Shown here: in pieces, positions 1-64,000 of the stretch
How the letters are laid out: each line of letters opens with the position of its first letter
Position numbering within the stretch: the stretch's first letter is position 1
NCBI RefSeq assembly: GCF_037975245.1
Contig: NC_092579.1
Location: 15,262,178 to 15,326,177 of the forward strand
Reading direction: 5' to 3'
Source: Apostichopus japonicus
Lineage: Eukaryota; Echinodermata; Holothuroidea; Aspidochirotida; Stichopodidae
Length of the DNA stretch: 64,000 nucleotides
The notes under the pieces: model-generated
Seen by the model: the letters and a program-made list of their open reading frames with translations, nothing else
Database searches by the model: none
What the model was told of the DNA's origin: nothing
Position numbers and translations under genes: made by a program

Positions 1-1319
1 GATGTGGTCTTTAAGTTTCTCTTCATGGTGTTTTGGTATGATTGATTTTATTCCCTTGGGACAATCAATTTTGTATATTCCTCTCCTGACAAATCTTTTC
101 AAAGAAGGCTCTGGAACCCCACATATCTTGTTATCGTACAAATTATGATAGCATTTCTCTTACATAAAAAATATGATACAATTGAGGGAATGGGCATGTC
201 TTTGTTACCAATTTGGGAATTTTCCTCCTCTAATGACTAAGCATTAAATCTGTGTATCGCAATATCGCAATATCATCATAATTTCTCTGTTGTCCCTAAT
301 GCTTTAAGGGGTTACCCCCACAGAAAAACTGAAAAAAACCACAATAAGAAATTTTCAAAAAATATTATTCATTAACTAATGCGGTGCATTAATTTGCATA
401 TATAATGAGAAAGTAATTAAAATGATGTTTTATTCTAAGTTTGTCTTCATCTACTGTAAGCTCCAAGCTGTGGTGTGATGACCCCAACACCCAACAATCT
501 CAATATTTTGCACAACGAATTCACTCTATCATTGAAACAGCCTACAGCTACAGTAAAGCAACATCAGTAGCCACCACAATTCTTTTGGGGCTCTCTTCCA
601 AAGAAGAGAGTTAAGAGTCCCGGATCAACACCCAACAATCTCAATATTTTGCACAACAAATTCACTCTATCATTGAAACAGCCTACAGCTACAGTAAAGC
701 AACACCAGTAGCCACCACAATTCTTTTGGGGCTCTCTTCCAAAGAAGAGAGTTAAAGCTCTTACAAGCGTTTTGGGTATTAAAGCCATCGAGGCACTTTG
801 ACAACAGTGAATCTTTCGAGAGGTTGTTAAAAATTGGTTTTATTGCGTCTATAATCGCTGTTGGTAAACTGTGCTTATGATTATACTGCTCCCCTTTTGC
901 TTTGGCTTTCTGAAATCCACACCAACTGGCTTTTCATTCTGGACAGTGTGTGTGATCATGGCTATCATTAGTACTTTGCCTTGTGCTTGAGAATTGCACA
1001 AATGTTCTTTTTCATGGCCTCTAAATTACCAGTATTTCTCCGTATGGCAAGTCCATAATACAATTGAAGGTTCATGATCAGAAAAAAAAATTTTCCCTGG
1101 AACATAAATCCGACAAAGTCATATTTCCCGCCGCGGAACGCAGTGTAGGGGGTGTCTGGGATGTGCCCTCCTCATAAGCTGAAGCTTTTTGAAATTGAAG
1201 ACCCAATTTTTACAGTGATTGCCAGTGTACTGTACAGTACTTCACATGTGTTTAACCATGTTACGGTAGCACATGAGTTGTTTTTATCTTGTGAAAATAT
1301 TGTTCCAGACTCCAGTTGA
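1..1319. other. Gene-free AT-rich stretch
   Basis: No conserved protein or RNA was recognised on either strand. The only clear structure is the tandem duplication at 485-755, listed separately. The remainder is AT-rich with no exon-like open frames supported by splice sites. Confidence 0.5.
485..755. repeat. Two-copy tandem duplication, 141-bp period
   Basis: Positions 485-614 and 626-755 are near-identical (both contain CTCAATATTTTGCACAAC and TTCTTTTGGGGCTCTC) and lie 141 bp apart. The few substitutions suggest a recent local duplication. A minus-strand open frame across it repeats its own residues and is not a gene. Confidence 0.9.
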
Positions 1320-2473
1320 TTATAGGTTCGTTGGTTGGTTGACCATAACTGTCAATGTTGTTTTGTGTCCTTCAATCTGTCGATTACTTTTGACGTTTTG
1401 GACCTCACATCCTGTTTTATGAAATGCCATGCTGCCCCTTTGAAATGCAAATTTAAAGCTTGTTTGACCGTGACTGATGTGTGGCCCATTCCAATGTACT
1501 TTGAGTTCATCGCTGATATCTTTGACATCTGCCTTGTTGGTAGATGTTTTGCTTCCTCCTCGAATGCGGCGAATCTGCTCAATCACGCTCCCCATACTTT
1601 CCACTATTGACTCAGGTGGATTACTGGAAAATAATTTGGCGATCTTTCCTTGGGATCAGTAAAAATGCTACGGTACATGTCAATGTCACTGGCGCAATCA
1701 CCTAACATAGTGGCGTTTCTGTAAATATTTAAGCACAGGTTCCTGATTTGTTCGCGGTCATCATCGTGCTTTGATATCAGCAACTTTACTTCCTCGGAAG
1801 CCATGAAGTCTTCTTCATTTTCTGCAACTTTTGCGGATGTCAGAATGGGGTATAGCTTGGCGGCATGAGATTTCTCTTCCATTTCGTCAAGATACTCTTC
1901 TGTCAATCTTGCCAAATCACATACCCTATCAATGGATTTTGCATTTTGTATTAAAATTTTAGGGCTTCTAATTCCATGATTTCGCTATCACCTTTTGGTT
2001 GTTCTTTTGGTTGTTCTTTCGGTTTATTTTCCGACGCAGAGAGTTTCAAATCCTCAAGCGACTTTAATATACTGTCCAGCTTGTCACTCACGTTTTCACA
2101 CGATTTAACTCTTTTGGATCGAGTGTTTTCTTCTTGTGAGTCATTGGAGTCAATTTCCATTTCAATTGCTTTCCGTTTTCTGGTATTCTCGGGACCTTTG
2201 TCACCAGCGACGACATTAGGCCTACTTGGGCTGTGACTACTGCTTGCAATGGCTTCAAGCTCAACATGGTTTGTGGCGGTGGATAACGTGGATTGCTTCG
2301 TGGGAGGCTTCTTGGTTTTGTTTCCGAACGTCAACATTTCAAGCAAATTGTCCTTGTTCAAAGTTTTCGCAATTAGGATGTAGAGACTTGGTGTACTCTT
2401 TCAAACGATCCCTCCTCATTCCCGAACCGCAGTGATCACACTTAACTTGTTGTCTAGATCTACAAGCTGACAT
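1320..2473 (-). pseudogene. Decayed ORF cluster with Cys/His N-terminus, family unknown
   Basis: Four minus-strand frames follow one another and join only if frameshifts are allowed. An ATG at 2473 opens a 44-residue piece with a zinc-knuckle-like pattern (CDHCGSGMRRDRLKEY...HPNC) ending at 2339. A shifted frame (2361-1951) is Lys/Ser rich and low complexity. Another (to 1604) is acidic and helical (SIDRVCDLARLTEEYLDEM). The last (1604-1320) begins ESMGSVIEQIRRIRGG. The shifts fall inside continuous-looking protein, so this reads as one broken coding unit, probably from a mobile element. It lies on the same strand as the Mutator-like remnant just upstream. No splice sites explaining the shifts were found. 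I do not recognise the family. Confidence 0.45.
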
Positions 2474-2629
2474 TTTGTAGCTTATTTTGCAACCTTGTGT
2501 TTTCCAACCTAGTTTCGGTTAACATCTACTACTCGTATTAATTTGTGTAATGCCTCAACACTGTCACTATTGGGAGAACATGAAATAGGACACCGCGAGT
2601 GACTAAAATTTCCCGGGAACGAGGTTCCC

Positions 2630-3130
2630 GTGTTACCTCCTTTTTCCCGGCCTGTGAAGGTTGTTGATTTCTTTCGCAATCAAGCTTACCCGCCCACCCA
2701 TCTTTTTTCCATCAGAAAGTTTCCGCTTTCTTTTTCTTTTGCTTAAGCTTTCGAAGTTGTGTGCCCATGCGCTTTTGTACATGACCGACACATTCTTTCT
2801 TTGTTATAGTATGTCCAGGGTAGGGATCCGAATCTACGACATTGTCAAACGATTTTGTGTCACCGTCTCCAACGTAACCAAGGTACCGGAGGTTGTGTAA
2901 TTTCTCGCACCTTGCAAAGATTTTTTTAGCACCATCTGGTTCCATATTGTTAGCTGAACCCTCGTAACTTTTCTTACAAACTGGACCATGTGATAGTTGC
3001 CACTCTATATATTCAGGTGATTCTCTCTCCTTATGTTTCTTCATGTCACACCTCTTACAAACCTTGCTCAATACTTCCCAATCCAAACTTTACCACTGTC
3101 CATTGAAATACAAGTAACGACGCCATTTCA
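2630..3130 (-). pseudogene. Mutator-like transposase domain remnant
   Basis: The minus-strand frame 3086-2712 encodes DWEVLSKVCKRCDMKK, then a HGPVCKKSYEGSANNMEP segment, GDGDTKSF, and ECVGHVQKRMGTQLRKLK. These are hallmark blocks of the Mutator-like transposase domain proteins abundant in marine invertebrates. Two single-base shifts break it. Upstream, the frame carrying CISMDSGKV joins DWEVLSK only after a one-base shift near 3090. Downstream, LSDGKKMGGR continues in another frame from about 2720. Only the central part of the domain survives and no terminal inverted repeats were found. It is a dead fragment. Confidence 0.75.
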
Positions 3131-3179
3131 ATGAACTACGAAATATGTAAATTTGGTCGAGGGGTAAACAGCTGACTGA

Positions 3180-6100
3180 TGCTAAAATAGCATGTAACTC
3201 CCCTGTTCCCCGGCCGTGCCGGAGTGTAGGTTATCAGGCAGCTGGAGGCCACCTGATGTCAGGGCAGGGGAAAGGGGGAGGCGAAGACTTATGCTAGCAG
3301 GGCCTGAACCAATACACAAAAAAAGAGAGAAGAATATAGTTTAAGAGAACTGGGTCTCAAATCAACAATTTAATTACTTAATTAACCTTAAACATACAAA
3401 AATTAGGCAGTGTCTTTCTGCCGTATAAAAAAATATAAGCAAACAACGGGCAGAGATTCAATTCAACTAAATACCAAATAAACTATGTACTAGGGCATGG
3501 GCAGCACGGCTCTTAACTGAATCACGAGAGTGTATACCCGACACGGGGTGCCAACGGCAGACTGAACAAATACTGCCTAATGTGGTCCCGCCCCGATTAA
3601 CTTCTGCAATACCTCCAGGGAGAGCCCTAATTTGACCCTACCTCCGGGGTCTATAACATGCAAAGAAGCCAAGCAGGACGGGAAGTTATTACTTTGCAAT
3701 ACAATACAATACAATATGGCGCCGCATAGTCAGCCCTCACTCCCGGACCCGCTCTCTAAAATAAATCAGCCTTGCCTTTAAAATAATACTTTACTGATAT
3801 AGCGGTGCTGCTCACCGCTGGTTTCCAGTTCTCTGCCCGAACCTCAACGAAATAAATTAAGTTTCCGCAACACAAAATACATAAGAAAATTTACTTCGTT
3901 CCCCACTTACCTGTCTCCCCAACACTACAAATTACGCTACAAAGGTGAAAACCCACACAAATGCGTAAGAAGTAACGAAGGTACATGAAACAAGCAAAAC
4001 ATCTTATGAAAGTAAGAAAAGCTGAAACACATGTACATACGAAAATACATGCCTATCCGCGTAAACAAGGCAGTATAGGCAACGAATGAAGTAGTCTTGC
4101 AGAACTACTACCTGTTACGCTAAAAACGTTACGTAAGAAAAAAACGAACGCATGGGCGAGAGTGTACCATAAAAACAGCCCCCAAAAACACCCTTCCCTA
4201 CAAGAAAAGGATACTTATCAGGCTGGAAAAGATCCTTGGAAGTGAAGTCCTGATAGGAAACTTCTAGAGTATAAATCCAAGGTATTCCGGGCGAATTTCG
4301 CGAAAATTTTTCCAACTCCGAAAAACACAGTGAAACACTTTGTGGGTAGAAAAATGAAGGAGGTCACTAGGGTCAGTGAGGGTGTACAGTGTTAAAAGAT
4401 TACCAGGGCATTCTAGACACGGTAGAGTGTGGTGCATAGGTTGTGGGGAGACAGGTAAGTGGGTCGTAAATATATAAACCAGTAAGTTTTATAATAACAA
4501 CACCGTCTTAATGAAACAAGGTATAGAGAGCAAGTGATAGTAAAATAGATAAACGCTAAACAGAACAACTCGTGTAATAAAAGAGCGAATGCCTGGAATG
4601 CTGCATGGTGATAGCAGACGACAGAGTGAGCGAGAGAGACCTGCATAATAAAACAAAAGTAAATGGAATGGTGAGTGAATGGGCAACATAACGCGGGGTA
4701 AATTATTAAAAAAACCGGGGAAACATATTCTTAGTAGCCCTGGGCGTGTTCGAAATACGGGGTACACGCATCCCGAACAACCCAGGGCGTAACAATATGC
4801 CATAAAGTACACACACTGTGGGTGCATAGATGTAGCAGACAGATCGTTCTTACTGAGTAGTGTCATCATCTCCAAGTATGTACAAGGGAACATGTGGCAT
4901 TAGTAATAGGGCAGTGTAATGGGAGTGGTAAACTAGTAGCCTGCTACAGGATGATTTCTTAGTCCAAGAAAAAAAAAAAGTAAAGTTTCTATACATGTTC
5001 TGGATTTCAAAATATTCAACTTTCAAATATGCAATATCACTGAATTTTCTTTAAGTGTACTTGTAAATCCTGCAGTGGTTCCTCTGCACTTCTGCCACCA
5101 GGGCAAAAGCTCTACAAGACTACAATAAGCACATTCATGAGGGAAATCTGACATTAGTACACATGAATGCCACTCTGAGGGAAATCTGACATTAATACAC
5201 ATGAATGTCACTTGCTTTGACCAAAATGCAAAGGCAGTATTCTTGGAATGTGCAGTATAGAATGTGGATTGCAAATTGTGATGTTACATATTAAAATGTG
5301 CATTGCTAAAATCTGGATCTGACAGAAGGAATAGCTTACGGCTAGTCCAACGGGGCAGTAAGTTGAGGACGTCAGCTAGCTCTACCAGGCAAACTTTTGC
5401 CTTACTGTATGTCTGGTTTCCATTGATTTCATTATTAACTTGCTTGCATTAACCAGAAAGTTAGGTGTGAGGATGGAACTGCTGACATTTGAGGAAATGA
5501 CATAATATAGTAATAATTAATATGCACCTTGTGTAATATCAACTGCAGACATGGCAGGTATTGAGGCATCTGTTAATTGTAGTTTATAGAGAGGTTCATC
5601 AGTGTCGCCCCAATATTAGGCGCATTATGAGAGGATCATCCAAGTAATGCACAGACATTGAGGAATTTCAATTTATACAGGAAACATAAGTATAGTGGTA
5701 CTCAACTAACTTTCATTAAATGCATTCCAATTTATACAGTATAAGATACTGTGTATACAGTATATATATACTTTACAGTACTTTCATGTCGTGCCTTTGA
5801 ATCAATTGTACTAGCAGTATGAATATCCTGTGTTAACTATGAAATAACAGTTGGAACTGTATGTACTATATACACTCTCGGTGAGAGTGCTTTTAATCTT
5901 GATATGAGATTTTCCACTAAATAAAGTTTATTAAGATTAGAAAAATGTCTCCACTGGCAAAGCATTCACATGGCAGTAGAGAGTACATGTATTTTTTTTA
6001 TCAATTTTGGTGACAGTGTGGGAAAGATTTCAGGAAATACAGTACAGATCATAAATTTTTATGTAGAGCATACACAGTTTAATGATGTTACAGTGTTCAT
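3180..6100. other. Gene-free region with small local repeats
   Basis: No protein was recognised. 3190-3320 and 3580-3730 are GC-richer than their surroundings and may be part of an unidentified mobile element. An imperfect hairpin spans 4736-4788, with arms GCCCTGGGCGTGTTCG and CGAACAACCCAGGGC. A roughly 45-bp duplication with GAGGGAAATCTGACATTA lies at 5129-5215. Minus-strand open frames at 4413-4893 have no protein-like character. Confidence 0.4.
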
Positions 6101-6118
6101 TTGCATTTGTCATTTCAG

Positions 6119-6216
6119 TGGATAACAATGAAAATGTTAGTCTGAAATCTGAATGGCAACACAGCATGCTAGCCAAATTGTCTTATAAATTGCAACACAA
6201 AAGTGAAAGATGTTAT
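6119..6216 (+). other. Orphan exon-like segment
   Basis: A 98-nt open segment is bounded by a good 3' splice site (CATTTGTCATTTCAG) and a good 5' splice site (GTGAGTG). In the open frame it reads DNNENVSLKSEWQHSMLAKL and continues to SERCY. Codon content is more protein-like than its surroundings. No flanking coding exons were recognised, so it could be an internal exon of an unidentified plus-strand gene, an alternative exon, or chance. Confidence 0.3.
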
Positions 6217-6699
6217 GTGAGTGATTAATTATATTTAAAGAGGTTACACATGAAGTTAAAGAAAAATTTGGTTATGTAAAATTTGCAAATTTCAAGCTAT
6301 AGATCATTCCCTGGCTAAGTTCTTTTTGTAGGACAAGGTTTTGTACAGTAGGCCTGTAGGACGAACCAATGCTGCTCATATGCACATCTGTGATTATCAT
6401 TGATTATTATTTAAATTTAATTATGTGAGTAATAAAAAATTTGTGATAAAGAGAACATCCAATTTTGCATGTTTTTCATACAACCCATAAAATAACATAA
6501 TTTTCAACTTTCTGCCAGATGGTAGTGATGGAAGTATAATGAAACTTTCTTGAAAACTCTTTAAAAAAACCTTTAATTGTGATCAAGTTTTTACAGTAGT
6601 TATTAGTATAAGGTGAGGTACAGTATTAGATACCACCAGATAATACAGGTATCACTGTCAGATAATATGGCTAAGATCATGTGTGGTATCGGTTCCCTT

Positions 6700-6880
6700 A
6701 CCAAGGGACTTGTGATACACATTGATGTAACATGGTCATTATCACACAGTCTCTCTGCATGGGGACTGGGATTGAGGGTGGATCAGTCTCGTGATACTAA
6801 TGTAACATGGTCATGATCACACAGTCTCTATGCATGGGGAGTGGGGTTGGGAATGGACCACCAGTCTTTTGATACTCAGG
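6700..6880. repeat. 75-bp tandem repeat, about 2.3 copies
   Basis: The segment with TGTAACATGGTCA...CACAGTCTCT...GCATGGGGA recurs 75 bp apart (6726 and 6801). A partial third copy starts near 6863 (CAGTCTTTTGATACT). Confidence 0.8.
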
Positions 6881-9401
6881 CCTGAAGATGGGTGATTTTT
6901 TTCAGGTTGGTTAACTACCTACATTTGCAATGTAAGGTGGTTTATAAGAGTAATGGTAAAAAAAACTTTAACTCTTGATAGTTTGAGATTTAGAACCAAC
7001 TTGAGAAGATTGTACCCTTTCAGGGTCAAGCTCAAAGTGGCAAAGTTATATGTGCAGTTGAAGGTATTATACTTGTAATTTAGTGTACATATGTCACAGA
7101 ATATTGTTAATAAATATTTTCATATAACAGACTTTCAAAATTTTGTCGTTTGTACTTTCTATTTCAGTAGTTTTTGCCTCTTCAAAGTGAATGTATAGAG
7201 ATATACTATTTCCTCTAAGTCACAAGAGAACACGCCCATCTCCCCAACGATTTAATAGCAAAATATGTGAAACAGAAACTACCAGCCTGAATTGAAAACT
7301 AAAGATTATATTGGCGTAGAGTTGTGTCGTAACATGAACGGGATGTTACAGTACTCACAGCCCTCCAAACCCAGAAAAGAAGCTTAATGCAAGATATAGT
7401 ATGACATAATGAAAATTTATTACAATATCATATTCCAGAAGCAATTGATGAATGAATATAACATTTGAGACTATAAATACCATTTTTTGAAAGGACGGAA
7501 TTCAATAGCAAAGAACATGTAGAAAATTTTGTAAGTGATACTTCAATGTCTTTAGCCGGATCAGATATTAGTAACCATTTTGTTTTTGCACCAGAGAATG
7601 AAACACATCTCATGATAATACACTCTTCAAGCAGGGTCAGCACAAAACTGTTCGCAGATCTGTATTATCATACACATATATTGTGTTTGGGATGGAGATA
7701 AGGTTGGGCAAATTGAAACCAAAAAATGCACAATTTTGACTAACTTTCAATGGACGGAAAACAATCAATGGTACCTACATGTTTCTGAATATTTCATTGG
7801 TAAACCTGTTTAATAGCACAACATGAAACAATAAACCACATTATTGCCCCAAAAATGCAAAAAAAGACCAATCAAATTTGGACGGAAATGTTGAAATGGC
7901 GACTATTCATTTGCCATTCAACGCTGGATGAAATTTTATTTTGTACAAAATGTGAGAATTTTTACAAGAACACTATGAGCTGAAAGAAATTAAAAATTAT
8001 CCCAATGTTTGAACTTCAGATGAATTTGTCCATGGCAACAACAGAACTATCAAATCATAATTTGTTTAAATCTTGTTGATTGTCCCACACAGCAGATTAA
8101 CATGAGAAAACTACACACTGACGACAAAATACATGGCAGGAATTACTTTCCTGCTACTTCGTAAACCTGATTCTTGGTATTAGTAATAGCGTGCAAGTGT
8201 TCTAATGGAACAGCTCTGAGAGGAGAAATAGTTCTACACCCAGTGACCCTCCCCAATCCAAGAAATATGAACGGCTTTAATACCAAGATAAAAGTCAAAG
8301 CACATTAAGAAAAATACTTGGCATCTTTTCTTCCAATTCTTTAACTGAAAGGTTTTAACCAAGAAGATTTATAATAAAATGTTATTTTGATGATTGTGAG
8401 ACCAATCTATATTATTGACAAATTGGTGGAAAGAATTTAAAATTGTCAAAGATTCAAAAGCAATTTTAGCAGTTTTGAAAAGAAAATATAGAAAGATATG
8501 GCAACAAAGTTATAATAGTTGAATATTAATTCCTTAAATGTGAACAACCGGGAGTATCCAAATGGTTTCACACCACTGGCCAGACATGTTAAGAGATATT
8601 TAGTCGAATTTCTTCATGTTAAGTTAACATCCTTTTCACGACCACGTTAACTGAATAAGAGATCAAATTTTCAATGCATGTTCAAAATGTAAATCCAAAC
8701 CTGTAGTGTAAATTACCAAATAAGTTGTTTTGTTTCCAAAATGTGAAATTTCCAAGAGTAGATGATATCATCAGAACAGATGAACTGATAAAGGAACTCT
8801 GTTTACTTTAAATAGTTAGGTTATAAAACATCCTTGACTAGTTTAGACTATAATCTCTAAATACTTCAACTAAAAGTGACTTCAAGGTGATACTGTATAG
8901 AGTTCCTCTGATACTAGCATTTTTATACTCCAAAAATGCTTTTTTTTTTCTAGTCCATTCCCTCCCATTGAGATGCATAGGGTCTAATTGTAGACAAAGT
9001 GAGATCAGCGGATATTAGTAAAATAGGTTGTTAAGTCCAAAGACACGAAAAGATGTTAACCAGTTTTTCAACTCAAGTCAGTGTCTGGCTGTATTAACAA
9101 GCTCATTAGAATTGTCTGGACTATTATGCAGTTCTGACAAAGTTGTTAGCAATACATTGGAAAAAACCTTCTGGTCTGATCTTATAGAGAATTTTACAAA
9201 TTAAGCTACCATTTTCACGTACGTACCCTTCAAAACTATTTTATCCCCCTCAACTTAGAACCCTCCCGAGGCTGTGATAAACTTGTCCCCAACTCTTCAG
9301 ATAAAATATATTAACTGTACCTCAACAGTGATCTGGATTTCCCATCATATTTGTAGGGTCAGTATTTGATTACACTATGATCTGAAGCTTTAATATTGTT
9401 T
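6881..9401. other. Gene-free region downstream of the CCDC166-like gene
   Basis: No coding or RNA gene was recognised. The part adjoining 9401 is expected to hold the 3' UTR of the minus-strand CCDC166-like gene, but no poly(A) signal could be assigned with confidence. Confidence 0.4.
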
Positions 9402-12400
9402 CTAGTTTGCTGCACCCTCAGCTTGTTGTTCCTCCAAGAGACCGAGTGATTTGAGGACCTTATGTTGTCTGGTGGACTGAATCTTCTTGAGGTCGCTGGC
9501 GTACTCCTGTTCTCGGAGAAGTTCCTTCTTTTGCTTCTCTAACTCTGCTCTGTGTTCCTGAAGATGGCGAGAGCTGTGGATCAACTGAAGCAATTCTTTG
9601 CGCAGTCTTCTGTTTTCAAGTTTAATCTTCGTTGTGTGTTCCTGTAGACATTTCATTGCCTCCTGTGTGTGAAAATGGAAATGAAGGAATACTGGCATTT
9701 TGTGAATAAACACAACTCTAAACCACTCTACAGTCATCGACAACAACTCTGAACCACTCTACAGACACTGAAAACCACTCTAAAGAGTTACCAGTTTTAA
9801 GTATTAGGGAAAACGGGGGTAGCTATGGGAAGAGTTTGAAAGGGGAGGGAGGTGTTCTGAACTCACAGATGACTGTACATTATAAAATGCATATGGTATC
9901 TCAAATTTGCATACTTATAGAGGGTGCAGGAAAATTGAAAAATCTTTCTACTTACATCATAAAGTTGTTTTTAGAAAGATGTATATTTCACTGTATTAAG
10001 AACAAAGGGAATTTAGAAGAACCCTTTATAGGTTTGGATTCCTCCAAATTAATCACAGATATAATTGACTCGAGATGGGTTAAATTAGACAAACAGGGAA
10101 AAGGTAGTTAAAAGTATCAGTGACAGAGTAAATGCTCTTGAGGGCAGCAAAAAAATACATCTTCAAGTTTCGTTATCAGGATTATTGATTCTATTTGGGA
10201 CTAACAATATAATAACAACACTTTTAAGGATGTTTTGATTTGTCAATATTTACAACAAACGTGAACTATTCCTACCTTATTGGCTTCCTTGGCCACCTCC
10301 TGGATCCTGGCCTGTGAGTCTCTTTGAAATTCTCTCTTTTCTGTTAGAAATTGACTCTTTAATTTCTGGATAGTTTCTGTGTGCTGTGCTCTTAGTTCAA
10401 GCTCTTCACCTTCCAGCTGTTCAATGGTAGCTATTTGTTGTTCTCTTAGCACCTGAAAGAAACAGATTCAACAAAGTAATGAAAGTAGCTGATTGTTACT
10501 GCGGTTACTCAATTCTAGTCCATTTTCAGCAAGTGAAGTCATGTAGTTAGTGTATTTAGTGGTATACAATCCACAATGCATTTCTCTGGCTCAAAGTGTG
10601 CTGATAACTGGCTTTATCCCTCGATGAAAATAAATATTACCACCCTGACGTCAACATGTAAATAAGGCTTGAAGCTTATGCACAGTGGGGTGACAAACTA
10701 GTGGAGGGGGGGGAGGGCAGTATCAGTGTTAAAATGGTACTGCCCAATAGAGAATCTTAGTTATCTTTCCATTTTGGACTATGCAGAAATGTCCATTACT
10801 ATTCTCACCTTGAACTCTTGAAGCTCATCTAGCTCCTTCTTAACTTTGGCCAATTCTGTTTCTCGGCTCATCAACGTATCTCGTAGACCTGGATAAGGAA
10901 CAATAAAAATTACACAAGTAAGGAACTCACTTGGTAACATCTTGAAATAACATATATACAGAAAGTTACATATCTTCTTACACCAAACGATACTCTGTAT
11001 TCTTACTTTGTCATCTTCACATTTGTATGAAATCTTGAGAGAGCATGTCACCCTTCAATTTCAGCCACCAAAGCTCACAGGTCTCCTGCCAAACTTACAC
11101 AGCAGATGTGCCCAGCCTAGCTTACTTTGCATACATCTGAATTACGGCTGAAGCTGTTATTGTCATTATTGCTGAGGCTAACAAGAAGCCAATCCACAAA
11201 GCTGCTGATTTCGTCCATTGCAACGATTAATCAACACCTTTCAGTTTTGCAATTTGGAGAGTAAATGGCGAAATGACAAGAATGGCCTTCAACTTTTTGA
11301 CATGGTATTATCCAGAAGACACAATGTGCTAGTATTCCTACAACATTAAACGATCCAATAAATGCAATAAAGCTGGATGAAAACAAAAATTTCAAAGTGC
11401 TCATGTGTAGAACATTTTCATGAACTTGTTTCAATGTGTGAGGCAAGCATGGGTGACACAGGTATTGCTATAACTACTGTAGATCAGGTTGAACTTATCA
11501 TGATCATCACTCCTAGCAACTATCAAGGTCACAAATTCTAAAATTTCCAATAATATAACTATAGCTATATGAAAGTCATCCTTACCCTGTTTCTTCTTCT
11601 CAAAGTCTTCTAGCATTTCCTCTTTTTGTTTTTGGATATTCCTGATTTCTTGCTGGTTCTGGTCACTGAGAGTGATTATGGTGGACTGCCTCTTGTGAGC
11701 CTTCTTGGACATATAGGACATGTACTCATGCTGATGAAACGAGACGAGATACACGAAACATCAATCAAAAGAGACGAGACACACCAAACATCAATCAAAA
11801 TGAGAAGCTCCATCGGTTAGGTTTTACATCTTAAATTACACATTCCTACATAGTACTTAAGATTGATTTAAATAAGATTGATTTAAATATATACCTGAAT
11901 TAACTACAAAGTTTGAATACTTTTAGTGAATGCATGTTGGAAAATAGTCAAGAAAGAAAGCATCTTCAGACAAGGAGAATGGGATAAATAAACTGCTATA
12001 ACATTCAAAGGTTTGCAATATCAAATAGCTGTCACACATCCTCAATTACCTCCCCACCCCCCCATACCCCCACTCTCCCTCAACCAGGTAGTGCTTTGCA
12101 AAGTAGATAGCCAGTTTTCAATCTCTTTCTCATATTATCATTACCTTGTTGGTTGTCAACAGACATGTCAAAGGGACTATAAAGTGAGTCAATAATAACT
12201 AGATATGCTAAGTGAGTCAATAATTAGATATGCTAAAATAGCAACAAAGTTTCTGAACCTTGTAACACAAGTTTGGGAGATGTATTTGCATGGTATTCAA
12301 AAGTCAAGCCTGCATTCACAAGAGTCACAAGATTTCAGTGAAGTTTGGCATCATAAAGTGATCTTTCCTTTCACTTCAATTTGAGGTGATTGAGGTGATT

Positions 12401-13917
12401 TTCATCATTTGCAAGTTTTTATATAATTTTCATCTGTTAAGTAGGAATTTGAATCATCAATTGCTAAGCACCCAAAAAATATAAATAAATACCTGCTTGT
12501 TCAAGATGGGTGATCTATACATACAGATATACACAATAGAAGTACTGTACAGACATACTCACACTCTCAACTTTTGTCCGTTGAGTTTCTTCTTGGAGCC
12601 ATTCATTTTCCTTGCGACTGTCAGGATATTAAGGTAAATAAAACTTACTGATGGAACGAATATAGATCAAAATTTTTGCTTTCCAAATACCAACCAAAGT
12701 GACTGATAATTCAATACAGATATATCAACAGAGCTATCACTGTATGGACAAGCATTTTCTTTGACTTTTAGAAATCTTTAAGCAAATGAAGACTTTTTGG
12801 CGAAGAAAACATTTGGGTATTCTTCAGAGCTTCATAGCATTCACGTTGAACATGGCACATACTTTCACCTAACTCAGCATCTTAGAGGAGGAAGCTAGCT
12901 ACATTCTTAATATCTTTGGACCGGAATTTTAAGTGGAGTTCCACTGAGCAGGAATGTGGGTGGGGGAAGGGGGAATAAGGACTGTAATGTTCCCCTGTGA
13001 GGACATGTTTAAAGTAAATTAAACTTTACTACAGTATATGTGCAAACAAAAAAACAAACAAAATAGTTGCAAACAAGTGCTTTATGGCTTAATTTCATTT
13101 AATAACTCAAGATGAAATTAATGAGAACGGAAAGGATACAGTTCTTCTACACGTCTCTTCACACCATTCAATTCTTCTGTCAGAGTTTCCAGTCTGCAAG
13201 AAACAAGAAAACAGCAAATGCAAATAAAATATGCATACAACAAAGAGCTATATGTTGAGTGGGTGCATGTGTGTGTCATCGAATGCAGCTGTAGGTGAAT
13301 GTGGGAACAGGTTGTTGAGTAAAAAAAAAACATGAAAGTGACTAAACAATTAATAGCTCACACAAGTGTTGAAAAGTTAGGAAGAATTTGGCTAATGATG
13401 TGATAAAAAAAATCCACAGAGCTCTGCAGACACCCCACATTTACATAATGTTATATTTCAGAACTTCCATACTGGACTGGTCAAAAAGAACAACCCTCCT
13501 CCTAGCTAAAGGGATCAAAAAATGTTACCTGTTATTGTAACATGTATCATATGTAGATTATTTTTACCAGCATGTGGTTCTGCTACAAGCTCCCCCCCCC
13601 CCTCCTTCAAATTAAAGGACTTGCTTAATTTCATCTTCCATGATATTTTGCAGATATGTTGAAAGCATAGAATTCATTGCAAATTTAAATAACTTTTCAA
13701 GTCGCTCAGCTCAACTTGGGAAAAATAAATTGAGATAATAATGCTGAGGTTGATGATATTTAATTGCAACTGCAAATTAAAGAATAATAAAATTAAGTCA
13801 TGACTATAAAGCAAATTACTCTTTCTTCAATAAAATTTCCTTCTCGGTTGGTTCTGCTGGGTCTGAGTCATCACCCTTCTTCTTTCCCTTCTTCTTTTTC
13901 TTGGCTTTTGGTGGCAT
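9402..13917 (-). CDS. CCDC166: CCDC166-like coiled-coil protein (DUF4515 type)
   Basis: Seven exons were joined by hand: 13917-13820, 13193-13140, 12617-12563, 11730-11586, 10888-10809, 10452-10276 and 9662-9402. All junctions are in phase, giving 870 nt and 289 residues. Donors are GT-consensus, although exon 2's (GTATCC) is weak. The protein begins MPPKAKKKK with a Lys-rich head and is then almost entirely heptad-like coiled coil. Collinear blocks match vertebrate CCDC166 from memory: YMSYMSKKAHKRQ, then EFKVLREQQIATIEQLEGE, FLTEKREFQRDSQARIQEV, HTTKIKLENRRLRKELLQL and LLREQEYASDLKKI. The human protein is longer, with a low-complexity tail missing here. Cellular role is not established; related DUF4515 proteins include basal-body factors, so a ciliary role is only a guess. 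It lies head-to-head with LSM11, starts 810 bp apart. A related DUF4515 paralogue (for example CCDC121) is the main alternative. Confidence 0.8.
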
Positions 13918-14727
13918 GATGCTCCCAACTTGAGCAACTGCTTCCTCTTTGAAAAGGGTTGAAAGATATCCTAGGCTAAGTTAAGTAGGTATAGCCTATC
14001 TTGCAATTCATCCACAGTTAGGCTACTAAACTAAAAGTTTGGCCGTTTCTGTGCCTGTGAAAAGAATTGCAGAGAAGATACACTTTGGCATTGTAAAGTA
14101 GCTAACACACCAATAAATTACAAGCCAATGCAAGCAATACGCCAATTACTTAGCCTAGCTACGCACGAATTGCATTCAATAACAATACGATTTTGAAATT
14201 CATCCACAGTTAGGCTACTATTAAGTACTATTACTAAACTAAAAGTTGCTATTACTGCCCTCAGTTGTCATATTTAAACATATCGAAAGATGACTTGCTG
14301 GTTTCCCTCTTGACTAATTACCATGAAATCAATTACCGTACTGAAATTAATTACCTTTTCTTGAGAATTATATGACTAGGAATAAGACAGACGTAACACT
14401 AGTAAGAGCTGAAATCGTGAAAACATTGGCTAGGCTGGCATGGATTGATTGACTCGGCGTCTGCTGTTACTAGGTTGCAGCACAGAACTATATCACATTT
14501 CTGTGGGTGTTTGCCTAGAGTAGATCAAGTTGCCAGATTTTTTGTAATAACTATTACATCGGTTCAACGTTGTTAAAAAAAAGCATCAATGAAAAGGAGA
14601 CAAAATAAAAATATATTTCGAGGGTTTCAGTGATATGGCAAAGTCATAACTGTTTATTTCTGAAATAGTGTGAAAAAATGTTAGCCTTGGTCTACCGTTA
14701 CGTAGGCTACTTGGCCCCATATTAAAA
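13918..14727. promoter_or_regulatory. Bidirectional promoter interval, CCDC166-like / LSM11
   Basis: These 810 bp separate two divergent start codons, so both promoters must lie here or overlap the first exons. No TATA box stands out. The interval and the start of LSM11 intron 1 are enriched for TAGGC/GCCTA words (for example TAGCCTAGCTACGC near 14150 and TACGTAGGCTAC near 14700). A direct repeat containing CATCCACAGTTAGGCTACTA occurs near 14008 and 14202. Divergent arrangement is seen directly; shared regulation is inference. Confidence 0.55.
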
Positions 14728-21926
<7,199 letters not shown>

Positions 21927-22943
21927 CACCTGTGTAGAGAAGCTGTGATGGTGCATTGTTGGATTCAGGGACACGTCAGAAAACGAGGATGTGAGAGAAC
22001 GGCGGAAGGTTCACTCGAAGGAGAAACACCAAAATGAGAGAGAGAGAGAGATGTGAAGGCTACCAATACATATCGGTGACTGGTGTTCACTTTGGTAGGC
22101 TAAATGTGACATTGACACAGTGGAGATATGACAATAGCATTTACAGGGTGCTAGGCCTATAGAAACATTGACACAGTGGAGATGTGATGTGTTCCTTTGA
22201 CAGCGGACGCCGAGTATTAACTCTGTTTACTTATTAAGTTGTCTTCAACACCAGTCTTTAGCGTCTCCAACATCAGGGATTCCAAGTTGGTGAAAGGTAT
22301 CATGTTGTTTTGTTGTAGTGATAGGTGTAATGTAGAGTGTGCAACCATTGGGATGCATTGTTTTTTTTTTTTTGCTGTGCACTTACTATTGTATAACCAA
22401 TAAGGTGTCCTGTTCATGTATGACCTCTTTAGCAATTTGAAGGCTAAAATCATCAGAATGCTGTTCAAAACATTATCAACTACAATTTCATCAAACAGTT
22501 GACTTTTAGTTCTGTTACTTCGGTGAAAACTGCACTATACTTTCGACAAGATTTTAAATTTTAATCAATTAAAAAATTAAGTTGTGAAATACTAAACTGT
22601 TTTTCATCAGGGGAAATAGCCTCCTACCATGATTAATAAGTATGTTAAATCAGAACGAATGAAAGTTATTGCAATGAAGTACCTCTTGTCTAAGAGTGTC
22701 ATTCCATCACAAGAAATGGTTAAGTATTCTTCAGTATCCAACACAGTAGTACATGGGTGCTTCTTATTAAAAAAAAAATTGTTTGTTAAAATTTAAGCTT
22801 TCAAGCTAGTGGTTGGATAGTAATTGAAGTTAGTCACTTTTTTTACCGCGATGGTTTTTTCAAGAATCAGTTTCTTTGAATTTTTAAATATAACGTCTTA
22901 TTTTTACTATTTATCTGTGAAATCTTACCTGAGTTTTTCAACA

Positions 22944-22949
22944 AATAAA
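22944..22949 (+). terminator. Possible LSM11 poly(A) signal
   Basis: AATAAA about 1 kb after the LSM11 stop codon. It is plausible for the 3' UTR but unconfirmed, as AATAAA is common in AT-rich DNA. Confidence 0.3.
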
Positions 22950-23149
22950 AATTTTCCAATCCGAAAATGTTTTTATTTCATTAAATACTTTTCATGAAAC
23001 TTGCTTCCACCAGAAGACTTTAAACAGAATGCAAAAATGCATTGAAGTTTCGACTACTTCAATAGACTTCTGCTTATTTACCAGAAACAGCTATAAATAT
23101 ATAAATGTCCTGATTTCTACCATGTGATACGCTATCATGTTGAAATGGT

Positions 23150-23575
23150 TTCCAGAGTTTGACTGCTGGTGACCCAGATGACCTTTGACCTCTTCCAAAA
23201 GCAATTGAGTTTTTCAATATAACGCATCCGCATGCCACTTACAAACAATCTCCATGCTTCCTTACCTGAGATATAATGTTTACAAGGTTTTCAGTGTTTG
23301 ATATCTGGTGACCTCAGATTACCTTTAACCTCCACGTTAAACAATAAACTTTTTCTCTATATGATCAACGCACATGCCAAGTATAACAAGATTACCACAA
23401 TTTGACCCCAGGTAATGCCAAATGACCTTTGATCTCCACCAAAAATAATAAGGGGCTTGAACTAAACGTGTTACAATTACGTACTTAATATGAGATTAGT
23501 TCAAGCTTTCCTTCATGAGATATCGTGTTTACATGTTTTCACAATTTGACCTCTGGTGACCCCAAATGACATTAT
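23150..23575. repeat. Divergent tandem repeat with TGACCTTTGACCTC motif
   Basis: About four diverged units begin near 23155, 23294, 23397 and 23541. Each has TTTGAC..CTGGTGACC followed by (A)GATGACCTTTGACCTC and CACC/CAAAA. Spacing is roughly 100-145 bp. Confidence 0.65.
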
Positions 23576-23587
23576 GAATAACAAATG

Positions 23588-23765
23588 TTTGAAATCGCGT
23601 ATCACTGGCAAGCAGAGCCGTATATACGGCTCTGCTGGCAAGATGCGTCGAGCGCCCTCTATCGCCCTCTTCTTTCGCTCAGTTTGCAACTTCAGAAGAA
23701 CAATAGAAAACCGAAAAACTTTTTTGAAGAACAAAGCAGTCTCAAACCTGTTTTTGAGAGCCAAT
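23588..23765 (+). repeat. Dispersed repeat, copy 1 (with insertion)
   Basis: Sequence from TTTGAAATCGCGTAT through AAGATGCGTCGAGCGCCCTC to AAAGCAGTCTCAAACC matches the reverse complement of 37280-37412. Copy 1 differs by a 30-bp insertion at 23613-23642. No protein is encoded; the class (SINE or MITE) is unknown. Confidence 0.8.
23605..23642. mobile_element. 22-bp palindrome with 8-bp target duplication
   Basis: A perfect palindrome at 23613-23634 (arm CAGAGCCGTAT and its exact complement) is flanked on both sides by CTGGCAAG (23605-23612, 23635-23642). The other copy of the host repeat (minus strand near 37388-37405) has a single CTGGCAAG and no palindrome, so the uninterrupted site is visible. 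An 8-bp duplication and CAG...CTG termini fit hAT transposition. Confidence 0.75.
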
Positions 23766-24289
23766 CAGAATCGAGGAAATAATTTCAGCGTCAGCTCAGT
23801 TTGGGAAAAAAATATTCGCGTATAATATTCGGGTAATGCTATATTGGTCATTAAAACAACTTTTGTGACGAGATTCGGGGCGAACTCAATACATTATCTT
23901 GACCAACATATTTAATGACGTTAGGCTTATGTTATGAGACCATTTGAATTGTTTCGTTGTAAATGTAATGATTTCAAATGGATATGCATCTAGCATGTCA
24001 TTGTTAGTTTATCTTCGATCAGACGTACACGGTCGTGGTCAAAGGTTAAGCTAAGGAGCGCGAATTATGATCTGTAAAGGTTGCACGACCAGTGCAGTTC
24101 GCTTCCTGGCAGCCGTTGGCTAAAAATTCATACGTAATTGTAATTTGAAGCCTATTCTGTATGGGGCGTAACTGCCAAAGAATGTGAATGGCAGATAAAT
24201 TCACCAGCTCGAAGGTTGTTCATTAGTTTTGTGGAGCAAGATAGTACTTCGCATTGTTTGAGTCAGCGAGCGTGAGAAATTAGGCTAGC

Positions 24290-24560
24290 CTATCATATAA
24301 TAGTTTAGCTTAGGCCTAACGATAGGCTAGCTCACGTAGGCTCTAGCGTCTATAGTAAGTTGGAATGCTAACCTAGGCCTAATATGATATTCACTAGACA
24401 ATTTACGTAAGTAAAGTAAGTCACTTTATATCTTCCGACAAAATACTAGACCTAGCTGGTTGGGCCTAATTACTTTCTGGTTAAGGCTACAGTTAGGCTA
24501 GGCCTAACCAATTAGGCCCTAGGCCTAATTGTCTTTAAATTCCTACCAGAGTAGCCTACC
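24290..24560. promoter_or_regulatory. TAGGC/GCCTA-rich island, possible orphan promoter
   Basis: Dense TAGGCTAG, TAGGCCTAA and AGGCCTAG words resemble those near the starts of LSM11 and DAGLB in this window. GTAAGTT near 24354 and GTAAGTAAAG near 24405 could be first-exon donors. No matching coding exon was recognised. Confidence 0.3.
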
Positions 24561-26640
24561 ATAGAGGCTATGCCATCTAGCACTTAACAACAGAAACACA
24601 TCCTCAAGAAACTAACTCGCAGCCGGACAAATTAGCTTAGGATGAAAACTCTCTCTTTGCTTTTTTTCCCCCCATCATGACAGGCAAGGCCGACTCCTGT
24701 TAGATATTTAATTATTTTTAGGGGTTGAAACCAACGTTTTTCAGGGGAGGATTGAAAGACGGCTTGGCTATGGAAAGAATTAATATAGGTAGTGAAGCTA
24801 CTATACGTATGTAGTAAATGTATCTTGTGATTAAGGAGAGTTTGGTAAAAGAAAGGAACATATTTCAAAGAGATACTTGTAGTAATTGAAGAAACTGGTA
24901 AATGGAAAACAACGATTTTAGGGGAGGAACCAAGGAAGGCATACCTATCTATAGGCTAAATTTTCTATGTAATTTCATTCCCACAATGAATGCCATAGAA
25001 GCAAACAACCCATTACCACTATGAATTCCACGCATGTAAATTACCCCATGTTCGCATGCAATCCTACGCAGACAATCCGGCCTGTTCACAAACACTTTTT
25101 ATCTTCCAATCACTGAACAATTACGGTTGTAACTTACACAAGTAAGGTACCTGGTCACATTTTCTATTTATTATTATTAAACCGAATTCAAACTTTGCTA
25201 AGTCGACCTCTCATTGTTGAGTAATTGTCTTTAATTTGGTTTTTAATTTGAAATCATTGAAAGTTGTGAGGAACACAACTCATGGTAAACACACATTAAG
25301 AGTATTGAGAGATAAGTACAATATATAGCATCTCTGTCCTTGTTGATATAGAATATTATTACACAGACCTGCTTTAAGTCCTAGAAGCCTATGAAGGTTT
25401 CATGAATATACCAATATGTTGTTGGTACTTGTGTAAGGCTGAAAAGCCAGTTTTCATCTTCGCTAAGTGTACATGATGTTGTAGCTTAAGTGTCGGTCCT
25501 TATTTCACTTGGTCAAGTTTCTTGTTTCAAGAATGTTTATTTCAGAAATTTTTCAATTTTCCAGTTATTCATGAATGTGCTTGCTAAGTTTGTTTAAACT
25601 ACTGTAGTACATGCTCTCAAAATTGTTTGGCTGATGAAATTTTCTCCAAAATATATTGAACTTATTCCTTACTATTGGCTTGACCATTATAGCCAACAAT
25701 GTACATCAAAGGAAGTTTTGGCATTTTATGAAGTATTCCATAGGTTTGATAGCAATGTCTAGTAAGGTTCATTAATGAGTCATATTGCAAGTATTAAAAA
25801 TAAACAGGCACTTAGTAACAAAAAGAGGTTCAGTTTATTCATGTTTGTAAACATTCATCGGAAAGGTATCTGCATACGCAAACTGGAAGATGATCTTATG
25901 TAAAACTACTAAAAAAAAACTACTAAAATTTATTTCACACCAGAGGTATATATATATACATATTGCTTTTATATTACAGCATTGCATTGCATTGCATTGG
26001 CAACAGCATTGCATTGGCCACACAGATTCACAAGAAGACTCCATGAACTGTGACTGTAACATCCTGCTGGAGGTCTGAGACATTGAAGATTCTGTAATGC
26101 TTCTGTTTGGGTATGCAGTTTACTATACAGTGTAGTAAAACAGAATTATTTAAGCTCTGGTATTCGTTTCCTTTATTTCTGCCATAAAACCACAATGATA
26201 TACATAGTTTATACATAGTTACATCAATGAGGCAGCAGTCAGGGTTGTTTAGGAAGTCAGGGGGAGGGAGGAAGGGAGGGAGTTTATAAAAATGAGTCTA
26301 GTTGCAATGTCTATCTGCTTTCCATGATATGAAGTCTTCTTATCTTTTACAATACTGTCTCAGGTGAAAGAAGAAGATGAAGAAAATGGAAGGAAAAGTG
26401 TGAGTCTTGGATGTCTGTAATGAAGCTGGATCAGGTTTAGAACAAGGGGTTGAAATATCATAATCTTCACCAAATACGAGAAGATCCTTCAAGCCTGTCC
26501 TCTACAGAGAGATCTGGAAGTGTTATCTGGAGGTGATTTAACAGAAATTGGAGAAAAAGTAAGATTCAAGGGAAACATCAGTGTGAGCCAGTATCATAAA
26601 CATCAGTCTTGTCCTCTCAACAGTAAATTGTTGTCAAGAT
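24561..26640. other. Gene-free stretch
   Basis: No conserved protein was found. A CATTG microsatellite-like run lies at 25979-26016. Possible small exon-like segments near 26030-26080 and 26366-26400 have splice-like borders, but neither matches a known protein or clearly joins the SRP68 exons at 29339. Confidence 0.4.
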
Positions 26641-26642
26641 CA

Positions 26643-26936
26643 GTGCTAAATGTAGGAAACACGGTGCCTTAGCCTGTTGGAACCAGTCTGTAATTGGTGT
26701 GGTGTGTTTTTGTGCTAAACCTACGAGACACGGTGCCTTAGAATGTTGGAACCAGTCGGTATTCGGTGTGGTCTGTTTTTGTGCTAAATGTAGGAGACAT
26801 GGTGCCTTAGCCTGTTGGAACCAGAAGGTATTTGGTGTGGTCTGTTTTTGTGCTAAATGTCCGAGATATGGTGCCTTAGCTTGTTGGAACCAGTCGGTAT
26901 TCGGTGTGGTCTGTTTTTGTGATCTCCCCAGATCCA
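26643..26936. repeat. 69-bp minisatellite, about 4.2 copies
   Basis: GGTGCCTTAG...TGTTGGAACCAG recurs at 26663, 26732, 26801 and 26870, exactly 69 bp apart, followed by GGTGTGGTCTGTTTTTGTG. Because 69 is a multiple of three, open frames run through it on both strands, but they are only repeats of a 23-residue unit. It ends where the Jockey-like copy begins. Confidence 0.95.
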
Positions 26937-29110
26937 ACTCTAAAAACCCAAATTAACCAATAAATAGACAAATATCGGCGGTCGACCAAAACCGAGTCCA
27001 AAACAAATGCGATTCAATCATTAATTACAAAAACCCAAAACACTTTTGGAAAAATTTAAAAAATATCATAAACCCATTACAATGCCAAACATAGGTAATA
27101 CAGACCAATGTCTTTGAGATAAAGTAGGTAACCTGATCACAAAAACTCAAGACCAAATAAAGCTTATTGAATCGTACTTTAAAACTATATTCAATATCTT
27201 AGATGGCCCCCCATACGATATCAGCTTTAAACATGAAATAGACCGTACAATAATCAGTAATGCAACCAGCTTTATCCCTGACTTCTAAGGATGTCTCAAC
27301 AAAAACATCCCTCTACTCAAAGAAACAGATATAAATGATTGGTATAGTGCCACTAAATATGCAAAAATGCCTCCTCCCCTTGTCTTGACAACGTAAATGA
27401 CCTAATGCTAAAAGATTCCCCTCATTCGGCCTCCGATATTCATTAACTCTCATATTTTGCCATTATTTAACAAACTCCTTAGACTGGGTTATTTCCCAAC
27501 CCTGTGGAAATCCGCCAAAATGATTTTAATACTGAAACTAAGTAAAGAAACACCAAACTTCAAACTATCGACCAATTAGTCTCCTACCAGCCCTACGTAA
27601 GATTTTCGAAAGAATTATAGATAGCCGCACCAGAACCCACCTAGAGCAAAATAATCACTTTGCCCGTATCAATCAGGCTAATTCCACGCACGCAAATCTA
27701 CAATAAACCAAACTTTTCGCCTTTCCGAAGAAATTTGCATCGGCTTCATAAAAAAACATGATACCACTGCCCTCTTCCTTGATGCCGAAAAGCTTGGCGT
27801 TCGACAAAACTTGGCACAACGCCATAAGAATTTTACTACTTAACTTTAATCTCCCCTCCAACTACACCAGACTTCTTTCCTCTTTCCTTAGTGAGCACAA
27901 CACAAACATATGCTACAAAAACCAACATTCAAAACCTTTTCCACTTCGTGCAGGTACTCCACAGGGCGCTGTTCTCAGCCCCCTCCCCTACACCGTATTT
28001 GTTAATGATTTGAACATCCCCCCTCTATCTAAATGCAACTATAGTCAGTACACTGACAACATAGCCATTTGGAGCACCAGTAAAGATATCAAAATGACTA
28101 AATACTAAAAAAGCAATTACCCATCTGGAAAATTGGTGCTCGATGTGGAGAACAAAAATATATCCCTCAAAATCTAACCTAGCCAATTTCTCCATGATAA
28201 ACTCAAAATACCATAACCATATTTCCAAAATTAATCTTTTCAACACCTCAATCACTGCTACTCCTGATGCAACCTTCCTTGGTACCACTTTCGATAGCAA
28301 ATCATCGTTTAATCTACATTGAAACAGAACTGCAGGACGCTGCTGGTTCCAACTTAAATCCATTCAAATCCTCTCACATAAATATAACTTCCCTCCGAAA
28401 ACAATTATCCAAATCTATAAATCCAAAGTAAAACCGATTCTCAGTTACGGGAGCATCTCCCTGCTTACCATCTCTAATCCCAATAAACAAATTTTAAACA
28501 TAATCCACACCACAGCTTATCGACTCGCACTCAAAATCCCTACCTATATTGCTACTTTGTACGTTCTCCGTGCAGGAAACACAAAATCTACTTTCACCCG
28601 ACTTGAAGAATTCAACACCAAGTTATACAAAAACAACCTCGAGTCTCAAAGTCTCATTCCATTAAAAAAATCCTTTCCTAAATGGGTCTAGGCCCCGACT
28701 CCCAAGTATCCTTATACAGAAAAAAACAAACAACTCCAACATTGATTAAAACATAAAGTAGCAACCACTCCCTTACCAAACAATAGAAACCACAACCACT
28801 CCCTACCCAAACAATAGAAACCACTCCGTCTCCACAATCCTCAGTACTTAAAAAATTCCTCTCCTTTAGAAATCCCTCCCTAATTGGCTCTTCGACTCCG
28901 ACCTCAGGTATGATTATGGCTATCCTGTCCAATGTAAATATATAAGACCTCATTTACCAGCAATTCCCTGACTGAACATAGACAACTTTTCCAAGAAAAA
29001 AAAAAAAATGTCTATTCTATAAAAACAAACTTATTATCCCCCGTAGGACCTCTCGCCAGGTCGACCAGGGGTTAAACTCCTTTTGATTCGATATCAACAA
29101 CAACAAAATC
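26921..29110 (+). mobile_element. Jockey-like non-LTR retrotransposon, 5'-truncated, decayed
   Basis: The plus strand carries a broken endonuclease/RT ORF. Readable blocks include LIESYFKTIFNILDGPPYDI, INSHILPLFNKLLRLGYFP, STINQTFRLSEEICIGF, DAEK...WHNAIRILLLNFNLPS, AGTPQGAVLSPLPYTVFVND and QYTDNIAIWS. The last is the YxDD box with its final Asp changed to Asn. Many stops and shifts break it. C-terminal blocks (IPTYIATLYVLRAGN) lie near 28540. The 3' end is near CAACAACAACAAAATC. The 5' end abuts the 69-bp minisatellite. A second copy is at 36095-37115. Confidence 0.85.
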
Positions 29111-29338
29111 AAAGCTTTTACTCGAATTAAAAAAAAATGTAACCAATTTCATTTCATTTATTTATTTTTGTTCTATCTTAACATAAGTATGACATATCAC
29201 ATAGAATGAGATAAGAAACAAAACTTGTGAAAGGAAGTGTACTAAAAAACCCTATAGGGCTTGTCAGGTAGTGACAGTCCCTAAAAAACTTAATGTGGAA
29301 GACATCATGATTAGATTTTGGTTTCATTTAATCAATAG

Positions 29339-30893
29339 GTGGAGGTAAAGGGATTGGACACTCTTGCGCAAGATATCAACGGCTTGAAGTACGCTGCTCA
29401 GGCGGCATCCATTCTAGGTATGTACTTATAATAATATAATAATAATCATAATAATAATAATAATCAATTTACTGTGTTTGGAAAGAAACTTTTGCTGCTT
29501 TGGATGAAGATTAAGGATTCTTGTTTTTCAAAAGGCAAATTGCAAGATGGACTATTTATGAAAGGATGAATTCCAAAAAATTAAGGATAGAAATTGGGTG
29601 GGGGGAGGGGCGAATCAGGCAGAGACCATTCATGCTACTACCCTGTTAATTTTGTGTAGGACCCTGGTTAATTTAAAAGGAAGAAATCCCTTTAGTACCC
29701 TTGAGTTTCTGAAAGGTTTCTTTGGGATAATGGTGGAGAGACATATTGATGTTCTCTTTTGGGTCTGATTGTCAGGAAACTGCAGATTATACTGCCGAGT
29801 CCATTTGGAACCTGGGAATTGAACCCTGCTACTGGAACAAATGTATTCCATCAGAGCATAGACAATGATTCAGAGAAATATGGCCTTTATATTAATAATC
29901 TGTTGTTTTCTTTCCCAAATTTTTCTCTTTGGTTAAACAATGAGTGAAAAGATTCATTTGGTTGAAAACAGCACCGCCCTTTTTCACCCCCTTTTTTTTT
30001 GGAGGGGGGGAAGACCTATTAGCCCTTAGGGTCTGAAAATACTACAATAGGATTATTGTGGTGGAAAGGACAAGCAACAGTTATTTTTGCTTGTAGCTGA
30101 ATGTATGATGTCCAGGGATCACAAGGAAGTATCAAAAGCCCGATCAAAAATGCTGTTTTTTTGTACTATTGAAATTTGTCAGAATAAAGAAATTGAAAGC
30201 CAAAATATAAAGAGTTTATCTGGCCTTGTAGTCTGCGATTGAACCAGTCTCTGTCTTCTACAATTAATAGAAACTGGGTATCCATTTCTGTTTGTGACAG
30301 CAACAACAAAATATGACTGCAAATTAACAAGTTGTAAACTTTCTCTATTCAGGGATTCGAATCTTAAATTCCACTCGAATATACCCCCCCTACTTATGAA
30401 CTGTCACGTAGCTCAAGGTGACAAACTTACGACAATGATGAGAAAAGTTCTTAATTCAATGACGTTTCTCACAGTTAATTGAATTGACTTCTCCCACCCT
30501 CCGGATTTTCCTCACCCATAGAAAATACCCTCCACCCAAGAATACTTTAAAAAAAAAAAAAAGGCCATGGCTTACCAAGAACCTCTCTGCGTTCATTTTT
30601 CAGATTCCAATGAACCTTCCATCAGCAAAGGAATGGCGCAACTTGGTCTGAAGGACAATCGACCGCTGGCTTGACCAGTACAACCCAACCAGCCGGACCT
30701 GGCCACCAAGCTCAACTTCACCGCATTCCCACCGAACTTTAAGCCGTCACTGTGCAAACTGCTCTTCTTTGACATAGCTCTGAACCATATAGAGTTACCC
30801 TCCTTGGACGAGAAACTGGAACAGAATAAATCGGCCACGTAGGGGGGTCTGGGTGGGTTCCTGCATGGATGGTGGAGCGGGGGTGAAGAGTAA
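29339..30893 (+). pseudogene. SRP68: SRP68 last two exons, with in-frame stops
   Basis: The exon at 29339-29417 (good AG and GTATGT sites) encodes VEVKGLDTLAQDINGLKYAA...ASIL. It joins in phase to 30604 onward: DSNEPSISKGMAQLGLKDN, RPLA, a TGA at 30672, then QPDLATKLNFTAFPPNF, KPSLCKLLFFDIALNHIELP and SLDEKLEQNKSAT, a TAG at 30840, then GGLGGFLHGWWSGGEE and TAA at 30891. This matches the C-terminal end of signal recognition particle subunit SRP68, including its Gly/aromatic tail, which here follows the second stop. Near the TGA an alternative frame reads LDQYNP, so a small deletion plus frameshift is an alternative to a plain nonsense change. The remaining roughly 85-90% of SRP68 is absent from the window, and a retrotransposon lies just upstream. 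It is either a pseudogene fragment or a real 3' end with sequence errors. Confidence 0.7.
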
Positions 30894-32670
30894 CGCGATT
30901 TGCCATGATGTTGGAAAAAGGATCAAAAGGTAGGATCAAATGCGATCCCCAGTGGGAATGTCAGCAGGTGAAGAGGAGTGAAATCCTTCACCAACCATGT
31001 TATTTTTCTTTTTTTTTCTCTCTTCTTTGGTCTTGGTTGTTACAGTATGTATTTGTTGGCATTATACAGTTACATGATTATATCTGCATGTATTGCATGT
31101 CGTGGTTCCGGGTGCATTCAGGTGAGGCACCTACAGATTGATATATCACATTTCTTAAACATCCATCATAAGACCACAGGAATGACACACGTCAGGTCAA
31201 ATGGGCTAGTCCAGGTTATTTGGAACTTCAGATCGGTGTAACTCCTTCACCCTTAATCTACGTCTGTGAGGTCTTTTGTATACATAAGCCGGTAGTATTA
31301 AGAGGGCTCTCACTCTTCTCCTGCATGTGCTGTCATCATCTTTTATTTAAGTTTGATTTGATTTGATTTGGGGTTTTTTAAACACAAGGATGAGGGAAGG
31401 CCAAAAAGAATAACACTCACTTTTTTAACATGGCTTGGCAAACCAAAAAAATTGAAGAATATTCAAAATGGGAATTGGAATTTTATATATTTTGGTGTTT
31501 GTGTGTTTATCTTGTGTAGAGGAAAAGAAGAAAAAAACAGCATCTTTATTTATGGGGCTTTAAAGTTTTAAAAATGGGTTTCGGTTGATGATTTCTTGGT
31601 CTACAAACATTGTGGTGCTCGACCGACTGACACTTTATGGGGATGTTAAGGTGACTGAATTTAATATTGGCAGGAGTTATGGATGGTAGTTGGAAGGAGC
31701 AGTGGTGGGGGGGGGGGGGGGGTTAGGCGAAGGATCAAGAAGGAGAAATGAAAGTGTTGAAAGTGAAGAGGGAGAATCTTTGAATTGAATTTTCAGTTTG
31801 CAGTAGCACAGGTTTACTGATAAGGTTATATTTAAAGAAAGTGCCAATAATGCACTATTGAGGGTGTGGTAGTCGGAGGGGGGATTGAGTTGGCAATGAA
31901 AGGGAGCAACCTTTCCACATTTATGTTGTTTGTGCTATGGTAGTATCGTTTCCTTTTTCAAACTGGAGGGCAAAAATGTAAAAACTCATTCAAAATCAGG
32001 TTTAGATAATAAATTAAAGTTAAAGAAAATGATATTGTTGGTATCAGAGGTGCCACAGTATTGTAAACTCAAGCAGCCATGGAAGGCGACCTCCTTTTGA
32101 TTGGGAACTTGTTGTCAAGCAAACCTATGGATCCAAGCACTGTCTGGCTAAAGTAAGATGGGGTTTTTATTTTTATCTAGGAGAAATCAATTCTTTTCCC
32201 CTCATGTGAAAATGGTTTTCCAAATGTTTAAAAAAAAAATGTCCAAAAAGAATGTACTGGTGTGAATTGGATAGCCACCTGGTGTGAAGTAAAAAGGCCA
32301 TAGGGCTTATCCCATATGTATATGTGACCTAAATAACTAAATAACATTAAATAACTGCCCTCCAGGCTGATATTATAAATAATAGAAACATTATAGAAAC
32401 TAACTGTCTGTTGTCACCCAACCATCTCAATAGTAGATGCAGGTATCACTAAGAATGTTTATGAAAGATGTATTGCATGTTTTGATTAGTATTTGCATAA
32501 TAATTTGATAAGGGATAACCTGTTTCTGGACAGGTAGTTGAAGGGTATTAACATTGGTGGGAGGGAAGAAGCTATATCCTGTCCATGAACTGATTTGTCA
32601 TTAAGAAGAAAAAAAAAAGTTATTTCCAAGTATCACTCTTTTCTTCTTTTTTTTTCTTCCTTTTACTTGA
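30894..32670. other. Gene-free stretch after the SRP68 fragment
   Basis: No protein or RNA gene was recognised. Low-complexity runs include an 18-base G tract near 31709. Confidence 0.4.
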
Positions 32671-32671
32671 G

Positions 32672-32770
32672 TATTGTAAAAGGAAAAGCAGAGGTTGAGT
32701 TTGAGCCAGGGACCTTGAGATGCAAAAGCAGAAGTCTTTACCACTAGACCATTAGGTGGACCTCTGGTTA
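32672..32770 (-). repeat. tRNA-derived SINE fragment
   Basis: On the minus strand TGGTCTAGTGGTAAAGAC resembles a pol III A box and CCTGGCTCAAACTC a decayed B box, about 50 bp apart, with an anticodon-arm-like CTTCTGCTTTTGC between. It is too degenerate for a functional tRNA. Confidence 0.55.
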
Positions 32771-32861
32771 CAAAAGCTTTACAAATATTTAAAGATCCTG
32801 CTGTTTGGACTTAGTCGTTTTTATAAAACATTTTCTCCACTACTCCTCCCGACTAGCTAGT

Positions 32862-33010
32862 CAGGGGGAGGGGTGGCGGCGAACTCCACTTGTCCGCGCG
32901 TGAACCTTGTCAAGGGGGAGGGGTGGTGGCGAACTCCACTTGTCCGCGCCTTTACCTTGTCAGGGGAAGGGGGTTGGCGACCTCACCTTGTCCTCACCTT
33001 CTCCCTGTCT
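32862..33010. repeat. 60-bp GC-rich tandem repeat, about 2.5 copies
   Basis: GTCAGGGGGAGGGGTGG, then CGAACTCCACTTGTCCGCGC, recurs 60 bp apart with a diverged third copy (GTCAGGGGAAGGGGGTTGG). It is GC-rich compared with its surroundings. Confidence 0.75.
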
Positions 33011-33117
33011 CCCCTTCAGTACTCACCTTATACACCTGTCAGGAGGAGGGGGATCGCCCGCCTTCGGGATTCACCTTATCCACTTACCAGAACTCCTTGT
33101 CAGAACTCCTTTTGCAA

Positions 33118-33215
33118 ATACTCACCTGGGACTTGAACCGATGCAATCCAAACCAATCGCTTACTGAACGATGGAACAACCAATTACACCATTTCGGTTC
33201 CCTCTGGAAAAACTT
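33118..33215 (-). repeat. tRNA-like SINE fragment
   Basis: The minus strand has TGGTGTAATTGGTTG (A-box-like) and CGGTTCAAGTCCCAGG (B-box-like) about 55 bp apart. No acceptor stem was found. Confidence 0.5.
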
Positions 33216-33267
33216 CGTTTCTTATATTTATACTTCCACTCCCTCCAGAGGGTAGAAAAGTAAAAGG

Positions 33268-35040
33268 CTCTGTCTGGACATCAACCGCAGACATGATGCT
33301 CTGTCTGGGAATCGAACCGGAGACATGGAGTTTGTGTCTCTCCAGTCCAGAGCACTACCAACTGCGCCACTAGAACTGTTGAGAATTAATGCTCGTTTCT
33401 AATATTTAAACTTCAAAGTCCAGAATGGAAGAAGGAAAAGAGAAGAAAATCAAAATGCTCTGTCTGGGGATCGAACCGGAGACATGGAGTTTGTCTGTCT
33501 CTCTGCAGTTCAGAGCACTACCAACTGCGCCACTTGAACTGTTGAGAATTAATGCTCGTTTCTAATATTTAAACTTCAAAGTCCAGAATGGAATAAGTAA
33601 AAGAGCAAAAATATAAAATACTCTGTCTGGGAATCGAACCGGAGACATGGAGTTTGTCTGTGTCTCTCCAGTCCAGAGCACTACCAACTGCGCCACTAGA
33701 ACTGTTGAGAATTAATGCTCGTTTCTAATATTTAAACTTCAAAGTCCAGAATGTAAGAAGGAAAAGAGAAGAAAATCAAAATGCTCTGTCTGGGGATCGA
33801 ACCGGAGACATGGAGTTTGTCTGTGTCTCTCCAGTCCAGAGCACTACCAACTGCGCCACTAGAACTGTTGAGAATTAGTGCTCGTTTCCAATGTTTAAAC
33901 TTCAAAGTCCAGAATGGAATCATGAGTAAAAGAGCAAAAATATAAACTACTCTGTCTGGGGTTCGAACCGGAGACATGGAGTTTGTGTCTCTCCAGTCCA
34001 GAGCACTACCAACTGCGCCACTAGAACTGTTGAGAATTAATGCTCGTTTCTAATATTTAAACTTCAAAGTCCAGAATGGAAGAAGGAAAAGAGAAGAAAA
34101 TCAAAATGCTCTGTCTGGGGATCGAACCGGAGACATGGAGTTTGTCTGTCTCTCTGCAGTTCAGAGCACTACCAACTGCGCCACTTGAACTGTTGAGAAT
34201 TAATGCTCGTTTCTAATATTTAAACTTCAAAGTCCAGAATGGAATCAGTAAAAGAGCAAAACTATAAAATACTCTGTCTGGGGTTCGAACCGGAGACATG
34301 GAGTTTGTCTGTCTCTCCAGTCCAGAGCACTACCAACTGCGCCACTTGAACTGTTGAGAATTAATGCTCGTTTCTAATATTTAAACTTCAAAGTCCAGAA
34401 TGGAATAAGTAAAAGAGCAAAAATATAAAATACTCTGTCTGGGAATCGAACCGGAGACATGGAGTTTGTCTGTGTCTCTCCAGTCCAGAGCACTACCAAC
34501 TGCGCCACTAGAACTGTTGAGAATTAATGCTCGTTTCTAATATTTAAACTTCAAAGTCCAGAATGTAAGAAGGAAAAGAGAAGAAAATCAAAATGCTCTG
34601 TCTGGGGATCGAACCGGAGACATGGAGTTTGTCTGTGTCTCTCCAGTCCAGAGCACTACCAACTGCGCCACTAGAACTGTTGAGAATTAGTGCTCGTTTC
34701 CAATGTTTAAACTTCAAAGTCCAGAATGGAATCATGAGTAAAAGAGCAAAAATATAAACTACTCTGTCTGGGGTTCGAACCGGAGACATGGAGTTTGTCT
34801 GTCTCTCCAGTCCAGAGCACTACCAACTGCGCCACTAGAACTGTTGAGAATTAATGCTCGTTTCTAATATTTAAACTTCAAAGTCCAGAATGGAATCAGT
34901 AAAAGAGCAAAAATATAAAATACTCTGTCTGGGGTTCGAACCGGAGACATTGAGTTTGTCTGTTTCTCCCGTCCAGATCACTACCAACTGCGCCACTAGA
35001 ACTGTTAAGAATTAGTGCTCGTTTCTAATATTTAAACTTC
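33268..35040 (-). repeat. tRNA-like satellite, about 11-12 units of 159-166 bp
   Basis: CTCTGTCTGG starts units at 33268 (partial), 33299, 33458, 33621, 33784, 33950, 34109, 34272, 34433, 34596, 34762 and 34923. On the minus strand each unit carries AGTGGCGCAGTTGGTAGTGC (A-box, D-arm-like) and CCGGTTCGATCCC (B-box). The rest is a tail (TTGAGAATTAATGCTCG when read on plus). D-arm pairing is good, but anticodon and T stems do not fold, so the unit is tRNA-derived rather than a tRNA gene. Units are very similar, indicating recent homogenisation. Confidence 0.9.
33421..34802. repeat. Higher-order repeat, 812-bp period, within the satellite
   Basis: Five-unit blocks recur 812 bp apart: unit starts 33621/34433, 33784/34596 and 33950/34762 pair exactly. 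Variant marks such as the CATGAGTAAAAG insertion occur in both. The 81-residue open frames at 33732-33977 and 34544-34789 are identical, showing recent duplication. Confidence 0.85.
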
Positions 35041-35760
35041 ACAACATTAGGAGGCAAATGCATGCTCTGGTGTTTGAACTCAAGACAAGGAGTTTGTCTC
35101 ATTTTTTTCAGTTTATTGACAATTTCATTGTACAAAACAATAATAAATAAACAAAATTATACAACATAACAACTACGCCACAGTAACTGTTAATTGAGAA
35201 ATGATAGGCGTTTCTAATATTTTAACTGCAAAATGAGGAAAAGAAATAATCAATACATCCTCTGGGAGTTGAATTCTAGACAAAGAGTTTGTCTTACTTT
35301 CTAAGAACATAGCACTAACCACTGTTACTATTTAGAAATAATTATTATTTATTTATTTGATTTGATTTTTTTTTCACGTGCAAATATACAATGCCAAAGG
35401 AAGTCTTCTATAAAGCATACAATAGCTTAACAATGTAGAAGACTCCCTGAATAAAGAAAAGAGATATGATAAGTGATATGATAAGTGTTATTTTCTTTCA
35501 GTTTAATGACAATGTCATTGTACAAAACAGTGATGAATATACAAATTATACTATATATACATATGTACTTGTAGACAACGTTTATATAGCTTGGAAAATA
35601 AAATATAAAAAAAACAAATTAAATGTGATTATTTTTTTTCTGAATAGACACCACACAGTTTTCTTCCTTTAAGTCTATTTACAATTTCACTGAAGAATTG
35701 TTTTTAAATAAATATACAAATTCTACAAAATATACAATATTAACAGCTTGAAAATAACCA
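35041..35760. repeat. Decayed satellite edge and non-LTR 3'-tail pieces
   Basis: Diverged satellite units (near 35060-35110 and 35265-35330) are interrupted by segments such as CAGTTTATTGACAATTTCAT and TTGTACAAAACA. Similar segments recur near 35107, 35497 and 35670. On the minus strand these read TTTGTACAATGAAATTGTCA followed by AATAAA, resembling CR1/L2-type 3' tails. Confidence 0.5.
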
Positions 35761-36094
35761 GAAAAACAACTTTGACATTATGTTACATATCATTGGCAAC
35801 ACATATAGCCTACACACAACTAGAACGTTATATCAGCAGTTGCCTGAATTGTTTACAATTGAAAATGTATTTGATATGGAGGATAGACAACTTCAGCGGG
35901 TCATAACCAGCTAGCTACAAGCTTGCCGAAGAAAAAAATCTTCTCTTGAGCAGATAAACTGTCTTCCACAAAATGTCTGTTCGCAATCTACAAGGAAATA
36001 GAGGTCACATGACAGGACCAGAATAAATGTTCAATTGTTTTATCCTGAATATTGCAAAAGGTACAGATCGGGGAAACCGCCTAGTTCATTAAAT

Positions 36095-37115
36095 GTAAAA
36101 GGCTGGTTATTTTTGGTAGCACTAAAATATCTGAAAAAGGCAAATCTCTCTTAGAAATATGTGATAAATACAACTTAACGATAATTAACCAAAATACCAA
36201 AACTAGGATAAACTCAATAAACAATATTACAGAACTACTTGACTACCCATATAACCTCAAATCACCTCGCAACTAAAACACATTCGATACAAATCCTAGA
36301 AGATGACTAAATCAGTGACCATTTTCCACTCGTTTCTGAGCCAGACATAAACCACAACCGCATACAAAATAACGAATTGACGTATAATTACAATAAAACA
36401 GACTCATCAAATACAACAACCAAAACAACGAGCTAAATGACATCGACAATTTCTGTGACAGCGTTGCCCATCTTCAATACTTTCAAAAGACACTGTCCCT
36501 TAAAAACAAAACAGAAAACGAAAACTAAAGAATATCCTTACACTTATGAAACTCAGACGTCGCCTACGTAGAACTTATATCATCTCCCGAGACCCAACTT
36601 TAAAAACCCAAATTAACCAACTTAAATAGCAATAAACAGACAAATATTGGCGGATGAACAAAACCGCGTCCAAAACATTAATGATAAAAACCCGAAACAC
36701 TTTTGGAAAGTTAAAAAAAAAATCATTAACCCCATTACAACCCCAAACACAGGTAAAACAGACCAAGGCCTTAGAGATAACGTAGGTAACCTCATCACAA
36801 AAACTCAGACCAAATACAGCTAATTGAATCGTAACTGTATTCAATATCTTAGATGGCCCTCCATACGATATCAGCTTTAAACACGAAATAGACCGTACCA
36901 TTATCTGTAATGCAACCAGCTTCATCCCGACTTCTAAGGATGTCTCAACAAAAAACATCCCTCTACTCAATAAAATAGATATAAACAATTGGTATAGTGC
37001 TACTAAAAAATGCATCCTCCACTGGTCTTGACATCATAAATGACCAAATGCTTAAAAACTCCCCTCCGATATTCATTAACTCTCATATTTTCCGCAAATC
37101 TACAATAAACCAAAC
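36095..37115 (+). mobile_element. Jockey-like retrotransposon, second copy (EN to RT N-part)
   Basis: Block LEICDKYNLTIINQNTKTRI near 36150 is the end of the endonuclease domain. From 36576 the sequence is collinear with the copy at 26921 onward (shared AAAAACCCAAATTAACCAA, CAAATATTGGCGG, AGATGGCCCTCCATACGATA). Compared with copy 1 it lacks the segment corresponding to about 27470-27690, jumping to TCTACAATAAACCAAACTTT, and stops near 37115. Multiple stops are present. Confidence 0.8.
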
Positions 37116-37279
37116 TTTCTGCTTATCTATTTTTTTTTTAGCCTCTGAAGAAGATGCTGTTAGGATCGAAACTTCAGGCCAACTTACTTTTACACATTCT
37201 CTTACACAGGCTCTCTAGTGGATAAGCAGTTTGCTAACAGTTTTATTTTATTTTCATTCTGCTTATCTTGTAGGCAGAA

Positions 37280-37412
37280 CAAAGGTTTGAGAATCCTTTG
37301 TTCGTCCTAAAAGTTTTTCGGGTTTCTATTGTTCCTCTGAAGTTGCAAACTGACCAAAAAAAGAGGCCGATAGAGGGCGCTCGACGCATCTTGCCAGTCA
37401 TACGTGATTTCA
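37280..37412 (-). repeat. Dispersed repeat, copy 2 (uninterrupted site)
   Basis: The reverse complement matches 23588-23765, including AAGATGCGTCGAGCGCCCTC and GTTTGCAACTTCAGA. A single CTGGCAAG stands where copy 1 carries a 22-bp palindrome between two such copies. Confidence 0.8.
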
Positions 37413-37419
37413 AAGCAGT

Positions 37420-40400
37420 TAAATCAAACCTTAAAATCAAACCTTAATCAAAATCTTATTCATAAATGTTCTCCAGTTTTACGGCGTTGTTTCCTCGGAG
37501 ATAGAAGTGTTCAATGTTTTAATCGTAGTTTTTCCTTCACAATGGAACGGAGGGTGATAAAATACTGCCCGATACTGTTGTTTTAACTGGTTGTTGTATA
37601 TTAATAGTTTTCAACCGCTCCGCGACATGAGCTATGCAGATTCAGGAAACGTTGTCTTGACCAATAATTTAGCGACTAGGCAATCAAAAGAACTTAGATC
37701 TTGAAGGACTCAAAAATATAGAATTTATATTCCAAAATGTTTCAATACCCAGAGAGAACAGTCTTCCTATGTGAAATAAAGGTGTTCTATGTATGAGCAC
37801 ATGGATATATTATTTGATCAATTTGCAGTGGTTAGTGCTTTGTGCCTGAAGAGCAAGACAAATTCCTTGTCAAACCTGGTATTATGACTCTGAAACTATA
37901 GGTAATTCTTGTACATTTTAATGAATTTAACTGTGAAGATATCTAGAAAAATTGGATACAAAATAATTGGGAGTCTGTGCTGCTTTAATTCCAACCAGAA
38001 TCAAGGAAGGTACAGTAGAATGCATACAGATTCGTTAGTACTCAAGATGTTTCTTTATGCATTGTCTTACAGGATGATCGATTAATTAATCAACAGATAG
38101 TTCTACTCTTCCTGCTCATTGGACGTACTGCATGAAAAGTGGGCTGATTACCCAAAATAATGTTGATTTTGTTTTGCTCCTACAGTAAAAAAAAAAATAA
38201 AAAAATCATGGACAAATATTTGACCAAAAGAGAATAAAAACAAATACAATTTGATATCTAATCAACTGGTGTCATGGTGATTCTATTTGCTGTATGTATT
38301 TATTTTGGATTATGATTGGTATGTGGGGGGGGGGGAAGGGTGGAGAAACAAATATTGTAGCATCACGTATGAACTTTTCTAAGTGATAGTTGGATATTCT
38401 TGTAGAAAATTATGCTTAAAGGTGAGGGTAGTACATTAAGCTCACAATTGTTATGTCAGATGTGTACGTATCATGGGGGGAGGGGGCGGGGGGGCGGGTC
38501 ATTAGCTTGGGACATTGGGAATTACGAACATGGTGTAACAATGGAGTAATCAAGAAGTAACACAGATTTACTTTATTTCATCACTATTTTAATATATTTT
38601 CTCATCGTGCCCAATTCACATAAAATACCTCAAAACATTCAAATTCGTACAAAAAATGAAAGTGAACATTTTCCCCCGTCATTTATTGTACAAGATAGTT
38701 CCGTAATAGTTGAAGGGATGTCTTGCTGATATGAGTGGACTATCATTTAATTAAATTAATAATGCAAGATACATCAATAAAAAATACTGGGAGTGAACAC
38801 AATTAAATACTTAAGTAATATGCATACATACACAACCAGCACCATAAACCCATAATAAACTCATAAACCAATAATCATACCAGAAAAGAAAAAAAAACGG
38901 TAAAAAATAACAATTAGGTAATGAAAGAAGTGAATATTGTCAACAAAAATGTGCATATATGAATGAGACCAATCAGAGATACTGCAATATCCGGCAAGGG
39001 CATCCGTTGGAGCAGCTGATGGGGGTGGCGAGGGGGAGGGGGGGCGGTTGGAAACTGGGCAAGGTACAAGGACTGAGAGGGGTAGGGTGAAATAGAAACC
39101 CTACAGTTTACTGCCCAAAAGTTGTAACTTTACTTACATTGTTTGTAAATTTGGCAGCACCAACATGAATTTTACATGGTACCGTGTTGCATTATCTTAA
39201 CTGACCTAATAAATTCATTATCCCCTGCTTCCATTTCCCCTCTCACTACCCTTCCTTCCCCCCACCCCATATCTCCTCAGAAAATTCCCGCAGATGCCCT
39301 TTACACCAAGGAACATTACAAGTTCAAACCAGTATGTGATTAAATTCACGAAGAAAAAACAAAACAAACTCAAGAGCATTAAAAAAATTAACATTCAAAT
39401 TAGCATTAAAAAAATTAACAATATAATGATTTCTATATTGTTTAAGCAGCTCGTCCTAGAATACAAAAAGATTACCAAACCGACGATATGTATCAGTATC
39501 ATTCAGATTATTTTCCTATCAATTATAGAGTTAAGAAGTAGATTCTATATCAAGAATTCAATCCTGTAAACCCCTCTTCATGTACTTTTAGCAAGAAAAT
39601 AAAATTTTGCTCTCAACATCAAATGGGAAGACTAAGTTATATGAAATGAACCAGTGTTGTAAGAAAAAGCTATGCAGACAAAACAGTATCCTGGAGATAA
39701 CTGCTCTCGTTCTTCGATACACTTTCTCCATCAGCGTTTACGTTAGGTAGCACAAGTGTCCCCGAAAAATGTATGAAAACTCACAAAATTATATATCACT
39801 TTTGGGTAAATGCTTTCTTTTACTGGAAAGGACCGCAAACAATAGTAAAGATTATCAAAATTAATTTCAAAACACAAAGTTATACTCCAAGTCCAAACAT
39901 GTCGACCCACAATCTTTGCTGGTGGACTGTTGAATCCTTTCATAATCATGCCAACATTTTGCCAAAATCTTTGCTTTCTTTTTATGTGGCAGGTGTACTA
40001 TGGAAACATATATTTATTATGTACACAATAATTACATATAGAAGATTTTTTTTTTTAAATAAAAAAAGTAGACGAAAGTATCTGAATTAATAATCAAGTG
40101 CGATAAGAAATTGGATATGCATTACAACCAGTGCACCGATTTCAGGCCATGAACAAATTTCACTAAAACTGATCAATGATCAAAAATTTTATTTAATAAT
40201 TAATATTATTCATACATTTAAACAATAATAGCCACCCTCCAAAAAATAATAGTGCTCAAGGTGACCTATTCAATAGTGTAATGCTATGAGAACTTTTAGG
40301 CATGGAATTTATCATTTCAAAGGTTAATTCAGCTCTTCATATATTAAGGTATACTCATAGCATTTAGTATTGCGACGATATGAATTTTTTAAATTTAGTG

Positions 40401-43400
40401 ATATTTGTTAATGCATCTGGTAACAGCAGACTGGATAATATCATTGGGGCACTTCAGCTGAAAATGTCTTTTGAATTTTTTTTTTTATTATAATTTCTCA
40501 ATCATTTATTTACAAAAAAAGGATATTTCTAAAAAAAAAGATAGATTTTGATGAAAGTACAGAGAACTTTGACAGCTTTGCAAACATTTCAAATGTATCA
40601 GGTTTCAAGAATAAATTAACATGAAGATTATAGTAGCCTAAGAAGTAAAGCTTCCAAAGAGCATTTGCCCTGATGACATCACAGACCCCCTGCCCTAATG
40701 ACATCACAGACCCCCTGCTGTGATTTAACATCCTGGAGTAGTTGAGTGTTTAGCCAGTCAAAAACGGTTACATTCAATCAAACATATCTCGAGTTAGGGG
40801 CAAGATATTGAGATGGGGGTTTTAACTAGCAGTGTGGAATATTTTTCTCTTCAATATAAGTTTCACAGTATTTGTCACCAGAATACCCCTTTAAGTATTA
40901 TATATACCACACATGATATTAACTTTTCAAAACAAAGACAAATATACTGTAATATGCAGCCTGTGTGTATACACATAAAGTAGCAAAGATTGAAATCCAT
41001 ATAGTAAAGAAAGGGTACATCATTGAAAAAAAAAATATATATATATATATATGTATACAGTACAATATTTAATTGAAACTGTTTGATAGTAAAATGCCCC
41101 ATGCCCTTCCACAGGTTATGCACAAACAGTACATAAGAAAAGATACCCCAGTGAATCACATTTCCATCTTTTTCTTTAAGCAAGGTATTATTAAAAGGAG
41201 GTATTGTTGAAGAACATGTAAGGAAAATCTCTATTATATAATATAATAACATATTATATATTATATTATAATATCATATATATTATAATATATGTTTATA
41301 ATATATTAAAATATTAGAATATTATAATACCCAGCCTGTAAAAACACATATAGGCTCAGTACATGTGCAAAAGACCTACTGTAAAGGAAATCGTAGGTGA
41401 ATTATGTTGAGAGAAAGTGTGACCATTTTTACGCACACTTAAGTTCAGATGGTCATGAGGTTATAGCAAAATCAGCAAAAGGTATAAAAATGGGGCATGT
41501 CGCACTTATCACAGACACACTGGTCATTGTAGATTGCCATATATATACTGTACATGAAAGAAACATGTTATCAGGTTTAGTACAAACACAGTACCCTCGC
41601 TGCACAAGAAGAGAGAATCTACGATATTCTATGCTGGACCATTTGGCTCTATACCAGCATTTACCTTGAATAACTTACTATACATGAACTTAAATGCAAC
41701 TGATCTAATAGGCTTTGTTAAATAGGATATGTAATTGTCTACACATGAAGTGGCCGGTTCTTACATCTATGCCAACACAATGACAGTTACAAGTCAAGTA
41801 GTATCACGTTTCAAACAAAAGGCTATAGCCTGTCTATGCCCCACCAACTTCCATCCAATCTTTTTTCCAATCCCTAATTTCCTCCTCCTTTCCCCCATCC
41901 AAATTCCCATCTCTCCTCCCTCCCATACCCTTTCCCTTTCTTTGAACCCCCCCCTCCCTCCCCTTTTCCCTCATCTTACTATTACTATCCCCCCCAACAA
42001 AAGAAATCCATTTACAGTAACTTATAACATTATAATGTACTAGTACTACCCAGTTTGTACATATTGCAACATTCATGACCGAAAATAGGAAACTTTTTGA
42101 CTTCGTAATCATGACGTTCTTCTAATTTTTGTTTTGGTTATCATTATACAGGCACACTAGTGATATTGCCACCACCCCCTCCCCCCCCCCCCCAAACACC
42201 AACTTGACTGTGTTTTACATCAAGTGAAGCACAACAATGAGAACTGCTAGAAACTGGTACAAGTCTAGCTTATTGCAATAAAATATTAAATTGGTTAATA
42301 TACCTGTAACAGCCTTAAAATTGCATATAACGTGAATGGATAAATATATATGTATGTTATCGTAATGTGTGGTCGGCATTAATATATACTCAGGATTCAA
42401 AAAGGCATGCTCTTCTTCGGCTGGACGATATGAAATAAACCGCAGTCATTTATATAGCAAAAATGTTTTACAAAATTCTTAGGTTTTAAAAAGTTGATAA
42501 AGCTGTCTTGATATTTGTTAATGCTATATTTAATATCAAAATATATATTACACTCTGATAATTGATGGTTACTTGTTAGCCTATCAAAATAGGCTAACGG
42601 CTTTGAAACTTACCCAAATGAGCAAAATTAATTTAAAAGGGAGATACATTTATAAATAGCCCTAATGAGATCATTAATCTTAAAGCAGCATTTTGCGTTT
42701 TGTCGCCGTTTTCCACATTTTTGACAAGTCCATCGAGTTTTTCACATATATTAATCACAAAACAGCAAACTAAGATATTAGCCAAGTTTTTTTCCCTGCC
42801 AAAAGCGTTAATTGGCACGTAATTAAGGACATTTGCAGGTAATGAGAAAAGTGTCGACCGACAAATTACACATTTAATAATAATCGGATACAGTTTCCCC
42901 AACCCACTAGTTTGAATTCAATCAATCAGAGATGCAGGTTAAGTTATGAACCAATGCTAAAAATAGATTCAAAACGTTGAGTTGGTAACTTGGTACAACC
43001 AGCGAGCTGGATTCTAACAGCTCCCTGATACAACTGCCATAGACAATCTACACAAATCAAGCATGGTGTTGTATAACGTATTGGCCAATGATGTTCGTAG
43101 CTTTTAAGTATTCATATTATGCGAGAGGTTTATTTGGATCCCAACGGAAATTATCTTCGAGAAAAACAAAGTTGAAAGTTGTAAAATTTTCGACTTTTAT
43201 GCCACCATTTGAAGTAAGATTTGATTGGATAAGCTAATTATGTATGTCGTTATGTTATTGTGGAATCAGTGAGATTGAGGAAAAACCATAAAAAAGGATG
43301 CAAAATGCTGCTCTAAAAGATGACTATAGGTACTTTTGATACGCTAAATACCCAACAACAAAAAATCAGCTATCAGGCCAGGTCGCGTTTCTGAAACTCT

Positions 43401-46400
43401 ATCAAGTTTTGAGCACTGACGCATTAAAAACCTGCGATTTATCAATTAAACTGACTGGACTGTCATGATAAGACAGCACACACATGTAGGATGGATGCCT
43501 ATGTTCTCCAATTGCTACAGTATATAGATAGATATAGTGCAAAACAGCAAACGACATATATGTTTTGGTCAAATTCTTTGAAACAATTGTGTTTGTACAA
43601 AATTTTTCAGTGCAAAACGTTTGACATATTTGGAAAGTTCTGTACATGGTTATAACAGTGTGGAATAAAAAAAAGAACAGATTGTCAAATATAACTAAAA
43701 CACGCTCTAAGATGACGCATAACAGTTTTACCACTACTTGGCAAAGCTACACATGGAATATTTCAAAATGCCTTCACACAAGGACATACTTTTGAAACTA
43801 GAATGTAAAGCAAACAATTAGAATAATACATATGGATATATTTAAGTTTTTCTATTTTGGCCTATTTTTAACAGCATTTATAACACTGTTAGACATTGAA
43901 AGACAGCGTGCACTGAGCCTACAAGGACAGTGATGTGCAATGAAAGGTACAAAGTGGATAATATTCTGAACAAACCAAATCAGACAACAGCTAAATGCTT
44001 CAATATCTGTTTCTAAATGGTCCTACCTATTTACAATTGTTGTTTCATTGGTTTTATGCTTCAAAACTCACAACAACATTGTTTTTTGTTATTGAAAGAC
44101 GCATCACCATAGGGAGCCTGTGCTAACTTTTAGGAAGCCAAGCATGGAGAAAAGGAATTCATGGTCACAGTGTTTAACTGTCCTCATACAAATTGTGTAC
44201 TCACATTGTGTACTCACATTGTGTACTCACATTGCGTACTCACATTGCGCACTCACATTATGTACTCATATTTAATAACAGTAAACACTGAATCTGTCTG
44301 GCTTTACTTGAAGCCATAAAACATGTCTTTTTATCCCATCAATTGTTCCCCCGCAATGTCAAATTCAAAATTTTGCACAGGTGCATGGAATAGTTATTTT
44401 AATTAATATCAATCAATTTTTGTGTAGCAGTTATACAAGTTCTGAAAATTTGTCTCTCATAAAGTACAATATTTCCTTATATATGAAAACTTGCATTACA
44501 TCTCTGGATTTGTATAATAGCAACTTGACCATTCTGAATAGCATTTGACGATGCGATTCCAGACAAATTACTCCCCGCCGGTACTCATATTTTACAGGCC
44601 CACCGTAATATTACTCCTAGTCGTAACTTGTACTTAACATACATGCCTGCCTCTGGGGGTAACTGTATCCACAAATTTGCCACTTCAATCAAACTGTAAT
44701 TTTCAAAATATGTATACATGTGAATTTAATTGGTATTAAAGAGTCGAATTGCTGCTAAGTTTAGTGCCACCTATCACACCGTATAAAATTAATTTCTGTG
44801 TAGTTATGGACGTTCAAAAACAAACAGGCAAAGATTACGTACGAGAGTAAGAGACATGTCCTTAAAGGGTAACTATTAAAACCTAAATAGAAACAACGAC
44901 CCATTGTTTCCCTGTCTTTATTTATTTAGCACTCATCAACGTTCTAACGCCATCTGACAACCCTGTAGCATATATCACTTCAGAAGGAAGAGAGTGGCAT
45001 TTAGTACTGTTGCATTAATACCACATGAATCTAAACTATAATCACTTGGTATGCAGATAATGTAATATTGCCACGACGACATCAAAGTCAAGCTTTTTGC
45101 TGAGGCATTTTAAATAAGAAATTGCACATAGTAGAACCTTCTAAATTAAAGAAAAAAAATGATAAAACAAAAATGATAGACTTTTGAAGGGAGTGACTAT
45201 TAAAGGGTTAGTTTAATAAGGTAAGGTAAAGCCAAACTTAAATTTAAAAAAAAAATAATAATAATGATACTTTAATAAATCAATGTTCAGTATTCCCATT
45301 TGTAGCTTAAACTTGGCAATGAGCAACGTGGCAAGCTTTTCGGTTATAATACTACCTTCACAACTACTTTCACAGGATGAATTGATACCAGATAGGGAGA
45401 AAAGATTTTTATTTATTTTTATATCCATAGAACTTGCAAATGTTTTTTTTCACTAGCACCATGGCTGTAAGAGAAAGTCAAATTGGTTGCTTGAAAAAGA
45501 CTTCTGTAGGCTCATGGAAGAGGCTACAGGGACATACAGCATGACAATTCTCAGTGGCTAGCAAAGCCTAAAAGAGCCTAAACTTTGTGGAATGGTGATC
45601 ACATTTAAAGTGATGCTGAAGAATTGCAGCTTGGATGACTTTTGGCAACGGCAAGTGGGAACACATAAACATATTTTAACTTGGCCTAACTATTTATTTG
45701 TCCCTCTTGGTCGCCAAAAATGTTCTTGTCAAAGCTAAAAAGAAAAAACGGCTAATGACAAGGTTTTATCTCCCAGGGTTTCTTCACAGCAAATATTTCA
45801 AATAGAAAGTTATTTGAGATGATAAAAGACAAAGTCTGTTGTTTTATAAACAGCACACATTTTGTTCCCACTTCAAATAGCAGACACACTTATCATGATA
45901 TTTATGAAAAAAAATAAACATTAAAAAAAAAAAAAGGGAAAAAATTTGGTCTCCTCTATGCAGTATTGATAAGGCCACACAAAAACATATAATGCTTCCT
46001 CCAATTTTATCACAGAGGAAGTTAAAAAGGAATTTGATTGACTTTCAGGATAATATGACAACATGCAGAAAGCTAGTCTAATTTGGTTGTTCTTTTACTT
46101 GACAAGATCAAGGAAACTTCAGTTTGTGCAGAAGTGTCAAGCAGCATCTAAAAAAAAAGCAGCATCCATATATGATTAACAAGACAGGACGGTAGTGCTG
46201 ACAATAGCAGGATGAGGGGCAAACAGGAGGGGGAGGCAATCATTGTCAAGTCCAGATGAATTAGACAGAGAAATCTAATAGCTTTATGCTCAGCAGGCCC
46301 ACATCTTCCAGATATTCCTAATATATAAATTTAAGAGTGTGCAAGAATAGAATACAAATATAGAGATACCTGGAAGGGTCTTTTTCCATCCACAGAGAGG

Positions 46401-46525
46401 GCTGGGATGAAAACAAAGAAACCAACTCTGTTCCGTCTTTGATTACTAGAGCAGATGCTACCGAGTGTTGAGTAATGCCTCTGGGCCTTCCCTTCTTCCC
46501 AGAAGCGACTCCTCTGCTGCGGGTC
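37420..46525. other. Long gene-free AT-rich region
   Basis: No conserved coding exon was recognised on either strand. There are TA-rich tracts (41030-41052, 41237-41330), poly-C/poly-G runs near 38326, 38476 and 42181, a 27-bp duplication with GATGACATCACAGACCCCCT near 40672, and a 15-bp tandem repeat at 44191-44271. The right part should include the DAGLB 3' UTR (minus strand); TTTATT at 45693 is one candidate poly(A) signal for it. Confidence 0.4.
44191..44271. repeat. 15-bp tandem repeat, about 5.5 copies
   Basis: ATTGTGTACTCACAT repeats with few changes, the last units being diverged (ATTGCGCACTCACAT, ATTATGTACTCATAT). Confidence 0.9.
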
Positions 46526-49500
46526 TCATACCCCGGTCGGGGTCACCTGCATCACTTCCTCGATGTGTTCCCGCATCCAGGAGAGAACCTTTTGCACTGT
46601 ACGAGGTAGATGGTCCCTCACTATGTATGGACTGATGACTATGTGGTCAAAGTCCTTGTATGTGGCCCACTGAGCACGGTAGCCCGACGGTCCCTCGCAC
46701 CATCCTCTGTAAGAGGATGAGGGAAGAGGAAAGACAATGGTGAAACGATTTTATCATCCATTAGATGATGGATCTTTACGATGCCGAGACCTGTAAACAT
46801 ATTAAGTAACAAACGCTTTGAATACTGGCAGCTTTTGAGCCCGGACATTGTCTGGGGTAAAGTTCATTCACAGCATCGCGCTTTATTCTAAAATATGCTA
46901 GAAAGATCAACATCTGGTCATTCATCCTCAAACCACGACAAGAATCTTACAGTTATTCTCACAAAACATTTCCCTTCATTTGAGGTTTGTTTCTGTTGGT
47001 GATTGATTAGATTCGCCCTCCTCAATCATGTCTGGGAATATTTTACAGGGTATGAGATTTTAATAGCGTACTAAACTTTTCAGGCTAATAACCATGAACC
47101 TTTGAGAATCAGTGGGAAGATCGATACGTAGTACATGGAGGACTGACTCATGAATTATGCATGGAGGACACAGAAAATTATTTTAGAGTAAAATATGGAC
47201 AATTCTATGTCTACTATCCTATTAAAATCAATCTTTCTTTGATATTGGAGAATAATTTGCTATAACAAAATTAATTCAATGCAGTAAAGTCGAGCGTCAG
47301 CCTCAGGTAATTTCTTAACATAATTTTAAAGCCACACTTAAAGAGAGTGCAGACAATTTCGCAAGAATGTGATTCAAACCAGCAACCTCAATTGGATTGT
47401 CACCCTTGGAATCCCTGGTTCGAATCTTAACAACTTAATACTCAAATTTATTGTTACTTAGTGAATGACATTTACTATGAAAAGAGAGCAATTTTGGGTG
47501 AAGTATTTTCATAGGCAGAGTTGGACATGAGGCAAAGGGAATACAACGGGGTTAGGTTTCTATGTGAATACTGGAGATCTTACGGTCCTCAGTTTCAGTT
47601 GGACACGTGGCAAAGGGAATACAACAGGGTTAGGTTTCTAGGTGAATACTGGAGATCTTACGGTCCTCAGTTTCAGTTGGACACATGGCAAAGGGAATAC
47701 AATGGGGTTAGGTTTCTATGTGAATACTGGAGATCTTACGGTCCTCAGTTTCAGTTGGACACGTGGCAAAGGGAATACAACAGGGTTAGGTTTCTAACTT
47801 TCTATGTGAATACTGGAGTTCTTACGGTCCTCAGTTTCAGTTGGACACATGGCAAAGTTAATACAACAGGGTTACGTTTCTATGTGAATACTGGAGATCT
47901 TACGGTCCTCAGTTTCAGTTGGACACGTGGCAAAGTTAATACAACAGGGTTAGGTTTCTATGTGAATACAACAGGGTTAGGTTTCTATGTGAATACAACA
48001 GGGTTAGGTTTCTATGTGAATACTGGAGATCTTACGGTCCTCAGTTTCACTCACTTTGGTCTATCTTCATCAGCATCTCTGATCCAGAGAATAGACCCTC
48101 CGGGGTATAGCTCTATGTTCATCCTCATCTCAGAGGGAGAGGGCGTAATGATGGACCTGGCTGCTGATAAATCTGAGCCATCAATCTCCTCCGGGTTGTT
48201 GGTACGATGAGCGTCGAGGCTACCGTCCTCCACATTGGAGGCATCTCTCCTATGCTGCTGCTGTTGTTGCTCTTGGATGAGTTTGATGGGAGATCCGAGG
48301 AGCGGTGACTTGACATTTGCGTTAGGTACAAGTTTTGGAAGACCGCAGATTGAGTACCAGCAACCACCGAGGAGAATACGGTACTGGAGAAGGGAAAGAC
48401 GGAGGGAAAAATGTTTCGATGAAGGGGTAAAGAGATGGTAAATATTTTAGTGTTGCAATTTTGTGTTACAATTTTGTCTGTTCGGGAAATACAATTGCTT
48501 CTGTGTACCAAACACTGCTAAACATCTTTCCACTTGTATAGCAAGTAGCTCATTTTGCTTAGCAACTTGTGATGCCATACAGCTATAAATAAAATTAATC
48601 CCCCAAGGATCCCCTCAACCAAAACGAGGCAAATTAATCAAGAACTATATCTTATTGTTTTACATCTATGACATCACACCTGCTTGCTCTTGGTACAAAC
48701 CTTGGTACCTCACATGAACACATCTCGAAGGAGGTAACTGGGAATTTAGTGGAACTCTTTGTACAGGTCAAACTAAAATTAGCCTTGTGAAAGAAATATG
48801 CACTGTAAATTGCCATCTGACCATTAAACTTGAATTAAACAGTAGTAAACATAGATCTTCCTCTCTAATAAGTCGGACACCGACCATAACTTGTGACGAT
48901 TAGATACGTATGCCAACATTTTCATGATTGTTACTTCACTTTTGCTTATTTTCTACTCCTTTTTGTGTTTATTTCAAACTATTACAACAAAATAACTAAT
49001 TTAAAAGAACTAGTAACTTTTTTGAGCGTGTGTGTTTCATATTTTATTATTATTAAATTAAATGAAACAAAGGGCACTAAAACAAACAAGAAGCAGCTGA
49101 CTTGATGAAGACTCACCTTGGGTGTCGGACTGTGCTGCATCACTTCAACAATTTGGTCTTTGAGATCATTGAGTGTCAGAATACTAAGTCTGTCAACGAA
49201 CAAGAAAAAAGAGCCCAATTTATCTCGAAATTCCCTTCCGGCCTGCCGCTGTCTGAAGTTGCATCGAGTGAAAATGGGACACGATCCCTGGTTACAGGGT
49301 ATCCAAGGTAATGTGGGTTCTGATTCCCCCCCACAGCTTAAGAAATGGCTGTATAGGGATCGCCACCAACTAAGGACTAGATAGCTCAGATGGTTGAGCG
49401 CAGGGTTTGTAACCCAGAGGTCACTAGTTTCAATCATGTTCCAGCCATAAATTTCTTTGCTATTTTCCATTCCAAAGGCAAATACATAACAAATGCATAG

Positions 49501-52500
49501 ATTCACTAGCAAAATACTAGACAAATATTAAATGCTTACGCGTCTTTTCAAACCTAGTTTATTTTCCCAACTAACCCCCCCTTCCCCCCCCCGTTAACCC
49601 CCTGACAAACACACACTACCAGCATCCTATCTCACTCACTGTCAACAAAATAAAACAAGAGCATCAATGACGCAGTATCTCAATACTGGAAGTTCTAATT
49701 TCGATTCCTAGTTTCTTATCTTTGCTCTGTCTCTACAATTATCAATATAAATATATATCATATTTTTGGTCATATAGTTTGACGTCAATGACAACAGTCA
49801 AATAAGAAGAGGCGAACAACTCGACCATATTCTTGATGCCCGCCTTGAGAAAGCTAGGCCTATCGACCTACTGTAGGTTACTGTAGACTGTAGTGGTGAC
49901 TACCATCAAAACTGTGTCCACTTCCAATTATCAAAACAACCCACGTTTTTCCATCTCAATAATTTTGACATGAAGATTTCGTGGATTTATGACTTGGAAA
50001 AAATAATGTAAAAGAAGATTACAAGTTTTTATATGCAAGTGATGGGTGGCCTCCTCCTCCCCTAATAGCCACCCCAGTTCCTCTCCATTTTAGTATTTTC
50101 TTTTAATTCTTTGTATATTTGATGTCAAACATCACAGGTTCAACAAACTAAACATACTTCTTATAACCTTATTATATCCTTATAAATAAAACATAACCTT
50201 ATCCAATTTTTATAGTCTTATAAAAGTTGTGATGCTATGGCCGGCTCCTCTTTTATACATACTCCAGTGAAAATAAAATGTGATAGATTATAATTTTTGT
50301 TTTTAATTCTTTTTTTTTTTGGGGGGGGGTTAAAGAAATATACCAAACAAGCTGTTAATTCATAATAATGCTTCATTCTAGAAATGCACAATATACACTC
50401 TATTCCAAATGAATAGTTGTTGTATTATCCCATTAACATTATGTTAAATTTATGGAGTCACAGTTAATATATAAGTTGGAAACTTAACTTAAAAATTAAA
50501 ACACACTGAAAGGCAATCAAACAAACTTACTGTACCCTGGCCCAAAACTGCCTGAACACCACCAGTACAATGCTAATGTGGCTATTACTAAATGAAGGCC
50601 TAATACAGAATGCATTAGGCCTAGCCTAAACTTGTAGCCTTCAGCAGCACAACAAAGTGTATACATAATTATACAAAATACCTGATGGGCAATCAAAGAA
50701 GCTTATCATGACTCTTGCTCTGAAAAACTACCTGAACAACAGAACAATCCTTAAATTGATATTACTAAAACCATGGAGCTATAAACAGACTAAGTCCTAA
50801 TATAAGTTAAATGCACAACAATGTGTAGCCTATATGGAATTAGTGTGCAATACACAACCAGTACCAGCATCTCACAACAGTACAGTAAATTGGTCGTGAG
50901 GGTGACCATTTTCGTATATCTAACATGTAGCTGCCATGAGGCATAGCCAATCTGCTACAAACCAGACTTGGAGGCGGGGCTTGAGTCATAGCCAATCTGC
51001 TACACAAGACTTGGAGGCGGGGCTTAATCATCAAAAACAATGAAACAAACAAGTTTTGGAGCGTGTGCAAAAAGGCCTTATTTCAACTGTTTTCAGAGAG
51101 ATTTGGCCAAATTTGGACATAAATCGGTGAAAAAGTCATAGAATGAGATACAATTCTGGAATAAAAAATAGTAACTTTTGTTGGCCTATATGATATATGC
51201 TTGCTCTGGAAATTCCAGAGAATAAGAACTTTGTATGAAGACGCTGAAAAATTTTTAAGAGAAGAGAGAGACCCACTTACTGTTACAATATCTCTATACA
51301 TGTAATGTATTGAGATAAAAATAAAAAGTAACATATGGTAAGTATACAACTTTTTTTGGGTCAATGTGTATAAAACAAGTCCAATTCATTCCATGAAGTA
51401 GAAATAGTGATGTTTAGATTTGAGCAAAATCTGCAATATCTTGATCTACTTTGAATCTCCCTCCACAGCTGCTGTCATCCAAGCTGCATTTTGTTTGACT
51501 TTTTCAGTTTACAAAGAAAAGAGTTTTTTTTTTTCATACCTCGGTATAATATCCAGTCCAACGACAACTGATATCACAAAATCTTTAGTGAAGTGGACAC
51601 CCTCATCACTGCAATGAAAGATAATAAACATTATGTAAACAAGTAAAAAAAAGTGGAAAAAGACACCAGTTGAAAGTGTTAATAGATAAAGTCAACATAA
51701 TATCTACAACCTGTAGTACGAATTTAAAATATACTGCACCCGCTTTGGACTGTTTGCATCATTTTGTTTGAGGAATAATTTGATCTGGAATGGCATCGCA
51801 AAATGCTACACCAAATGGGCAAATTGCTATATAGATACAAACATGTGTAGGAGCTTTTTTAGTGCAAAAAATATATATTTTTAATATGAGACAAACCTCA
51901 CAGCCTTCAAAGGTACAACACATTATTCTAACTCCACATTTATCTCTGTTTCTTGCGAGAGACATGTTAATAATAGGGATGCACCGGATCCAAATTTTTG
52001 GATCCGGAACCGGATTTTGCCGGATAGTACATGAAATCCGGCCGGATAAAATCCGGCCGGAACCGGATTTATTCATTACACAAAAGAAAATCATTAATAA
52101 GAAGTAGAAGTATGAAACAAGGAGCAAATGTTAGGTGAGATATACGCATATTATAAAGAAGGTGAAATTAAGACCCCATTTAGTGGGTCAGACCATTGAG
52201 AAAATTAAATTAAACATGTTAAACCTAATTTTTCCTTACTTTGAATGTTTTTATTAATTTTTGGAAATAGTTTACTTTGATTTAAGTTAATACCAACACC
52301 TTTTTAAGGAATAATTCAGGCCAGATTTTGAAAAAGATCCGGCCGGATTTTGAAAAATATCCGACCGGAACCGGATAATTGCTCACTATCCGGCCAGACC
52401 TGATTTCTGGTGCATTCCTAGTTAATAATATCAAGTGAAAGTGGCAAAAAATGGCAAAAACAATGAAAGCTAAGCATCTGACTTCCAAGTCCTGGCCAGC

Positions 52501-55500
52501 TTATGTGGGGTGGGAATTTCACGCAGGAGAAATGTATGATTTTCCTATCTGAAAACGGTCTCCCAAATGGTTAAGAATCCAGAAATTAGCTCAAATGGTA
52601 GTAAACATGATGGTGGATCAACACCTGACATGACGGTAAATTACAAGCCATGGGACTTTCCCCGAGATCTATATCTTGCTGCTTACCGTAGTGATGCAAA
52701 ATAACTGCTGTTCAATTCGATATCACTACCGGGAGAAGGCACTATTCCATATTTCAAGGTTTAGGATACATGCCTGTAATGGTATACTAAGATGTATATA
52801 GTCAAAGTCCTAGCCCAATTTGCTTATTCAAATCTGGGCTAGACACCGGCCAAATGAATCGTTGTTGGTAAGATCAAATTGCTCTGCAGCATCTGAAAGT
52901 GTTGCTTAATCTTAGTATCATCTGAAGTTTACCAACGTCTTCATACTTAAAAGGAATGTCTGCCTCAAACGACTCTGTACTCTGTTAGCAGCATTTGTGG
53001 TATTTTGACTCACTTGAGCAGACCGAACGGTGATGAATAGACGTAGCATTTAATTTCGGGCCATTCTTCCTTCAGCATCATTGACGTCAGTATAGCTGTA
53101 CCAGCACCTAGACTGTGTCCAGTGATGACCACTTCAAAATCCTGCCACAAAAAAAAAAGAGAAAGAAGCAAATAAACATCCAAACAAGAAATCAAATTAA
53201 TAAAAGCAAAACAAGAACACAGAGTATATCGTTGCAGCAAGCAGCAGAGTAAGATTGAGCACTTTAAAGGATAAGTGCCTGTTTCATTTGTATTATTAGA
53301 ATTGTCCAATGAACATTATAACTTTCTATTTTCAAAGCATTCTGCATCACTAGCTAAATGAGCTGGATCCTGATAGCATGTTTCCTTGCAAGGAATCTGG
53401 AATGTGGTGTGATGTTATTCAATCAACCACACCCCCAGAGTAGTATTCCCCCAAAAAACCGAACATAAATTTACGTAGAAAAACAAAACTTTTGATATTT
53501 CTCTTGTCAATCTCAATCCAACTTTGGCTACCAGAGTCTTTTCTCAACCTAAATTTGAGCTTGTACCATCACAACGTTTGGTGTTCTCATTTAACATTTT
53601 GTCACGCATGAAAAACACATCCAAACACATTCAAACGCATCGAAACACAAAAGAGTCTGTAGACAAAAATAAAACCCTTTTAAAAAGAGAAGGTAAGATA
53701 TAATCAATGTGATTCCACTCTTGCAAATATACTTACTGGTTCTATTCTCTTTGCTTCTTCTAATAGCTGCAATTCCTTGATTTTATTGTGCACAAACTTG
53801 GCAGTGTTTGCCATACCCCTATGTGCATATATGTCTGTTCTGCCAGTAATATCTAATCGCTCTGCCTCTGCTGTTACGTCTGTTAAGGCATCCTGTTGTG
53901 AGAGGGTACAAATGAAAATGAAAAAAAAATCTTTTGAAACGGAAATCCTCGACTCATCCTAGCAGAGAAATTTTAGAAATTTAAAGACTCCATGCAGAAT
54001 ATTTTAGGTGTTGTCAATTGGTACATTATTGTCCTATGCAAAATTTAAAAATTCAATTTTGGATTGCCTTTCTTTGGCATTCATAGTTATTCATTTTTAA
54101 GGCAAATCTGATGATGGCATTGGCTCTTCAAACCAGACCCAGTTGATCTATTTGTTTTAATAAATCTATAAGGCTATCAAATTATGTTCTTTAGCTTGTT
54201 ATAGATCACAAGTCACTCCCAATAGCACTCGACACCCTTTACCATTGACATCTTGTTAAGCATTACAAATATCTTGTTTGTGCTTACACCCTGTCACTAT
54301 AAGACAAGGGAGGTAATGTGACAACAATAGCCTATTGTGTTTGACATTGGGGTATTGGATTGACTTACCTTCAGGGACAGACTTCCTCGTATTACTACAA
54401 CAATAGTCTATCGTGTTTGATATTGGGGTAGTGGATCGACTTACCTTCAGGGACAAACTTCCTTGTATTACTACAACAATAGTCTATTGTGTTTGATATT
54501 TGAGTAGTGGATCAACTTACCTTCAGGGACAAACTTCCTTGTATTACTACAACAATAGTCTATTGTGTTTGTAGTTGGGGTAGTGGATCGACTTACCTTC
54601 AGGGACAAACTTCCTTGTATTACTACAACAATAGTCTATTGTGTTTGATATTTGAGTAGTGGATCAACTTACCTTCAGGGACAAACTTCCTTGTATTACT
54701 ACAACAATAGTCTATTGTGTTTGTAGTTGGGGTAGTGGATCAACTTACCTTCAGGGACAGACTTCCTTGTATTACTACAACAATAGTCTATTGTGTTTGA
54801 TATTGGGGTAGTGGATTGACTTACCTTCAGGGACAGACTTCCCCGTATTGCTACAACAATAGTCTTCCTCTCTCGATCAATAACGACCATAAACGGAATC
54901 TCAAATATCTAAGGAAAAGAGAAACAAAAAGTTAAAAAAAAACCTAACCTTAAGTTTGCTGTGGTGATTAAAAACAAGCTTACTTTGACAGAGCAAATTT
55001 ATTATTGGGAGGATTGGGAATTTAACCAGGGACTTCAATTGGACCTCACAGGTCCTATGTTCTCACTACTGAGCTACAGCTAATGTCAACCCCTATTTTA
55101 CAATTTATTGACTGAGGGTGCCAGTCTGGTGCACATCCTTGTAACCAGGGATCTCTCCGGGCTTTTAATTGAAAACGACCTAGAGAGCACCAGAGAATTA
55201 ATTCATATCTTATTTCGTTAATAATGAGAGGTGAAGCAAAATGACCGATATTTAAATGTTGAATTATCACAGGAAAACGGTATGAGAGTGAAACAAACCA
55301 ACTCACTCGAATGGATTCAACAATATAGTAAAATATGAAGTTACGTAGTTTTCTCCCAAATTTCTGGTCAGTATACTGTTGTGGATATTTTTCTTTATGT
55401 ATTATACCATTCATAGTCCACCACTATTTTCCTTCTTTCACTTTATAAAGGTGTGTTGGGGAGGGTGGGAGGGGGGGGGGTTGGGTAGGGGCACTGAAGG

Positions 55501-58500
55501 CAATACTGTACTTACTGTTAGCTCACTGTATGTATATCTAGAGGGCAAAAGGTATCAACTGGGTAGATATTAAATGAAGAAAAAATCTGGGAATCTGTGT
55601 TTCACATCATACATTCATTATACATTTTTGCGCTAAGATCAAAGATGGCAATTTTCAGTCATACACTAATTAAGATTCTGGTTCTTCTATTTGGTATTTT
55701 ACCTTATTGTGGAAGCTCAAAAATATGACATCGTCTTCGTCGACACCTAACGACTTCACCACAGCGGCCGTGTTGCACTGGCAGCAGTTATCGTTTTCAG
55801 TACCACCGGTGCATGTGAAGCAACTAGATGAGAAATATGAAAATAAACATCCATTGTCATAATTCCTACAGTACATGTATCGTTGGATTCCTTTCTCGGA
55901 TAGAAAGTGATCAATTCTTGCAGGGATTGTCGAGGCAAATGAGAGATCTTCAGTGTGCCGATTCTGATCTGCTCCAGTTCTTCTTTGATCGTTCGTAACA
56001 ATTTCTGTTGTTTTTTATAAATGCAAAGTAGTTTAAATTGTGTGTGTCAATTTGGATACAGTGTTCAATTGGATGAGTAAGCCTCTTCTTTAACCTTCAA
56101 ACTTCAAAAGGGCAAAGACAACCATATTCAAGCATGAAATTTCATAAATATCTTTTTCATAGAGAAAGTGGTCGCATATTGAAAGCTGCATTTCTCCGTT
56201 CAAATTGATACTCTAATCACAGTGTGGTACACATATCCTCATTAATTGTCACAGAAATATTCTATAATATAATTATGAAAAGTCATCAGGATATTACAAA
56301 GAAGAGGCTGAGTAAGCTGAGACAGAATTTAAGCATGAACATTGGATACAGGAATATGTCACTCTGTAATGTAGGAGGGTGGGGGGGGGGTAGTTTCTTG
56401 GCACCAGAATTTCACATGAAAGTTATCGGCAAATATAGAGGTCTTCTACATATGAGAGGAAAATATCTTTTATATTTATATTTTTTTTCTCTGATTTTTT
56501 TGGTTTTACAATGCTAAATACACTTTATACCTGGAGGAGCCCTTACCGGCAAATAGGAAACAATTGGCAAGATCCACAGCATAAATTTGTCTCCATGAAG
56601 AACGGCCAGCCATAGATGGCAGCAGAGTACTTAAAGTAGTACACTACAGGGTCGATCACGTCGACTAATGGAGATGTACGTTGGAGCAGCTCGGACGGGA
56701 GAGAGAATCGATGGTGAGCTAACGATTCTCCTCTACATATCCTTCTCTGTTGCTCTAACTGCATGAGAACGAATCCAGCTGCTACGTCTGATGGTACCAC
56801 GTCCAACGTCTGGAAATAGATGTAACCGGAATGTCAGTCAGGTAAATGGTGATATTATGGTTTATATTTTATAAAGCTTGTTTCTCAGAAGGATTTTTAA
56901 AGAAAGCTCATATTCAATTTATGATTTGAAATCTTTAAAGTCGACAGTACTCACCCCAAATAATTGAGATAAAATTTCAGCGGCTTCAGTGTAAGCCGCT
57001 TCCAAATTGTCATCTTTGCCTGCACAGCAGCAGAGCCACTGACACCTGACAATGAGATAAAAGGAAGAAAGGAATGGAATATGTACAGTATGTTCTCATT
57101 GTTCCTACCTGTAGGTAAACTGTGTGTCCGATACAGGATGTTGCGGGGACAGCAGCATCCCGCAGCCAGGCTGCATAAGGACGCAATCTGTTGTGCTGTA
57201 CAGCGCACACAATAGGCATTGCACACAATAGGCATTGCACACAATTGCACACAAATGCACACAATAGCGCACACAATAAGCATTGCAAAATTCTATTATT
57301 CTACATTGATTCAGCCTTGCTGTGGGGGATGTTGCAGATGCTGCAGCTTTTTTTATTCACACATTTACCTGAGGAGATAATGAAGTCTCTGACAATTCAG
57401 AGTTACTAGGTCTTTCTTATTCCAGACCACTTGGTTGACAAACAAAGGGGGACAAAATGTGCGCTGCAGATATGAAACAACAAAATTGGGGGAATGGGTT
57501 GAAAAAGTAGAAAAAAAAAATTTCCAGTAAGAAACCAAAGCTTAGAAAAGGTTTGACAGTGAGTGCATTTCATGTGATAAACTTGTTCATATTTGTTTAC
57601 AACCTGAAATGATACTTTTGATTGTGTAACAAGACAATAAGCCATCTTGAACAGACACAGAGACAGACACAAATTGAGAAATCCTTGCTTTGGCTAACCT
57701 TTTCTTCCAGTTGGCTTTGGCTACCCCCCTCAGGTGTCTCGCTGTGTGACTACCCGACCTCTCTCTTAGCTCTTCTTCATGTTTAATACTCGGTCCAAAC
57801 AGAAGCCAGACCACCACCAAAGCGATGAAGAAGAGCCCCCAGAACAAAGAGAGGGAGGTCTTCACTAATCTGATGATGGTGATATCACATCTTTTGTCCC
57901 CATCAAGACTCCACTCTTGGAAAACCCAGAAAGCTGCTACTCCGCTCCAAACGGCTTCAATCAGGAGAATGGCAAGACGTACGTACAGGACGAATGGAAG
58001 GAACTTTCGAGGTCCTGGATTCAGGATGGAACCCTGTGCACTGAGGATCGCTATGAAAAATTCAAGTAGGATGGTGATGGAAAGAAGGACGGCAAGACCG
58101 ATCATAAATATGGCCAGGATCCGGCCACCTGGACACTCGTGGAAAGAATGCTCGGTGATGTACACTGTCACTGCAACAATCAGACTGTGGAATGAAAAGC
58201 AAAATACAACGTTCCTTAAGGAGTAATCGGCACAGTAAGTAACATCCCTTTGTTCGCAAGCTGCATTTTGCGCTAATTTGGAACCTTATGTCAACTTGAT
58301 CAAACCATGTGGCATTAAATTGCATGTAAGCCTTCAATGTAATTATGTAATTATGCTTCCATGTGCATGAAAACCATTGACTTATATGTAAGTCATACAT
58401 CCTTTAGTGAAGTATATTAAAAAATTTGTGTCCCACACATTTATTGTAATCTTTTTCATATGAAACAAACTAGCAAGTCTATCCCTAATTTTAAAACATC

Positions 58501-59187
58501 AAATTATTCTGATATTGATGGTATAAATTGACAGATTTAATCTGCTACATTTAGTCCACCAAAATCTGCCAGATTATGTTTTCTGGTACCAGCTATTTCC
58601 TATAAAGCAGCCTTTTGTGCTTGGCTGACAATTTTTATACCAAACCTACCAAGTTCTCAACATAACGTGGCAACTGATCACACCCTGTCATCCTTCTACA
58701 TTTTTTGCATGTTGTATATTTACTGAATTTGATTTGATTCTCAACATTTAGTCAATTAGACATACTGTTTAATCTCAGAGTTGATCACATGCTAACAAGA
58801 CAAAGTTTTTGGCTTATTCCTCTTACTTGACCTTAATATTGACTAGTCAATCTTATGAACTACAGGGTCGATGGATTTAAATAAAAACAGGAAAAATAAG
58901 CAAAATCGACTTAAGAAGCCACTTTAAATATCAAAGTACCATCTGATTGTGGTAAAGCTAAAGTACATCATTTAGTTTGCAATGCTTCAATTGAAAGGTT
59001 TTCAATTTCAAGACATTTAGATCTTAACTAATTCAATCCATCTCTCAAAGACCCTCAATTATAATGCAAAGGTTCCACAATACTGTACTTACACAAGGCA
59101 TCTGATTGACGCAGACCATGCAGCAGGCAGAACAAAGTCATCACTGCCGATACGCCACTTTCTGTTGAACAAGACTAGAGCTGGCAT
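46526..59187 (-). CDS. DAGLB: Diacylglycerol lipase beta
   Basis: Twelve exons join in phase: 59187-59093, 58184-57699, 57045-56955, 56809-56547, 55823-55703, 54908-54825, 53892-53737, 53141-53014, 51608-51540, 49189-49117, 48383-48055 and 46706-46526, giving 691 residues (human about 672). The sn-1 lipase hydrolyses membrane diacylglycerol to 2-arachidonoylglycerol. It starts MPALVLFNRKWRIGSDDFVL, followed by about four membrane segments in exon 2 (including NPGPRKFLPFVLYVRLAILL). The lipase domain has VPSDVAAGFVLMQ, AAIYGWPFF and VVIDRERKTIVVAIRGSLSL, the nucleophile elbow GHSLGAG with Ser442, and Asp494 in VVVGLDIIPR. The family GRIIHL block, holding the catalytic His, reads GGSILWI here (Trp622). 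The CCQCN cysteine segment is present. Introns after exons 6 and 11 begin inside minisatellites. Confidence 0.95.
47521..48055. repeat. 78-bp minisatellite abutting the DAGLB exon 11 donor
   Basis: TACTGGAGATCTTACGGTCC, then TCAGTTTCAGTTGGACAC, recurs mostly every 78 bp (47571, 47649, 47727, 47813, 47891). There is one 8-bp expansion, and near 47950-48010 a nested 27-bp unit (ACAACAGGGTTAGGTTTC) is repeated three times. The last unit runs into the exon 11 donor itself (ACTCAC, 48049-48054). A 229-residue plus-strand open frame crosses it only because 78 is a multiple of three. Confidence 0.95.
49375..49447 (+). repeat. tRNA-Thr(UGU)-like SINE head
   Basis: TAGCTCAGATGGTTGAGC forms a perfect 4-bp D stem, and CAGGGTTTGTAACCCAG an anticodon arm with UGU in a 7-nt loop. 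The T arm and acceptor stem do not pair, so this is a tRNA-derived repeat in DAGLB intron 9, not a tRNA gene. Confidence 0.6.
50940..51028. repeat. 45-bp tandem duplication
   Basis: CATAGCCAATCTGCTACA followed by GACTTGGAGGCGGGGCTT occurs at 50942 and 50987 in DAGLB intron 9. Confidence 0.85.
51966..52428. mobile_element. hAT-type MITE with perfect 8-bp target duplication
   Basis: The left end TAGGGATGCACC (51974) and right end GGTGCATTCCTA (to 52420) are inverted repeats with one mismatch. The element is flanked by GTTAATAA on both sides (51966-51973, 52421-52428). The ends are rich in GGATCCGG/ATCCGGCCGGAT words. It is 447 bp with no coding capacity and lies in DAGLB intron 8. Confidence 0.92.
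54312..54870 (-). repeat. 76-bp minisatellite made from the DAGLB exon 6-intron 6 junction
   Basis: Splice-donor copies (ACTTAC on plus) sit at 54363, 54439, 54515, 54591, 54667, 54743 and 54819, exactly 76 bp apart; the last is the true exon 6 donor. On the minus strand each unit has 39 nt copied from the exon end (ACT ATT GTT GTA ... CTG AAG, in frame) and 37 nt of intron beginning GTAAGT and ending AATAG. Each unit thus resembles a 13-codon mini-exon plus a GT...AG spacer. A partial unit lies at the far end (54312-54362). Confidence 0.95.
55010..55085 (-). repeat. tRNA-like SINE fragment
   Basis: The minus strand has TAGCTGTAGCTCAGTAGTGA (A-box-like) and CCCTGGTTAAATTCCC (B-box-like) about 50 bp apart, in DAGLB intron 5. 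It is degenerate. Confidence 0.5.
57205..57288. repeat. Short GCACACAATAGGCATT tandem repeat
   Basis: About five imperfect copies of GCACACAATAGGCATT and a shorter GCACACAA form lie in DAGLB intron 2. Confidence 0.85.
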
Positions 59188-60300
59188 TGTTGTGTTTTAC
59201 TGTTGAAATTATTATCACTCTTAATTGCAACATGCTGTAGAATCTGTCGCATGTCTTCAGCTAATCCCCTTCATGAGTGGATTTTCAGGCACTGTTGATA
59301 AATAGATTACACAACAACCATAAATAATACCGATGCACTGAATAACGATTTAGGTGGATTCAGTAAAGAATCCACCCAGATTTGAAATCCTGTTCATCCC
59401 CAAAAACTAGTTTAATTACATGTTTATATACTTTCTTTTTCTCTTACCATGTGTAGTGATATTTTGTTAGTCATGAGTTGACAATGCTTAGGCTAGATCA
59501 AAGAGGTAATGCCTCTGTTCACCCCTATTTGCAACCAGGGGCACTTTCAATATCAAAATATTGATCACATTTTCTGCTTGGTCCAAAAGTCAGCAACTTA
59601 CGCATAGGAAGAAATATAGCTTTGCGGTAAAACAAAGAAACATAGTCCTCTTTGTATAGGGGTTTTATGCAGCAATGAAGTTGTTCATTCTCAATTTATT
59701 TTTTGGACCACACTTCACTTACAAATAACAGGCTAATGATGGATCAATTCTCTCAGTTCCCCAGTTGGATTATGCCATTTATCATTAGGGGTAGAACAAC
59801 GAAAAAAGGTGTTTGTCCTTTGTAAAAACACCTAGGCTAACTACTGTACAATAGTGTAATTGTGTAAAACTCTTGCTAGAAACATGAATTCAACTTGAGT
59901 AAAATAAATAATGAATGTAATGTGTTGCTCTCAAAATAATTTTAGAACGAACAAACTATGTTGCTGTAAAATCCTCTAATAAATAAACTGAATACTCCAA
60001 TCGGTGAAAAAGAGAGCCTTGTGATTGTTACCGTCCTAATCTGGGCTATCAGTATCAATACGTTTAACTTTAAGTAAGCTAGGCCTAGCCAACAGAACGT
60101 TAGCACTGTACCATAGCCTAATACTGGATAGGCTAAGTAATAGGCTAACATCTATCGTTGGCTACCGTGGAAGAATGACTGAAGGAAGTGTGAAATTATG
60201 TCTAGGCCTAGGCCCACACTGAAATTTCGAGAAACGTTCTTTATTCATTATCTACATTATGAGTAACGAAATGGTTGGTTGATTAAGCAAAATCTCACCT
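59188..60300 (-). promoter_or_regulatory. DAGLB upstream region
   Basis: Immediately upstream of the DAGLB ATG (59187). TAGGCCTAG/TAGGCTAA words cluster at 60070-60215, as near the LSM11 start, which may mark the promoter or a 5' UTR exon. No TATA box or first-exon boundary can be assigned. Confidence 0.35.
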
Positions 60301-60390
60301 AGCTTTCTAAACAACGTAATGTCAACACCGAAACTTAAATTTCTGTGAATGTCAAGCCAAAATTTCTTTTGGGAGACCTGTTTGGTTTAA

Positions 60391-60435
60391 CATCGGCTTG
60401 AAGTTATCAATTCAGATGATAACTTCAAGCCGATG
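60391..60435. repeat. Perfect 19-bp inverted repeat with 7-nt loop
   Basis: CATCGGCTTGAAGTTATCA (60391-60409) and its exact reverse complement (60417-60435) flank ATTCAGA. It could form a stable hairpin. No neighbouring element explains it. Confidence 0.9.
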
Positions 60436-60509
60436 GTAAAGTTAGCAGGTATTTGAGAAGCAAGGATAAACCAGAGATCACAAGATACGATATCACGATC
60501 ATCATAAGA

Positions 60510-60840
60510 ATTAGGGACGTAGCCAGAATTTTAAGTTGAAAGAGGAAGAGCAGAATTTTAAAAGGGGAACTGCCCACAAAGGGAACAATATTACACTTAA
60601 CGGAGCGCCATGATGTACAAAGAAAATTTTTGCCCAAAATGCCTCCCACTTTGCAGGAAATAAAAAATAATACGAGTAGCAGACGAACTTTCAGGGGAAA
60701 GATTGAGAAGGGTCGCTGAGCTTCATTCAAAAGAGGGCTTTAATGATATTTCCTGGTTTTTTTTTAAATTAATTTTTCGGGGTACTCCGGGGGGGGGGGG
60801 GGGGAGCGATTGCTCCCAGCCCCCAGTGGCGGAGCGTCAG
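60510..60840. mobile_element. Possible MITE remnant
   Basis: The left part GGGACGTAGCCAGAATTTTA and the G-run followed by GAGCGATTGCTCCCAGCCCC near 60789-60822 resemble the ends of common hAT-like MITEs with GTAGCCAG termini. No convincing matching inverted end or target duplication was found. Confidence 0.35.
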
Positions 60841-60859
60841 TAGTATAGAGGGCCCCGGA

Positions 60860-61265
60860 TTGCACCGGTGCAATCCCAATTTTGGATGTATCTTGATTGT
60901 CATAAGAGATGTACCCCCTCAGATCGCACCCGTGCAATCCCAACTTGTGATGTACCCCCGGAAAGATGTAGCCATTATGATGGCACCCGTACAATCCCAA
61001 CTTGTGATGTACCCCCGGTAAGATGTAGCAACTTTGATCGCACACAGTACAATCCCAATGTGTTATCGACTGAGATTGCCTGTCACTGAGATGTATCCAT
61101 CAATGATCACACACACAGTACAATCCCAATTTGTTATCAGTTGAGATTTTCTGTCACTGAGATGTAGCCATCAATGATCACACCCGTGCAATCCTACTTT
61201 GTAACGGACCCAAAATCCCGATAACTGAGATGTAGCCACCAAAGATCGCCCACAGTCCTAGGTCA
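60860..61265. repeat. Degenerate minisatellite, about 6 units
   Basis: GATCGCACCCGTGCAATCCC followed by AACTTGTGATGTACCCCC and a GAGATGTAGCC block recurs about every 57-78 bp with growing divergence to the right. Confidence 0.8.
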
Positions 61266-62560
61266 TTCCCGACCATGATTGGACTGATGATGATATCTAT
61301 TGATATATGTATATATGTATTGATCGCCCACCAGTACGGTACCTATATGAGGTCGCATGATAGTATCTTAAGCAGGTTTATTTGAAATCATGTTCTTGAA
61401 AGTTTTCAGCAATGAGACAGGGAAGAAATTCGTAAATCGAGAGGTAAATTAGTATAGGCCCACAGTTTTGGTATATTAATAGAATATTATATTTGGATAT
61501 CCGAATCGTTTAAGACTTGTTCAATATGCTATAATATAGCTACTGATATATATTCGTGAAGTGAACGAATGTGAAATTCTTTGTCTCCTATAACTCAGTC
61601 AACGCGTGTGGGGGTTTTAACGTTTTAAGAACGAGCAACATTTTCCCATTATATTCCATTAACCAGCATATTATTGGAAACTTTTTAGTGATATTCCGGT
61701 AAGATTAATTAAGGGGGAGGAAGAAGGTCTAAGTGTTTAAATTGATTAAAGGCAATATGCCATCCTGTTGAACAAAGCCTGCGTGAAATTTCCACGTACA
61801 GAATGGTCACTTGAATACCGGTAACGAATAAAAGGGGGGAAAATGACCAGAATGTTTCCTCTTTATTCCTAGTTCCTTTAGTGATAATCTTAGCGCAGGC
61901 ATAGGCTATTGCATTAAAACGATCAGCATACTTATTTTAGGTCGCTGAATTTGTATCTGTATGTTTAATGGTACTCGATAACATGGATAACGAATAAGCC
62001 CTCGCTCATTAAGAAAATAATAATTATGACTGGTAGGTAGATGTCTAATTGTAATACCCTTTGTGTTCATGATCACAACGAGACCAGCGTATATTTAGTA
62101 TCCTGGACACGCCTTATGTATAACAAAGAGGTCGTTAGTTTATGAACTGAAAGAGATTGATCAAATTTAACGGCTATTTTTAGGGCCACTGAATAATCCA
62201 GAAAGAGCGAGCCTTTCTCCGTTAAACATGCAATCTGTGTCTATTTTGTATTGATTTGTTTTTACCCGTTTTCGTAACGTGCATATTCACTAAGGATGAA
62301 TCTCCAAAAAGAGGATATCTCCAATTTGACGGTCTGGTTTTATTCACGGTAAGCAGGCGCATATATTTAGGAGGGAGATAATAAACTTGCATGCTTTGAA
62401 AGTTTTGTCTCTGGCTTTTTTTTTATTTATTTTTTTTTTTGCTTCATTTTAAAAACACGCATTTTCGTTAAGTCGCCACTCGATTAGATAGGAGCTTCAT
62501 TTCGTCATGACAGACTGGTAATGTCATGAGGAGGGGTAAAAGTGCGTTGTTTAGATCACA
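61266..62560. other. Gene-free stretch
   Basis: No coding region or structured element was recognised on either strand. Confidence 0.4.
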
Positions 62561-62569
62561 CCCTTAACT

Positions 62570-62960
62570 GTGATGAGCACGCGAGCACAAAATGAGTGAC
62601 TCAAAGAGCAATGTTGTTTAGATGAGCAATTGAGCAAGTGCTCATATTAGAATAGGCAACAAGAAAAACCCATGATATGGTTTATGTAATGAGCACGCGA
62701 GCATTAAATGAGTGACTCAAAGAGCAAAAGAGCACACCGTGAGCAACGCGAGCACAAAATGAGTGACTCAAAGAGTAAAAGAGCACACCGTGAGCAACGC
62801 GAGCATGAAATGAGTGACTCAAAGAGCTAAAGAGCACACCGTGAGCAACGCGAGCATAACATGAGTGACTCAAAGAGCAAAAGAGCACACCGTGAGCAAA
62901 AGAGCACACCGTGAGCATAAAATGAGTGACTCAAAGAGCAAAAGAGCACACCGTGAGCAA
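62570..62960. repeat. 51-bp minisatellite with AP-1 consensus sites
   Basis: Units share ATGAGTGACTCAAAGAGC and AAAGAGCACACCGTGAGCAA. TGACTCA occurs at 62597, 62713, 62764, 62815, 62866 and 62927; the central units are exactly 51 bp apart. The first unit, and a partial one after 62960, carry a different flank (GATGAGCAATTGA...GTGCTCATAT). A minus-strand frame stays open only because 51 is a multiple of three. Confidence 0.92.
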
Positions 62961-63480
62961 AAGAGAGTCGTTTAGATGAGCAATTGAACACGTGCTCATA
63001 TCAGAATAGGCAAACAAAAAGGACGCTTGGTTGACCCTACACACTGGACATGTGGAAAACCTTATATTTTGAATACAAAGTCGAGTCAAAATGAAAAGAA
63101 AGCGATGTTTCTACAGTTTTTTATTTATTTATTATTTTATTTAATGAATTTGTGCAACATTCCGCCAACCAATAAAATACTGGTGATACAAATAGCAGTG
63201 ATATCTTTAGTGCATCACTACTTTGGTTCCCATAACGGTGAGGAGACTGAAGGAACCCGTTCCGACAAACCTCATTTCGAATAATTCATTATACCATTAT
63301 TTTTTGTTTTGACATTTGAACAACAACAAAACTTCAGAGTAAGCACGAGAAGTTATGAACCGTCAATATTCAAATGATGATTCTTCAAAGATACAAATAT
63401 GGATTTATGAAGTCATATACATCTCGATTATTACGGTGACCCTTATCAGTAAACCTTCCTACGATATCTTCATATTTTGT

Positions 63481-63672
63481 CTACGACTCCGATGTAAGAG
63501 ATAATACAAATAGTATATGTCCACACACGTGAGAGTTAAACGATTGTAATGGCCGTGTGTCGTAACGAACAACTTCGTTTAGAAGAAACCGTGCACTGCC
63601 TGGTACCGTTGTGGGTTGTCGGCCAAATGAATCAAAATATTCCACGACGGTGCGGCCTTGTGGCACAAACAA
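63481..63672 (-). pseudogene. Adenain-like cysteine protease fragment (Polinton/adintovirus type)
   Basis: The minus-strand frame reads VVEYFDSFGRQP and later QSFNSHVCGHILFVLSL. The YFDSFG block (acidic catalytic position) and the Q...S.VCG block (oxyanion Gln and nucleophile Cys) are in the order and spacing of adenovirus-type proteases carried by Polinton/Maverick and related integrated elements. The upstream catalytic His region is missing; a stop lies directly upstream in this frame. No capsid, polymerase or integrase was found nearby, so this is an old fragment at most. Confidence 0.5.
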
Positions 63673-63767
63673 GCACGCCTAGGTGTTTTGTGATGCTATA
63701 CGATACGCAACCTTTGTTATTTCTTTCTTCAGATCGATCGTATAGTCACCCACGTCTCTTCGACAAC

Positions 63768-63998
63768 TTACACATCGTTGTCATCCTCCTCCTCCTCATC
63801 ATCATCACTTTCGTATTTGTTCTTCAGGCCATGACGTAAAACCTTCGTCATGGCCTTATTGAGTTGGATCAAGGTCATCCAAGTTTCAACCGCATCGTAC
63901 ACATTATCACCCTCCTCCTCCTTGTCACTCTCGTCTTTGTTCTTCAGTCCATGATGTAATATCTTTGACATTGCCTTATTGAGTTCGAGCAAGTGCAT
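63768..63998 (-). CDS. Acidic protein with 40-residue repeat, partial at window edge
   Basis: A minus-strand frame, open to the window edge, ends at 63768. It holds two copies of a 40-residue unit: LNKAMSKILHHGLKNKDESD and LNKAMTKVLRHGLKNKYESD, each followed by a Glu/Asp run. DNA copies are 120 bp apart (GCCTTATTGAG at 63853 and 63973). The family is not recognised. It could be the C-terminus of a repeat protein continuing outside the window, or a minisatellite with an accidental open frame. It lies on the same strand as the protease fragment, 95 bp away. Confidence 0.35.
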   Translation of the reverse strand: MHLLELNKAMSKILHHGLKNKDESDKEEEGDNVYDAVETWMTLIQLNKAMTKVLRHGLKNKYESDDDEEEEDDNDV

Positions 63999-64000
63999 CC

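Follow-up and report, generated by a model that had tools for sequence, protein, structure and literature searches.

The DAGLB gene of the holothurian Apostichopus japonicus contains a minisatellite that spans the boundary between exon 6 and intron 6 and repeats the exon's 5' splice site seven times. We are confident, short of certainty, that this array grew between two 10-bp direct repeats and is removed together with intron 6. It lies in a stretch of 64,000 nucleotides of contig NC_092579.1 (hereafter the window), for which a first-pass annotation had proposed that the repeated exon ends could be spliced in as mini-exons and that the repeated donors compete. Our analysis confirms the array. 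At the level of sequence, the mini-exon reading fails the tests applied to it, and the reading of competing donors stands as a putative one, with precedent in other genes.

The gene is encoded on the minus strand by a 12-exon chain running from 59187 to 46526, whose 11 introns are all GT-AG (the shortest is 145 nt). Translated, the chain is identical over 691 amino acids to P0001, the NCBI A. japonicus protein for DAGL-beta (sn-1-specific diacylglycerol lipase), which was also the best match (DAGL-beta-like) when homologues were searched with the hand-joined protein. The exact match points to A. japonicus, or something extremely close to it, as the source of the window. A Lipase_3 domain is present (Pfam PF01764, 61.6 bits) and includes the catalytic GHSLGAG, encoded in exon 8. 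Exon 6 (54908-54825, minus; 84 nt) encodes IFEIPFMVVIDRERKTIVVAIRGSLSLK in the chain that reproduces P0001. It is followed by the 932-nt intron 6 (53893..54824, minus), which holds all of the array except the exon 6 end, and by exon 7 (53737..53892, minus; DALTDVTAEAERL...). In the annotated P0001 protein, donor 1 (54825) is joined directly to exon 7 (53892). The same single-copy join is found in P0002, an A. japonicus annotation from a separate 58,339-bp contig, and P0003, a 61% identical protein of 689 residues encoded by a 2,793-base contig, is likewise single-copy in the repeat region.

TRF places a single array on the minus strand at 54321..54865, with a period of 76, 7.2 copies, 93% matches and a score of 918; seven 76-bp copies at 93% leave chance no rival explanation. 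Each 76-nt unit combines a 37-nt spacer (GTAAGT...AATAG) with a 39-nt copy (13 codons) of the exon 6 end. On this strand DAGLB has seven AAG/GTAAGT donors spaced exactly 76 bp apart. Across the full 64 kb, perfect [AC]AG/GTAAGT strings occur once on the plus strand and eight times on the minus strand, and seven of those eight are these donors. The first unit takes in the last 39 nt of exon 6 (54863-54825) and the native donor, donor 1 (first G of GTAAGT at 54824), which is the one used in the annotated protein. After spacer 1 (54788..54824; 37 nt, GTAAGT...AATAG) come mini-exon copies 1 to 5, at 54749..54787, 54673..54711, 54597..54635, 54521..54559 and 54445..54483, each ending at a donor (donors 2 to 6, at 54748, 54672, 54596, 54520 and 54444, respectively). 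Copy 6 (54369..54407) ends at donor 7 (54368), and spacer 7 (54332..54368) is the last full spacer. All of these features are on the minus strand, and all six downstream donors are intact (AAG/GTAAGT). Complete in-frame copies of the 39 nt number six against seven donors, since beyond GCTATTGTTGT the seventh spacer gives way to unique intron sequence. The translations are TIVVAIRGSLSLK for exon 6, TIVVVIQGSLSLK for five of the six copies and TIVVVIRGSLSLK for the last, which retains the exon 6 Arg.

Most of what the first-pass annotation had read from the letters agrees with this anatomy. The assignment to DAGLB is borne out by the Lipase_3 domain with GHSLGAG and by the exact full-length match to P0001, and the join of 54825 to 53892 is correct, as the 12-exon chain reproduces that protein. 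TRF and the minus-strand donor positions confirm the seven donors exactly 76 bp apart. The unit is also as described (39 nt, 13 codons, frame kept, plus 37 nt from GTAAGT to AATAG), except that one of the seven spacers ends in GATAG. The donor coordinates of 54363-54743 are consistent with ours, since they give the final base of each GTAAGT, from donor 7 to donor 2. Elsewhere in the window the 76-bp unit was not found: matches were confined to the array, 15-base inverted self-matches inside it and three 11-base matches (E 0.81). A search of viral_contigs for exact matches to its core pattern gave none, though such a collection has little power where an animal intron is concerned.

The edges of the array give clues to its origin. 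The 10-bp sequence CTATTGTTGT is present at both, once in exon 6 (54862-54853) and once in the intron at the array end (54321..54330, minus), 532 bp or 7 x 76 bp apart; ACTATTGTTGT opens the array on the exon 6 side and GCTATTGTTGT closes it on the intron side. Two such repeats 76 bp apart would yield exactly this unit and are its probable source, the alternative being that the intronic one is a leftover partial copy. Judging from this anatomy, the minisatellite would have arisen across the exon 6/intron 6 boundary when slippage or unequal exchange between the exonic and the intronic CTATTGTTGT duplicated the 76-bp segment between them. Further rounds, including the duplication of a 152-bp dimer, would then have brought the number of donors to seven. 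There are no differences between units 3 and 5 and one in 76 positions between units 2 and 4; unit 1 most resembles unit 6 (3/76 positions differ). The dimer of units 2-3 differs from that of units 4-5 by a single mismatch in 152, and the dimer duplication would therefore be late. This near-identity suggests that the copy number is probably unstable.

It also bears on the possibility that the copy number owes something to misassembly, with a true array that is shorter or longer. Spacers 3 and 5 are identical, as are mini-exons 2-5, and a pattern of this kind, with dimers 2-3 and 4-5 differing at 1/152, is easily mis-assembled. Against this, thirteen variable columns distinguish the outer units and the 76-bp register is strict, so several copies must exist. 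We regard an artefact of this kind as unlikely; the middle units are where an assembly could err.

Under the preferred reading of a boundary-spanning minisatellite lost with its intron, donor 1 (54825) would be joined to exon 7 (53892) in the RNA as it is in the annotated protein. The acceptor scores given below suggest that the six 39-nt copies would be passive because they are without working acceptors. Donors 2-7 would act as competitors in the choice of a 5' splice site, a choice in which exon definition or 5'-to-3' scanning would favour donor 1. The donors themselves give little to choose between. All seven said to compete after this one exon are indeed present, locally near-identical and all AAG/GTAAGT. 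With an approximate donor matrix all of them score 11.9, the second-highest value among the gene's 777 GTs. The top place goes to the exon 10 donor (49117, AAG/GTGAGT, 12.3), in part because of the background assumed in the matrix, and donor 1 is second highest of the gene's 11 donors. What sets donor 1 apart is its position, not its donor sequence or its predicted local pairing. Accessibility was considered as a discriminator and rejected: all seven donors are predicted to be paired for the most part, with P unpaired of 0.005-0.058 (region median 0.010) and the highest value at donor 7.

Exon 6 measures 84 nt with donor 1 and 160-540 nt with donors 2-7. Use of donor 2 leads to a premature stop at residue 78, and use of donors 3-7 to one at residue 70, both counted from the start of exon 6. 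As these stops all precede the GHSLGAG of exon 8, the downstream donors provide no backup if donor 1 is lost, and the transcripts that they produce would be truncated and probably targeted by NMD. In vitro, competition favours the donor nearest the acceptor, which would argue for donor 7 and against a first-donor reading.

The donors could also have been put to use, as a putative dosage rheostat in which donors 2-7 divert splicing to premature-stop, NMD-degraded transcripts and the copy number sets DAGLB output. Such a role would fit seven donors that are outranked by the exon 10 donor only (by the donor matrix) and a gene in which every wrong donor choice ends in a premature stop. It would also parallel human CBS, where more copies of a 31-bp repeat are stated in a review to lower CBS activity (PMC5188458). 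The closest analogue, F7, points the other way, as the review that describes it has the first donor alone in normal use (PMC6627357). On balance a rheostat seems to us quite improbable.

For the copies to serve as functional in-frame mini-exons, adding 13-residue TIVVVI(Q/R)GSLSLK inserts to the lipase domain, their AATAG ends would have to act as acceptors. Several properties of the copies favour this. Six frame-keeping 39-nt copies are present, as first proposed, each with 13 open codons between an AG and a perfect donor, and any single one can be added without a frameshift or a stop. The introns leading to copies 2-6 would have workable lengths of 113-417 nt, and a branch-like yTnAy lies upstream of three of the six copies (9/11 for real acceptors). 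The exonic half of the unit is also less variable than the spacer half (4/39 vs. 9/37 variable columns, mean pairwise difference 0.042 vs. 0.113), a difference that is not significant (Fisher p = 0.13). The lower exonic variability is suggestive of selection on the coding sequence of the copies, and it would also follow if the copies exchanged sequence with exon 6; two of the four variable exonic columns change the amino acid, which counts against mini-exons.

Acceptor strength argues against the mini-exons. Two matrices, both approximate, were used for scoring: a generic 3'-splice-site matrix, and one built from the gene's own 11 acceptors. With the generic matrix the six AATAG/GATAG copy acceptors score -2.8 to -4.7 bits and the gene's 11 real acceptors 7.2 to 13.9. 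With the own-gene matrix the ranges are -3.6 to -7.0 and 5.0 to 13.8 (leave-one-out), respectively. The decoys comprised all other AGs on the sense strand of the gene, exonic ones included (n = 743). Those outscoring a given copy number 383-498 of the 743 with the generic matrix and 323-512 with the own matrix, placing the copies near the median of the gene's other AGs. In the first acceptor scan, 23 of 695 decoys (generic matrix) and 85 (own-gene matrix) reached the weakest real acceptor; these 695 included two real acceptors (57045 and 51608), and the repeat scan counts all 11 as real. The seventh AG of the array (54331) starts no full copy and is excluded from the comparison of real, copy and decoy AGs at n = 743; it scored -1.0 (generic) and -10.4 (own) in the first scan. 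Just past the 3' edge of the array, two acceptor-like AGs with pyrimidine tracts were seen at 54296 and 54290 (minus), with generic scores of 8.7 and 7.8, the strongest of the unused AGs of intron 6 by that score.

Other properties of the RNA point in the same direction as the scores. The AATAG ends have no pyrimidine tract, with 7-8 pyrimidines among the 16 positions from -20 to -5, compared with 11-15 for the real acceptors. In a local 53-nt fold the acceptor AG falls within a predicted stem in all six copies, although the end of exon 6 folds alike, and inclusion of copy 1 would require an intron of only 37 nt.

The protein is no more favourable. Comparisons with homologues rest on the best 120 of 387 found. 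In all 120 of these, the spacing RG[STC]-x-[ST]-x-x-[DEN]-x-x-[TAS]-D is kept, and the Arg of the RGS/T motif, a motif expected to help form the oxyanion hole in class-3 lipases, is likewise R in 120 of the 120 listed. It is replaced by Q in five of the six copies. Two residues before it, all six copies have V, where the 120 listed homologues (of 387) show A in 110 cases, S in 9 and T in 1. The 13-residue duplication occurs in none of the 120 listed of 387. A loose motif scan gave a second match in one of the 120 (P0072), which lies elsewhere in the protein and is no copy of the repeat segment. The predicted model of P0001 assigns the copied residues 368-380 to a strand (368-373) and then a loop before a helix (379-384), with a mean pLDDT of 59 overall, ~94 for residues 361-370 and 72 for residues 371-380; an insert would put a second strand at residues 368-380. 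For rare isoforms the collection has little power: the clusters of P0001 and P0002 have one member each, and the 120 homologues listed (of 387) include no additional named A. japonicus DAGL-beta entry.

Two parts of the original proposal are not supported by these comparisons: AATAG as an acceptor, given the missing pyrimidine tract, the scores of -2.8 to -4.7 and the AG in a predicted stem, and the repeated 13-residue inserts in the lipase domain, given the loss of an invariant Arg in five of six copies and the absence of any duplication among the 120 homologues. By the score test no copy has a usable acceptor, and the copies do not keep the parental coding sense. Taking the strength of the acceptors and the intron size together with the local fold, the conservation of the protein and the homologues, we reject mini-exon splicing as the main reading and consider functional mini-exons highly improbable; rare inclusion of a copy may occur.

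The predicted fold of the 588-nt stretch is more stable than those of its shuffles (z -3.05; one shuffle in 100 was as stable), but repeating a hairpin-forming unit in tandem would have this effect without any function. The exon 6 acceptor TTAGATATTTGAG (54912-54900) could base-pair in the pre-mRNA with spacers 3 and 5 (54644-54656 and 54492-54504), matching at 12 of 13 positions. For this one 13-mer, 5 of 1000 shuffles of intron 6 reach this level of pairing, and with 40 13-mers tried, 2 of 60 shuffles do; the shuffles kept base composition only. These statistics are too weak to build on.

Other repeats were observed in the window. A second DAGLB minisatellite occupies 47519-48048 (minus), with a 78-bp unit (TRF gives 5.7 copies at 47519-47969), unit starts at 48048, 47916, 47838, 47752, 47674 and 47596, and a 27-bp array at 47938-48023 within its region. 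It starts exactly at +7 of intron 11, right after the exon 11 donor GTGAGT, and 2 of the 11 DAGLB introns therefore begin with a minisatellite. Intron 9 of the gene contains a tRNA-like match on the plus strand at 49375-49447 (Rfam RF00005, 35 bits), perhaps a SINE or a tRNA pseudogene. A 163-bp unit is repeated in 10.7 tandem copies at 33299-35041, and a stretch resembling a tRNA T-arm/B box was noticed in it by eye; neither ARAGORN (bacterial code) nor Rfam at the gathering threshold reported a tRNA there.

The exon 6 array amounts to a natural experiment in which the spliceosome chooses one of seven 5' splice sites of identical -3..+6 sequence. The choice is made in an invertebrate, among near-identical flanks and in fixed 76-nt steps (exon lengths of 84, 160, ... 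540 nt). Use of donor 1 alone would carry over to echinoderms the first-donor rule that has been reported for human F7; use of downstream donors would make the locus a case of a minisatellite tuning gene output. The array is also an example of how such a minisatellite could begin, from a short direct repeat that lies across an exon boundary. No report of this DAGLB array was found in the literature searched, and three known systems offer comparisons.

The AGGT tandem-duplication model of intron gain, and the fission-yeast arrays of 24-bp AGGT units in which introns form across several copies (PMC4974935, as described there), resemble DAGLB in that the tandem copies contain AG/GT. In that model an exonic segment gives rise to a new intron, whereas in DAGLB a segment straddling a boundary seems to have been copied, enlarging an existing intron. 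Of the 76 nt of the DAGLB unit, 37 lie downstream of donor 1, and beyond the 3' edge of the array come 428 nt of intron 6 sequence that is unique; this intronic half and the unique flank speak against AGGT intron gain. Closer in position is the 31-bp VNTR of CBS, c.1444_1467+7(16_21), which is reported at the exon 13/intron 13 boundary with 16-21 copies between people (PMC2630376, PMC5188458) and is described as non-coding (PMC5188458). Like it, the DAGLB repeat spans an exon/intron boundary; going by its name, the CBS unit has 24 exonic and 7 intronic nt, and the intronic part of the DAGLB unit is longer, at 37 nt.

The nearest parallel is intron 7 of F7, the human gene for coagulation factor VII, described in a review as carrying a variable number of 37-bp repeats, the first of which holds the native 5' splice site and is followed by highly homologous copies (PMC6627357). 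According to the same source, the most upstream donor alone is used normally, and mutation of the native donor has been reported to cause exon skipping and use of downstream cryptic donors (PMC6627357). In DAGLB, too, the native donor belongs to the first repeat, and near-identical donors follow downstream. The DAGLB unit differs in length (76 bp vs. 37 bp), and the 39 frame-keeping coding nt that it carries after an AG may be a second difference. By its anatomy, the DAGLB array would work most like that of F7, and we class it with F7 on that basis.
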